From positions 1 to 39,859 of IMG/VR virus record IMGVR_UViG_3300035670_000550: a stretch of 39,859 nucleotides of DNA; one strand, written 5' to 3'. This DNA comes from a virus. How positions within the stretch are numbered: the stretch's first letter is position 1; every line of letters begins with the position of its first letter. Shown piece after piece: positions 1 to 39,859 of this stretch. Made by a program: the position numbers and the translations under genes. The notes under the pieces are model-generated. The model was not told the origin of the DNA. It searched no databases and saw only the letters and a program-made list of their open reading frames with translations.

Positions 1-181
1 TGATCGGCTTATCGTGCTGCCGGGGCCTCGCGTCATCTTCGTCGAACTCAAGCGACCGAAGGGCGGCGTGATCTCGGCCCTGCAGCACTGGTGGCGGGCG
101 CAGCTCGTCGGGCTGGGCTGCGAACATTACTTTATCAAGACGCGCGCCGAGGTGGACGCGCTGGTAGGAGAAAAGACATGA
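1..181 (+). CDS. VRR-NUC domain nuclease (5' partial)
   Basis: The reading frame is open from base 2 to the TGA at 179-181, giving 59 residues of a C-terminal part. It contains V-F-V-E-L-K followed by K-G-G and then A-L-Q-x-W, the classic core of VRR-NUC endonucleases (a PD-(D/E)xK fold in which the E-x-K pair is catalytic). Such small standalone phage nucleases act on branched or flap DNA in replication and recombination. The stop overlaps the next gene's ATG as ATGA. The start lies outside the window. It leads the polymerase/primase block, which fits a role in DNA metabolism. Confidence 0.8.
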   Translation, partial: DRLIVLPGPRVIFVELKRPKGGVISALQHWWRAQLVGLGCEHYFIKTRAEVDALVGEKT

Positions 182-459
182 GCCATGAGAATGAAGACAA
201 CATCGCCGTCGTCGTCACGGGCGACGCGTGGGAGGAGCTGTACGGCATCCTGCGCCCGTTTCTGAAAGACATGGCCGTGTGGGGCAACCGGCACTCGCTG
301 CCGCTGGCGGCCGTCGAGGGCATGATCTGGGGCGTGAGCGAGGTGTTCCACGAATACGGCGAGGGCTGCCCGTGCGAGACTTGCCTCGACATCGCGGAGC
401 GCACGGCGGATGAGCTGTTCCGCCGCATGACTGAAGCCGCGCGCGTGGTGAGACACTGA
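178..459 (+). CDS. Hypothetical protein with C-P-C-E-T-C motif
   Basis: A 93-residue protein that I do not recognise. The ATG at 178 overlaps the nuclease stop (ATGA), which is why it is preferred to the longer upstream reading from 91. The second half carries C-P-C-E-T-C, a possible metal-binding or redox cysteine cluster, inside helical sequence. No signal peptide or membrane segment is seen. Its stop overlaps the polymerase start (TGATG), so it is translated as part of the replication block. Function unknown. Confidence 0.75.
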   Translation: MSHENEDNIAVVVTGDAWEELYGILRPFLKDMAVWGNRHSLPLAAVEGMIWGVSEVFHEYGEGCPCETCLDIAERTADELFRRMTEAARVVRH

Positions 460-2630
460 TGTCCGAGTACCTCAACCCCGACATCAACTGCTACTGCTTC
501 ATCGACACCGAGACCCTGTCCAGCGTCGACCTGAAGGCGTCCGGCATCTACCCCTACAGCGCCGACCCGGACTTCCGCGTCATGATCGTCACGTACGCCA
601 TCGGCGACGGGCCCGTACAGATCTGGTATACGCCACTGGCACACACCGGGTCGTGGCTCGACTGGATGGGCGCGCCCGAAGATCTGTGGCAGTTCTCTGA
701 GCGCGTCGACCGGGGCGAGGCGTGGTTCGTCGCGTGGAACGCCGCCTTCGACCGGCTGGCCCTGTCGCGTGGCGTGCAGGATGGCCAGTGGCTGCGGCCG
801 GAGCATTTCCTCGACGCCATGGTGCAGGCCGTGCGATCGCACCTGCCGCCGGATCTGGCCAGCGCGGGGCGTCTGGTCAATTCCGAGATCCAGAAGCGGC
901 CGGAGGGCAAGCGCCTGATCCAGCTCTTCTCGGTGCCGCCGTTCGCCGATCCGCGCGAGTATCCCGCCGAGTGGGAGGCCTTCCGCGCGTACGCCCTCGA
1001 CGACATCCCGCCGATGCGCGAGGTGTGGAAGGCGACGCTGCCCCTGTCCCGTAACGAGTGGGAGCAATACTGGGCCAGCGAGGGCGTCAACGACCGTGGC
1101 ATGCCCGTCGACCGTGACTTCGCCGAGGCCGCCTCAGAGATGGCCGAGGAGAACGCGCTACGCGCCAATGCCGACATCGTACGCCTGACGGATGGCGCGA
1201 TCCTCACCGTCAATCAGAACGAGGCTCTGTGCAACTGGGTGCTGGACCGCATCCGCCACCTGCCGGACGCCAAGGCCATCCTGCTGCGTGAGGTGGTCGA
1301 GGAGCAGGAAGAGGAGGGCGACGGCGTCGTGCAGCTCGAGAAATACTCGCTCGAGCGTTCGCGTGTCGAGGATCTGATCGCCTACCTCGAGCGTCGCCGC
1401 AATGAGGTTGGCCTGACTGACACCGAGGCGAGCGTCATGAGCGTGCTGGAGGTGCGCGCGTACGGCGCCAGCGCCACGCCCCGCAAGTTCACCAAGCTCC
1501 TGCCGATGCTGACGTCCGACGACCGCCTGTGCGGCCAGTACGTCTTCAACGGGGCCGCTGCGACGGGGCGCTTCAGTAGCCGGGGGCTACAGATCCACAA
1601 CCTGACGCGCTCCACCGTAGGCAAGCAGGCCGTCGAGCTGGCGGTGATAGACCAGCTCCAAGACCGCGTGCCGTACGACGTCTTCAAGGAGTGGGGCCCG
1701 GTCGGCCGCACGCTGTCGCGTCTGATCCGCCCGGTGTTCGTCGCCCCTGCGGGCCAGAAGATGATCTGGGCCGACTACTCGGCCATCGAGGCGCGCGTGC
1801 TGCCTTGGCTGGGCGAGGCCTTCGGGGCCAAGCCCGTGCTGGACATCTTCCGTGCCAACGACGCCGACAAGTCCCTGCCCGACATTTACAAGCTGCAGGC
1901 GGGCTCGATCCTCGGCAAAGACCCCAAGGACATCACCAAGGATGAGCGCCAGAGCCACGGCAAGGTGCCCGTCCTGTCGCTGGGCTTCGGTGGCGGCAAG
2001 GGCGCCCTGTTCAACATGGCCCGCAACTATGGCGCCAGCTTCACCGACGGCGAGGCGGCAGACATCGTGCGCCGCTGGCGAGACGTCAATCCGTGGGCCC
2101 GCCGGTACTGGGATGACACGTGGGAGGCTGCGCTGTGGTGCATGGCCAACCCCGACACGCCGCGCGCGGTCGGTGATCGGCTGACGTACGTCTACCTGAA
2201 GGACTACATGCGCGGCACGCTGGTCTGCATCCTGCCCGACGGTCGCCCGCTCCTGTACCCGGTCATCCGGTGGGAGAGCCGCGAGCGCAAGGACAAGCAG
2301 ACGGGCAAGGTGGAGGTCAAGGACCAGCTCACCTACCGGCGCGGCTATGGGCGCGCGTCCCTGTGGTACGGCACGCTCGTCGAGAACGCCGTGCAGGCCG
2401 TGGCCGGTTCCCTGCTGCGTCACGCGATCTGGCGTCTTGCCCGCGACTGGCCACAATTGGTTGTGGGTCACACCCACGACGAGGTTATCGGGCTCGTCCC
2501 GACGCAAGATGTAGCGGCTGGGCTGAAGGCGCTCGAGCATGCTATGCTGGACCTTCCCCCGTGGGCTGAGGGCCTGCCGGTGTCGTGCGAGGCCAGCGAG
2601 AGCTTCTACTACACCAAGACTATCGACTGA
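459..2630 (+). CDS. polA: DNA polymerase I (family A) with 3'-5' exonuclease domain
   Basis: A 723-residue phage replicative polymerase. The N-terminal part has the DnaQ-like exonuclease motif F-I-D-T-E-T (D16, E18). The palm/fingers motifs of family A follow: motif A D-Y-S-A-I-E-A-R with D439, motif B starting at K502 (K-V-P-V-L-S-L-G-F-G-G-G), and motif C H-D-E-V at 673-676. All catalytic carboxylates (D439, D674, E675) are present. There is no 5'-nuclease domain, as usual for phage members. It lies directly upstream of the primase-helicase, and together they would form the replisome core. Confidence 0.95.
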   Translation: MSEYLNPDINCYCFIDTETLSSVDLKASGIYPYSADPDFRVMIVTYAIGDGPVQIWYTPLAHTGSWLDWMGAPEDLWQFSERVDRGEAWFVAWNAAFDRLALSRGVQDGQWLRPEHFLDAMVQAVRSHLPPDLASAGRLVNSEIQKRPEGKRLIQLFSVPPFADPREYPAEWEAFRAYALDDIPPMREVWKATLPLSRNEWEQYWASEGVNDRGMPVDRDFAEAASEMAEENALRANADIVRLTDGAILTVNQNEALCNWVLDRIRHLPDAKAILLREVVEEQEEEGDGVVQLEKYSLERSRVEDLIAYLERRRNEVGLTDTEASVMSVLEVRAYGASATPRKFTKLLPMLTSDDRLCGQYVFNGAAATGRFSSRGLQIHNLTRSTVGKQAVELAVIDQLQDRVPYDVFKEWGPVGRTLSRLIRPVFVAPAGQKMIWADYSAIEARVLPWLGEAFGAKPVLDIFRANDADKSLPDIYKLQAGSILGKDPKDITKDERQSHGKVPVLSLGFGGGKGALFNMARNYGASFTDGEAADIVRRWRDVNPWARRYWDDTWEAALWCMANPDTPRAVGDRLTYVYLKDYMRGTLVCILPDGRPLLYPVIRWESRERKDKQTGKVEVKDQLTYRRGYGRASLWYGTLVENAVQAVAGSLLRHAIWRLARDWPQLVVGHTHDEVIGLVPTQDVAAGLKALEHAMLDLPPWAEGLPVSCEASESFYYTKTID

Positions 2631-2642
2631 GGAGTTGAACAC

Positions 2643-5120
2643 ATGAGCAAACTTGGAGACGCTGCGGCGCAGACGTTGGTACGTCGTCGGCTGCTGGCGA
2701 ACGGCTACACCCCGCTGGCCAACAAGGACAAGATGTGCGTCTTGCCGGGCTGGTCAGACATGCACGTCGACGACGCGCAGATCGACGTGTGGTCGCGTCA
2801 GTTGAAGTGGCGCGCTACTGGCGTCCGCGTCGAGCGCGGGCTGGCCGTGATCGACCTTGACGTCAATGACGCGGAGGCCGTTGAGGCCATCATCGACGCC
2901 ATACCGGCCGAGATCTGGTCCATCCTGCAAGACGCGCCCGTGCGGCGCGGTAAGGGCGCCAAGGAGGCATGGTTTGTGCGCCTCGAGGACGGCGAGCAGC
3001 CGTTCTATCGCCTCGCGTCGGCGGGCTTCCGGCAGGAGGAGGGTGACGAGACCGTTCACCGCGTCGAGATCTTCGCGGGCGAGGGCGGCGGCCGTCAGTT
3101 CGGGGCGTATGGCGCGCATACCGTCGGCGACGATGGCGAGGTCAGGGTGGTCTATCATTGGGTCGATGATCGCGGCCTGCTGCAGGTGCCGTTCGACGAT
3201 CTGCCCCGCCTGACGCGCGCGCAGTTGTCGACCGTGGCGGAGGTGGCGTCTCGCACGCTGGAGAGCATCGGCTGGCTGCCGGACCTGCGCTCCAAGCCCG
3301 GCTTCAGCTCGAACCAGCCGATCTATGACCTCGACCTGCAGGAGTTCGAGACGCAGCATCATGGCGCTGTCGATCTGATGGGCCTGCAGGAGCTGTGCGA
3401 GATCCACGGCGACGTGCGCCTGTCCGCCTCTTGGCTCGAGGGCGGAGCGGCCGTGAACACGACGCGCTGCATCGCCTCCATCCACCCGCGCGATGGTCGC
3501 GTGTCGATCCTCGAGACGGCCTCCTTCGAGATCCACCGGCCGAAGGATCTGGCGCCCAAGCCGGTCACGCTGAACGCCATCGAGCGGCTGCAGGAGCTGG
3601 CGCAGGCTGGCTCGGTGTTCTCGGCCGCCGCTCCGGCGCCGACTGCGGCCGACATCGGGGCCGACATGGCGGATGACATGAGCGCCGTCGTCGACGCTCT
3701 CCTGTCCGAGTACTGCTTCATGCCGAGCGAGCAGCGGTGCATCGTGCCGCTGACGTCTCCCGTCGAGGGGGCCATGACGCTCGCCAATTTCCGCACGCTG
3801 ATGCAGCCGCACGCCGTTACCGTTGCCGGTAAGAAGGGCGGGGAGAAGGTCATCCACCCGGTGCCGATGTGGATGGCAGATCCGCGCCGCGTGGACGTGG
3901 CTGGGTATCGCTACCGGCCCGATGTCGACGGGCCTCTGGCGACGGTCGACGGGCGCCTCTTCATCAACACGTACCGCGCGCCGGTCGAGGCTGAGTATGA
4001 CGACGCGGCAGGGCCCGTGGCGGCCTTCGAGGCTCTCATCGCTCACCTGCTGCCCGTCGAGGCGGAGCGCGACTGGTTCCGCATGTGGGTCGCGGCGAAG
4101 GTGCAGCGGCCGTGGGTCATCGGGTGTGGCGTGCTGATGGTGGCCAGCATTCAAGGCACCGGGCGCGGCACGCTCTTCGACATGCTGGGGTCGGTCTTCG
4201 GGCCGCGCAACGTGTCGCCCGTGTCGTCCGTCGAGCTGCTCGGAGGCGGGGGTCAGGGCCAATACAATGGCTGGCTGTCGGACAGCGTGCTGGTCACGTG
4301 CGACGAGGTGATGGCGGGCGATGATGGCGGCGGCTCGATGACGTGGAAGCGTCGCGAGAGCTATGAGCGCCTGAAGCAGTACACCGACCCGCGTCGCCGC
4401 GAGGTGCTGATCCGCAAGAAGAACGTGAACGCGTACACGGCCGAGATCTTCGCCTCGATGCTGCTGGCGACCAACCACCTGAACGCGCTGCCGCTGACCG
4501 TCGACGACCGCCGCTTCGCCGTGCTGATGCAGGAGGACATCAAGTTCATCAACCGCGAGGGCCTGCCGGAGCTGGTCAACCCGTGGCGCCCGGAGGGCGT
4601 CTTCGAGGCCGCGTTCGGGTCGGCGCTGCGTGCGTACCTGCGCGGTGTCGCTGTCGACTGGACGGCCGTGCGGGAGGCGCCCAACCTCGGCGAGGGACGC
4701 CTCATCATGCAGCAGCAGAACGAGGGCGACGTGGAGGACATCCTGCGTGACGTGCTGTCGCGCGTGCCCGCCGACTACATTGCCAGCGAAGACCTGCGCC
4801 GTCGCCTGCAGATCGCCATCACGGCGTACGGCGAGGGCGACCACCTCAAGAACTGGTGGCGGCGCACGCAGGACATCCTGCGCGCCGAGAACAGCATGGG
4901 CTGGAAGGCCATCCAGACGCGGCAGACAGTCGTCGGGGCTGACGGTCGGCAGAAGCTGCTGACGGTCTACTACCGCGCGGCGGATGGCGTGCGTCAGGCG
5001 TGGTCAGACACGGCGCTGCGGGATAGGGCTGCCTTGCTTGCGCCGGGATCAGATGTGAACCGAAACATGACGGCACTCGAGCAGGCCAAGCGAGACGGCA
5101 CACTGCGCGCGGTGGAGTGA
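2643..5120 (+). CDS. Primase-helicase (prim-pol-like N-terminus, DUF5906/D5-like ATPase)
   Basis: An 825-residue protein. The N-terminal region has V-I-D-L-D-V (D71, D73), a pattern of archaeo-eukaryotic-type prim-pol domains that make primers. The C-terminal half resembles the DUF5906/D5-like superfamily 3 ATPases: a P-loop S-I-Q-G-T-G-R-G-T with arginine (R508) where the Walker A lysine is expected, then L-V-T-C-D-E-V as Walker B. An SD (GGAG at 2631-2634) follows directly after the polymerase stop and gives an ideal start at ATG 2643. Likely role: priming and unwinding for the adjacent polymerase. The domain names are by recognition; the primase half is less certain than the ATPase half. 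Confidence 0.85.
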   Translation: MSKLGDAAAQTLVRRRLLANGYTPLANKDKMCVLPGWSDMHVDDAQIDVWSRQLKWRATGVRVERGLAVIDLDVNDAEAVEAIIDAIPAEIWSILQDAPVRRGKGAKEAWFVRLEDGEQPFYRLASAGFRQEEGDETVHRVEIFAGEGGGRQFGAYGAHTVGDDGEVRVVYHWVDDRGLLQVPFDDLPRLTRAQLSTVAEVASRTLESIGWLPDLRSKPGFSSNQPIYDLDLQEFETQHHGAVDLMGLQELCEIHGDVRLSASWLEGGAAVNTTRCIASIHPRDGRVSILETASFEIHRPKDLAPKPVTLNAIERLQELAQAGSVFSAAAPAPTAADIGADMADDMSAVVDALLSEYCFMPSEQRCIVPLTSPVEGAMTLANFRTLMQPHAVTVAGKKGGEKVIHPVPMWMADPRRVDVAGYRYRPDVDGPLATVDGRLFINTYRAPVEAEYDDAAGPVAAFEALIAHLLPVEAERDWFRMWVAAKVQRPWVIGCGVLMVASIQGTGRGTLFDMLGSVFGPRNVSPVSSVELLGGGGQGQYNGWLSDSVLVTCDEVMAGDDGGGSMTWKRRESYERLKQYTDPRRREVLIRKKNVNAYTAEIFASMLLATNHLNALPLTVDDRRFAVLMQEDIKFINREGLPELVNPWRPEGVFEAAFGSALRAYLRGVAVDWTAVREAPNLGEGRLIMQQQNEGDVEDILRDVLSRVPADYIASEDLRRRLQIAITAYGEGDHLKNWWRRTQDILRAENSMGWKAIQTRQTVVGADGRQKLLTVYYRAADGVRQAWSDTALRDRAALLAPGSDVNRNMTALEQAKRDGTLRAVE

Positions 5121-5129
5121 AACGAAAAA

Positions 5130-5148
5130 GGCCGCGCAGTGCGCGGCC
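5130..5148. terminator. Bidirectional hairpin terminator
   Basis: A perfect 8-bp stem G-G-C-C-G-C-G-C with an AGT loop lies between the converging primase gene and the - strand gene at 5170-5763. It is preceded by AAAAA and followed by a T-rich tract (TTCTTCTT), so it can terminate transcripts arriving from both sides. Confidence 0.85.
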
Positions 5149-5169
5149 TTCTTCTTGGTAGGTGGCGCG

Positions 5170-5763
5170 TCAGCCGAGCCTGACGCTCACGACATCGCCA
5201 AAGTACTGATCCTCGCCGGACCTCAGCGCCATCATCAGCAGATCTTCCCAAACCGCATTCGACATGATGCCGGACAGCGCGTCGAATTTACTCTTCGGCA
5301 TGTGCAGCGTCGCCGGTGTCGGCTGCGCGTACCTAGCCGTGCGCACGCCCGGTATCGCAGAGCTTGCTGCAGCCGCCAGCGAGGCCGGGTTGTGGGGGAC
5401 GGCGGAACTCGGTGAGGTGATGAGCAAAGCCCATGCGGTGCTGTCGCCCGTCACGGCATGTGACGCCTTAAACAGGCGTGCCGTCGCCTCACGCATGACG
5501 CGGTATGCGCTTACAGTGGGCGATGTGACAAGGTCGCGCAGCGCGTCGGGGTGAAGGCCAGACGGCAGCGCGCGGCCGCGAAGGTTAGGGTAGAACCGGG
5601 CCGCATAGGTCAACAGCGGTGTTGACACTACCGTATTGGTGCGCCGATCAAGCAGGCTCACTGTGGCCAGCACGGGCACCACATCGGGCAGGCCCGGCGC
5701 GCGCAGCAACAGGTCAACACCGTCGCCAATCGCAGGTGTTGAGGCGTAAGTATCTGAAATCAT
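5170..5763 (-). CDS. Isolated protein of unknown function
   Basis: A 197-residue protein that I do not recognise. The start at 5763 has AGGAG spaced 7 nt upstream, which is better than the 10-codon-longer alternative. The sequence is rich in Ala, Ser, Leu and Pro, with no membrane segment or obvious helix-turn-helix. It sits alone on the - strand, bracketed by a terminator at its 3' end and the A+T-rich repeat region upstream. That is the arrangement of an independently transcribed moron or of an origin-linked gene. Some GGTGTTGA words of the iteron-like set lie inside its 5' half. Either a replication accessory or a host-interaction role is possible; there is no direct evidence for one. Confidence 0.6.
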   Translation of the reverse strand: MISDTYASTPAIGDGVDLLLRAPGLPDVVPVLATVSLLDRRTNTVVSTPLLTYAARFYPNLRGRALPSGLHPDALRDLVTSPTVSAYRVMREATARLFKASHAVTGDSTAWALLITSPSSAVPHNPASLAAAASSAIPGVRTARYAQPTPATLHMPKSKFDALSGIMSNAVWEDLLMMALRSGEDQYFGDVVSVRLG

Positions 5764-5936
5764 TGAGCATCTCCTGTGTCTCAACATCAACACTACCTCT
5801 CTCTACATCATGATGAGGAGGTATGTTATTAGCATAAGTACTGTAACTGGATGTGTAAGTAAATACGGTAGTTACGGTGATAACATAGTAGGCCAGGTGG
5901 AGCGAAACCTACGCGGTGTTGATGTTGAGGTGTTGA
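5618..5936. repeat. Iteron-like GGTGTTGA words
   Basis: The octamer GGTGTTGA occurs exactly five times in 319 bp. On the + strand it is at 5618-5625, 5735-5742, 5915-5922 and 5929-5936. On the - strand it is at 5714-5721. A one-base variant (AGTGTTGA) is on the - strand at 5787-5794. Chance would give about 0.01 copies in this span. The set straddles the 5' part of the 5170-5763 gene and the A+T-rich spacer, which suggests binding sites for an initiator or regulator. Confidence 0.55.
5780..5929. repeat. Nested inverted repeat around A+T-rich spacer
   Basis: Three pairs of inverted arms share one centre at 5854/5855: 5780-5793 with 5916-5929 (14 of 14 bp), 5822-5829 with 5880-5887 (8 of 8), and 5835-5845 with 5864-5874 (9 of 11). 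The inner 5820-5890 stretch is markedly A+T-rich in a G+C-rich genome. Such a structure fits a replication origin, a cruciform or an operator of the divergent region. A - strand promoter for the 5763 gene (TTACAC, 16 nt, TATGCT) can be read inside it but is weak. Confidence 0.5.
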
Positions 5937-6080
5937 GGTGGCGCTCGCGGAGGCCGCGCTTGCGCCGGGCACGGGGGCGGTGGTAGGGTGCTGTTGTGGC
6001 GCGCGTGGTTCCTCCTCCCAGCTCGGCGCGCCCGGCGGCGGTGTTGGCCCTTAGGCTGGCGCCGCCGTTTCTGTTTCGGG

Positions 6081-6115
6081 GTGCGTGGTGCGTGGTGCGT
6101 GGTGCGTGGTGCGTG
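6081..6115 (+). repeat. Tandem heptamer GTGCGTG x5
   Basis: Five uninterrupted copies of GTGCGTG run from 6081 to 6115 in the non-coding region. No gene explains them. Such short direct repeats are typical of protein-binding arrays or of slippage-prone tracts. Confidence 0.8.
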
Positions 6116-6119
6116 GGAG

Positions 6120-6158
6120 ATCCGGTCTGGTCATGCCGTCATCCGGTCTGGTCATGCC
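6120..6158 (+). repeat. 18-bp direct repeat and adjacent hairpin
   Basis: The 18-mer beginning ATCCGGTCTGG occurs at 6120-6137 and again at 6141-6158, i.e. spaced exactly 21 bp (two helical turns). The second copy runs into an 8-bp inverted repeat (6155-6162 with 6184-6191). The two-turn phasing would place bound proteins on the same face of the DNA, as in terminase-recognition or activator sites. Confidence 0.7.
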
Positions 6159-6436
6159 TGCCTCGAGCCACCAAAACCGCCACGGCAGGCACGTCGCCTC
6201 GCGCGCGGGCGCCCGGCGGCCGGTCGGTGGGGTATCCCGATACCGCTGCGCCAGCGCACAGGTCGGCCGTCGTGGCACCTGATTGGTGCGTCGATGCACG
6301 GATCTGGACCTATCGGACTGGATGTATTATCTGCGCCGGGGGCGATGCGTGCTAAGTGCTTGATAACACACGTTTATGCGCAAAGCTGCATATGACATAA
6401 TGACTGTTATCGGACTTTCGGCGCCCGAGGCCCGGA

Positions 6437-6505
6437 TCGGCGCCGAGATCGCGGGAGGCCCCCCGCCCCCGGGGGGTTACACCGGGGGCGGCTGCTTCTG
6501 CAGCC
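6437..6505. other. Cluster of G+C hairpins before the small terminase gene
   Basis: Within 70 bp there is a 10-bp palindrome (6437-6446), a C6/G6 inverted repeat (6459-6464 with 6471-6476), an alternative 8-bp stem (6463-6470 with 6484-6491) and a 6-bp stem with a TTCT loop (6490-6505). The position directly upstream of the terminase is where cos or pac sites often lie. They could equally be a terminator or leader structure. No identical terminal sequence is visible to prove a cos end. Confidence 0.4.
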
Positions 6506-6581
6506 CCACACGGATCGGGGTGTACCTTGAAAAATTTCCAAAACCGTGACACAAAACCCAAAGCGTACTGAGGAGGTACAC

Positions 6582-7070
6582 ATGGCCGGTAAGGCACTGA
6601 AGAAGAGGCTTCTCGCGGAGATCGCCGACCGAGGCGGGCCCGAGTGGCTGCAGGACTACATCGCGGATGGCGGCACCATCGCGAAGCTGTCCGAGGAGCT
6701 GGGCTGCTCGCGCACCTATCTCAGCCGACACCTGAACGCGCAGCCGGAGTATAGGGCCGTCATCATCGACGCGCGGCAGGAGTACGCCGACAAGCTGGCG
6801 GACGAGGCGCTCGAGATCGCGGACGGCATGGCCGACATCGAGGACATCTCGCGCGAGCAGGTGGCCGTCGCGAAGGAGAGGATCGACGTTCGCAAGTGGC
6901 TGGCGGCCGTGAACAGCCCGGACAGGTTCCGGCAGAACAACAACGGCCCGACGGTCACGATCAACATCAACCAGCTCCACCTCGAGGCGCTGAAGAAGCG
7001 GCGGGATGGCGGCATCACGATTGACGCCGTCGCCAATCCCCCGGCGCAGGTCGAGGAGGACGACGAGTGA
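6582..7070 (+). CDS. terS: Terminase small subunit
   Basis: A 162-residue DNA-binding packaging protein. A strong SD (GAGGAGGT) sits just before ATG 6582; an upstream in-frame ATG at 6546 lacks this. Residues about 32-51 form a helix-turn-helix (T-I-A-K-L-S-E-E-L-G-C-S-R-T-Y-L-S). A charged helical oligomerisation region and a short C-terminal segment with an acidic end follow. The gene overlaps the large subunit by GTGA. It would recognise the packaging site, probably in the repeat-rich DNA just upstream. Confidence 0.88.
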   Translation: MAGKALKKRLLAEIADRGGPEWLQDYIADGGTIAKLSEELGCSRTYLSRHLNAQPEYRAVIIDARQEYADKLADEALEIADGMADIEDISREQVAVAKERIDVRKWLAAVNSPDRFRQNNNGPTVTININQLHLEALKKRRDGGITIDAVANPPAQVEEDDE

Positions 7071-8473
7071 GCAAGAACCCCTTCGAGGAGATGGTCGCCC
7101 GCTACGGGATGACCGAGGATGGCCCGGGCCTATTCGTGCGCGAGATCTTGGGCGCCGAGCCGGAGCCGTATCAGGATGACCTGCTGAGGGCCGTCGGGCG
7201 CGGCGAGCGGAAGATCTCGGTCCGCAGCGGCCACGGCACGGGCAAGTCGACCTCACTGAGCTGGGGCATGCTGTGGTTCGTGCTGTTTCGGTTTCCGAAC
7301 AAGGTGGTCGTGACGGCGCCGACGACGGCGCAACTCTACGACGCCCTGTTCGCGGAGCTGAAGCGATGGATCAACGAGCTGCCCGAGGCGCTCGCGGTGC
7401 TGCTCGAGGTGAAGACCGACCGCGTGGAGCTGGTCGCGGCGCCCAGCGAGGCGTTCATCTCGGCCCGCACGAGCCGCGCGGAGCAGCCAGAGGCGCTGGC
7501 CGGGGTTCACTCGGACAACGTCATGCTGGTGGTGGACGAGGCCAGCGGCGTGCCCGAGCAGGTCTTCGAGGCGGCGTCGGGCTCGATGTCTGGTCACAGC
7601 GCGACGACGATCTTGGCCGGGAACCCGACGCGGACGAGCGGCACGTTCTTTGAGACGCACACGCGGCTGGCGCAGCACTGGTACACGCTGCACTGGAGCT
7701 GCATCGACAGCAAGCGCGTCTCCAAGGAGTTCATCGAGGAGATGAAGACGCGCTACGGGGAGGACAGCAACGCATACCGCATCCGCGTGCTGGGCGAGTT
7801 CCCCCTCGGCGACGACGACACCATCATCCCCCTGCATCTGGCCGAGGCGGCCGTCGAGCGGGACGTGGCCCTCTCGGGCAACCTGCGCCCGATCTGGTCT
7901 CTGGACGTCGCGCGGTTCGGGAGCGACAGGACCGTGCTGGTGCGCCGGACGGGCAATGTGGTGACCGACGTCGAGGCGTGGCAGGGTCTGGACCTGATGG
8001 CCACGACGGGACGCGTGAAGGCGTACTTCGACGCCCTCCTGCCGAGCCAGCGCCCGAGCGAGATCTTGGTCGACAGCATCGGCCTCGGGTCGGGCGTCGT
8101 CGACCGCATGCGGGAGCTGGGCATGCCGGTGCGCGGCATCAACGTCAGCGAGGCGCCCGCCTTCGGGAATACGTACGCCAACCTGCGCACCGAGCTGATC
8201 TTCCGCGTGCGGGGGTGGCTCGAGCAGCGGACGGCGCGCCTGCCGAAGAACCCGGCGCTCTTGGCCGAGATGACGTCGATCCGCTACAGCTTCGGCTCGA
8301 CGGGCAAGGTGAAGGCGGAGAGCAAGGACGACATGCGGCGACGCGGTCTCCGGTCGCCGGACTTGGCTGACGCGCTCTTCCTGAGCTTCGCCGGGGACGC
8401 CGCGACGGCGCTGGGCACGCCATCCGCAAACTGGTCGCAGCCTATCCGCCGAAGGCTCAAGGGCGTCGCCTGA
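7067..8473 (+). CDS. terL: Terminase large subunit
   Basis: A 468-residue packaging motor. The N-terminal ATPase has Walker A S-G-H-G-T-G-K-S-T with K60 and Walker B V-V-D-E with D157/E158. The C-terminal RNase H-like nuclease has acidic residues D280 (S-L-D-V-A-R-F-G), D336 (V-D-S-I-G) and D432 (S-P-D-L-A-D-A). It cuts concatemers and pumps DNA through the portal. The start is GTG at 7067, coupled to the small subunit by a 4-nt overlap. Confidence 0.95.
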   Translation: MSKNPFEEMVARYGMTEDGPGLFVREILGAEPEPYQDDLLRAVGRGERKISVRSGHGTGKSTSLSWGMLWFVLFRFPNKVVVTAPTTAQLYDALFAELKRWINELPEALAVLLEVKTDRVELVAAPSEAFISARTSRAEQPEALAGVHSDNVMLVVDEASGVPEQVFEAASGSMSGHSATTILAGNPTRTSGTFFETHTRLAQHWYTLHWSCIDSKRVSKEFIEEMKTRYGEDSNAYRIRVLGEFPLGDDDTIIPLHLAEAAVERDVALSGNLRPIWSLDVARFGSDRTVLVRRTGNVVTDVEAWQGLDLMATTGRVKAYFDALLPSQRPSEILVDSIGLGSGVVDRMRELGMPVRGINVSEAPAFGNTYANLRTELIFRVRGWLEQRTARLPKNPALLAEMTSIRYSFGSTGKVKAESKDDMRRRGLRSPDLADALFLSFAGDAATALGTPSANWSQPIRRRLKGVA

Positions 8474-8512
8474 CGCGCGGCGGTAGCCAACGGCGCAGAG
8501 ATCTGGTAGTAT

Positions 8513-8527
8513 CCCCGCCAAGCGGGG
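8513..8527 (+). other. Small hairpin before the 8536 gene
   Basis: C-C-C-C-G-C, loop CAA, G-C-G-G-G-G forms a 6-bp stem in the 62-nt gap after the large terminase gene. The gap also holds TGGTAGTAT, which resembles an extended -10 element. It may be a weak terminator, an mRNA-processing hairpin or part of a promoter; nothing decides between these. Confidence 0.35.
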
Positions 8528-8535
8528 GTGCGACC

Positions 8536-8895
8536 ATGCAAGAGAAACGCTTTCTGGGCCTGATGGACATGATCGACGGGGGCGGCATGGGCCGCTCCGG
8601 TCAGACGTTTGAGGGCGGCCCGTTGTCGGGCTTCCTGAACGCTCTGGGCATCCGCCCGATGGGGTACATGGACCGCCTCGAGGCGGCTCAGCCGATGCCG
8701 CGCCCGATGATGGGCGGCAGCTCGATGGCGACGCCCGCGCCTGCTCCATTGACGCCGCCGATCATGCCGAAGGCTGGCGACATCACGATGAGCGTCCTGC
8801 CTCCGATGGGCGCAATGTCGGATGAGCAGCTCATGGCGATCATTCGTCAGGCGCTGGAGCGCGCGCCGTCGGCGATTGGGTACGGTCCCCGCTGA
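8536..8895 (+). CDS. Met/Pro/Gly-rich hypothetical virion-region protein
   Basis: A 119-residue protein that I do not recognise. It is unusually rich in methionine, glycine and proline, with a low-complexity middle and a short helical C-terminus (D-E-Q-L-M-A-I-I-R-Q-A-L). The N-terminus carries F-L-G-L-M-D-M, and residues further on R-P-M-G-Y-M-D-R. Both resemble the G-L-L-A-M-Q peptide found at the C-termini of the next two proteins. Its stop overlaps the transglycosylase start (TGATG). Possibly a minor virion or scaffolding-associated protein. Confidence 0.6.
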   Translation: MQEKRFLGLMDMIDGGGMGRSGQTFEGGPLSGFLNALGIRPMGYMDRLEAAQPMPRPMMGGSSMATPAPAPLTPPIMPKAGDITMSVLPPMGAMSDEQLMAIIRQALERAPSAIGYGPR

Positions 8896-9419
8896 TGGCA
8901 GAGCAGTTTGATCTCAAGGCCCTTCTGGACGCCCTGATCTACGCCGAGAGCGCGGGAGATCCGATGGCCGTGTCGAAGAAGGGCGCGGCTGGCCTGACGC
9001 AGCTCATGCCGGAGACGGCCATGGACCCGCGCGACGACGTCAGGAACATCTTCGACCGGGCCGAGGAGCGCGGGTATTCCGTGCCGGAGCGCACGGCGGC
9101 AGCGGCTCAGGGCCTGCTGTTCGAGCCCGACCTGAGTTACCTGATGGGCGACGACTATCTGCGCGCCATGCTCGATCTGACGGGCGGCGACATCGACCGC
9201 GCGCTGGCGGCCTACAATTGGGGTCCGACGAACGCCATCGGCTGGAGCGGCAAGTTCGAGGATCTTCCGGCGCAGTCGCAGGATTACATCCCCAAGATCC
9301 GCGCGAAATACGAAGAATTGACCGGGTCGGCGCTGCCGATGACCGGAACCTACGGCACGCAGCGCGTGACGTCACCGAGACCACAGCGGCGGCCCATCGG
9401 GCTGCTGGCGATGCAGTGA
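8895..9419 (+). CDS. Lytic transglycosylase (SLT-like)
   Basis: A 174-residue peptidoglycan-cleaving protein. Typical SLT motifs are seen: A-E-S-A-G-D-P with the catalytic glutamate E18, then K-G-A-A-G-L-T-Q-L-M-P, then A-A-Y-N-W-G-P and a final Y-I-P-K-I. There is no signal peptide, so it is more likely a virion-associated enzyme that opens the cell wall during DNA entry than the lysis enzyme, which is encoded at 15873-16538. The C-terminal tail ends in R-R-P-I-G-L-L-A-M-Q, a peptide repeated near the end of the next protein. Confidence 0.88.
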   Translation: MAEQFDLKALLDALIYAESAGDPMAVSKKGAAGLTQLMPETAMDPRDDVRNIFDRAEERGYSVPERTAAAAQGLLFEPDLSYLMGDDYLRAMLDLTGGDIDRALAAYNWGPTNAIGWSGKFEDLPAQSQDYIPKIRAKYEELTGSALPMTGTYGTQRVTSPRPQRRPIGLLAMQ

Positions 9420-9429
9420 GAGGCTGAGT

Positions 9430-11079
9430 ATGGCAGACGAACTTGAGCGCGCGCTACGCCAACGCGACATGGCACTCATGGCCGAGCCCCGCAGCCGGGG
9501 CGTCGCCCCACGCAAGCCGGGCATCATGGACTTGCCGGGCGGGATCGACGAGCGTCTGGCGCTGCTGAACCAGATTTTCAACCCGGTTGAGGCCATCGGC
9601 CAGTCCATGCGGGCTGGCGAGCGCATGATGTCGCCGGATATGGGCGGATACGACCGCGTGGCTGCCTTGGGCGACATGCTGTCTGGCGTGGCTGGCGTAG
9701 CTGGCCCTGCAGCCGTGGCGAGCCGTGCGTCCACCCCAGCCGCCGTGGCTGTTATGGAGGGCCTGCTCGGAGGATCGCCCACGACGCAGGCTGCGGGTGA
9801 CACTATGCGTGCGATTGGCCGTGATGTCGTCGAGCGCCTTAACCAGCCCGGACAGATGCCGACGACATACGCGAACCCTATTCCGGGCTTGTTGGTCGGT
9901 CAGCACAATCTGTCGCCGATGGGTGTCAAGGTCGCCAGCGACATTGGCGGCATTCCCATGCCTTCTATGGCAATCGCCAAGGCTGAAAATCCCCTCACCC
10001 GTTTCGGAGACATCACGCTACTCGCTGATCCTCGCATGGTGCAACCGTCTCGCACAACAAATGTGTGGCCGATTGATGCCTACACCGGGCGACAACCGCG
10101 CGGAGACCAGCAGTTCGTCAGCCAAGCTGAAGCCGCGAAGGCTATGAAGGCAGACCCAAACTTCGGTCATATGCGTGATGCGACGTACTGGATGGACGCG
10201 GCAAACAGTTTTGAAGACGCCGACAACATGATGAGGACCGCCCAGCTTGGCGTCCGTGAGGGGATTGACCCGTCGAAATACAATAGCATGTGGGACTACG
10301 TCAGCGACGTTAGGGCCAAGTTGGGATATCAGGCTTATGAAGATGTTCCGATGATGCCGGGGTTTGAGGCATTCGCAGACGTTGAGCGTGTGTTGTACCC
10401 AAAGGAGCCATTTACCGCATCAGGCAATCGAAGAAAGCCGGTTCCGTACACGCTTGACGCGGTGATGAACCGCATGGCCGCCGACAAGGCCTATACGGCT
10501 GGATCTGAGGGGTGGCATTACGGACCCAGCTCGTTCCGCGCGGCAGCAACGCCTAAGTTCAGGACGGCTGATGAAGTGAAAGCAGCGCGCGACCTCATTG
10601 TTCCGACCGATCAGTTTGAAGGCGTGAAAAACGCATTTACCGACGCCTACGACACGGTTCGCGGCGACCTAGAGCAATACGCCAAAGACCCTCGGGCTGT
10701 GTATAGTTCCCCAGAAGCAATGGATGAGATCGCGAGGGGTGGAAGCGCGAATTGGTTCGGAAACGTGCCTGCAGAAGTGCGCGGGTATGTCGAGCAACTG
10801 GCCAGCACGGCGAGAAAGATGCCGACTGAGTACTTTGAGGCAAAGCCAAGCGTGGCTTACGCGCTCGGAGATTTCCCGGCGGCGCTTGTCCCATCTAACG
10901 CCACCGATACGGCAAATCTTTTGCGAAAGGCAGGTGTGCGGGATGTTTTGACTTACGGCTCCGATGTTGACCGAGCCGACCTCATTCGGCGCTTTCCAAA
11001 CTTGATGTTTTCGCTGGGCGCGGGCGCAGGCGTGCCGCTCGGCCTACTCGCCATGCAGCCCGAAGAGGAGCAATATTGA
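9430..11079 (+). CDS. Polyvalent-type protein with H-N-L-S...F-G-D-I-T-L domain
   Basis: A 549-residue protein. The segment H-N-L-S, then [13 protein letters not shown] and F-G-D-I-T-L resembles a domain I associate with large polyvalent proteins that phages and conjugative elements carry in with their DNA. This is recognition from memory, not a search. The first ~130 residues are Ala/Gly-rich and helical, and the last end in [10 protein letters not shown] plus an acidic tail. From about 9840 to 11070 the codon use is visibly less G+C-biased than in the neighbours, a hint of separate acquisition. A virion-delivered effector is plausible. The SD is weak (GAGGCTGAG). Confidence 0.6.
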
Positions 11080-11216
11080 TGCCGCTGAAAAAAGGTTCGT
11101 CGCAGAAGGTGATCTCGGCCAACATCAAGACCGAGATGAAGGCGGGCAAGCCCCAGAAGCAGGCCATCGCCATCGCCCTCAGCAAGGCCGGTAAGGCCAA
11201 GAAGGGGAAGAAGTGA
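11079..11216 (+). CDS. Small basic protein, DUF6496-like
   Basis: A 45-residue, lysine-rich protein beginning M-P-L-K-K-G-S-S and containing [15 protein letters not shown]. This is the pattern of the small DUF6496 family common in phage structural regions. It starts at a TGATG overlap with the preceding stop and ends in another TGATG overlap. Strong positive charge suggests binding to DNA or RNA, perhaps packaged with the genome; the family's function is unknown. Confidence 0.8.
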
Positions 11217-11365
11217 TGGCCAAGGGTCTCTACGCCAACATCCATGCCAAGCGCGAGCGTATCAAAGCCGGATCTGGCGAGAAGATGCGAAAGCCGGGCA
11301 CCAAGGGCGCCCCCACGGCGGCCGCCTTCAAGGCGTCGGCCAAGACGGCGAAGAAGGGCAAGTGA
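11216..11365 (+). CDS. Small basic protein of the L-Y-A-N-I-H-A-K type
   Basis: A 49-residue protein with G-L-Y-A-N-I-H-A-K-R-E-R-I and K-P-G-T-K-G-A-P-T-A-A-A-F. This arrangement is common in phages next to DUF6496-type genes. It is coupled by TGATG at both ends. It is highly basic and probably disordered. Function is unknown; nucleic-acid binding or a virion role is an inference from charge and position. Confidence 0.78.
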   Translation: MAKGLYANIHAKRERIKAGSGEKMRKPGTKGAPTAAAFKASAKTAKKGK

Positions 11366-11625
11366 TGGCTAAAGACACGAAACTGGCGCGGGCGGGCGTT
11401 TCGGGGTATAACAAGCCAAAGCGCACGCCCAGCCACCCGACGAAAAGCCACGTCGTCGTGGCCAAGTCGGGCGACGAGACGAAGACGATCCGCTTCGGCC
11501 AGCAGGGCGTGAGCGGTTCGCCGGAGGGGACGAAACGCAACGCGGCGTTCAAGGCGAGGCACGCCCAGAACATCGCCAAGGGCAAGATGTCTGCGGCGTA
11601 CTGGGCCAACAAGGTGAAGTGGTGA
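11365..11625 (+). CDS. Small basic protein with W-A-N-K-V-K-W end
   Basis: An 86-residue basic protein with N-K-P-K-R-T-P-S-H-P-T-K-S-H-V-V-V-A-K near the N-terminus, I-R-F-G-Q-Q-G-V in the middle and M-S-A-A-Y-W-A-N-K-V-K-W at the end. It belongs to a family seen repeatedly in phages (I think DUF6321, unverified). The ATG at 11365 overlaps the preceding stop, and an in-frame GTG 3 nt upstream is less likely. It is the third of three consecutive small basic genes. Confidence 0.75.
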   Translation: MAKDTKLARAGVSGYNKPKRTPSHPTKSHVVVAKSGDETKTIRFGQQGVSGSPEGTKRNAAFKARHAQNIAKGKMSAAYWANKVKW

Positions 11626-11626
11626 G

Positions 11627-12253
11627 ATGACCATCGCGACGTATGACGAGCTGAAGGCGGCCGTGGCGGACTTCTTGAACCGCGACGACCTGACGTCTGT
11701 CGTGCCGACGTTTATCCGCCTCGCAGAGAGCCGGATCGACCGGGATGTGCGTCACTGGCGCATGGAAAAGCGCAGCACGGCCGAGCTGGACACGCAGTAC
11801 AGCGCGATCCCGTCCGACTTCCTGCAGCCCATCCGCCTGCAGATCACCGACGCGCCGACCAGCGAGGTCGCGCCGATCAGCACGGCCCAAATGCTGCAAC
11901 TGCGCGGTGAGCGCAACGACCGCGTGGGCCGCCCGACGAACTACGCGCTGACGGCAGGCGGCCTCGAGCTGTATCCGACGCCGGATTTGACCTACAATGC
12001 GTCGCTTGTGTACTACGGCCGCGTGCCCGCGCTGTCCGGCAGCAATGCGACCAACTGGCTCCTGACCGAGGCGCCCGACGTTTACCTGTATGGGGCTCTG
12101 GTCCACTCGGCCCCCTACCTGAAGGATGATGCCCGCATTCAGGTCTGGGAAGCCCTGTTTGCGCAGGGCCTCAATAACCTGAACACCAGCTCGAGCGACG
12201 CCAAGTACGGCGGATCTGGGCTTGTCATGAAACCCAAGCGAGGTGCGCCATGA
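11627..12253 (+). CDS. Head-tail adaptor (connector) protein
   Basis: A 208-residue protein beginning T-Y-D-E-L-K-A-A-V-A-D-F-L-N-R-D-D-L, with F-I-R-L-A-E-S-R-I-D-R-D-V, G-G-L-E-L-Y-P-T-P and L-Y-G-A-L-V-H-S-A-P-Y-L. This is the recognisable pattern of phage adaptor proteins that bind the portal ring in SU10/P22-type heads. It would connect the portal to the tail proteins encoded downstream. It is coupled to the next gene by ATGA. Confidence 0.82.
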   Translation: MTIATYDELKAAVADFLNRDDLTSVVPTFIRLAESRIDRDVRHWRMEKRSTAELDTQYSAIPSDFLQPIRLQITDAPTSEVAPISTAQMLQLRGERNDRVGRPTNYALTAGGLELYPTPDLTYNASLVYYGRVPALSGSNATNWLLTEAPDVYLYGALVHSAPYLKDDARIQVWEALFAQGLNNLNTSSSDAKYGGSGLVMKPKRGAP

Positions 12254-12630
12254 GCTTTACCAACGATCTCGAGACCCGCGTCCTGCAGTGGGCGCTCACC
12301 AACGGCTCCCCGACCCGCCCGACGGCGTGGTATGTCGGCCTGTTCACGGCTGCACCCGGCGAGACCGGCGGCGGCACCGAGGTGTCCGGCAATGCCTACG
12401 TCCGCAAGGCCGTGACGTTCACGGTCTCCGGCGACACGGCCAGCAACAACGCCGCCATCGAATGGCCGACGGCCACGGGTAGCTGGGGCACGATCACGCA
12501 CGTCGCCGTCTTCGACGCGGATACCTCGGGCAACATGCTGGCCTACGCCGAACTGACCGCGTCCAAGACCATCTCGACCGGGGACGTCCTGCGTATCCCG
12601 TCGGGCGATCTTGACGTGACGCTGAACTGA
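12250..12630 (+). CDS. Minor tail/fibre-type structural protein
   Basis: A 126-residue beta-rich protein with T-A-W-Y-V-G-L-F-T-A-A-P-G-E followed by a G-G-G-T-E-V stretch and N-A-Y-V-R-K-A-V-T-F. This pattern recurs in short phage tail-fibre or neck proteins of unknown detail. It overlaps the adaptor gene (ATGA) and precedes a collar-domain fibre gene, so a place on the tail surface is likely. Confidence 0.68.
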   Translation: MSFTNDLETRVLQWALTNGSPTRPTAWYVGLFTAAPGETGGGTEVSGNAYVRKAVTFTVSGDTASNNAAIEWPTATGSWGTITHVAVFDADTSGNMLAYAELTASKTISTGDVLRIPSGDLDVTLN

Positions 12631-12640
12631 TAGGTGAGAG

Positions 12641-13180
12641 ATGGCGACCATTGTCACACGGGCCGGGAAGGGTTCGCCTCTCACGCATGCGGAGGTGGAC
12701 GCTAACTTCACCAATCTGAACGCTGACGTGACGCCAGCGGGCGCCGTGGCTCATTTTGCCATGAACACGGCCCCGACGGGCTGGCTGAAGGCAAACGGCG
12801 CTGCGGTCTCTCGGACGACTTACGCCGCTCTGTTCTCTGCCATCGGAACGACATTTGGGGCTGGCAACGGGTCAACGACGTTCAACTTGCCTGATCTTCG
12901 GGGTCGCTTCACCCGTAACTGGGCGGATGATGGCAGCATCGACAGCGGGCGTTCTTTCGGCTCCACTCAGGCCACGCGGGTGAATAACATCCAGACGATC
13001 ACGTCCATAACTGGGTATGACATTTTTTCTGCCTCAACCACCATCAACGATAACGGCGCAACAAGTGTTAGAATTTACACTGGTGGCGGAAGCGGGACAA
13101 ACTACTCTCTCACTTTCGCCAAAAAGGGCGGAGACACTTACCCGGACAACATTGCCCTTTTGGCCTGCATCAAGTTCTGA
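12641..13180 (+). CDS. Tail collar-domain fibre protein
   Basis: A 179-residue protein. The start resembles a fibre attachment segment (L-T-H-A-E-V-D-A-N-F-T-N-L-N). A phage tail-collar domain follows: P-A-G-A-V-A-H-F, P-T-G-W-L-K-A-N-G-A-A-V-S-R-T-T-Y-A-A-L-F, and F-N-L-P-D-L-R-G-R-F. The C-terminus is beta-rich and variable, ending A-L-L-A-C-I-K-F. Such proteins are short receptor-binding fibres. The next gene looks like its assembly partner. Confidence 0.85.
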   Translation: MATIVTRAGKGSPLTHAEVDANFTNLNADVTPAGAVAHFAMNTAPTGWLKANGAAVSRTTYAALFSAIGTTFGAGNGSTTFNLPDLRGRFTRNWADDGSIDSGRSFGSTQATRVNNIQTITSITGYDIFSASTTINDNGATSVRIYTGGGSGTNYSLTFAKKGGDTYPDNIALLACIKF

Positions 13181-13188
13181 GGTGAACC

Positions 13189-13557
13189 ATGAAAGTCTAC
13201 CAGACGGACAGAGACGGCTTCTTCTGCCATGAGACTTTCGCTGACCCAGATCCGCTGGATGTCGGCAACTGGCTTGTGCCTGCTGGGTGCGTGACGCAGG
13301 AGCCGCCGCCTCTTTCAGGGGGCCAGAGGGCAAGGTTTGTTGACGGTGCTTGGGTCATCGTTGAGCCTGAGCCCGTCCCAGAGCCGGAGCCGGAACGCCC
13401 GCCGACCCGAGAGCAGATTGAGCAAATGCGCCGTGGTGCCTATACGGAAGAGGCGGACCCCATGTTTTTCATGGCCCAGCGCGGCGAAGCCACCGTCGAA
13501 GAATGGATGGCAAAAGTGGCTGAGATCAAAGCACGCTACCCATATCCGGCGGAGTAG
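13189..13557 (+). CDS. Tail fibre assembly-type protein with E-A-D-P C-terminal module
   Basis: A 122-residue protein. The N-terminal half is beta-like, the middle is a Pro/Glu linker (P-E-P-V-P-E-P-E-P-E), and the C-terminus has Y-T-E-E-A-D-P-M-F-F followed by R-Y-P-Y-P-A-E. That last module is shared with the protein at 15305-15643. The location right after a fibre gene is typical of fibre chaperones. An SD (GAGGTGA) precedes the ATG. Confidence 0.7.
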   Translation: MKVYQTDRDGFFCHETFADPDPLDVGNWLVPAGCVTQEPPPLSGGQRARFVDGAWVIVEPEPVPEPEPERPPTREQIEQMRRGAYTEEADPMFFMAQRGEATVEEWMAKVAEIKARYPYPAE

Positions 13558-13589
13558 ATCTCGACGCCTGCGGGCGGGAGGAGTAGAGC

Positions 13590-14480
13590 ATGGCGCTTCC
13601 GTACTACGTCGAGCCTGAGTACTGGCTTGAGGGCTACGCCGAAGGCGACGCCAAGATCGCTGCTGCCGCGACGAGCGCGACGTCTTCGGTTCAGGTTTCG
13701 GCTGGCCTTCTGTTCGAGGTGCAGGCCACTGCTTCGGCGGATGTGTCTGCCCAGTCTCAGGCGCAGATCGTTCAGCAGGCCGCCGCGCAGGCGTCTGCCG
13801 CCGCAGATGCGACGGCCAGTGCCGAGCGCGTCGCACAGGCGGCAGCAACCGTATCTGCAGCATCGACGGGCACGGTGGGCGCCGAGCGGATCGCCGAGGT
13901 TTCGGCAGACGTGGCGGCCCTTTCGGCTGTGTCAGCAGACGTCGAGCGTGTTCTGTCTGCAGATGCCACGGTATCTGCGGCGTCCGCAGCGTCGGCGCAG
14001 GTTGTGTCTGTTCTTTCCGCAAATGCGGAAGTGGCCGTGACGTCGGCGACATCCGCGTCGGCCCAGCAGATCTACCAGACGAGCGCAGCCATGGCCGCGA
14101 TGACGTCTGTGTCTTTGGCGGCGGAACGCATTCAGCAGCCTTTCGTTCTCATCGTCGGTCAAGCTGCAGTCACGGCGAACCTCGAGGCCGTGTACCTGAC
14201 TGGCGCTCATGCCCAGTGCGCGGCAAGTTTTACCGCCGCAGGGCAAAAGGTTTTGCGGGCTGGCGCGCTGGCATCTATTTCTGCTATACTCACCAGCAAC
14301 GCCACCCTCAAATGGGAGGGTGCAGCGGCGCAGGACGAGGATTGGACGGGTCAGGGCGCGACACCCAGCGACTGGACCCCGCAAGCGGCAACGAGTGAAA
14401 TCTGGGCCACCCAGACAGCGGCGGCAGAGAATTGGACACCAGCGACGCCTCCTTCGGGGTCTTGGTCGCAAGCATCGTGA
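13590..14480 (+). CDS. Ala/Ser/Val repeat protein with ten-residue Trp repeats
   Basis: A 296-residue low-complexity structural protein with a strong SD (GGAGGAG). Residues about 20-200 are Ala/Ser/Val-rich with a roughly 20-residue periodicity marked by E-R-V or E-R-I. The last ~50 residues carry five tryptophans spaced exactly ten residues apart (D-W, D-W, I-W, N-W, S-W). It lies between two fibre/assembly pairs, so a fibre shaft or decoration role is likely. I cannot assign a family. Confidence 0.65.
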   Translation: MALPYYVEPEYWLEGYAEGDAKIAAAATSATSSVQVSAGLLFEVQATASADVSAQSQAQIVQQAAAQASAAADATASAERVAQAAATVSAASTGTVGAERIAEVSADVAALSAVSADVERVLSADATVSAASAASAQVVSVLSANAEVAVTSATSASAQQIYQTSAAMAAMTSVSLAAERIQQPFVLIVGQAAVTANLEAVYLTGAHAQCAASFTAAGQKVLRAGALASISAILTSNATLKWEGAAAQDEDWTGQGATPSDWTPQAATSEIWATQTAAAENWTPATPPSGSWSQAS

Positions 14481-14489
14481 AGGTGACGC

Positions 14490-15305
14490 ATGGCAGATAC
14501 CACCACAACCACGTTTGGGCTTGTGAAGCCAGAGGTTGGCGCATCTGCGGACACGTGGGGCGGCAAGATCAACGAGGATCTCGACAAGCTTGACGATCTG
14601 CTTGACGGCACGACGGCCATCAAGCCGAACCTGACCGAGGGCCAGTGGAAAGTCGGCGGCACGGCTGTCACCGCGACTGCTGCCGAATTGAACATCCTCG
14701 ACGGCGTGACCGCGACGACCGCCGAATTGAACATCCTTGACGGCGTGACGGCGACCGCTTCCGAACTGAACATCCTCGATGGCGTGACCGCTACGACGGC
14801 TGAGTTGAATATCCTTGACGGCGTGACCGCGACGACCGCCGAATTGAACATCCTTGACGGCGTGACGGCGACGGCCGCCGAACTTAACGTCTTGGACGGT
14901 ATCGCTGGCATAGCTTCTCAGGCTGAAGCCGAGGCGGGCACAGCTACAGACAAACTCATGACGCCAGCGCGTGTCGCTCAGGCGATTGAGGCTTTGACAC
15001 CGACCGTTGACCCAACGTCCGAACAGGTAGGGAGCGCGACCGCAGGTATTGCGTACGGGGCGGTCGGAACGTATGCGTATCTGGCGTCATCGGGGACCAT
15101 TGCGGGTTCGACGACGTTGGCCTCACCCGGCGGGACGGTGGCAGGATCTAGCTTGGTCGCTGCGGGTCCGTATGCAATGGAAGGCACCCCCGGCTACAGT
15201 ATGCACGGCTCCACCTTGTCTGGCACATGGCGCTGCATGGGTTACGCCCATAACACGTCTACCTCTGCTCGGCGCGTCGGTTCAATCTTTCTGAGGATTT
15301 CGTGA
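14490..15305 (+). CDS. Tail fibre with six 13-residue repeats
   Basis: A 271-residue protein beginning [12 protein letters not shown], a common fibre N-terminus. Six tandem copies of [13 protein letters not shown] occupy residues 63-140; this repeat is widespread in trimeric phage fibres. The C-terminal third is Gly/Ser/Thr-rich and beta-like. It would form a host-recognising shaft and tip. It overlaps the next gene (TGATG), which encodes a putative assembly partner. Confidence 0.82.
14676..14909 (+). repeat. 39-bp in-frame tandem repeat x6
   Basis: Six copies of a 39-bp unit start at 14676, 14715, 14754, 14793, 14832 and 14871. Copies 2 and 5 are identical over all 39 bp; the others differ mostly at third codon positions, and the last copy is more divergent. 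The array encodes the fibre shaft repeat. It can expand or contract by slippage or recombination without a frame change. Confidence 0.92.
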
Positions 15306-15643
15306 TGGACATTCGTAACCCGGTCTTTACCGCAGACAACCGCATCGATTGCGAGGTTAAGCACCCCGCCTACGGCTGGATACCATTCACGGCAGACCCT
15401 AACGATGTAGAGCCCCACGGGCGAGAGATCTACGCAAGAGCTTTGGCCGTCGGCCCGGCAGCTTACGCCGCACCTCCTGTAGTTCCCCCCGCCAAGGCAG
15501 AACAGGAAGCCAAGCGTCACGCAGCCTACACCGAAGAAGCCGATCCCTTGTATTTCAAGTGGCAGGCTGGTGAAGGCACCGAGGAAGAGTGGCTTGCCAA
15601 GCGTCAGGAAATCCGTGACCGTTACCCCTACCCGGCTGAGTGA
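15305..15643 (+). CDS. Second fibre assembly-type protein
   Basis: A 112-residue protein. The C-terminus has Y-T-E-E-A-D-P-L-Y-F-K-W-Q-A-G and ends R-Y-P-Y-P-A-E, nearly the same module as in the 13189-13557 protein. The N-terminal half differs (D-N-R-I-D-C-E-V, G-W-I-P-F-T-A-D-P) and resembles segments that contact fibre tips. It follows the repeat fibre, making a second fibre/partner pair. The ATG at 15305 overlaps the preceding stop. Confidence 0.72.
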   Translation: MDIRNPVFTADNRIDCEVKHPAYGWIPFTADPNDVEPHGREIYARALAVGPAAYAAPPVVPPAKAEQEAKRHAAYTEEADPLYFKWQAGEGTEEEWLAKRQEIRDRYPYPAE

Positions 15644-15651
15644 GGACTGCA

Positions 15652-15876
15652 ATGGACGTGCTGGAAGCTCTGATGAAATGGATCGTGGCCCCCGTGGCCG
15701 CCTTTGTGTGGGTTCTGCACGTCAAGCAGCAGGCCCACGCGACGGACATTGAGGTGCTGAAGGCCCAAGCGGCAGCCACCACCAAGGCGCACGATCTCGA
15801 GATGAAGAACCTCCAGACGCTGATCCAGAAGGTGTTCGACAAGCTCGACAAGATTGAAGAGAGCCTGCGCAAATGA
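15652..15876 (+). CDS. Small membrane protein with coiled coil (candidate holin)
   Basis: A 74-residue protein. Residues about 10-26 (W-I-V-A-P-V-A-A-F-V-W-V-L) form one hydrophobic segment, followed by a charged coiled coil ending K-V-F-D-K-L-D-K-I-E-E-S-L. GAGG sits about 6 nt before ATG 15652. It overlaps the endolysin gene (ATGA). Its place at the head of the lysis cassette suggests a holin or holin partner, but the single-segment topology is not diagnostic. Confidence 0.6.
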   Translation: MDVLEALMKWIVAPVAAFVWVLHVKQQAHATDIEVLKAQAAATTKAHDLEMKNLQTLIQKVFDKLDKIEESLRK

Positions 15877-16538
15877 AGATCAATCAAGCGACCGTAGAGC
15901 TGGTCAAGGAGTTTGAGGGCTTCCGCGCGAAGGCCTACAAATGCCCTGCCGGGATCTGGACCATCGGGTACGGCACGACGGCTGCTGCCGGTGTCGGCAT
16001 CACACCGAAAGAGGGCATGACGATCACACGCAGCGACGCCGAGGGCTACCTGCACGGGGCGCTGGAGAAATTCGCTGCTCAGATCGAGAGCGATATCACT
16101 GCGCCGATCAACGAGAATGAGTTCGGGGCATTCGTCTCTCTGGCGTACAACATCGGCCCCGGCGCCTTCCGCAAGTCTTCCGCCTTGCGGCATTTCAACG
16201 CCGGAGACAAGGCGAAGGCGGCCGCCGCCATCCTGCTCTGGGATAAGGCGGGCGGCAAGGTGCTGAGGGGCTTGACCCGCCGCCGCGAGGCCGAGCGCAA
16301 GCTGTTCCTGACGCCGGTCGGCGGTAAGTTCGAGGGGCGCACGACTGTCGCCCAGTCGACCACGGTTCAGGCATCCGCCGTGCAAATCGCGTCTGGCGCG
16401 GGCGCAGGCATCGCGGCCGTCGGGGCTCTCGACGGCACGGCGCAGATTGTGGCTCTGGTGTTCGCGGGCGTCGTCGTGCTGGCGGCTCTCTGGATCATGC
16501 GGGAGCGCATCAAGAAGTGGGCGGAGGGCGTGAGGTGA
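15873..16538 (+). CDS. Endolysin, GH24 lysozyme with C-terminal membrane segment
   Basis: A 221-residue muramidase. E-F-E-G-F-R (E15 as catalytic glutamate), A-Y-K-C-P-A-G-I-W-T-I-G-Y-G-T and F-V-S-L-A-Y-N-I-G identify the T4/P22 lysozyme family, which ends near residue 150. An Ala/Thr/Gly linker and a hydrophobic helix (about 188-210, V-A-L-V-F-A-G-V-V-V-L-A-A-L) with a basic tail follow. The enzyme is therefore probably anchored to the inner membrane by its C-terminus. It is coupled to the spanin gene by GTGA. Confidence 0.9.
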   Translation: MKINQATVELVKEFEGFRAKAYKCPAGIWTIGYGTTAAAGVGITPKEGMTITRSDAEGYLHGALEKFAAQIESDITAPINENEFGAFVSLAYNIGPGAFRKSSALRHFNAGDKAKAAAAILLWDKAGGKVLRGLTRRREAERKLFLTPVGGKFEGRTTVAQSTTVQASAVQIASGAGAGIAAVGALDGTAQIVALVFAGVVVLAALWIMRERIKKWAEGVR

Positions 16539-16753
16539 TCTTCGCGCGTCTGAAGATGTGGGCGGCCGGGATCGCCCTCGTCGTGGCCGCGCTGGCAGCA
16601 AGCTGGTTTGGCGGCAGAAAGTCGGCTCAGGCTGACGCCAAGCAAGAGGAGCTTGAGGGCTATGTCGAGACGCGAAAGCGCATGGACGAGATTGGCCGCA
16701 TGTCTGATGCTGATGCTGCCCGTGACTGGCTGCGTGAGCGCGGTAAACACTGA
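16535..16753 (+). CDS. Rz: Inner-membrane spanin (Rz-like)
   Basis: A 72-residue protein starting at GTG 16535 (GTGA overlap with the endolysin stop). One N-terminal membrane helix (about 9-28, W-A-A-G-I-A-L-V-V-A-A-L-A-A) is followed by a charged periplasmic coiled-coil-like region. The next lipoprotein gene is embedded out of frame within it from 16662, the classical Rz/Rz1 arrangement. It would fuse inner and outer membranes in the last lysis step of a Gram-negative host. Confidence 0.8.
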   Translation: MIFARLKMWAAGIALVVAALAASWFGGRKSAQADAKQEELEGYVETRKRMDEIGRMSDADAARDWLRERGKH

Positions 16754-16889
16754 TGCGCTCTGCGCCGGGACCGAAACGGCGAGGACGGATCACGCGAAGG
16801 CACTGGCGCACGATGGTGGGCCTCTATCGGTTATCACGGGCGCGCATCTGATCCGCCTCATGGATGCGGGCTGCGGGCATGACACCTAG
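16662..16889 (+). CDS. Rz1: Outer-membrane spanin lipoprotein (Rz1-like)
   Basis: A 75-residue protein in the +1 frame relative to Rz, overlapping its last 92 bases. It has a basic N-terminus, the hydrophobic core C-L-M-L-M-L-P and a lipobox V-T-G-C with the lipidated Cys at residue 24. A short mature part with N-T-D-A-L-C-A-G-T and L-M-D-A-G-C follows. Embedding and lipobox together make the assignment strong. Two further cysteines (L-C-A-G, A-G-C) could form a disulphide. Confidence 0.85.
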   Translation: MSRRESAWTRLAACLMLMLPVTGCVSAVNTDALCAGTETARTDHAKALAHDGGPLSVITGAHLIRLMDAGCGHDT

Positions 16890-18021
16890 ACAACAACAAG
16901 CCCTCGAGGCGTACGCGCGCCACGGCAGCATCTCGGCGGCGACCAAAGAGATGGGTATGGATCGGCGGGACTTTCTGCGCCTGCTGGACCGCGCAGGACT
17001 TGACGCAAAAGCGCGTCAGAAATTGCGCGTCGACCCAGCCATCGCCGACAGCATGGCCGCCGCAGGCACTAACATGGTGCCATCCATGGCTTGGGTGAAG
17101 GTCGCGGCGACTGAGGGTCAGCCCGGATATTCTGTCATGCTGCGCCCGGAAGGCGAGGAGCCGGAGGCCGTCGCCGACCGCATACGCGCAGCTCTGGAGG
17201 GCATGAAGCCTGCCGATCCTGTCGTGCCGCCCGAGAGCGTGATGGCGGATCTGTGCGCCGTATACCCGCTCATGGACGCGCACGTCGGGATGATGGCGTG
17301 GGGGCGCGAGACGGGCTCTCAGGACTACGATCTGGAACACGCGGCCAAGGACATGCGGCACGCCTTCGCCAAGGTGCTGGCCATGACGCCGCCCGCGCGG
17401 CAGGCGGTCCTGCTGATCGGCGGCGACTACTTCCACAGCGACGACACGCGCGCCGAGACGCCCGCCAGCCGCCACAAACTCGACGTCGACGGACGGTTCT
17501 ATAAGGTGCTGGACGTCGGCATCGGCATCATCGCCGAGACCGTACACCAGCTCCTGCAGAAGCACGCCAACCTGCTTGTCCGCGTCCTGCGCGGCAACCA
17601 TGACCCGCACTCCAGCATGATGCTCAACTTCGCGCTGGCCGAGCGTTACCGCAACGAGCCTCGGGTGATGGTCGAGAAAGATCCTCGCGACTTGTTCATG
17701 ATGCAGTGGGGCAAATGCGCCATCTTCGCTCACCACGGCGACAAAGGTAAGCCTCAGCAGATGGCCCTGTACCTGTCGGATGTGTGCCCCTTCTGGTCGC
17801 AGACGCGCCACCGGCACTACCTGACGGGCCACGTTCACCACGACCACGCCAAGGATCTGGGCCCGCTGCGGTATGAGAGCCTGCGCGCCTTCTGCCCGCC
17901 AGACGCGTACGCGGCCAGCATGGGGTATGGCGGCCGCCGGGCTTTGCAGTCGATGACCTTCCACAAGCAGGACGGCCTTGTCTTGCGCGCCATGGACCCG
18001 ATAGATCGGGAGGTTGGCTAA
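16879..18021 (+). CDS. Calcineurin-like metallophosphoesterase with N-terminal HTH
   Basis: A 380-residue protein; starts at 16864 or 16879 are both possible, and 16879 overlaps the spanin stop by 11 nt. Residues about 12-40 look like a helix-turn-helix (S-I-S-A-A-T-K-E-M-G). Phosphoesterase motifs follow in order: M-D-A-H (D133, H135), G-G-D-Y (D183), G-N-H-D (N240-D242), H-H-G-D and G-H-V-H (H318, H320). These bind two metals. A nuclease or phosphodiesterase acting on DNA is likely for a phage protein, but the substrate cannot be read from sequence. It sits between the lysis and tail genes. Confidence 0.85.
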   Translation: MTPRQQQALEAYARHGSISAATKEMGMDRRDFLRLLDRAGLDAKARQKLRVDPAIADSMAAAGTNMVPSMAWVKVAATEGQPGYSVMLRPEGEEPEAVADRIRAALEGMKPADPVVPPESVMADLCAVYPLMDAHVGMMAWGRETGSQDYDLEHAAKDMRHAFAKVLAMTPPARQAVLLIGGDYFHSDDTRAETPASRHKLDVDGRFYKVLDVGIGIIAETVHQLLQKHANLLVRVLRGNHDPHSSMMLNFALAERYRNEPRVMVEKDPRDLFMMQWGKCAIFAHHGDKGKPQQMALYLSDVCPFWSQTRHRHYLTGHVHHDHAKDLGPLRYESLRAFCPPDAYAASMGYGGRRALQSMTFHKQDGLVLRAMDPIDREVG

Positions 18022-18025
18022 ATCA

Positions 18026-18050
18026 TGCGTCTGATGTATGATCTGACGCA
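18026..18050 (+). other. Hairpin in the 41-nt gap before the 18063 gene
   Basis: TGCGTC pairs with GACGCA, then a T-T mismatch and a 3-bp GAT/ATC inner stem close a GTATG loop. It ends two bases before the AGGAGG ribosome site of the next gene. It may tune translation or stabilise a processed transcript; there is no T-tract, so a terminator is unlikely. Confidence 0.45.
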
Positions 18051-18062
18051 CAGGAGGCCCGC

Positions 18063-19538
18063 ATGCCGCTAATCCCGCTCCAGATCCCGCCGGGCGTCTA
18101 CCGCAACGGCACCGAGTATCAGGCCAGCAACCGCTGGTTTGACGCCAATCTGGTGCGCTGGATCGAGGGCACAATGCGACCTGTCGGTGGGTGGCGCACG
18201 CGCGACGCGGTTGGCACGACGGCGCCACGCGCGGCTCTGGCTTGGCAGGATCTGAGCGGCGACCGCCGGTACGCGGTCGGCTTTCACGACAGCCTGAAAT
18301 CCGTACTCGCGTCGGGCACGGTGACTGACATCACGCCCACCGACTTGGTCGACGGCGATCTGGACGCGCAAGTCAACACCGGCTACGGCGGCGGCTTCTA
18401 TGGCCAGCAGGCGTACGGCGTCGCGCGGGCCGATCAGGGCAACTACGGCGAGGCGACGACGTGGGCTCTGGACAACTGGGGCGAATACCTCGTCGCATGT
18501 TCGGTCGCTGACGGCCGCCTGCTCGAGTGGGATCTGGACACGGCCAACAACGCGGCCGCCATCGCCAATGCGCCCATCGACAACTTGTCTCTGGTGGTGA
18601 CGGCCGAGCGGTTTCTGTTCGCCCTTGGCGCTGGCGGCAACCCCCGCAAGGTTCAGTGGTGCGACCGGGAGGACAACACCGAGTGGACGCCAGCCACCAC
18701 CAACGAGGCAGGCGACATCGAGCTGCAGACGAACGGGCAGATCATGCTCGGCCTGCGGACGCGTGGCCAGACGCTTATCCTGACCGACCAAGACGCGCAC
18801 GCGGCGACATATCAGGGCCCGCCCTTTGTGTACGGCTTCGAGCGCGTCGGCTCCGCGTGCGGCGTCATCTCCCGCAAGGCGGCCGTGACGGTCGACGAGG
18901 GTGTCTTCTGGATGGGCAAGCGCGGCTTCCACATCTACGCGGGCGGCGCCGTGCAGGACATCCCGTGCGATGTCGCGGATTACATTTTTTCCGATATGAG
19001 CGGCGCGCAGTCGTCCAAGATCTATGCCGTCAGCAATCAGGCCTTCAACGAGATCTGGTGGTTCTACCCGTCGTCGTCCTCGAACGAGAACGACCGCTAT
19101 GTCGCCTTCAACTACGCCGAGCGGCACTGGTCCATCGGCTCGATCAGCCGCACGGCGGCCATCGACAGCGGCGTGTTCCGCAACCCGATCTGGTTCGACA
19201 CGACTGGCACGTCGTACGACCACGAGACCGGCCTCTCGCACAATGGCGCGACGGTGTACGCCGAGAGCGGGCCGATCAGCATTGGTGCGGGCGACAACGT
19301 CATGTCGGCCACCATGCTCATCCCCGACGAAAAGACGCAGGGCGACGTGAGCGCCACCTTCCGCACGCGTTTCCACCCGAACGACATGCAGCGCACGTAC
19401 GGGCCGTACAGCATGGCGAACCCGACCAGCGTGCGCTTCACGGGCCGCCAGATCCGCATGCGCGTCGAGGGCGCGCGTCTGGCCGACTGGCGCGTCGGCA
19501 TCATGCGTCTTGACGCAAGACCGGGTGGGCTGCGGTGA
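18063..19538 (+). CDS. Tail hub/packaged-DNA stabilisation-type protein
   Basis: A 491-residue beta-rich protein with AGGAGG before the ATG. It opens with P-L-I-P-L-Q-I-P-P-G-V-Y-R-N-G-T-E-Y, then R-W-F-D-A-N-L-V-R-W, a start typical of the large structural proteins that close the portal in short-tailed phages (P22 gp10-like role). Later segments such as L-T-D-Q-D-A and W-M-G-K-R-G-F-H-I-Y look like beta-propeller blades. It is coupled to the next gene by GTGA. The placement in the tail complex is an inference; the exact structural role is not certain. Confidence 0.75.
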   Translation: MPLIPLQIPPGVYRNGTEYQASNRWFDANLVRWIEGTMRPVGGWRTRDAVGTTAPRAALAWQDLSGDRRYAVGFHDSLKSVLASGTVTDITPTDLVDGDLDAQVNTGYGGGFYGQQAYGVARADQGNYGEATTWALDNWGEYLVACSVADGRLLEWDLDTANNAAAIANAPIDNLSLVVTAERFLFALGAGGNPRKVQWCDREDNTEWTPATTNEAGDIELQTNGQIMLGLRTRGQTLILTDQDAHAATYQGPPFVYGFERVGSACGVISRKAAVTVDEGVFWMGKRGFHIYAGGAVQDIPCDVADYIFSDMSGAQSSKIYAVSNQAFNEIWWFYPSSSSNENDRYVAFNYAERHWSIGSISRTAAIDSGVFRNPIWFDTTGTSYDHETGLSHNGATVYAESGPISIGAGDNVMSATMLIPDEKTQGDVSATFRTRFHPNDMQRTYGPYSMANPTSVRFTGRQIRMRVEGARLADWRVGIMRLDARPGGLR

Positions 19539-20194
19539 GCTTGGGTTTCACTCCTCCACCCGTCACGACGGATCTGCACCTCTGGGCGCAGAACGTCGTG
19601 ACATTCTTGCGCCGGACGGCCTCCCGCCTGCAGTTCAAAAACCCGCTCTCCTCGGCGACCGAGGACGGCGTGATCCTGTGGGACGCGGCTGGCGGCTATC
19701 CCGTCGTCGCGAAGGAGGGCGTCTGGCGGCAGATCGTGCTGGCCGACGGGTACGCCATCTTCGGACAGGATGCCGACGTCACGGCGGCCGCCGCTGACAC
19801 GGCGTACAAGATCGCCTTGGACAACATCGCCTCGCAGGGCGTCACGCTGACCGGCTCGCCCGCGACCGACATCACATTCATCGAGGGCGGCCTGTATGAG
19901 ATCGCCTTCACGGCGCAGATCGCCAGCACGTCGTCAAGCACCGTCAACTTCCGCTTCTGGCCCCGGATCAACACGGTCGACGTGGGCGGCAGCACGATTG
20001 TGGCCAGCCTCCACAACAACGGCGCCACGATCACGGTCAGCAGGGCGGCCATCTTCGCCTTCGAGGCGGGCGACGTCCTGAACGTCATGTGGGCCACCGA
20101 CAGCACAAGCGGAAGCCTGAAGGCGCACGCGGCGACGGCCTACGCGCCAGCCGCGCCGTCTGTGACCATTGCCATCACGCGGGTGCAGGCATGA
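19535..20194 (+). CDS. Structural protein with C-terminal jelly-roll-like domain
   Basis: A 219-residue protein starting at GTG 19535 (GTGA overlap). The first ~85 residues include L-H-L-W-A-Q-N-V-V-T-F-L-R-R and a short beta region. The last ~130 (Y-E-I-A-F-T-A-Q-I, N-F-R-F-W-P-R-I-N, A-I-F-A-F-E-A-G-D) resemble a C1q/TNF-like jelly roll, a fold often used for trimeric knobs. It is likely a tail or head-surface fibre knob. Confidence 0.65.
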   Translation: MSLGFTPPPVTTDLHLWAQNVVTFLRRTASRLQFKNPLSSATEDGVILWDAAGGYPVVAKEGVWRQIVLADGYAIFGQDADVTAAAADTAYKIALDNIASQGVTLTGSPATDITFIEGGLYEIAFTAQIASTSSSTVNFRFWPRINTVDVGGSTIVASLHNNGATITVSRAAIFAFEAGDVLNVMWATDSTSGSLKAHAATAYAPAAPSVTIAITRVQA

Positions 20195-20547
20195 ACATCA
20201 TAGATGCCAACCGCGAGCATATTGAGGCGGCCCTCGAGTACAGCGGCGGCACGCACAACTTTGACGACGTCAAACAGGCCATCCTCGAGGGGCGCATGCA
20301 GCTCTGGCCAGCACCGAATAGCTGCGCCGTGACAGAGATCATCGAGTATGCTAGAAAGAGGGTGGTACACGTCTTTTTGGCGGCAGGTCAGATGGACGAA
20401 GTGGTTGACGGCATCGAGAGCGTGGCCGAGTGGGGCCGACAGCAGGGATGCCAAAGCATGACGATCTCCGGCCGCAAGGGGTGGGAGCGTATTCTGGACA
20501 AGAGCGGGTTTCGCCCCGTCATGGTCGTGATGGAGAAGGAACTGTAA
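20191..20547 (+). CDS. GNAT-like acetyltransferase-fold protein
   Basis: A 118-residue protein starting at 20191 (ATGA overlap). The segment L-W-P-A-P-N-S-C-A-V-T-E-I, then V-V-H-V-F-L-A-A-G and G-R-K-G-W-E-R-I-L-D-K-S-G-F matches the small GNAT-like proteins that sit among virion genes of short-tailed phages. In T7-like phages the equivalent is an internal virion protein rather than a proven enzyme. It is coupled to the next gene by TAATG. Confidence 0.65.
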   Translation: MNIIDANREHIEAALEYSGGTHNFDDVKQAILEGRMQLWPAPNSCAVTEIIEYARKRVVHVFLAAGQMDEVVDGIESVAEWGRQQGCQSMTISGRKGWERILDKSGFRPVMVVMEKEL

Positions 20548-21248
20548 TGGGACGCAGCAGCAACACAACTGTGCAGGAGGCGAAGATCCCGGCGTGGGCC
20601 GAGGCCGCCGCTCAGGACGTTCTATCGCGCGCCAAGGATGTGTCGCGCATCCCGTACGCCCCCTACTACGGGCCCGACGTGGCGGCGATGACGCCGATGC
20701 AGATTGCCTCGATGCAGGGCACCAACCAGATGGCGGCCGCCTTCGGCTCGCCGACGGCTGACGTGATGGCCGGGGCGCCGACCGCGCAGACCTACGACGG
20801 CATGAGCGCGTACTCCTCGGGCTCACTGTACGACGCGGCTCTGGCCGAGCTGGAGCGCCGTCAGCCGGGCACCTACGCCGCGCTGCGTGCGCCGTTCCTC
20901 GATCCGATGACAGGCGCGCGACCGGCAGACACCTACGCGTACAACGCCTTGACCGGCGCTGGATCGGCCAGTGCCGCCGCGCCCGTCTCGGCGGCCGTCA
21001 CCCGCGAGTATGGCGGCGGACGCGACAGCTACGGCCCGGCAGCAACCGGCGGCCGCAGCACGACATCAATGGCGTCTCTGGGCAGCTATGCGCCCGGCGG
21101 CGTGAACACGGCAAACCCAGCCAGCCTCGGCAACCGCGTCGCGGCTTCACTGAGCGGGCCGCAAGGTAAACCCACGGCAGCAGATCGTCCTGTCAGCCGT
21201 TCGAGCGCCGCCGGTGGCGGCAGCGGTGGTATGGGAGGCGGCAAATAA
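20547..21248 (+). CDS. Gly/Ala/Ser-rich virion-region protein
   Basis: A 233-residue protein with TAATG overlaps at both ends. A helical N-terminus (I-P-A-W-A-E-A-A-A-Q-D-V-L-S-R-A) contains P-Y-A-P-Y-Y-G-P-D-V-A-A-M-T-P-M-Q, and the C-terminal half is Gly/Ser-rich ending G-G-M-G-G-G-K. I recognise the position (between tail and ejection proteins) and the general style, not a characterised family. Probably an internal or minor structural protein. Confidence 0.62.
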   Translation: MGRSSNTTVQEAKIPAWAEAAAQDVLSRAKDVSRIPYAPYYGPDVAAMTPMQIASMQGTNQMAAAFGSPTADVMAGAPTAQTYDGMSAYSSGSLYDAALAELERRQPGTYAALRAPFLDPMTGARPADTYAYNALTGAGSASAAAPVSAAVTREYGGGRDSYGPAATGGRSTTSMASLGSYAPGGVNTANPASLGNRVAASLSGPQGKPTAADRPVSRSSAAGGGSGGMGGGK

Positions 21249-21883
21249 TGGCTGGCGCAGGAAATCCTCAGAACGTGCAGACGCCCGTCGCGGGTAACGT
21301 CTCGCAGACGTCGGCAAACCTGTTCAATCAGGCGGCCGCTGGGCCCAACATCGGCCAGTTCATGAACCCCTACACCGGCATGGTGACGGGTCAGGCGATG
21401 CAGGATCTGAACCGGCAGCGGCAGATGGCGGTCAACGACATCGGCGCGTCGGCGACGCGTGCGGGCGCCTTCGGCGGGTCTCGCCACGGCGTCGCGGAGG
21501 CTCTGACCAATCAGGGCTTCGCGCAGCAGGGCGCGAACATGTTTGCCAACCTGCAGCAGCAGGGCTTCAATACCGCCCTGAACGCGGCCCAGAACCAGCA
21601 GAACATCCAGTCCGGCCTCGCGGGTCAGGGCTTCGGCTTCGCGCGCGACATCAGCAACCAGCAGTTCCAGCAGGGTCAGGCGCAGCAGGCGCTGAACCAA
21701 GCCCTGATCGACGCCGCGCGTGGCCAGTACGGTGGCTTCACCGGCGCCCCGACGCAGGCTCTGCAGCCGCTTATGGGCGCCCTCGGCGCGGCACCCGTGC
21801 CGACGTCCTCGACGACGACGCAGACCAGCAAGCCGGGTCTGTTCGACTATCTGACGGCTGGCGCAATGCTGTTCCGCCGCTAA
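21248..21883 (+). CDS. Gln/Ala-rich internal virion-type protein
   Basis: A 211-residue protein. The first part (I-G-Q-F-M-N-P-Y-T-G) is followed by a long Gln/Asn/Ala-rich helical stretch (residues ~60-165) and a Thr/Ser linker. The C-terminus is S-K-P-G-L-F-D-Y-L-T-A-G-A-M-L-F-R-R. Such glutamine-rich helices are typical of proteins ejected with the genome. It is coupled to the preceding gene by TAATG. The specific function is unknown. Confidence 0.65.
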   Translation: MAGAGNPQNVQTPVAGNVSQTSANLFNQAAAGPNIGQFMNPYTGMVTGQAMQDLNRQRQMAVNDIGASATRAGAFGGSRHGVAEALTNQGFAQQGANMFANLQQQGFNTALNAAQNQQNIQSGLAGQGFGFARDISNQQFQQGQAQQALNQALIDAARGQYGGFTGAPTQALQPLMGALGAAPVPTSSTTTQTSKPGLFDYLTAGAMLFRR

Positions 21884-21898
21884 ACGATTGGGTCTTTC

Positions 21899-23212
21899 AT
21901 GGTCATGACGCCTGAGCAACTGAAGCGCATGGTGTTCCCCGGCGAAAGCGGCGGGGACTACAACGCGCTCTTCGGCTACGCCAACCGCCCGGGCGGTCAG
22001 TTCGCGGGCGTCAACCTGACGGACATGACGGTCGATCAGGCTCTGCAGTTCGCATCGCCCTCCGGGCCGTACGGGCAGAGCGTCAAGAACCAGATCGGCC
22101 GCGTCGCGACGCCGATGGGGGCGTACCAGATCGTCGGCACGACGCTGCGCGCGGCCAAGGAAGGCCTCGGCCTGACCGGCAACGAGCGCATGACGCCCGA
22201 GCTGCAGGACCAGCTCGGCATGTGGATTTACCAGAACCAAGGCCCCGGCGCGTGGGAGGCTTGGGGCAAAGGTGGCGGCGGCGGCGGCAGCGGGTCGCGC
22301 AGCAGTGGAGGTGGCGCAATGCCGATGGGACTGTTTGATATGCAGGAAGAGCCGAAGACCTTCGGGGAGCGGCTGCGCGCCGATCTGCGCAGCGGCGACT
22401 TCATGGACCGCCTCGCGCTGGCCGCGAACAGCCTGCGCATGAACCCTGACCCGAATGTGGCGACGGTCATCGAGGCGAGCCGCGAGCGGCGCGCTGGCCA
22501 GCAGACGGCCAACCGCACGGCTCAGTGGCTGATGTCGCAGAACCGTCAGGATCTGGCGCAGGCGCTCATGACGGGCGCTATCGACCCGAAGACGGCTGTG
22601 GCGACGGCTTTGGAAAAGCAGAACGCAGTGAACGGCGTCGAGGTCGGTGGCAAGCTGGTCAACCCTGAAACGGGAGAGATCATCTACGACCCGACTGCCG
22701 GAGCCGCCCCTGTGCTGTCGGCGGAGCAGCTTTCTGGCCTGAACACGCTGCGCGATGACGCGACGACCTCGGCAGCCGAACTGTCGCTGATGCAGGACGC
22801 GTGGGGCAACATCAACACCTTCTACCAAAACCCCGGCTCTGTCAGCGACCGCGCGCTTGTCATTGCCTTCGCGAAGATCCTCGACCCGACGTCCGTCGTC
22901 CGCGAGAGCGAGAGTGCGGCAATCGCCAACTCTGGCAGCCTGAGCGCGGGCCTGCGGTCTACTCTGATGAACACGCTGCAGGGTGGCGGCAACCTGCCGG
23001 AAGAAATCCGCAACGAGATCCTGAAGCTGTCGCGGGAAATGTACACCCAGAAACTGCCCCGCGTGCAGGGGCGCATCAAGTTGCTGCAGGAAACCGCCGC
23101 GCGGGCTGGCTTGCCACCGGAGTTGGTGTTTGGCGGAACTCTTAGTGCGCCGGAAGACGTGACCGTGACACCTACTGTTCCGGCCCCGACAACGTTCACC
23201 CCGGCACCGTAA
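21899..23212 (+). CDS. Ejection protein with lysozyme-like N-terminal domain
   Basis: A 437-residue two-part protein. Residues 1-~125 look like a lysozyme fold: G-E-S-G-G-D-Y-N-A-L with a candidate catalytic E, T-P-M-G-A-Y-Q-I-V-G, and a C-terminal W-A-Q-like segment. A glycine/serine linker (~126-140) leads to M-P-M-G-L-F-D-M-Q-E and then a helical domain (F-M-D-R-L-A-L-A-A-N-S-L-R-M). The tail end is Pro/Thr-rich. It would be a virion protein that digests peptidoglycan and helps form the DNA-entry channel. Confidence 0.75.
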   Translation: MVMTPEQLKRMVFPGESGGDYNALFGYANRPGGQFAGVNLTDMTVDQALQFASPSGPYGQSVKNQIGRVATPMGAYQIVGTTLRAAKEGLGLTGNERMTPELQDQLGMWIYQNQGPGAWEAWGKGGGGGGSGSRSSGGGAMPMGLFDMQEEPKTFGERLRADLRSGDFMDRLALAANSLRMNPDPNVATVIEASRERRAGQQTANRTAQWLMSQNRQDLAQALMTGAIDPKTAVATALEKQNAVNGVEVGGKLVNPETGEIIYDPTAGAAPVLSAEQLSGLNTLRDDATTSAAELSLMQDAWGNINTFYQNPGSVSDRALVIAFAKILDPTSVVRESESAAIANSGSLSAGLRSTLMNTLQGGGNLPEEIRNEILKLSREMYTQKLPRVQGRIKLLQETAARAGLPPELVFGGTLSAPEDVTVTPTVPAPTTFTPAP

Positions 23213-23222
23213 GGATCAGGGC

Positions 23223-25175
23223 ATGGAAAAGATCGAACTCAAGAACTCTCAGGGCAAAGTCATCGGGACTGTCGATGCCGCTGAGTGGAACGCCATGCCG
23301 CAGGCTGACCGCGACGCTTTCATGGCTCAGTTCGAGCCAAAGCAAGAAGAGCCGAAGCGGCAGGCACGGGCCGCCGCGCAGGGTTTGACCCTTGGTTTTG
23401 CAGACGAGATTATCGCCGGGCTGCGCGCACCATTTGGCGAGGGTTCTCTTTCGGAGAACTACGAGGCCGCGCTGCAGGAAGAGCGCGACATGCTGAAGCG
23501 GTATCGCGAGGCTTACCCGTACAGTTCTGCAGCCTATGAAATCGGTGGCGCTGTCCTGCCAGCCTTGTTCACTGGCGGCGCAGCAGCACCCGCCGCCGCT
23601 ACCCGCACGGCGGCTGTCATCGGTGGCCTCGGGCGCGGGGCAATCGGGGGAGCTAAAACTGGCGCGGTCTACGGCTTCGGGTCTGGCGAGGGGGATGTCT
23701 TGAACCGTGCCGCCAGCGCAGGCGTCAACGCATTGCTTGGCGGCGTCGGTGGGGGTGTTCTCGGTGCCGCTGGCGGCGCGTTGAAGGGCACTGGCGGCGC
23801 GCTGGTGAACTGGGTCCGCAACAAGACCGGCAACCGCCTCGCGGGCGTGGTCGAAAAGGAAGTGCAGCGTCTCGCAGAGCAGGGCGGCATGACCCCAGAC
23901 GAGGTCATCGCTGGCGTCGCCGCTGGCCGCATCATGGCCGAGAACCGCACGCTGGAGAGCATGATCCGCCGCTTCTACTCCGAGGGCGGCCCGGCGGGCG
24001 CAGAGATCAAGCGCGTCATGACGACGCGTCCCGGCGAGACCCGCAAGGCTGCGATGTCTGAACTTGAGGGGGCACTCGGCAGCCCCGGGAACCCGCTGGC
24101 CAGACAGAGAGCCAGCGAGGAGTTGGCGCGCGAAGCCGAAGAGGCCGCGTATACGCGCGCACTCTCCCCCTCTGGCGTAGAACTTCCTGCCCCGGATGAG
24201 GTGGTCTCTCAGATGGCGGACGTCGCCATCCGCGCGCCAGCCGCGCTGAAGCAGGCGGCGGAGGTCGCGCGCGTCAAGTACGGGACACGTCCGTTCTTCA
24301 AGGAACTTGAGGACGGCACGATTGAGTTCACTCGGCAGCCCACGCTGCGCGAGGCCGAACTGATCTACCGCAGCCTGCGCGACATGAAGGGCGCGGCGTA
24401 TACGGGCGGGCAAGGAACCCTTGGGGGCGCTCTCGGGGATCTGGCAGAGGCCTTCAAGTCCGAGGTCGATGTCGCTGCGCCGCTTCTGAAGGCCGCCCGC
24501 ACTGAGGCAGCCGCCGTGCGCGACGCGCGCGACGCCTTTAAAGCTGGTCAAGAGGCCATCCGCCGCTCGCCGGATGAGTTGGCTCTCCTTATCAAGGACA
24601 TCGAGGCGCTCGGGCCCGATGCCATTGCAGCCTTCCGTGAGGGCATGCTGGCCTCTGTGCGCGCGGGCATGGCTCGGCCCAGTGCCGCCCCGGCTCTGAT
24701 GCGCGGGCTTGCGGATGAGACGACCGGGCCCGGCACTGCGCTGCGGCTGGCACTGCCACCGGGAGCCGCGCCGTCGGTGACGCAGAAGATCGACGTCGCC
24801 TCGGACGCCCAGCGTGCTTATCGCAACATCATTGAGGGGTCGCAAACGGCTCAAACACAGATGGCTCCCAGCGTCGGCGGTGCCGTGAACGTCGGGCAGG
24901 AACTGGCCAGCGGTATGGGCGGAGATCTCATGGCGTGGGCCCGCCTGATCGGCAGCGCCGCCGACAACCTGCGCCCGGGCCTGTCCGACGCCCAGCGGCT
25001 TGAGGTGGCTCGCGTCGTGCTTTCTACCGACCCGGCTCTTGTGGCCAGAGCCCTGAAAGACGAGAGTGCAGCCGCGCAGCTTATGGAAGCCACCGCGAAG
25101 GCCGTTGACATGGTTGTGCGCGCAGGCACGCGGGCGGCGGCTCCGGGCCTCAACTTGACGATCACAGGGGAATAA
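23223..25175 (+). CDS. Large internal virion/DNA ejection protein
   Basis: A 650-residue protein. After a short beta segment (E-L-K-N-S-Q-G-K-V-I-G-T-V-D), residues ~45-200 are helical and then strongly Gly/Ala-rich and hydrophobic (V-G-G-G-V-L-G-A-A-G-G), compatible with membrane insertion. The remaining ~450 residues are long charged helices. The order lysozyme-like protein, Gly-rich helical protein, portal is typical of ejection modules in P22-like short-tailed phages. No enzymatic motif is seen. Confidence 0.72.
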   Translation: MEKIELKNSQGKVIGTVDAAEWNAMPQADRDAFMAQFEPKQEEPKRQARAAAQGLTLGFADEIIAGLRAPFGEGSLSENYEAALQEERDMLKRYREAYPYSSAAYEIGGAVLPALFTGGAAAPAAATRTAAVIGGLGRGAIGGAKTGAVYGFGSGEGDVLNRAASAGVNALLGGVGGGVLGAAGGALKGTGGALVNWVRNKTGNRLAGVVEKEVQRLAEQGGMTPDEVIAGVAAGRIMAENRTLESMIRRFYSEGGPAGAEIKRVMTTRPGETRKAAMSELEGALGSPGNPLARQRASEELAREAEEAAYTRALSPSGVELPAPDEVVSQMADVAIRAPAALKQAAEVARVKYGTRPFFKELEDGTIEFTRQPTLREAELIYRSLRDMKGAAYTGGQGTLGGALGDLAEAFKSEVDVAAPLLKAARTEAAAVRDARDAFKAGQEAIRRSPDELALLIKDIEALGPDAIAAFREGMLASVRAGMARPSAAPALMRGLADETTGPGTALRLALPPGAAPSVTQKIDVASDAQRAYRNIIEGSQTAQTQMAPSVGGAVNVGQELASGMGGDLMAWARLIGSAADNLRPGLSDAQRLEVARVVLSTDPALVARALKDESAAAQLMEATAKAVDMVVRAGTRAAAPGLNLTITGE

Positions 25176-25181
25176 CTGACC

Positions 25182-27473
25182 ATGGCAAAGCGCGAGAAAT
25201 ACGGCCCCGACGTCGAGCTGGCGACCGATGACGAGATGGAGCTTGTCCTCGACGGGTTCGAGATCGAGATCGAGCGTGTCGACGAAGAGGACGAGGGCGG
25301 CACCTTCAAGCCCCTCGACGAGGACGAGATCGAGAACATCGTCTCGACGGCCGTGGATGACGCCATCAGCTTCATCTCGGACGAGATCGCCGACCGCCGC
25401 ATCAAGTCGCAGCGGTACTTCAACGGCGAGGTCGACATCGGCGAGGAGGAGGGCCGCAGCACCATCGTGGCCACCAAGTGCCGCGACACCGTGCGCGCCG
25501 TCAAGCCGTCGATCCAGCGCGTCTTCATGACGTCCGAGCGGCCGGTGGAGTTCATCCCCAGCGGCCCGGAAGACGTGGCCAGCATGGAGCAGGCCAGCAT
25601 CTATGCCACGGCCAAGTTCCGGCAGAGCAACGGCTTCAAGATCCTGCGCGACGTCACGCACGACGCGCTGGTCAACATCACGGGCTTCACCAAGGCATAC
25701 TGGGCCGAGTACGACACGCCCAAGGTCTACGATTTCGTCGATCTCGACGACGCGCAGTATCAGGCCATCGTGGCGTCGCCCGGGGCCGAGATCGTGCGCC
25801 ACGAACAGCGCCCGGACGAGGAGACGATTGCCGCCATGCAGGAGCAGGTGGCAGCCGCGCAGGCGATGGCCGAGCAGGCCGCAGCAGCCGGTCAGCCGGT
25901 CGACCCTGCCCAGATCCCGCAGATGCCCGCCGAGCTGCCGCAGCTCCACGACGTGCGCGTCATCCGGCGCAATCCGTCTGGCAAGCTGTGTATCGACACG
26001 GTCCCGCCCGAGGACTTCTTTGTCGACCGCAACGCGCGCGACGACGAGGATTTCTACGTCATCGGCCACCGCACTGAGATGCGCGCCGCCGACGTCATCG
26101 CGATGGGCATCGACGCGGACAAGGTCATGGATCTGGACAACGGATCGACCGTTGACATGCGCGACCAAGAGGAGGAGGAGCGCCGCCGCTACCCCATCCA
26201 GCGCGATGAGGACGAGAGCGTCGAAGATCCGGCCATGAAGAAGGTGCTGATCACCGAGGCCTACATGCGGATCGACGCGGACGGCACCGGCATGCCGATC
26301 CTGCACAAGTTCCTTCTGGGCGGCACCGCCAACCGCCTCCTGTCGTATGAGCCGGTCGACGATCACCCCTTCGCAGGCTGGCACGTCGACCCCGAGCCGC
26401 ACACCTACTTCGGCCGCAGCCTTGTCGAGATCATCGAGCAGGATCAGGACGCTGCGACGGCCATCACGCGCGGCATCCTCGACAACGTCATGATGACCAA
26501 CAACCCGCGCATCGAGGCCGTCAAGGGTCAGGTCGAGATGGACGACCTGCTCAACAACGAGATCGGCGCCGTCGTGCGCGTCAACCAGCCCGGCATGCTG
26601 CGCGACATCGCGGTGCCGTTCGTCGCTGGCCAGACCCTGCCCGCGCTGCAGTACATCGACCAGATGGTCGAGATGAAGACGGGCGTCACACGCGCCAGCA
26701 TGGGCCTCGACCCCGACGCCCTGCAGTCGACCACGCGCGCGGCCGTGACGGCCACCGTCAGCGCCGCTGCGGGCCAAGTCGAGGTGATGGTGTCCAACCT
26801 CGCCTACACCGGCATGCGCCGCCTGTTCCGCCAGATCCTGAAGCTGATGGCCAAGCACAGCACCAAGGCCGAGATGCTGCGGATCAACGGCTCATACGTC
26901 CCGATGGACCCGCGTGTGTGGGATGTCGAGCTGGACGCGGCCGTCAATGTCGGCCTCGGCACCGGCAACGAGGAGCAGAAGTCGGCCATGCTGGCACAGA
27001 CGATGCAGCTCCAGCTTCAGGCCATCGCGAACTATGGGCCGATGAACCCGCTCGCGGGCCTGCCGCAGCTCCGCAACACGCTGGCCGATCTGCACGCCAT
27101 CAACGGCATCCACAACATCGACCGCTACTTCCTGCCGCAGCAGCCTATGGCTGCGCAGCCGGGCGTCCCGGGCGCCGAGCAGCAGCCGCCGCAGGGCGAT
27201 CCGGCGCAGGCTATGGTGGCCGCCGAGCAGATCAAGGCTCAGGCCAAGCTGCAGTCGGACGCGCAGCGCATGCAGCTCGAGTTCATGAAGGCCCAGATGC
27301 AGGACGACCGCGAGCGCGACCGCATGCTGCAGGATCTCGAGATCGCCATGGCACAGATCTCGGCCAAGTACGGCATGCAGATTGACACCGCGCGCATCAA
27401 GGCCGAGCAGGCCGCGACGACCGCCGCGATGCAGCAAGCCGCGCCGCAAGCCCCGGCCGGAGGCCAGATGTGA
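25182..27473 (+). CDS. Portal protein, P22-type
   Basis: A 763-residue portal. An acidic N-terminus leads to R-I-K-S-Q-R-Y-F-N-G-E, then K-P-S-I-Q-R-V-F-M. The core has P-P-E-D-F-F-V-D-R-N-A and H-R-T-E-M, H-T-Y-F-G-R-S-L-V-E-I-I-E-Q-D-Q, and T-G-V-T-R-A-S-M-G. The last ~130 residues are a Gln/Ala-rich coiled-coil barrel extension. All are features of P22-like portals. It forms the dodecameric DNA entry ring and lies upstream of scaffold and capsid genes. Confidence 0.9.
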   Translation: MAKREKYGPDVELATDDEMELVLDGFEIEIERVDEEDEGGTFKPLDEDEIENIVSTAVDDAISFISDEIADRRIKSQRYFNGEVDIGEEEGRSTIVATKCRDTVRAVKPSIQRVFMTSERPVEFIPSGPEDVASMEQASIYATAKFRQSNGFKILRDVTHDALVNITGFTKAYWAEYDTPKVYDFVDLDDAQYQAIVASPGAEIVRHEQRPDEETIAAMQEQVAAAQAMAEQAAAAGQPVDPAQIPQMPAELPQLHDVRVIRRNPSGKLCIDTVPPEDFFVDRNARDDEDFYVIGHRTEMRAADVIAMGIDADKVMDLDNGSTVDMRDQEEEERRRYPIQRDEDESVEDPAMKKVLITEAYMRIDADGTGMPILHKFLLGGTANRLLSYEPVDDHPFAGWHVDPEPHTYFGRSLVEIIEQDQDAATAITRGILDNVMMTNNPRIEAVKGQVEMDDLLNNEIGAVVRVNQPGMLRDIAVPFVAGQTLPALQYIDQMVEMKTGVTRASMGLDPDALQSTTRAAVTATVSAAAGQVEVMVSNLAYTGMRRLFRQILKLMAKHSTKAEMLRINGSYVPMDPRVWDVELDAAVNVGLGTGNEEQKSAMLAQTMQLQLQAIANYGPMNPLAGLPQLRNTLADLHAINGIHNIDRYFLPQQPMAAQPGVPGAEQQPPQGDPAQAMVAAEQIKAQAKLQSDAQRMQLEFMKAQMQDDRERDRMLQDLEIAMAQISAKYGMQIDTARIKAEQAATTAAMQQAAPQAPAGGQM

Positions 27474-27724
27474 TGGATACCGCGCAGCGCGCCGCCAGAG
27501 CAAAGGCCCTCTTGGAAGACCCTCTTCTCAAAGAGGCCTTTGATGTGCTAGAAAATGCACAGATCGGCCTCTTCACCTCGCAGGTGTGCGATGCCGAACA
27601 GTTGATGGAAGCGCACCGGATGGTCCGGGCGCTGCGTTTGCTGAAGGACCAGCTCACCTCTGTCGTCATCGACGGGAAGCTGCTTGAGCGGCGCGAGGAG
27701 AAGAGGAAGCAGCACCGTGGCTGA
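27473..27724 (+). CDS. Small helical protein between portal and scaffold
   Basis: An 83-residue, mostly helical, charged protein (A-R-A-K-A-L-L-E-D-P-L-L-K-E-A-F, then R-A-L-R-L-L-K-D-Q-L) ending in a basic K-R-K-Q-H-R-G. The ATG at 27473 makes a TGATG overlap with the portal stop; a GTG 3 nt upstream is the alternative. It overlaps the scaffold gene by 8 nt. It may be a head-assembly accessory. Confidence 0.7.
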   Translation: MDTAQRAARAKALLEDPLLKEAFDVLENAQIGLFTSQVCDAEQLMEAHRMVRALRLLKDQLTSVVIDGKLLERREEKRKQHRG

Positions 27725-28718
27725 CACGACTGCAATGGACGGAAGCATCGACGCCGTGGCGGCGAGCCTGATCGACGGGCCGACGCCGACAGAAGATGAG
27801 AAGCCCGAGGAGCTGGAGCAGTCCGCTGAGGACGACGCGCAAGACCAGAGCGAGGGTGAGACGGCCGAGACCGAGGCAAGCGAAAGCGACGCCGACGACG
27901 AGGCCGAGTACGAGGACGAAGGCACCGACGAGGGCGAGACGGACGCCGCCGAGGAAGAGCCAGCCGAGCAACTGTTCACCGTGAAGGTTGACGGGCGCGA
28001 CCAGCAGGTTCCTCTCAGCGAGCTACTCCGGGGCTACTCGGGACAAGCCTACATCCAGAAGGGTATGAAAGAGGTTGCGCTGGCCAAACAACAGGTCGCC
28101 GCAGTCTATGAGACCCTGACGAGCGAGCGCCAGCAGCTCACTCAATTTGTGCAAGCGGTGCAGACGGGGCAAGTCCCCATGCGACCGCCGGAGCCTCCGA
28201 GCGAGGATCTGCTTGCCAAAGACCCCATCGGCTACCTCGAGGCCCGCGTCAAATACGACAAGGATCTCGCGGCGTTCCAGCAGGGCCAGCAGGCCGTGCA
28301 GGAGCTGACAGCCCGCCAAGCTCAGGCGGAAGAGCAAGCCCACCGGGCTCGCCTTGCCGAGGAGCATCAGCGGCTCGCACAAGCGATCCCCGCCTTCGCC
28401 AAACCGGAAACGGCGGCCAAGGTGAAGCAGGATCTGCTCACGGCGGGACAGGAGGTCTACGGCTTCGACCTTGACGAGCTGCGTGGGGTGGCTGACCACC
28501 GCATGCTGCGCGTGCTTCACGACGCCGCCCAATACCGGCGTCTGATGTCAGGCAAGGTCGCGGACAAGCAGCCCACGCAAGCGCCGAAGACGCCGGTCAT
28601 CAAGCCGGGTGTCAAGGCCGCACCGCAGGCGAGCAAGCGAGTGAAGGCTGAGAAGGCCAAAGCTCAGATGAAGCGCACCGGATCGGTCGACGATGTCGCC
28701 CGGTTCCTCCTGATGTAA
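27717..28718 (+). CDS. Scaffolding protein
   Basis: A 333-residue protein starting at GTG 27717, which overlaps the preceding gene by 8 nt and has AGAGGAAG upstream; the 33-nt longer frame has no ribosome site. Residues ~20-90 are extremely acidic, followed by F-T-V-K-V-D-G-R-D-Q-Q-V-P-L-S-E-L-L-R-G-Y. Long Gln/Glu helices and a basic C-terminus (K-R-V-K-A-E-K-A-K-A-Q-M-K-R) follow. This layout and its place directly before the capsid gene fit a scaffold. Confidence 0.85.
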   Translation: MADTTAMDGSIDAVAASLIDGPTPTEDEKPEELEQSAEDDAQDQSEGETAETEASESDADDEAEYEDEGTDEGETDAAEEEPAEQLFTVKVDGRDQQVPLSELLRGYSGQAYIQKGMKEVALAKQQVAAVYETLTSERQQLTQFVQAVQTGQVPMRPPEPPSEDLLAKDPIGYLEARVKYDKDLAAFQQGQQAVQELTARQAQAEEQAHRARLAEEHQRLAQAIPAFAKPETAAKVKQDLLTAGQEVYGFDLDELRGVADHRMLRVLHDAAQYRRLMSGKVADKQPTQAPKTPVIKPGVKAAPQASKRVKAEKAKAQMKRTGSVDDVARFLLM

Positions 28719-28741
28719 ACCCCTGAAGAAGGATCACGCCA

Positions 28742-29749
28742 ATGGCTGTGAACGCGAACACCGAAAAGACCTATGACGTCTCCACGATCCGTGAGGATCT
28801 GCAGGACGCCTTCATCTCGATCTCCCCGACCGAGACCCCCTTCATGTCGTCGATTGGCCGCAAGACCGCCGCCAACACCTACTTCGAGTGGACCGAAGTC
28901 GATCTGGCCTCGCCCGCTGCGAACCGTGTGAAGGAAGGCGAAGCTGCCCCCGGCAACGACGCGCCCACCAACGGCAAGCGTCTGGGCAACTACACCCAGA
29001 TCTCGGATAAGGTCGTGGAAGTCTCCTCGACTGCCGAAGCCGTGAACGGCGCTGGCGACATCCAGACGCTGGCCAAGCAGGTTGCCTTCAAGCTGAAAGA
29101 GCTGAAGCGCGACATGGAAGTCATGCTGCTCTCGAACGTGGCTGCCGACGCTGGCGGCGCTGACGAGGCCCGCATCACCGCCGGTCTCCCGGCCTTCCTG
29201 CGCACCAACGTCGACCGCTCGACCGGCACCGTCGACGGCGCCAACCCGACCCTCTCCGGCACGACCTCGGGCTACCCGAACGCCGCCGCCACCGACGGTT
29301 CGGTTCGCGCTCTGACCGAGGACATGCTGAAGTCGGTCATCGCCAAGTGCTGGGACAACGGCGCGGAGCCCTCGATTGTCCTGTGCGGCTCGGCCGTCAA
29401 GCAGAAGATCTCCTCGACCTTCACCGGCTCGGCGACCCGCTACCGCGACATCTCGGACAAGAAGGTCGTGGCGTCGATTGACGTCTACGTCTCGGACTTC
29501 GGCGATCTGCAGATCGTCCCGACCCGCTTCCTCGAGACCCGCACCGCCAACAGCGAGACCGTCGCTGGCCGTGACGTGTTCGTTCTGGACCCGTCGTACG
29601 CCCGCGTCGCCTTCCTGTCGAACGTGAAGCAGACCCCGCTCGCCAAGACCGGCCACGCCGAGCGTCGCCTGATCGCCGTCGAGTACGGCCTGCAGGTGGA
29701 CAGCGAGAAGGCGCACGGCGTCATCGCCGACATCAACGGCGCTCTCTGA
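28742..29749 (+). CDS. Major capsid protein (SU10/DUF5309 type)
   Basis: A 335-residue HK97-fold capsid protein. T-Y-D-V-S-T-I-R-E-D-L, I-S-P-T-E-T-P-F-M-S-S-I-G-R and N-T-Y-F-E-W identify the SU10-type family (DUF5309). Codons are strikingly uniform (ATC, GTC, CTG), as expected for the most expressed gene. SD GAAGGA precedes ATG 28742. A tall hairpin follows 17 bases after the stop. Confidence 0.92.
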   Translation: MAVNANTEKTYDVSTIREDLQDAFISISPTETPFMSSIGRKTAANTYFEWTEVDLASPAANRVKEGEAAPGNDAPTNGKRLGNYTQISDKVVEVSSTAEAVNGAGDIQTLAKQVAFKLKELKRDMEVMLLSNVAADAGGADEARITAGLPAFLRTNVDRSTGTVDGANPTLSGTTSGYPNAAATDGSVRALTEDMLKSVIAKCWDNGAEPSIVLCGSAVKQKISSTFTGSATRYRDISDKKVVASIDVYVSDFGDLQIVPTRFLETRTANSETVAGRDVFVLDPSYARVAFLSNVKQTPLAKTGHAERRLIAVEYGLQVDSEKAHGVIADINGAL

Positions 29750-29766
29750 TCGCCGCTGTGACAACC

Positions 29767-29790
29767 CGGCACCCCCGCGAGGGGGTGCCG
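29767..29790 (+). terminator. Hairpin after the capsid gene
   Basis: A perfect 10-bp stem (C-G-G-C-A-C-C-C-C-C with its complement) closed by a GCGA tetraloop (GNRA type). There is no T-tract, so it may only partly terminate transcripts. It could also protect the 3' end of a capsid mRNA. Confidence 0.65.
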
Positions 29791-29808
29791 ATCACGCAGG
29801 AGGAATGA

Positions 29809-30000
29809 ATGACCCGCATCCGCATCACGACCGACCGCTTGCCCCAGCCGGGCCGCCACAAGGGCGCCGAGCTGGACGTGTCGCCCGAGAAGGCCGCCAG
29901 CATGGTGGCTCAGGGCTTCGCAGAGATCATCTCCGCAGCCGCCGCGCCAGAGGCGCCCGTCGGCATGCGCCGCCGCCGCGTGGCCGAGGCCAGCGAATGA
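29809..30000 (+). CDS. Small hypothetical protein after the capsid gene
   Basis: A 63-residue protein: R-I-R-I-T-T-D-R-L-P-Q-P-G-R-H-K-G-A-E-L-D-V, then an Ala-rich helix and a basic M-R-R-R-R-V. SD GCAGGAGG is 6-8 nt before ATG 29809. The overlapping 29805 frame, which reads into the next gene, is not credible. It ends in an ATGA overlap with the next gene. Unknown; perhaps a minor head protein. Confidence 0.7.
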   Translation: MTRIRITTDRLPQPGRHKGAELDVSPEKAASMVAQGFAEIISAAAAPEAPVGMRRRRVAEASE

Positions 30001-30299
30001 GCGACCCCTTCCGCCATTACGACGTCAACGAGCGCATGTTCGAGCAGGACGGCAAGCTGATCGTCCGGCGGCATCAGGACGTGCAGTCTCTGCTCGACGA
30101 GAACCACGAGATCTCCACCTACGCGCCCAGCGCGCATGGCGACGCCAAGTTCCGGCTGGCTGGCCGCATCCCGCTGGTGATCGCCGAGCAGTGGTCCGCC
30201 GAGTGTGGCGAGGCCATCGGCACGCAGGGCTTCGCACAGTATGTCCGGCGCAAGCTGGCTGACGGCGATTTCGCCAAACTCCGCGTGAAAGGGTTCTGA
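29997..30299 (+). CDS. Hypothetical phage protein
   Basis: A 100-residue protein starting at 29997 (ATGA overlap). D-V-N-E-R-M-F-E-Q-D-G-K-L-I-V-R-R-H-Q-D-V-Q is followed by a helical, basic C-terminus ending R-V-K-G-F. This style of small protein often follows capsid genes and is sometimes annotated as hypothetical or as a head-completion protein. I cannot assign a function. Confidence 0.75.
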   Translation: MSDPFRHYDVNERMFEQDGKLIVRRHQDVQSLLDENHEISTYAPSAHGDAKFRLAGRIPLVIAEQWSAECGEAIGTQGFAQYVRRKLADGDFAKLRVKGF

Positions 30300-30300
30300 C

Positions 30301-30459
30301 ATGGCCGACGAGGCGAACACCCCGAACCATCGGTACTACAAGCCGGAAAACAACATCCCGCTGCAGCCGAACGAGACGTCGAAGACGATCATCAAGGCGT
30401 CCGCCATCGAGAAGATCGACGCGCACATCGCGGCTCTGGCCGCCCAGCGCGGCGAATAA
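30301..30459 (+). CDS. Small hypothetical protein, last gene of the + strand block
   Basis: A 52-residue protein from ATG 30301 to TAA 30457-30459. P-N-H-R-Y-Y-K-P-E-N-N-I-P-L-Q is followed by a helix (I-I-K-A-S-A-I-E-K-I-D-A-H-I-A-A-L). It follows the previous stop by 1 nt and is too short for standard ORF cut-offs. Unknown function. Confidence 0.7.
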   Translation: MADEANTPNHRYYKPENNIPLQPNETSKTIIKASAIEKIDAHIAALAAQRGE

Positions 30460-30463
30460 GGAA

Positions 30464-30486
30464 ACGCCGGGTCACAGACCCGGCGT
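30464..30486. terminator. Hairpin between converging operons
   Basis: A-C-G-C-C-G-G-G-T-C, loop ACA, G-A-C-C-C-G-G-C-G-T forms a perfect 10-bp stem where the + strand late block meets the - strand early block. It includes the stop of the - strand gene at 30472. No T-run is present on either side, but the position argues for termination in both directions. Confidence 0.65.
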
Positions 30487-30561
30487 CAGCCACAAGCCCG
30501 CATAGAGCAGGCCAAAGAGGATGGCGGCACCTGCGGCCGCCTCGACATACTCACGCAGCAT
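30472..30561 (-). CDS. 29-residue single-membrane-segment peptide
   Basis: A tiny protein from ATG 30561, overlapping the preceding gene by 11 nt. Almost all of it is one hydrophobic helix (A-A-A-G-A-A-I-L-F-G-L-L-Y-A-G-L-W-L) after a short charged start. It lies at the end of the - strand block. It could be a small membrane modulator, or a spurious frame; coding is supported only by the overlap and hydrophobicity. Confidence 0.45.
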   Translation of the reverse strand: MLREYVEAAAGAAILFGLLYAGLWLTPGL

Positions 30562-30745
30562 CGTCGGCCTCCTCACGCTCGAGGAGGGCAAGCCGCGTGC
30601 GGGCCGCCTCGGCTCGCATGCACTGCATGGCGATCTCATCCCCCACCCACGCAGGGCGAACCCCGGTGCCATAGCGGGCCTCGAGCTGCCGCACGTCGGC
30701 CTCGCAGGCCTCGATGGTTTCCTTCAGACGTTCCTTGTCGCTCAT
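30551..30745 (-). CDS. Small coiled-coil protein
   Basis: A 64-residue, mainly helical protein (K-E-R-L-K-E-T-I-E-A-C-E-A-D-V-R-Q-L-E-A-R-Y-G-T-G-V-R-P-A-W shortened here to its start and charge pattern). Its ATG at 30745 overlaps the previous stop as ATGA. No family is recognised. It is one of the short early genes. Confidence 0.7.
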   Translation of the reverse strand: MSDKERLKETIEACEADVRQLEARYGTGVRPAWVGDEIAMQCMRAEAARTRLALLEREEADDAA

Positions 30746-31038
30746 TTCTTGTCCCTCCGGGCGTCATGCAGTTCAATCTCAAGTCGGTAGATGCGCTCCC
30801 GCGCGTGGTCGAGATCCGCGCGCAGATCGTTCAGCTCTTCCGCGTCTGCGTTGTCGCGGTACGTCTGCGCCTCGCGCAGCTCCTGACGCAGCTTGTCGTT
30901 CTCCGCGATCAGATCCGACATCATGCGCGAGACGACGTCGGTCTCTGTGGGGTGGATGCCGCGCTCGTCGATGACGCGGATGAAGTCGTCGATGTCGTTG
31001 GTGTAGAAGTGCAGCGACGGGACGGGCGCGGCAGTCAT
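30742..31038 (-). CDS. Hypothetical coiled-coil protein
   Basis: A 98-residue protein; the start at 31038 is chosen for its GAGGAG ribosome site rather than the 24-codon-longer frame. P-S-L-H-F-Y-T-N-D-I-D-D-F-I-R-V-I-D is followed by a long charged coiled coil (D-L-I-A-E-N-D-K-L-R-Q-E-L onward to the end). It is coupled to the next gene by ATGA. Unknown. Confidence 0.72.
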   Translation of the reverse strand: MTAAPVPSLHFYTNDIDDFIRVIDERGIHPTETDVVSRMMSDLIAENDKLRQELREAQTYRDNADAEELNDLRADLDHARERIYRLEIELHDARRDKK

Positions 31039-31048
31039 GTGGCTCTCC

Positions 31049-31189
31049 TCAGAATGGCGGCTCTTCGCCGGGGTAAGATGGCATCCAGCCGGTCGGCTTG
31101 GGGTATTCAAGGCGCGCTGGCTGCGGTTTCGGGGCGGTTGGCTGGGCGCGTACGCCCAGCTCGTTGAGGAAGCGTTCGAGGTCAGTCAC
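31049..31189 (-). CDS. 46-residue Pro-rich protein with SSB-like C-terminus
   Basis: GTG start at 31189, TGA at 31049-31051. The start lies 1 nt beyond the preceding stop. A short helix (D-L-E-R-F-L-N-E-L-G-V) leads into a Pro-rich stretch with G-W-M-P-S-Y and the final G-E-E-P-P-F. The acidic ending with terminal P-F resembles the D-D-x-x-P-F tip by which bacterial SSB recruits repair proteins. An SSB-tail mimic or adaptor is possible. It may equally be an unrelated small peptide. Confidence 0.6.
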   Translation of the reverse strand: MTDLERFLNELGVRAQPTAPKPQPARLEYPKPTGWMPSYPGEEPPF

Positions 31190-31190
31190 G

Positions 31191-31451
31191 TCAGGCCGCC
31201 TCGGCCGTCATGACCTCGATCACGCCGATGGAGACGAGGCGGTCGTACGTCTCGCGGCTGCCATCGAACTGGACGTGGTCGAAGTTCATGTACTGAAGCA
31301 GGTAGCGGCCCGACGCGCCGAGAGCGCACCAGCCCATGCCGCTGTTGGCGAAGCGGGCGATCTCCTTGGTCGAGGAACCGCGATTGGTGGTGACCGTCAC
31401 GCGCATGACGATGTCGGACTTCAGCTCTTTGATGGTCAGGGTCTTTTGCAT
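31191..31451 (-). CDS. Hypothetical early protein
   Basis: An 86-residue protein from ATG 31451 with AAGGAG in a CACCAACCAAGGA leader. It has M-Q-K-T-L-T-I-K-E-L-K-S-D-I-V-M-R-V-T-V, R-F-A-N-S-G-M-G-W and H-V-Q-F-D-G-S-R-E-T-Y-D-R-L. No family recognised. It is separated from the next upstream gene by a 65-nt spacer with its own hairpin, so it may be a separate translation unit. Confidence 0.78.
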   Translation of the reverse strand: MQKTLTIKELKSDIVMRVTVTTNRGSSTKEIARFANSGMGWCALGASGRYLLQYMNFDHVQFDGSRETYDRLVSIGVIEVMTAEAA

Positions 31452-31487
31452 GGTAGATCTCCTTGGTTGGTGATGGCCTTCGGGATG

Positions 31488-31505
31488 CCAGCCCCGCAGG
31501 GCTGG
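31488..31505 (-). other. Leader hairpin upstream of the 31451 gene
   Basis: C-C-A-G-C-C-C, loop of four, G-G-G-C-T-G-G forms a 7-bp stem in the 65-nt gap. It is followed on the - strand by CACCAACCAAGGAGA and then the start codon. The same order (hairpin, linker, this motif, ATG) is seen before the 31843 and 37309 genes. Confidence 0.5.
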
Positions 31506-31516
31506 TCACCGGAAGG

Positions 31517-31843
31517 TCAGAAGTTGTAGTCGTAGAACTTGCGCGGCTGCGGCTCGATGAGCGCCTTGCCGTAGGCGGTCCAGAAGCGGCCGTCATTGCG
31601 CTTGTTGGCCTTGATGACGTGGCCGTCTTCGTCGGCCTCGATGAGCCACTTCTGCGCGCTCTGGTTCGAGCAGTTGGCGACGAAACCGCCAGCGTGCCAC
31701 TCCGGCTTCCAGCTCGGGTCTTTCTCGCATTTCATGGCGCGCAGCGTGAGCTGCTTGCCGCTGGGGCTGACGGCGATGATTTCGTAGGGCGTGATGTCCG
31801 TGTAGCCGACGACGTTGGCGTATGCTTTGATTGCGAGGGTCAT
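31517..31843 (-). CDS. Conserved phage protein of unknown function
   Basis: A 108-residue protein. V-G-Y-T-D-I-T-P-Y-E-I-I-A-V-S-P-S-G-K-Q is followed by W-H-A-G-G-F-V-A-N-C-S-N-Q-S-A-Q-K-W, a C-terminal A-N-K-R-N-D-G-R-F-W-T and Y-D-Y-N-F. I have seen this arrangement as a hypothetical protein in other phages, always beta-rich. AAGGAG lies 8 nt before ATG 31843. It is preceded by the long structured leader. Confidence 0.8.
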   Translation of the reverse strand: MTLAIKAYANVVGYTDITPYEIIAVSPSGKQLTLRAMKCEKDPSWKPEWHAGGFVANCSNQSAQKWLIEADEDGHVIKANKRNDGRFWTAYGKALIEPQPRKFYDYNF

Positions 31844-32067
31844 TTCAGTTCTCCTTGGTGGTGTTGAATTATGACTGCCGCCCCTCGAGGCGGCAGGTAT
31901 CTTTCAACCTCTCCCTGTGTCCCCCCTTACGTTCTTCGCGGTTCGGGGTGCCTCGTCCGAGGCTGGCTGGTAGGGTGGCCCGGTGTTTCGCCGCCGGGTC
32001 GGCCAAAGAGCGTTTCGATACATTCTATGTACGCCCTCTGAAGTACCTTTGCAAGTACCTTTTGCGA
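31844..32067 (-). other. Structured 5' leader (candidate ncRNA/regulatory RNA)
   Basis: A 224-nt gap that contains no gene. On the - strand transcript it forms three neat hairpins: 31979-31998 (7 bp incl. one G-T), 31950-31963 (5 bp, tetraloop) and 31875-31896 (8 bp, 6-nt loop). The last ends about 30 nt before the start codon at 31843, just ahead of the CACCACCAAGGAGA leader. This may be a regulatory leader, processing site or small RNA; I see no known riboswitch pattern. Confidence 0.45.
32019..32062 (-). promoter_or_regulatory. Candidate promoter with paired AAGTACCTTT repeats
   Basis: On the + strand AAGTACCTTT occurs at 32041-32050 and 32053-32062, one helical turn apart, overlapping a - strand -35-like TTGCAA (32049-32054). 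A 17-nt spacer leads to TACATA (32026-32031). Beside it is a short perfect dyad, TACAT-TCT-ATGTA (32019-32031). The A+T-rich block begins right after the stop of the 32068 gene. The repeats could be an operator. The -10 match is weak. Confidence 0.35.
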
Positions 32068-32370
32068 TTAATTCGACGAATTTTTCGCAAGTCCCAGCTC
32101 GGCCGCCAAGGCGAGGTACGCCGCCCCGTCGACATAGCTGTCGCGGTGCGGACCGACGCGCAGGCGGGCGATCTTCAGCCACGCCATGCACAGAGCGACC
32201 TGCTCCGGCGACACCTGCGTGCCGAGGATGACCTGCCACCCGTCCGCGACGCGCTGGAAGTTCTCAGCGGGCGGGCCGTACGTGTCCTGCCGGTCGCCGT
32301 GGATCAGGCTGTCAGCCTCCCGCAGAACCTCGCCCCGGATCGTGTCTCTGTCCAACACCCACTTAGCCAT
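32068..32370 (-). CDS. DUF6378-type protein
   Basis: A 100-residue protein from ATG 32370 (8-nt overlap with the dCTP deaminase stop). V-L-R-E-A-D-S-L-I-H-G-D-R-Q-D-T-Y-G-P-P, A-W-L-K-I-A-R-L and H-R-D-S-Y-V-D-G-A-A-Y are diagnostic of DUF6378, a phage family with a MazG-like helical look. Being next to a nucleotide-pool enzyme suggests a role in nucleotide metabolism, but none is established. Confidence 0.85.
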   Translation of the reverse strand: MAKWVLDRDTIRGEVLREADSLIHGDRQDTYGPPAENFQRVADGWQVILGTQVSPEQVALCMAWLKIARLRVGPHRDSYVDGAAYLALAAELGLAKNSSN

Positions 32371-32809
32371 GCCGTGCCTCCACCGGATGATCCCCCTGCC
32401 CCTGATACTTGCCGTCGTACGCCCGGGGCTCATGCAGCTCATGGAACAGCACCTGCGCGATGCCCGCCCCGGCCGGGATGTCGATTGACCAGTCGCCGTG
32501 ATAGACCAGCTCGAGGGTCAGGAAGCCGCGCCAGCCGGGCTCGATCACGGTGTTGAAGACCGACAGGCCGCGCCGGGCCCACGTCGACTTGTCATGCACG
32601 ACGCCGACCAGATGCTCCGGCATCTGGAACTCCTCGATGGCCGAGGCCAGCGTGAACCGCTTGCTGGTCGACAGGTACACGTGCTGCTTCAGGCGAATGT
32701 CATATCCGGCCTCACCGAGGCCATAGCTGACGCCATGCTCGCGACGCTTGTCAGGCACCATGTCCTTGATGGGCGCCGCCTTGTACAACAGTTTTCCATT
32801 TAGTAGCAC
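32363..32809 (-). CDS. dcd: dCTP deaminase/dUTPase-like enzyme
   Basis: A 148-residue protein starting at GTG 32809 with AAGGAG 7 nt upstream. G-Y-D-I-R-L (35-40), H-D-K-S-T-W-A-R-R-G-L (72-82), N-T-V-I-E-P-G-W-R-G-F-L-T-L-E (E100 as candidate catalytic residue), A-G-A-G-I-A-Q-V-L-F and Y-D-G-K-Y-Q-G-Q are hallmarks. The enzyme would make dUMP/dUTP or remove dUTP to supply phage DNA synthesis. Its sequence does not decide between dCTP deaminase and dUTPase activity. Confidence 0.9.
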   Translation of the reverse strand: MLLNGKLLYKAAPIKDMVPDKRREHGVSYGLGEAGYDIRLKQHVYLSTSKRFTLASAIEEFQMPEHLVGVVHDKSTWARRGLSVFNTVIEPGWRGFLTLELVYHGDWSIDIPAGAGIAQVLFHELHEPRAYDGKYQGQGDHPVEARHG

Positions 32810-32810
32810 A

Positions 32811-34217
32811 TCAGATCTCCTTCAGGCTCGAGACAAACTCTTTCTCCGCGTCGATCTTTTCCTCGACACGACGCAGGCGCAACTGCTCATACGGGTGATC
32901 GGCCAGCAGCCGGTGAACGAACACGGGCTTGGTCTGCCCGGGGCGCGCCAGCCGCTTGACCGTCTGCGCGTACAGCTCCGGCGACCACGGCATGGCGTAC
33001 CAGAGCATCCGCGCGCCGCCGAACTGCAGGTTCAGGCCGTGCCCCGCGCTGGCCGGGTGGAGGGCCAGCAGCGGCAGGCGGCCCGCGTTCCAGTCCTCGA
33101 TGACGCGGTCGGCCTTCTTGTCGCTGACGCCAGCCCCGAGGTGCGGCATGTCCGGCCACAGCTCGCGCAGGACGTTCAGATCCTCCTGATACCAGTAGCA
33201 GAGGATGAGCGGCTCGCCGTCGAGGGCGGCGATGAAGTCGACCAGCGCGTCGGTCTTCCCGGCGTCGTAGTGCTGGACGGCCTCCCCCTCGCTGTAGACG
33301 TAGCCCTGCATGATCTGCGAGAGCTTGCCGCTGGCGACGGCCTGCGACAGGGCCACGATGGCCGCGTCGTCGCTCGGGTCGATGTCGGACAGCGTCCCCT
33401 CGCGCCCGAGGTGGATCATCAGCTCGCGCTCCATGCTGTCGGCATCAGCGCGGGCGGCGGGCGAGAGCGGCACGATGAGATCGTAGTCCGGGCCCGAGAC
33501 AAACGGCACGTCGACGGTGTCGGTGCCGGGGATCGTCACCATCCAGTCGTCGATGACGCTCTGCAGGTACGGCAGGGACGCATCCACGACACGCCACTTG
33601 CGGCCGTGGTAGTCGAGCGGCTGGAAGTAGGACATGCGCCACGGGTCGAATGACTTGCCCCACGCGCGGCCCTTGGAGACGATCTGCAGGGGCATCCACA
33701 GATCCTCCCACCCGCCCGGGCGCGGCGTGCCGGTCAGGCCCCAGATGGCGCCGAACTTGGTGCTGAACTTGTTCAGCGCCTTGGCCCTCGAGCCGCGCGG
33801 GTTCTTGAAGCGCGACAGCTCGTCGATCACAAGCTGATCGAGGCCCGGGTGGCCGGGGAGGCCCTTCAGCTCGTCGATCAGCCACGGCAGGTTGTCGATG
33901 CCGCACACGTAGACGTCATGCGCCTCGCGCAGGGTGGCCGCGCGCTGGGCGGCCGTGCCGCCCAGTACGCCGAAGTCGAGCCCGGAGAGGTGTTCCCAGA
34001 CTTGGATCTCGCGCGGCCACGTCGAGAGCGCGACGCGCTTGGGCGCCACGACGATGGCGGCCCGGATCGTGCCCGCGTCGAGCAGATCTCGGATCGCCGT
34101 CAGGGCGCACGCGGTCTTGCCGCCGCCCATGCCGAGGACGATGACGACGCCCTCGCTCGTCTTCATTTCGTCGATGAGGCGGAGCTGCACCGGGCGGAGC
34201 TGGGCGCGCGTTCTCAT
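32811..34217 (-). CDS. SNF2-family DNA helicase/translocase
   Basis: A 468-residue SF2 ATPase. A start at 34217 is chosen because it overlaps the previous gene (ATGA). L-R-P-V-Q-L precedes Walker A G-M-G-G-G-K-T (K34). The DEAx box is D-E-L-S (D132, E133), motif III is L-T-G-T-P (161-165), and near the end Q-T-V-K-R-L-A-R-P-G-Q is motif VI. It is a compact phage DNA translocase, probably for replication or recombination. Confidence 0.92.
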   Translation of the reverse strand: MRTRAQLRPVQLRLIDEMKTSEGVVIVLGMGGGKTACALTAIRDLLDAGTIRAAIVVAPKRVALSTWPREIQVWEHLSGLDFGVLGGTAAQRAATLREAHDVYVCGIDNLPWLIDELKGLPGHPGLDQLVIDELSRFKNPRGSRAKALNKFSTKFGAIWGLTGTPRPGGWEDLWMPLQIVSKGRAWGKSFDPWRMSYFQPLDYHGRKWRVVDASLPYLQSVIDDWMVTIPGTDTVDVPFVSGPDYDLIVPLSPAARADADSMERELMIHLGREGTLSDIDPSDDAAIVALSQAVASGKLSQIMQGYVYSEGEAVQHYDAGKTDALVDFIAALDGEPLILCYWYQEDLNVLRELWPDMPHLGAGVSDKKADRVIEDWNAGRLPLLALHPASAGHGLNLQFGGARMLWYAMPWSPELYAQTVKRLARPGQTKPVFVHRLLADHPYEQLRLRRVEEKIDAEKEFVSSLKEI

Positions 34218-34540
34218 GACTTGTCCGCCAGTGCCGCCTTGCGCTCGCGAGCCATGCGCGCCAGCGTGCGCTCGATGGCGGCAGGGCTGCACGACCAGAC
34301 AGGCTTGCCGCGCGTCTTCGGCGCCTCCGCCTCGACCACGTCTCTCCAGAAGCGGCTGCGGGTCGAGGGGATCTGGGGATCGAACTTGGACGTCGCCAGC
34401 TCGATGCCGAACCTCTCGCAGGCGGCGGCGATGGACGACCTGTGCATGCCGTAGTGCTTTGCCGTCTGGTTAACCCCCCAGCCCTTATCCCTCGCTGCCA
34501 CCATCATGTCGCGAGTGATGAATTTCCGTCCTGTAGCCAT
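34214..34540 (-). CDS. Helix-turn-helix protein
   Basis: A 108-residue protein from ATG 34540, chosen because AAGGAG is ideally spaced; it lies inside the end of the upstream gene by 56 nt. Residues ~16-45 (G-W-G-V-N-Q-T-A-K-H-Y-G-M-H-R-S-S-I-A-A) look like a helix-turn-helix. The C-terminus is basic. It may regulate the early block or be a DNA-binding partner of the helicase. Confidence 0.75.
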   Translation of the reverse strand: MATGRKFITRDMMVAARDKGWGVNQTAKHYGMHRSSIAAACERFGIELATSKFDPQIPSTRSRFWRDVVEAEAPKTRGKPVWSCSPAAIERTLARMARERKAALADKS

Positions 34541-34700
34541 AGGCTTTCTCCTTTATTCTGTTGATCTCGGCCAAATTCTGCTTGGCCATGTATTCGATAA
34601 GCTCCAACTGCTCCTGCGTGACCCACCAACCGGGCAGCTTGACGTAGCCAGCCAGCCTCAAGGCCCTCGATCCGGGGCTGTTGGACGGGTCACGGGGCAT
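34485..34700 (-). CDS. Small hypothetical protein
   Basis: A 71-residue protein from ATG 34700 that overlaps the previous gene's end by 11 nt and the HTH gene by 56 nt. It contains G-Y-V-K-L-P-G-W-W-V-T-Q-E-Q-L-E-L-I-E-Y-M, then a basic helix. The upstream 32-codon extension has no ribosome site and is ignored. Unknown. Confidence 0.72.
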   Translation of the reverse strand: MPRDPSNSPGSRALRLAGYVKLPGWWVTQEQLELIEYMAKQNLAEINRIKEKAYGYRTEIHHSRHDGGSEG

Positions 34701-34866
34701 CGTTGGCGTCCCTCGGCCAGTAATGGTTGCATGTCTCTCCTTCGCTGGGCAGACCCATGAACCATGCCTGCCGATACTCACTCGGCTTCGTGCCACTGGC
34801 AGGGTTTCGGTAGCACTTGGTCTTGAGCGGACAGGTCTCGCTGCCGCACATGGAAATATCAGGCAT
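34690..34866 (-). CDS. Small Cys-rich (zinc-binding-like) protein
   Basis: A 58-residue protein from ATG 34866, overlapping the preceding gene by 8 nt. Cysteines are arranged C-G-S-E-T-C-P-L-K-T-K-C and, after a linker with Q-A-W-F, C-N-H-Y-W. This four-Cys pattern suggests metal binding. The same shape is seen in small early proteins of many phages. No partner is known. Confidence 0.75.
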   Translation of the reverse strand: MPDISMCGSETCPLKTKCYRNPASGTKPSEYRQAWFMGLPSEGETCNHYWPRDANDAP

Positions 34867-35605
34867 CTTTCTCTCCCTCAATCTCGGCCAGCGTGGCGCG
34901 GGCGATTTTACCAAAATCTGTGCTTCCGAGACCCCAAGGGCCATCACTTGGCAGGCCGTATCTATTTTCGTCCGCATAGAACCGCAGCGCCTCCACCGCC
35001 TTCGCCAGCTTGGCCTCAACAGCCAGTGTGCGGTTGATATGCGCCATCGTGGCGTTGGCGCTGTCGCGGGCTACCTTTTCCAACGTATCAACGGTCTGTG
35101 CGTTGGCATAACCCGGAGCGTCCTCACCGCCGCAGATGGCTAAGGCCAGACGCTCACGCTCCTCCCGCAGTTCGTGCATCTGGTTGTGCCACTCGCCGCA
35201 ATAGCCAGTGTTGAAACAGTCAGAGCAGCCATAAGGCTCGGGCGCTCCTCTGGGGCCACGGCAAGTCATGCACACTCCCTCTCGCCCTGCGACATCCTGC
35301 CAATGATCCCGCTCCTTCTCCAACTCCTCCGCATAAGCCTCGGCCTCCTTGGCGTCAGCGCGGGCGGCTTCGAGTTGTTCGGTCAGGGCATCCGCTTCTT
35401 TCCGCCAATGCACAAACGACTTCCAATGCTCGTCCCTCTCGGCGGTCAGGGCTTCGATGCGGTCGGCGGTATCTGGAACAAGGTTCCTAAGCACCAGTAA
35501 ATTCGTGAACCCGTCAGGTCGCTTCTCAGGCCACATCTTCACAAGGTCGTAGGTGTCACGCAGCGCCTTCACCAGCTCTTCGTCAGTCAGTTCTTCGTCA
35601 GTCAT
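34859..35605 (-). CDS. Coiled-coil protein with internal zinc-ribbon-like cysteines
   Basis: A 248-residue protein, acidic start and long coiled coil (residues ~55-105), then C-M-T-C-R-G-P, Y-G-C-S-D-C-F-N-T-G-Y-C, and another helical stretch. The C-terminus has A-L-R-F-Y-A-D-E and A-R-A-T-L-A-E-I. The paired C-x-x-C motifs could hold zinc. It starts in an ATGA overlap with the 35602 gene. Unknown, typical of variable early proteins. Confidence 0.72.
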   Translation of the reverse strand: MTDEELTDEELVKALRDTYDLVKMWPEKRPDGFTNLLVLRNLVPDTADRIEALTAERDEHWKSFVHWRKEADALTEQLEAARADAKEAEAYAEELEKERDHWQDVAGREGVCMTCRGPRGAPEPYGCSDCFNTGYCGEWHNQMHELREERERLALAICGGEDAPGYANAQTVDTLEKVARDSANATMAHINRTLAVEAKLAKAVEALRFYADENRYGLPSDGPWGLGSTDFGKIARATLAEIEGEKDA

Positions 35606-35865
35606 CCCTTCTCCCCTTTCAGTTTTGCGACGGCGGCGCGCAGCCTCTGGGCTTCTTCGTAAAGTGGGCTTGCAGAATGCTGATCTGTCGGCCAGCGCGC
35701 CATTAGTGCTTTCGCCGCCCCCACCAGTTCCGTCACATCGGGCGCGTCGATAAGGGCTTCGATGCGGTCAGCTCGGACGTATTCAATTTCTTGGGTTCCG
35801 CCCGATACAGGCGACCAGTTTCCGCCCCAAGCATCAATCCATATCCGTTCAGGTGCGTCAGTCAT
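35602..35865 (-). CDS. Small hypothetical early protein
   Basis: An 87-residue protein from ATG 35865 (ATGA overlap), preferred to the 35967 start. P-E-R-I-W-I-D-A-W-G-G-N-W, I-E-Y-V-R-A-D-R-I-E-A-L and a final helix (R-L-R-A-A-V-A-K-L-K) are the arrangement of many phage early proteins of unknown role. G-C use is less extreme than in the core genes. Confidence 0.7.
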   Translation of the reverse strand: MTDAPERIWIDAWGGNWSPVSGGTQEIEYVRADRIEALIDAPDVTELVGAAKALMARWPTDQHSASPLYEEAQRLRAAVAKLKGEKG

Positions 35866-36293
35866 CCCCGTGGCCTCCGCTGCTTGCTGTCTTTCCAATC
35901 CACTGTCCCGATCTGCACGATGCCGGGGAAGTCGTCGATGCGGGTGACGCCAGACTGAGAAATCCACAGACCTGCATATATCTCCATATCAATTGCAGCC
36001 GCATACACCCTGTTGTCTTGCTGTCTCGCCACCCACTCAACCCAATAAGGCAGCTTCTCCCATGCGATCACGTCTTGGGTCTTCAAAGAGCTTTGCTCGC
36101 TACGCTGCGCGGGCAGGGGGACGGTGCGGTAGACACAGTGGTTTAGAAAAGCTTCCATTTCTCTTGGCCAATCACGCCCATCATAGCGTGCGACAACAAT
36201 CTCCCCACCCGCCTTCTCATGCTCATGCAGCGCAGCCTTTTCCTCGTCGGTCAGCAGGCCATACGGCACACGATTGTTGGTCATGTCGATCAT
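35862..36293 (-). CDS. Hypothetical early protein of the V-P-Y-G-L-L type
   Basis: A 143-residue protein from ATG 36293 (ATGA overlap with the small membrane gene). N-N-R-V-P-Y-G-L-L-T-D-E-E-K-A-A-L and C-V-Y-R-T-V-P-L are familiar from uncharacterised phage proteins with an N-terminal helical clamp and a small beta domain. The C-terminus (I-D-D-F-P-G-I-V-Q-I-G-T-V-D-W) is less conserved. The codon use here is more A+T-rich than the genome core. Confidence 0.72.
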   Translation of the reverse strand: MIDMTNNRVPYGLLTDEEKAALHEHEKAGGEIVVARYDGRDWPREMEAFLNHCVYRTVPLPAQRSEQSSLKTQDVIAWEKLPYWVEWVARQQDNRVYAAAIDMEIYAGLWISQSGVTRIDDFPGIVQIGTVDWKDSKQRRPRG

Positions 36294-36460
36294 TTCACAC
36301 AGCTCCCTTCGACCCATTGTTTATCGGCGGCGATGCACTGTTCGTAGCGCACTTGACCTCGCTCCATGTCTTCGAGCAGCAGATACCCAAAGCCGTAAAC
36401 AATGAACGCGATCAAAACGGTCCCGGCCAGATACGGAATGCTGTCCCAGAACTCTCTCAT
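36290..36460 (-). CDS. Small membrane protein (56 aa)
   Basis: ATG 36460 to TGA 36290-36292. A short start (R-E-F-W-D-S-I-P-Y) leads into one membrane helix (about 10-29, A-G-T-V-L-I-A-F-I-V-Y-G-F-G-Y-L-L-L), then a charged tail with two cysteines. Both ends overlap neighbours by ATGA, which supports coding. It could act at the host membrane; its function is unknown. Confidence 0.75.
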   Translation of the reverse strand: MREFWDSIPYLAGTVLIAFIVYGFGYLLLEDMERGQVRYEQCIAADKQWVEGSCVK

Positions 36461-36672
36461 GTTAGTCCCTCCTTGTATTCCTGAATTGCTCTACGGACTT
36501 GAGCCATGACGTTCAGGATGCCCCTGTTGGTGCTGCCGCGACCCGATCTGGGCAGTATGCCACACAGGCGTCCGCCGACCTTGATCTTGTAGTGTCGCGC
36601 GCCGTTCTCGATTTCATACGGCACACCTGAGGCAGCCAACTCCTCCTCAAAAGGCGCGAAGTGCTTCTTCAT
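36457..36672 (-). CDS. Small HicA-like-fold candidate protein
   Basis: A 71-residue protein from ATG 36672 (ATGA overlap), chosen over 36690. F-E-E-E-L-A-A-S-G-V-P-Y-E-I-E, G-A-R-H-Y-K-I-K-V-G-G-R-L-C-G-I-L-P and a basic helix resemble in outline the alpha-beta-beta-beta-alpha layout of HicA-type or dsRBD-like proteins. No HicA catalytic H is in the usual context, so it is not called a toxin. Function unknown. Confidence 0.65.
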   Translation of the reverse strand: MKKHFAPFEEELAASGVPYEIENGARHYKIKVGGRLCGILPRSGRGSTNRGILNVMAQVRRAIQEYKEGLT

Positions 36673-36884
36673 CTCCGCCCCCGTTCCCAAGCCAGACGCG
36701 ACAGCCGATTGGCCAGCTCGTCGATGTCATCGACAGTCATCTGCCGATTTTCAAGGATGGCATAGTAGACAAAGTTCATGAACCGCTTGGTAGGCAGGAC
36801 GGACGCCGCGTTGCTGATCCCCATTGCGGCCTCTGCGTGGATATCACGGTGCGGCATGGTCTCTTCTTTCTTGCGCCAGAACAT
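36669..36884 (-). CDS. Small helical hypothetical protein
   Basis: A 71-residue protein. ATG 36884 shares its A with the preceding stop (TGATG); GTG 36887 is an alternative start. It contains F-W-R-K-K-E-E-T, then M-G-I-S-N-A-A-S-V-L and N-F-V-Y-Y-A-I-L-E-N. It is mainly helical. No recognised family. Confidence 0.68.
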   Translation of the reverse strand: MFWRKKEETMPHRDIHAEAAMGISNAASVLPTKRFMNFVYYAILENRQMTVDDIDELANRLSRLAWERGRR

Positions 36885-37309
36885 CACATGTCCTCCGCCA
36901 GCAGATCTTCCATGCGCAGCGCGTACAGACGCGTATGCACGACGCCCCCGTTGTCGGCCAGCGTGCGCAGCACGGCGTCGACATCGTCGAACTGCTCCTC
37001 GAGGAAGCGGGCCACCTCGCGCGCCGTCGCGGGCCCGTTCTCCAGCTCCTGCAGAACCTTTGCCGGCAAATTATCGAGACGCGCGCCGGGCGTCATGTGA
37101 CCCTCGAACTTGACGACGACCCACGGCGTGCGGTCGCGGTGCGTCTGGTTCGGCACGATCAGCGCCCGCACGCAGTCGCCAAGACCGATGTCGGCGTCCC
37201 GCGTGACGCGGGCGGGAATGAACACGCTCTCGCTGTGCGTCGTCGCCAAGACGCCAAAGGCGGTCCCGGTCGGCAGGATGTTGGTGATGAGGATGTCTTC
37301 AACAGGCAT
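36884..37309 (-). CDS. OB-like/winged-helix-like protein
   Basis: A 141-residue protein from ATG 37309, chosen for its CACCAACCAAGGA leader 7 nt away; the 26-codon-longer frame runs into a terminator. Residues 1-70 look beta-barrel-like (I-L-I-T-N-I-L-P-T-G-T-A-F-G-V-L, V-F-I-P-A-R-V, T-P-W-V-V-V-K-F-E-G), reminiscent of cold-shock/OB proteins. Residues ~75-130 look like a winged helix (N-G-P-A-T-A-R-E-V-A-R-F-L-E). It may bind nucleic acids; the fold is inferred only from pattern. Confidence 0.7.
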   Translation of the reverse strand: MPVEDILITNILPTGTAFGVLATTHSESVFIPARVTRDADIGLGDCVRALIVPNQTHRDRTPWVVVKFEGHMTPGARLDNLPAKVLQELENGPATAREVARFLEEQFDDVDAVLRTLADNGGVVHTRLYALRMEDLLAEDM

Positions 37310-37336
37310 TTGCTTGTCCTTGGTTGGTGTTCGTTT

Positions 37337-37363
37337 GAAAAGCCCCCGGCGCGAACGCCGGGG
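37337..37363 (-). terminator. Rho-independent terminator after the 37423 gene
   Basis: C-C-C-C-G-G-C-G, loop CGAA, C-G-C-C-G-G-G-G (37344-37363) is an 8-bp stem. On the - strand it is followed by G-C-T-T-T-T. It lies between the recombination-type genes and the small early block, and precedes the CACCAACCAAGGA leader of the 37309 gene. Read-through or a second promoter must supply the downstream genes. Confidence 0.75.
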
Positions 37364-37422
37364 TAAGTTGGGCAGGCAGTGACGCACCCTACACCGAGAT
37401 CCGGTGCAGGGTAAAGTACTTT

Positions 37423-38157
37423 TTACACCCGGCGGCGGCGGCCCTCGGGGGCGGCAGCGGCGGGCGCCGGGGCGGGCGCGGGCTCCGCCTTCACGACCTC
37501 GTCAACGGGCGCCGGAGCGCCATCGTCCGCGCTCTCTTGGCCCTGCATGTTGGCCCAGCTCACGATCTCGAGCTTGGGCACGTACGTGCGGCCGTAGCTC
37601 GCGTGCTGGTAGCTGTCCGAGCTGATCTGGATGATCGGGCAGATGAACTCCGACCCGGTGTCGATCTCGCGCATGATGGCGTCCAGCATATCGGTCAGGG
37701 CGCGCAGGCCGCCGACAGAGCTGGTCTTGTAGAGCGCCTGCTGGCCCGCGAACGCGCCATCGAGGAACTTGAGGTCGACCGACATCTGCTCGCGCCACGC
37801 GCACAGCTCCTGCGTGCGGGGGTCATTGTGCTGCGGGAGCGTCGAGGCGGGCGGCTTCTGGCCCCCGATGCCCCACATCTCCTCGCCCATCATCTCGTTT
37901 TTGCCCTGACCGGGCTGGCGGTTCGTCCAGCACGAATAGCCAGTCTGGAACGACATGGGGTTGACGATGGCCTCAGTGCCGTTCGGGACGGCATTGTCTT
38001 CGCGACCCATGACCCACGCGCCGTCCTTCAGGAGGCGGAGGAGCGGCTGCCCGCCGACGGAGGATGAGATGGTGGAGCGAACCTGCGCGAGGCCAGTGCG
38101 GAGCGATGCGAGAGCGGCGACGCCTGCAGCGTTCGGGGTAGTCAGTGCGTGGGACAT
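37423..38157 (-). CDS. Phage protein next to the Cas4-like nuclease (ssDNA-annealing/binding candidate)
   Basis: A 244-residue protein from ATG 38157 with an ACACAGGAGA ribosome site. Its core has R-L-L-K-D-G-A-W-V-M-G, P-M-S-F-Q-T-G-Y-S-C-W, S-V-D-L-K-F-L-D-G and Y-K-T-S-S-V-G-G, and H-A-S-Y-G-R-T-Y-V-P-K-L-E-I-V. The end is Pro/Ala-rich then G-R-R-R-R-V. It is known to me only as a conserved hypothetical. Adjacent DUF2800-type nucleases usually travel with ssDNA-binding or annealing proteins, hence the inference. Confidence 0.7.
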   Translation of the reverse strand: MSHALTTPNAAGVAALASLRTGLAQVRSTISSSVGGQPLLRLLKDGAWVMGREDNAVPNGTEAIVNPMSFQTGYSCWTNRQPGQGKNEMMGEEMWGIGGQKPPASTLPQHNDPRTQELCAWREQMSVDLKFLDGAFAGQQALYKTSSVGGLRALTDMLDAIMREIDTGSEFICPIIQISSDSYQHASYGRTYVPKLEIVSWANMQGQESADDGAPAPVDEVVKAEPAPAPAPAAAAPEGRRRRV

Positions 38158-38227
38158 GAGTTTCTCCTGTGTCCTGTTTCCAAGCGGCAGCGCCGCGCCG
38201 CACCACTAGGCAGGTGCCGCCATCTCG

Positions 38228-39499
38228 TCAGACCTTGCGGCCCTGCAGGGCGTCCGACAGGGCGCGCAGCCTCTCCGGTACAGACTGCACCGGCTTCTTG
38301 ATCTTGTCGCTGCGGGACAACTTTGTTCCGCTGGAGACGCCCGCCTCGACATAATGTTTCGGCAGAGCCAGATCCTTCGCCTTCAGCAGCTTCTCGATCT
38401 GCGCGGGCGATTTTACCTTACGCTCGGTCCACGCGTCCATCTTGATGCGGTGCCGCTTGAAATAGAGGCGCAGTGTGCTTTCCTCGACAGCCCAAGTACG
38501 GGCGCCAGCCTTCTTCGCCTCGAGGCCCCACCCGGGGATCTCGGACCCCTGCTCGACGTACGCGTGCGCCTGAGCGAAGATGTCGGCGATCAGGGGCTCC
38601 GCCAGCTCCGCCATCTCGAGCAGCTCGGCGTACCGCTGGCCCCACTCGGCGCGATCCTCGGGAGACCCGTTCGAGGCCGCTTGGCGCGCCTTCAGGGCCT
38701 CGAGCTTCTCTCCCAGCACGGCCACCGCATTGAGGTGCAGCGGGCAGACGGTCTTGCAGCGCGCGAAGTCGCACCAGCTCCCCTTGGCGATGCGGGCGTC
38801 GTCCTTCTGCGCCTCCTCGACGGCCTGCTTCAGGTCGGCGACGTACGCGTCGAGGGCGGCCACATCTGTGGTCCAGTGCTGCACGATCTCGTTGCCGGAC
38901 TGCGCATTCAGCGGCTGGATGATGGCCAGCGTGACGGGCGTGTCCGGGTACACGGCGCCGATCCAGTCGGCCTCGGTGTTCAAGGCCCCGGCCGCGTAGA
39001 ACATGAGCTGCTTGTTCTCTTCCGCGCGCACGGTCTTGAAACCGAATTTCCAATCCATGACGAAGATCTCGTCGCCGCAGACGGCGATGATGTCCGACGT
39101 GCCGAAGGCGCCCGGGATGCCCGGCACCGCCACGCGGCGCTCGACCAGCAACCGCATCTCGCTGTCGAGGCGGGCCTCCTGCGCGGCGCAGAAACGGTCG
39201 AAGGCGGCCAGCGCGGGCTCGCCCTTGTCATCCCACAGCTTGCGGTCGACCGTGAAGCTCCAGCTCCCGTCGGCGGCCGTGAAGGTGTAGGGCAGCATGT
39301 CGGTCGGCTCTACCCCGTCGCGCAGGGCCATCGCCATCAGCTCATGCAGCGCCGTCCCCTCACGGGCGTACTCGCTGCCGCGCTCATCCTTCGGGACGAG
39401 CTGCTCGAGCTTGTATGAACGCGGGCACCCCATGCGGCGGGCGGCGGTGGAGCCGCCGACGATGTCGCTGTGTTCCTCTGGTGTCAGGTGTTCAGTCAT
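38228..39499 (-). CDS. DUF2800/Cas4-like PD-(D/E)xK nuclease with four-Cys cluster
   Basis: A 423-residue nuclease, start at ATG 39499 (ATGA overlap with the Tad2 gene; the 39547 frame is too long). R-E-G-T-A-L-H-E (48-53), G-T-S-D-I-I (D136), M-D-W-K-F-G (D149, K151) and N-K-Q-L-M-F-Y-A (Q164) are the RecB-family motifs. C25 plus C243, C248 and C252 match the iron-sulphur arrangement of Cas4/AddB exonucleases. It probably generates recombinogenic ends with the 37423 protein. Confidence 0.9.
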
Positions 39500-39717
39500 A
39501 CCACCACCCAATCCTCCGCCAGCATGTCCGTCTGCGAGGCCAGCCACGGGACTTGTTGGTCATCTGCCGTCTTCATGTAGATGTACGGCAGCGTCATCTT
39601 GCTGTGAGCGTCCGGGCGCTGCAAGGCCAGCCACATCCCCTTCCCGTTCCAGCCAGAGCGGGCAACCCGCGCGCCGCCCCTCAACGCGATAAGCGCTTGT
39701 CCGAAGTCCATGCTCAT
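39496..39717 (-). CDS. tad2: Tad2-like Thoeris anti-defence protein (DUF2829)
   Basis: A 73-residue protein with [36 protein letters not shown] and [14 protein letters not shown]. These motifs cover the DUF2829/Tad2-like domain from end to end. Known Tad2 proteins bind and sequester the cyclic ADP-ribose isomer signal made by ThsB, blocking Thoeris immunity. The gene is coupled by ATGA on both sides. Not every DUF2829 member has been shown to act on Thoeris. Confidence 0.9.
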
Positions 39718-39859
39718 GCTTTGACCTCCGGTACGGCGGCAAGGATAGCCGCCTCGATGATAACGTACTCGGGGCGCCCAGTGTACGCGGCGGCAGCCTT
39801 GACGCGGGCGCGGACGTCCGGCGAGAGGAAGGTCTTCACCTGCTCGCGAGGCTGCTCGG
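39714..39859 (-). CDS. Ribbon-helix-helix-type DNA-binding protein (5' partial)
   Basis: The visible 47 C-terminal residues read [30 protein letters not shown] (shown only as motif order: strand F-L-S, helix D-V-R-A-R-V-K, helix [10 protein letters not shown]). That is a ribbon-helix-helix pattern, like CopG-type regulators. The stop overlaps the Tad2 start (ATGA). The N-terminus lies beyond the window. Confidence 0.72.

What the first reader, a model, noticed from the sequence alone, without database searches (positions are those of the whole stretch)
39496..39717. Tad2-like Thoeris anti-defence gene in the early block
The 73-residue product matches the DUF2829/Tad2 domain end to end (W-N-G-K-G-M, M-K-T-A-D, P-W-x-A-S-Q-T-D-x-L-A-E-D-W). 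It sits in an operon with an RHH regulator and a Cas4-like nuclease. This suggests the host range includes Thoeris-bearing bacteria, and neighbours of unknown function (31049-37309) become candidates for other anti-defence proteins.
Basis: partly seen in the sequence, partly recalled or inferred. Interest (0 to 1): 0.7.

Follow-up and report, generated by a model that had tools for sequence, protein, structure and literature searches.

The report
Compact Tad2-like sponge in swappable slot
This phage carries a small protein of the Tad2 family, whose studied members soak up bacterial alarm molecules so that infected cells do not shut down; here it sits in a gene slot where sister phages carry a different kind of alarm-molecule sponge, another gene, or nothing.

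Summary
In detail: 39496-39717, on the minus strand, encodes a 73-aa protein matching Pfam Tad2-like (PF11195) end to end (96 bits, cut-off 25). Its predicted structure (pLDDT 92) matches every solved Tad2, including ligand-bound ones (Z about 12, all 73 residues), with the next unrelated fold at Z 5.9. It lies in a tightly overlapping operon between a probable ribbon-helix-helix gene, cut by the contig end, and a DUF2800/PD-(D/E)XK exonuclease. It lacks the beta2-beta5 insertion that binds cyclic dinucleotides in HgmTad2, so an ADP-ribose-type TIR signal is the likelier ligand; that is inferred. The host-range inference is weak: canonical Thoeris effectors occur in about 1 of 293 genomes of the only candidate host order. 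The 31-37 kb unknowns show no anti-defence match. An ordinary Tad2 homologue, in an informative genomic setting.

The parts
39496..39717 (-). compact Tad2-like protein, 73 aa
   Evidence: Pfam PF11195 96.3 bits; AF2 model pLDDT 92.3; Foldseek/VIA match to all Tad2 structures
39714..39859 (-). probable ribbon-helix-helix protein, N-terminus cut off by the contig end (about 13 aa missing)
   Evidence: 77-85% identical to complete 61-63 aa ORFs in L107-L109; fold match to RHH domains weak; no Pfam hit
39714..39717 (-). ATGA overlap: stop of the RHH gene / start of the Tad2 gene
   Evidence: sequence
39496..39499 (-). ATGA overlap: stop of the Tad2 gene / start of the exonuclease
   Evidence: sequence
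38228..39499 (-). DUF2800 / PD-(D/E)XK exonuclease, downstream border of the slot
   Evidence: Pfam PF10926 155 bits, PF12705 38 bits; PHROG 69 exonuclease; 70-82% identical in five relatives
37423..38157 (-). next gene of the same operon, replication-associated protein conserved with the exonuclease
   Evidence: 52-70% identical in relatives; PHROG 9528 only
2..190 (+). 5'-truncated nuclease-like gene (my reading of the sequence); divergent neighbour of the RHH gene once the contig is joined
   Evidence: complete in L107-L109, divergent from the RHH gene; no family search made
11214..11218 (+). empty late site: TGATG gene junction where sister phage L022 carries a small gene plus a Tad2 of another subtype

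Best explanation
The gene encodes a compact member of the Tad2 family of immune-signal sponges. It most likely folds and assembles like SPO1 Tad2 (a tetramer with two pockets) and binds, without degrading, an ADP-ribose-type signal made by a TIR protein of a Thoeris-like system (gcADPR, His-ADPR or a relative), so that the effector is not switched on during infection. It is made early from an operon whose first gene is a probable RHH regulator, by translational coupling through ATGA overlaps. The gene is an exchangeable accessory: it fills a slot between the RHH gene and the exonuclease that other phages of the same lineage fill with an Acb2-type sponge, another gene, or nothing. Shown here: family membership, predicted monomer fold, operon anatomy, slot variability. 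Inferred: tetramer, ligand, target system, early expression, regulation by the RHH protein.
For: Full-length Pfam match. PDB sequence hits only to Tad2/AcrIIA7 proteins. AF2 model matches SPO1 Tad2-gcADPR (8smf, TMq 0.86), ModTad2-hisADPR (9eib), HgmTad2 (8kbj) and SptTad2-cGG (8wjd) at VIA Z 11.6-12.6 over 71-73 residues; next entry Z 5.9. The segments that a review names as lining the gcADPR pocket (loop beta1-beta2; loop beta4-alpha3 and helix alpha3; PMC12043709) are R-x-G-W-N-G-K and W-x-x-S-Q-T-D-x-x-A-x-D-W, identical at these letters in the window, SPO1, Hgm and Spt proteins. W23-W58 spacing is 35 here against 48 (SPO1; ModTad2 by its length), 60 (Spt), 66 (Hgm): the insertion that binds cyclic dinucleotides is absent, and several SPO1 chains, ligand-bound ones included, have only 74-77 residues modelled. 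SPO1 Tad2 does not bind 3'3'-cGAMP (PMC11722364). Acb2/Tad1-hairpin proteins (PF24729, 49 and 44 bits) occupy the same slot in L107 and L109.
Against: No activity of any compact (35-spacing) Tad2 is reported in a paper I could read; the main Tad2 papers are not held. The pocket could not be checked on coordinates or as a tetramer. Canonical Thoeris effectors are rare in the candidate host order, and the host itself is uncertain. The compact clade has its own invariant block (Q33, P35, S39, M41, P44, Y45), which could mean a different ligand.
Confidence: 0.72

Rival explanations
1. It is a sponge for cyclic dinucleotides or other CBASS-type signals and works against CBASS rather than Thoeris.
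For: HgmTad2 and SptTad2 bind cyclic dinucleotides (PDB titles 8kbk, 8wjd); the same slot carries Acb2-type proteins in L107 and L109, so CBASS pressure on this lineage is plausible.
Against: In HgmTad2 this binding needs an insertion between beta2 and beta5 that is missing here (35 residues between the two tryptophans against 60-66). SPO1 Tad2, which is intermediate, does not bind 3'3'-cGAMP.
Confidence: 0.1
2. It binds an ADP-ribose-like or other nucleotide metabolite outside Thoeris (for example of an undescribed TIR system, or in NAD metabolism), the compact clade being a separate functional branch.
For: Compact clade has its own invariant block; it occurs in phages of very different hosts (Acinetobacter, Mycobacterium, Aeromonas), in places such as next to ribonucleotide reductase; canonical Thoeris effectors are rare in the candidate host order while TIR proteins are commoner.
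Against: The residues in the named pocket segments are the same as in characterised Tad2 and the fold match is complete. New TIR-based types would still count as Thoeris-like.
Confidence: 0.13
3. It is an AcrIIA7-type anti-Cas9 protein.
For: AcrIIA7 is a Tad2-family protein (8kbi, 9kzr).
Against: The same AcrIIA7 protein is solved with 1',2'-cADPR and cGG and is called HgmTad2 in the same series, so signal binding is its structurally documented activity; nothing here points to Cas9.
Confidence: 0.03
4. It is a decayed or inactive passenger.
For: Shorter than all Tad2 proteins with a solved structure.
Against: The compact form is a conserved clade: 53 relatives align with 16 invariant columns and mean identity 61%, and 38 of 80 nearest viral relatives have the same spacing.
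Confidence: 0.02

Closest known systems
SPO1 phage Tad2 (PDB 8sme/8smf/8smg)
   Same: fold over the whole protein (Z 12.6), 49% identity in the structural alignment, same W-N-G-K and S-Q-T-D motifs
   Different: 13 residues shorter between the two motifs; target not tested; other host group
ModTad2, Myroides odoratus prophage (PDB 9eib, with His-ADPR; 8v3e apo)
   Same: fold (Z 12.3-12.5), same family
   Different: 43-44% identical; 13 residues shorter; ligand unknown here
HgmTad2 / AcrIIA7 (8kbi-8kbm) and SptTad2 (8wjd)
   Same: fold, 51-56% identity over the aligned core
   Different: lacks their 25-31 extra residues, which include the cyclic-dinucleotide site of HgmTad2
DUF2829 proteins of Acinetobacter phage XC38 and Mycobacterium phage Curiosium
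   Same: 68-70% identical, same compact length
   Different: annotated as hypothetical or DUF2829, untested; other gene neighbourhoods
Acb2 / Tad1 hairpin family (PF24729)
   Same: the same genomic slot in L107 and L109; the same kind of function (signal sponge)
   Different: unrelated fold and sequence

Membership tests
Tad2-like (PF11195, formerly DUF2829) | match to the family profile above its curated cut-off, full length | tested here: met
   96.3 bits against 25, positions 1-73/73
Tad2-like (PF11195, formerly DUF2829) | Tad2 fold | tested here: met
   AF2 model pLDDT 92.3; Foldseek E 3e-8 to 1e-6 and VIA Z 11.6-12.6 to all Tad2 entries, next entry 5.9
Tad2-like (PF11195, formerly DUF2829) | residues of the ligand-pocket segments (loop beta1-beta2, loop beta4-alpha3, helix alpha3) | tested here: met
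   motif letters identical to SPO1, Hgm and Spt Tad2 in sequence alignment; individual ligand contacts were not checked on coordinates
Tad2-like (PF11195, formerly DUF2829) | homotetramer with two pockets | not testable with these tools
   only single chains can be predicted here
Anti-Thoeris protein (functional class) | binds gcADPR or His-ADPR and rescues phage from Thoeris | not testable with these tools
   needs binding and plaque assays
Cyclic-dinucleotide-binding Tad2 (HgmTad2 type) | insertion between beta2 and beta5 that carries the CDN site | tested here: not met
   motif spacing 35 against 60-66; no insertion in the model
Acb2/Tad1 hairpin (same slot in L107, L109) | match to PF24729 above cut-off | tested here: met
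   49.2 and 44.1 bits against 27
Ribbon-helix-helix regulator (first gene of the operon) | RHH profile or fold | tested here: inconclusive
   no Pfam hit; model pLDDT 77.5, nearly all listed PDB matches are RHH domains but E about 0.7 and Z about 4

The most novel reading that the evidence does not exclude
The gap between the RHH gene and the DUF2800 exonuclease is a dedicated counter-defence slot in a lineage of phages, where one-gene cassettes joined by ATGA overlaps are swapped, and unrelated sponge families (Tad2, Acb2) replace each other according to the signals hosts use; the compact Tad2 clade has its own signal specificity, and the unknown or uncharacterised genes in the slot (Nmad5-like, TerB-like, 162-aa and 91-aa unknowns) are new anti-defence genes.
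Probability: 0.3. Interest if true: 0.6.

Novelty: new member of a known kind. Interest (0 to 1): 0.4.

Why it matters
The protein itself is one more homologue of a large, known family. What is useful is the setting: the same operon position in sister phages holds Tad2, Acb2-type proteins, other genes or nothing, which makes the position a handle for finding further immune-evasion genes by comparison, and a natural experiment on which host signals this lineage meets. The compact form, shorter than any Tad2 with a solved structure, also asks whether the core alone is enough to hold ADP-ribose-type signals, which one binding assay can answer.

Tried and rejected
Megablast of 25 kb of the window against 50,697 phages: only two short matches, so no named close relative. 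PADLOC scan of Tad2 and nine neighbours: nothing convincing; LmuB 15.7 bits on a coiled-coil protein was not followed. Pfam and PHROG scans of the unknown genes at 30.7-37.4 kb: no anti-defence family. Family tree of 68 compact-clade sequences plus SptTad2: too few columns; the window protein is not placed in any well supported subset. It does not fall in the 41-spacing group carried by phages with similar late genes, so a separate acquisition is likelier than relocation, but this is not proven. Inverted repeat in the divergent RHH promoter: 8-base arms in L196/L198 (shuffles 1-2%), none or chance-level in L107-L109, so no general operator claimed. ATGA overlaps at the Tad2 gene: start in 33, stop in 42, both in 23 of 80 loci, but no background rate was measured and such overlaps are common in phages, so no insertion mechanism is claimed. 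phmmer of the L107 hairpin protein against the PDB gave nothing; its assignment rests on Pfam. The primary Tad2 papers are not in the library; pocket statements rest on a review (PMC12043709).

Full report
OBSERVATION. The window is a whole virus record of 39,859 bases without terminal repeats. The ORF 39496-39717 is on the minus strand and encodes 73 aa containing all the motifs quoted. Pfam assigns it to Tad2-like PF11195 at 96.3 bits over the whole model. The match is far beyond chance, and the sequences hit in the PDB are all Tad2 or AcrIIA7 entries.

STRUCTURE. An alignment of 53 sequences, the window protein and viral relatives, gave an AlphaFold2 model with mean pLDDT 92.3 and pTM 0.79. 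Foldseek found 24 PDB chains below E 0.001, all Tad2-family: SPO1 Tad2 with gcADPR, Myroides Tad2 with His-ADPR, HgmTad2/AcrIIA7, and SptTad2 with cGG. VIA-align gave Z 11.6-12.6 over 71-73 residues for these and 5.9 for the next entry. I could not check individual contacts, because neither coordinates nor the primary papers were accessible.

WHAT IS MISSING. The distance between the two motif tryptophans is 35 residues, against 48 in SPO1 Tad2, 60 in SptTad2 and 66 in HgmTad2. The extra segment of HgmTad2 between beta2 and beta5 carries its separate cyclic-dinucleotide site, and SPO1 Tad2 does not bind 3'3'-cGAMP (PMC11722364). A compact protein is therefore expected to be limited to the ADP-ribose-type pocket. 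This is an inference. The compact form is not a fragment: 38 of the 80 nearest viral relatives have the same spacing, and the clade has its own invariant block (Q33, P35, S39, M41, P44, Y45). Named phages with the same compact form include Acinetobacter XC38 and Mycobacterium Curiosium, annotated as hypothetical or DUF2829.

OPERON. Upstream is a small gene that runs off the contig; its complete relatives are 61-64 aa, and a model of one resembles ribbon-helix-helix domains only weakly. Downstream is a DUF2800 exonuclease and then a further operon gene conserved with it. The gene junctions on both sides of Tad2 are ATGA overlaps. In relatives the RHH gene is divergent from a nuclease-like gene whose 3' part lies at the left end of the window, so the contig is a nearly complete genome opened in that divergent region.

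THE SLOT. Scans for the exonuclease, the RHH protein and the DNA polymerase found five close viral relatives (exonuclease 70-82% identical) and one more distant one (L227, 44%); a search of named phages added Microcystis phage Mel-JY33 (43%). Contents between the RHH-type gene and the exonuclease: window, Tad2; L107, TerB-like, small membrane-type, 91-aa unknown and an Acb2/Tad1-hairpin protein; L109, TerB-like, small membrane-type, hairpin protein and 67-aa unknown; L108, an Nmad5 protein; L198, a 162-aa unknown; L196, L227 and Mel-JY33, nothing. The hairpin proteins score 49 and 44 bits against a cut-off of 27. Since the more distant phages and one close relative have nothing there, gain of cargo is the simpler history. 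A distant phage, L059 (exonuclease 28% identical), also has a Tad2 directly upstream of its DUF2800-type exonuclease.

OTHER SITES. Phages that share the window's late genes carry a 41-spacing Tad2 elsewhere: L022 (terminase 92% identical) at a late gene junction, where the window has the two flanking genes directly joined; L028, L068, L038, L045 and L047 in what looks like a lysis region, upstream of a staphylococcal-nuclease homologue and, in most, a gene with a peptidoglycan-binding domain. In this lineage Tad2 is thus an accessory gene found in at least three places. The tree is too weak to decide between relocation and separate acquisition.

HOST AND THOERIS. The best cellular relative of the capsid protein is a contig in a Rhodobacterales MAG (64%), others mostly Alphaproteobacteria. 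Among 293 genomes of that order, ThsA-SLOG (STALD) occurs in one and ThsA-Macro over cut-off in one, each on the same contig as a ThsB-type TIR gene; ThsB-type TIR proteins occur in 31, and Tad2-like proteins in four. So Thoeris exists there but is rare, and the host itself is uncertain; presence of a Tad2 gene should not be read as a host-range statement.

NEIGHBOURS. None of the unknown genes tested at 30.7-37.4 kb matches a known anti-defence or defence family convincingly. They are not excluded, but the evidence favours the RHH-exonuclease gap as the place to look.

VERDICT. A bona fide, compact Tad2-family protein, most likely a sponge for an ADP-ribose-type immune signal, encoded as exchangeable cargo in an early-type operon. 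The family is known; the slot shared with Acb2-type sponges is the more interesting part and rests on the window, six IMG/VR contigs and one named phage.

Noticed in passing
L107 5768-6007; L109 5546-5788: Standalone Acb2/Tad1-hairpin proteins (64% identical to each other) between the RHH gene and the DUF2800 exonuclease, where the window has Tad2.
   Followed up: yes
L108 5432-6007; L198 5198-5686; L107 5496-5771; L109 5790-5993: Other cargo in the same slot: an Nmad5-domain protein and three proteins without Pfam or PHROG match; candidates for new anti-defence genes.
   Followed up: partly
L107 4756-5199; L109 4960-5394: TerB-like (tellurite resistance) proteins next to the hairpin proteins in the slot.
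   Followed up: no
window 15640-16753: Lysis-type cassette (small membrane-type gene, phage lysozyme 145.6 bits, spanin-like gene) where sister phages with similar late genes have a Tad2, a staphylococcal-nuclease homologue and a different, peptidoglycan-binding protein.
   Followed up: partly
window 11214-11218 and L022 4900-5240: L022 carries a 33-aa cysteine-containing ORF plus a Tad2 inserted between two small basic genes that are directly joined in the window.
   Followed up: partly
L196 4970-4998; L198 same place: Inverted repeat TGTACTCC-N12-GGAGTACA between the divergent nuclease-like and RHH genes, a possible operator; not found in L107-L109.
   Followed up: partly
window 39496-39717 (model): The best non-Tad2 fold match is a neck protein of phage 812 (8qkh, Z 5.9, 10% identity), perhaps only a common arrangement.
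   Followed up: no
window 32068-34292: DUF6378 protein (101.6 bits), dCTP deaminase/dUTPase-like protein and SNF2-type helicase in a row.
   Followed up: no
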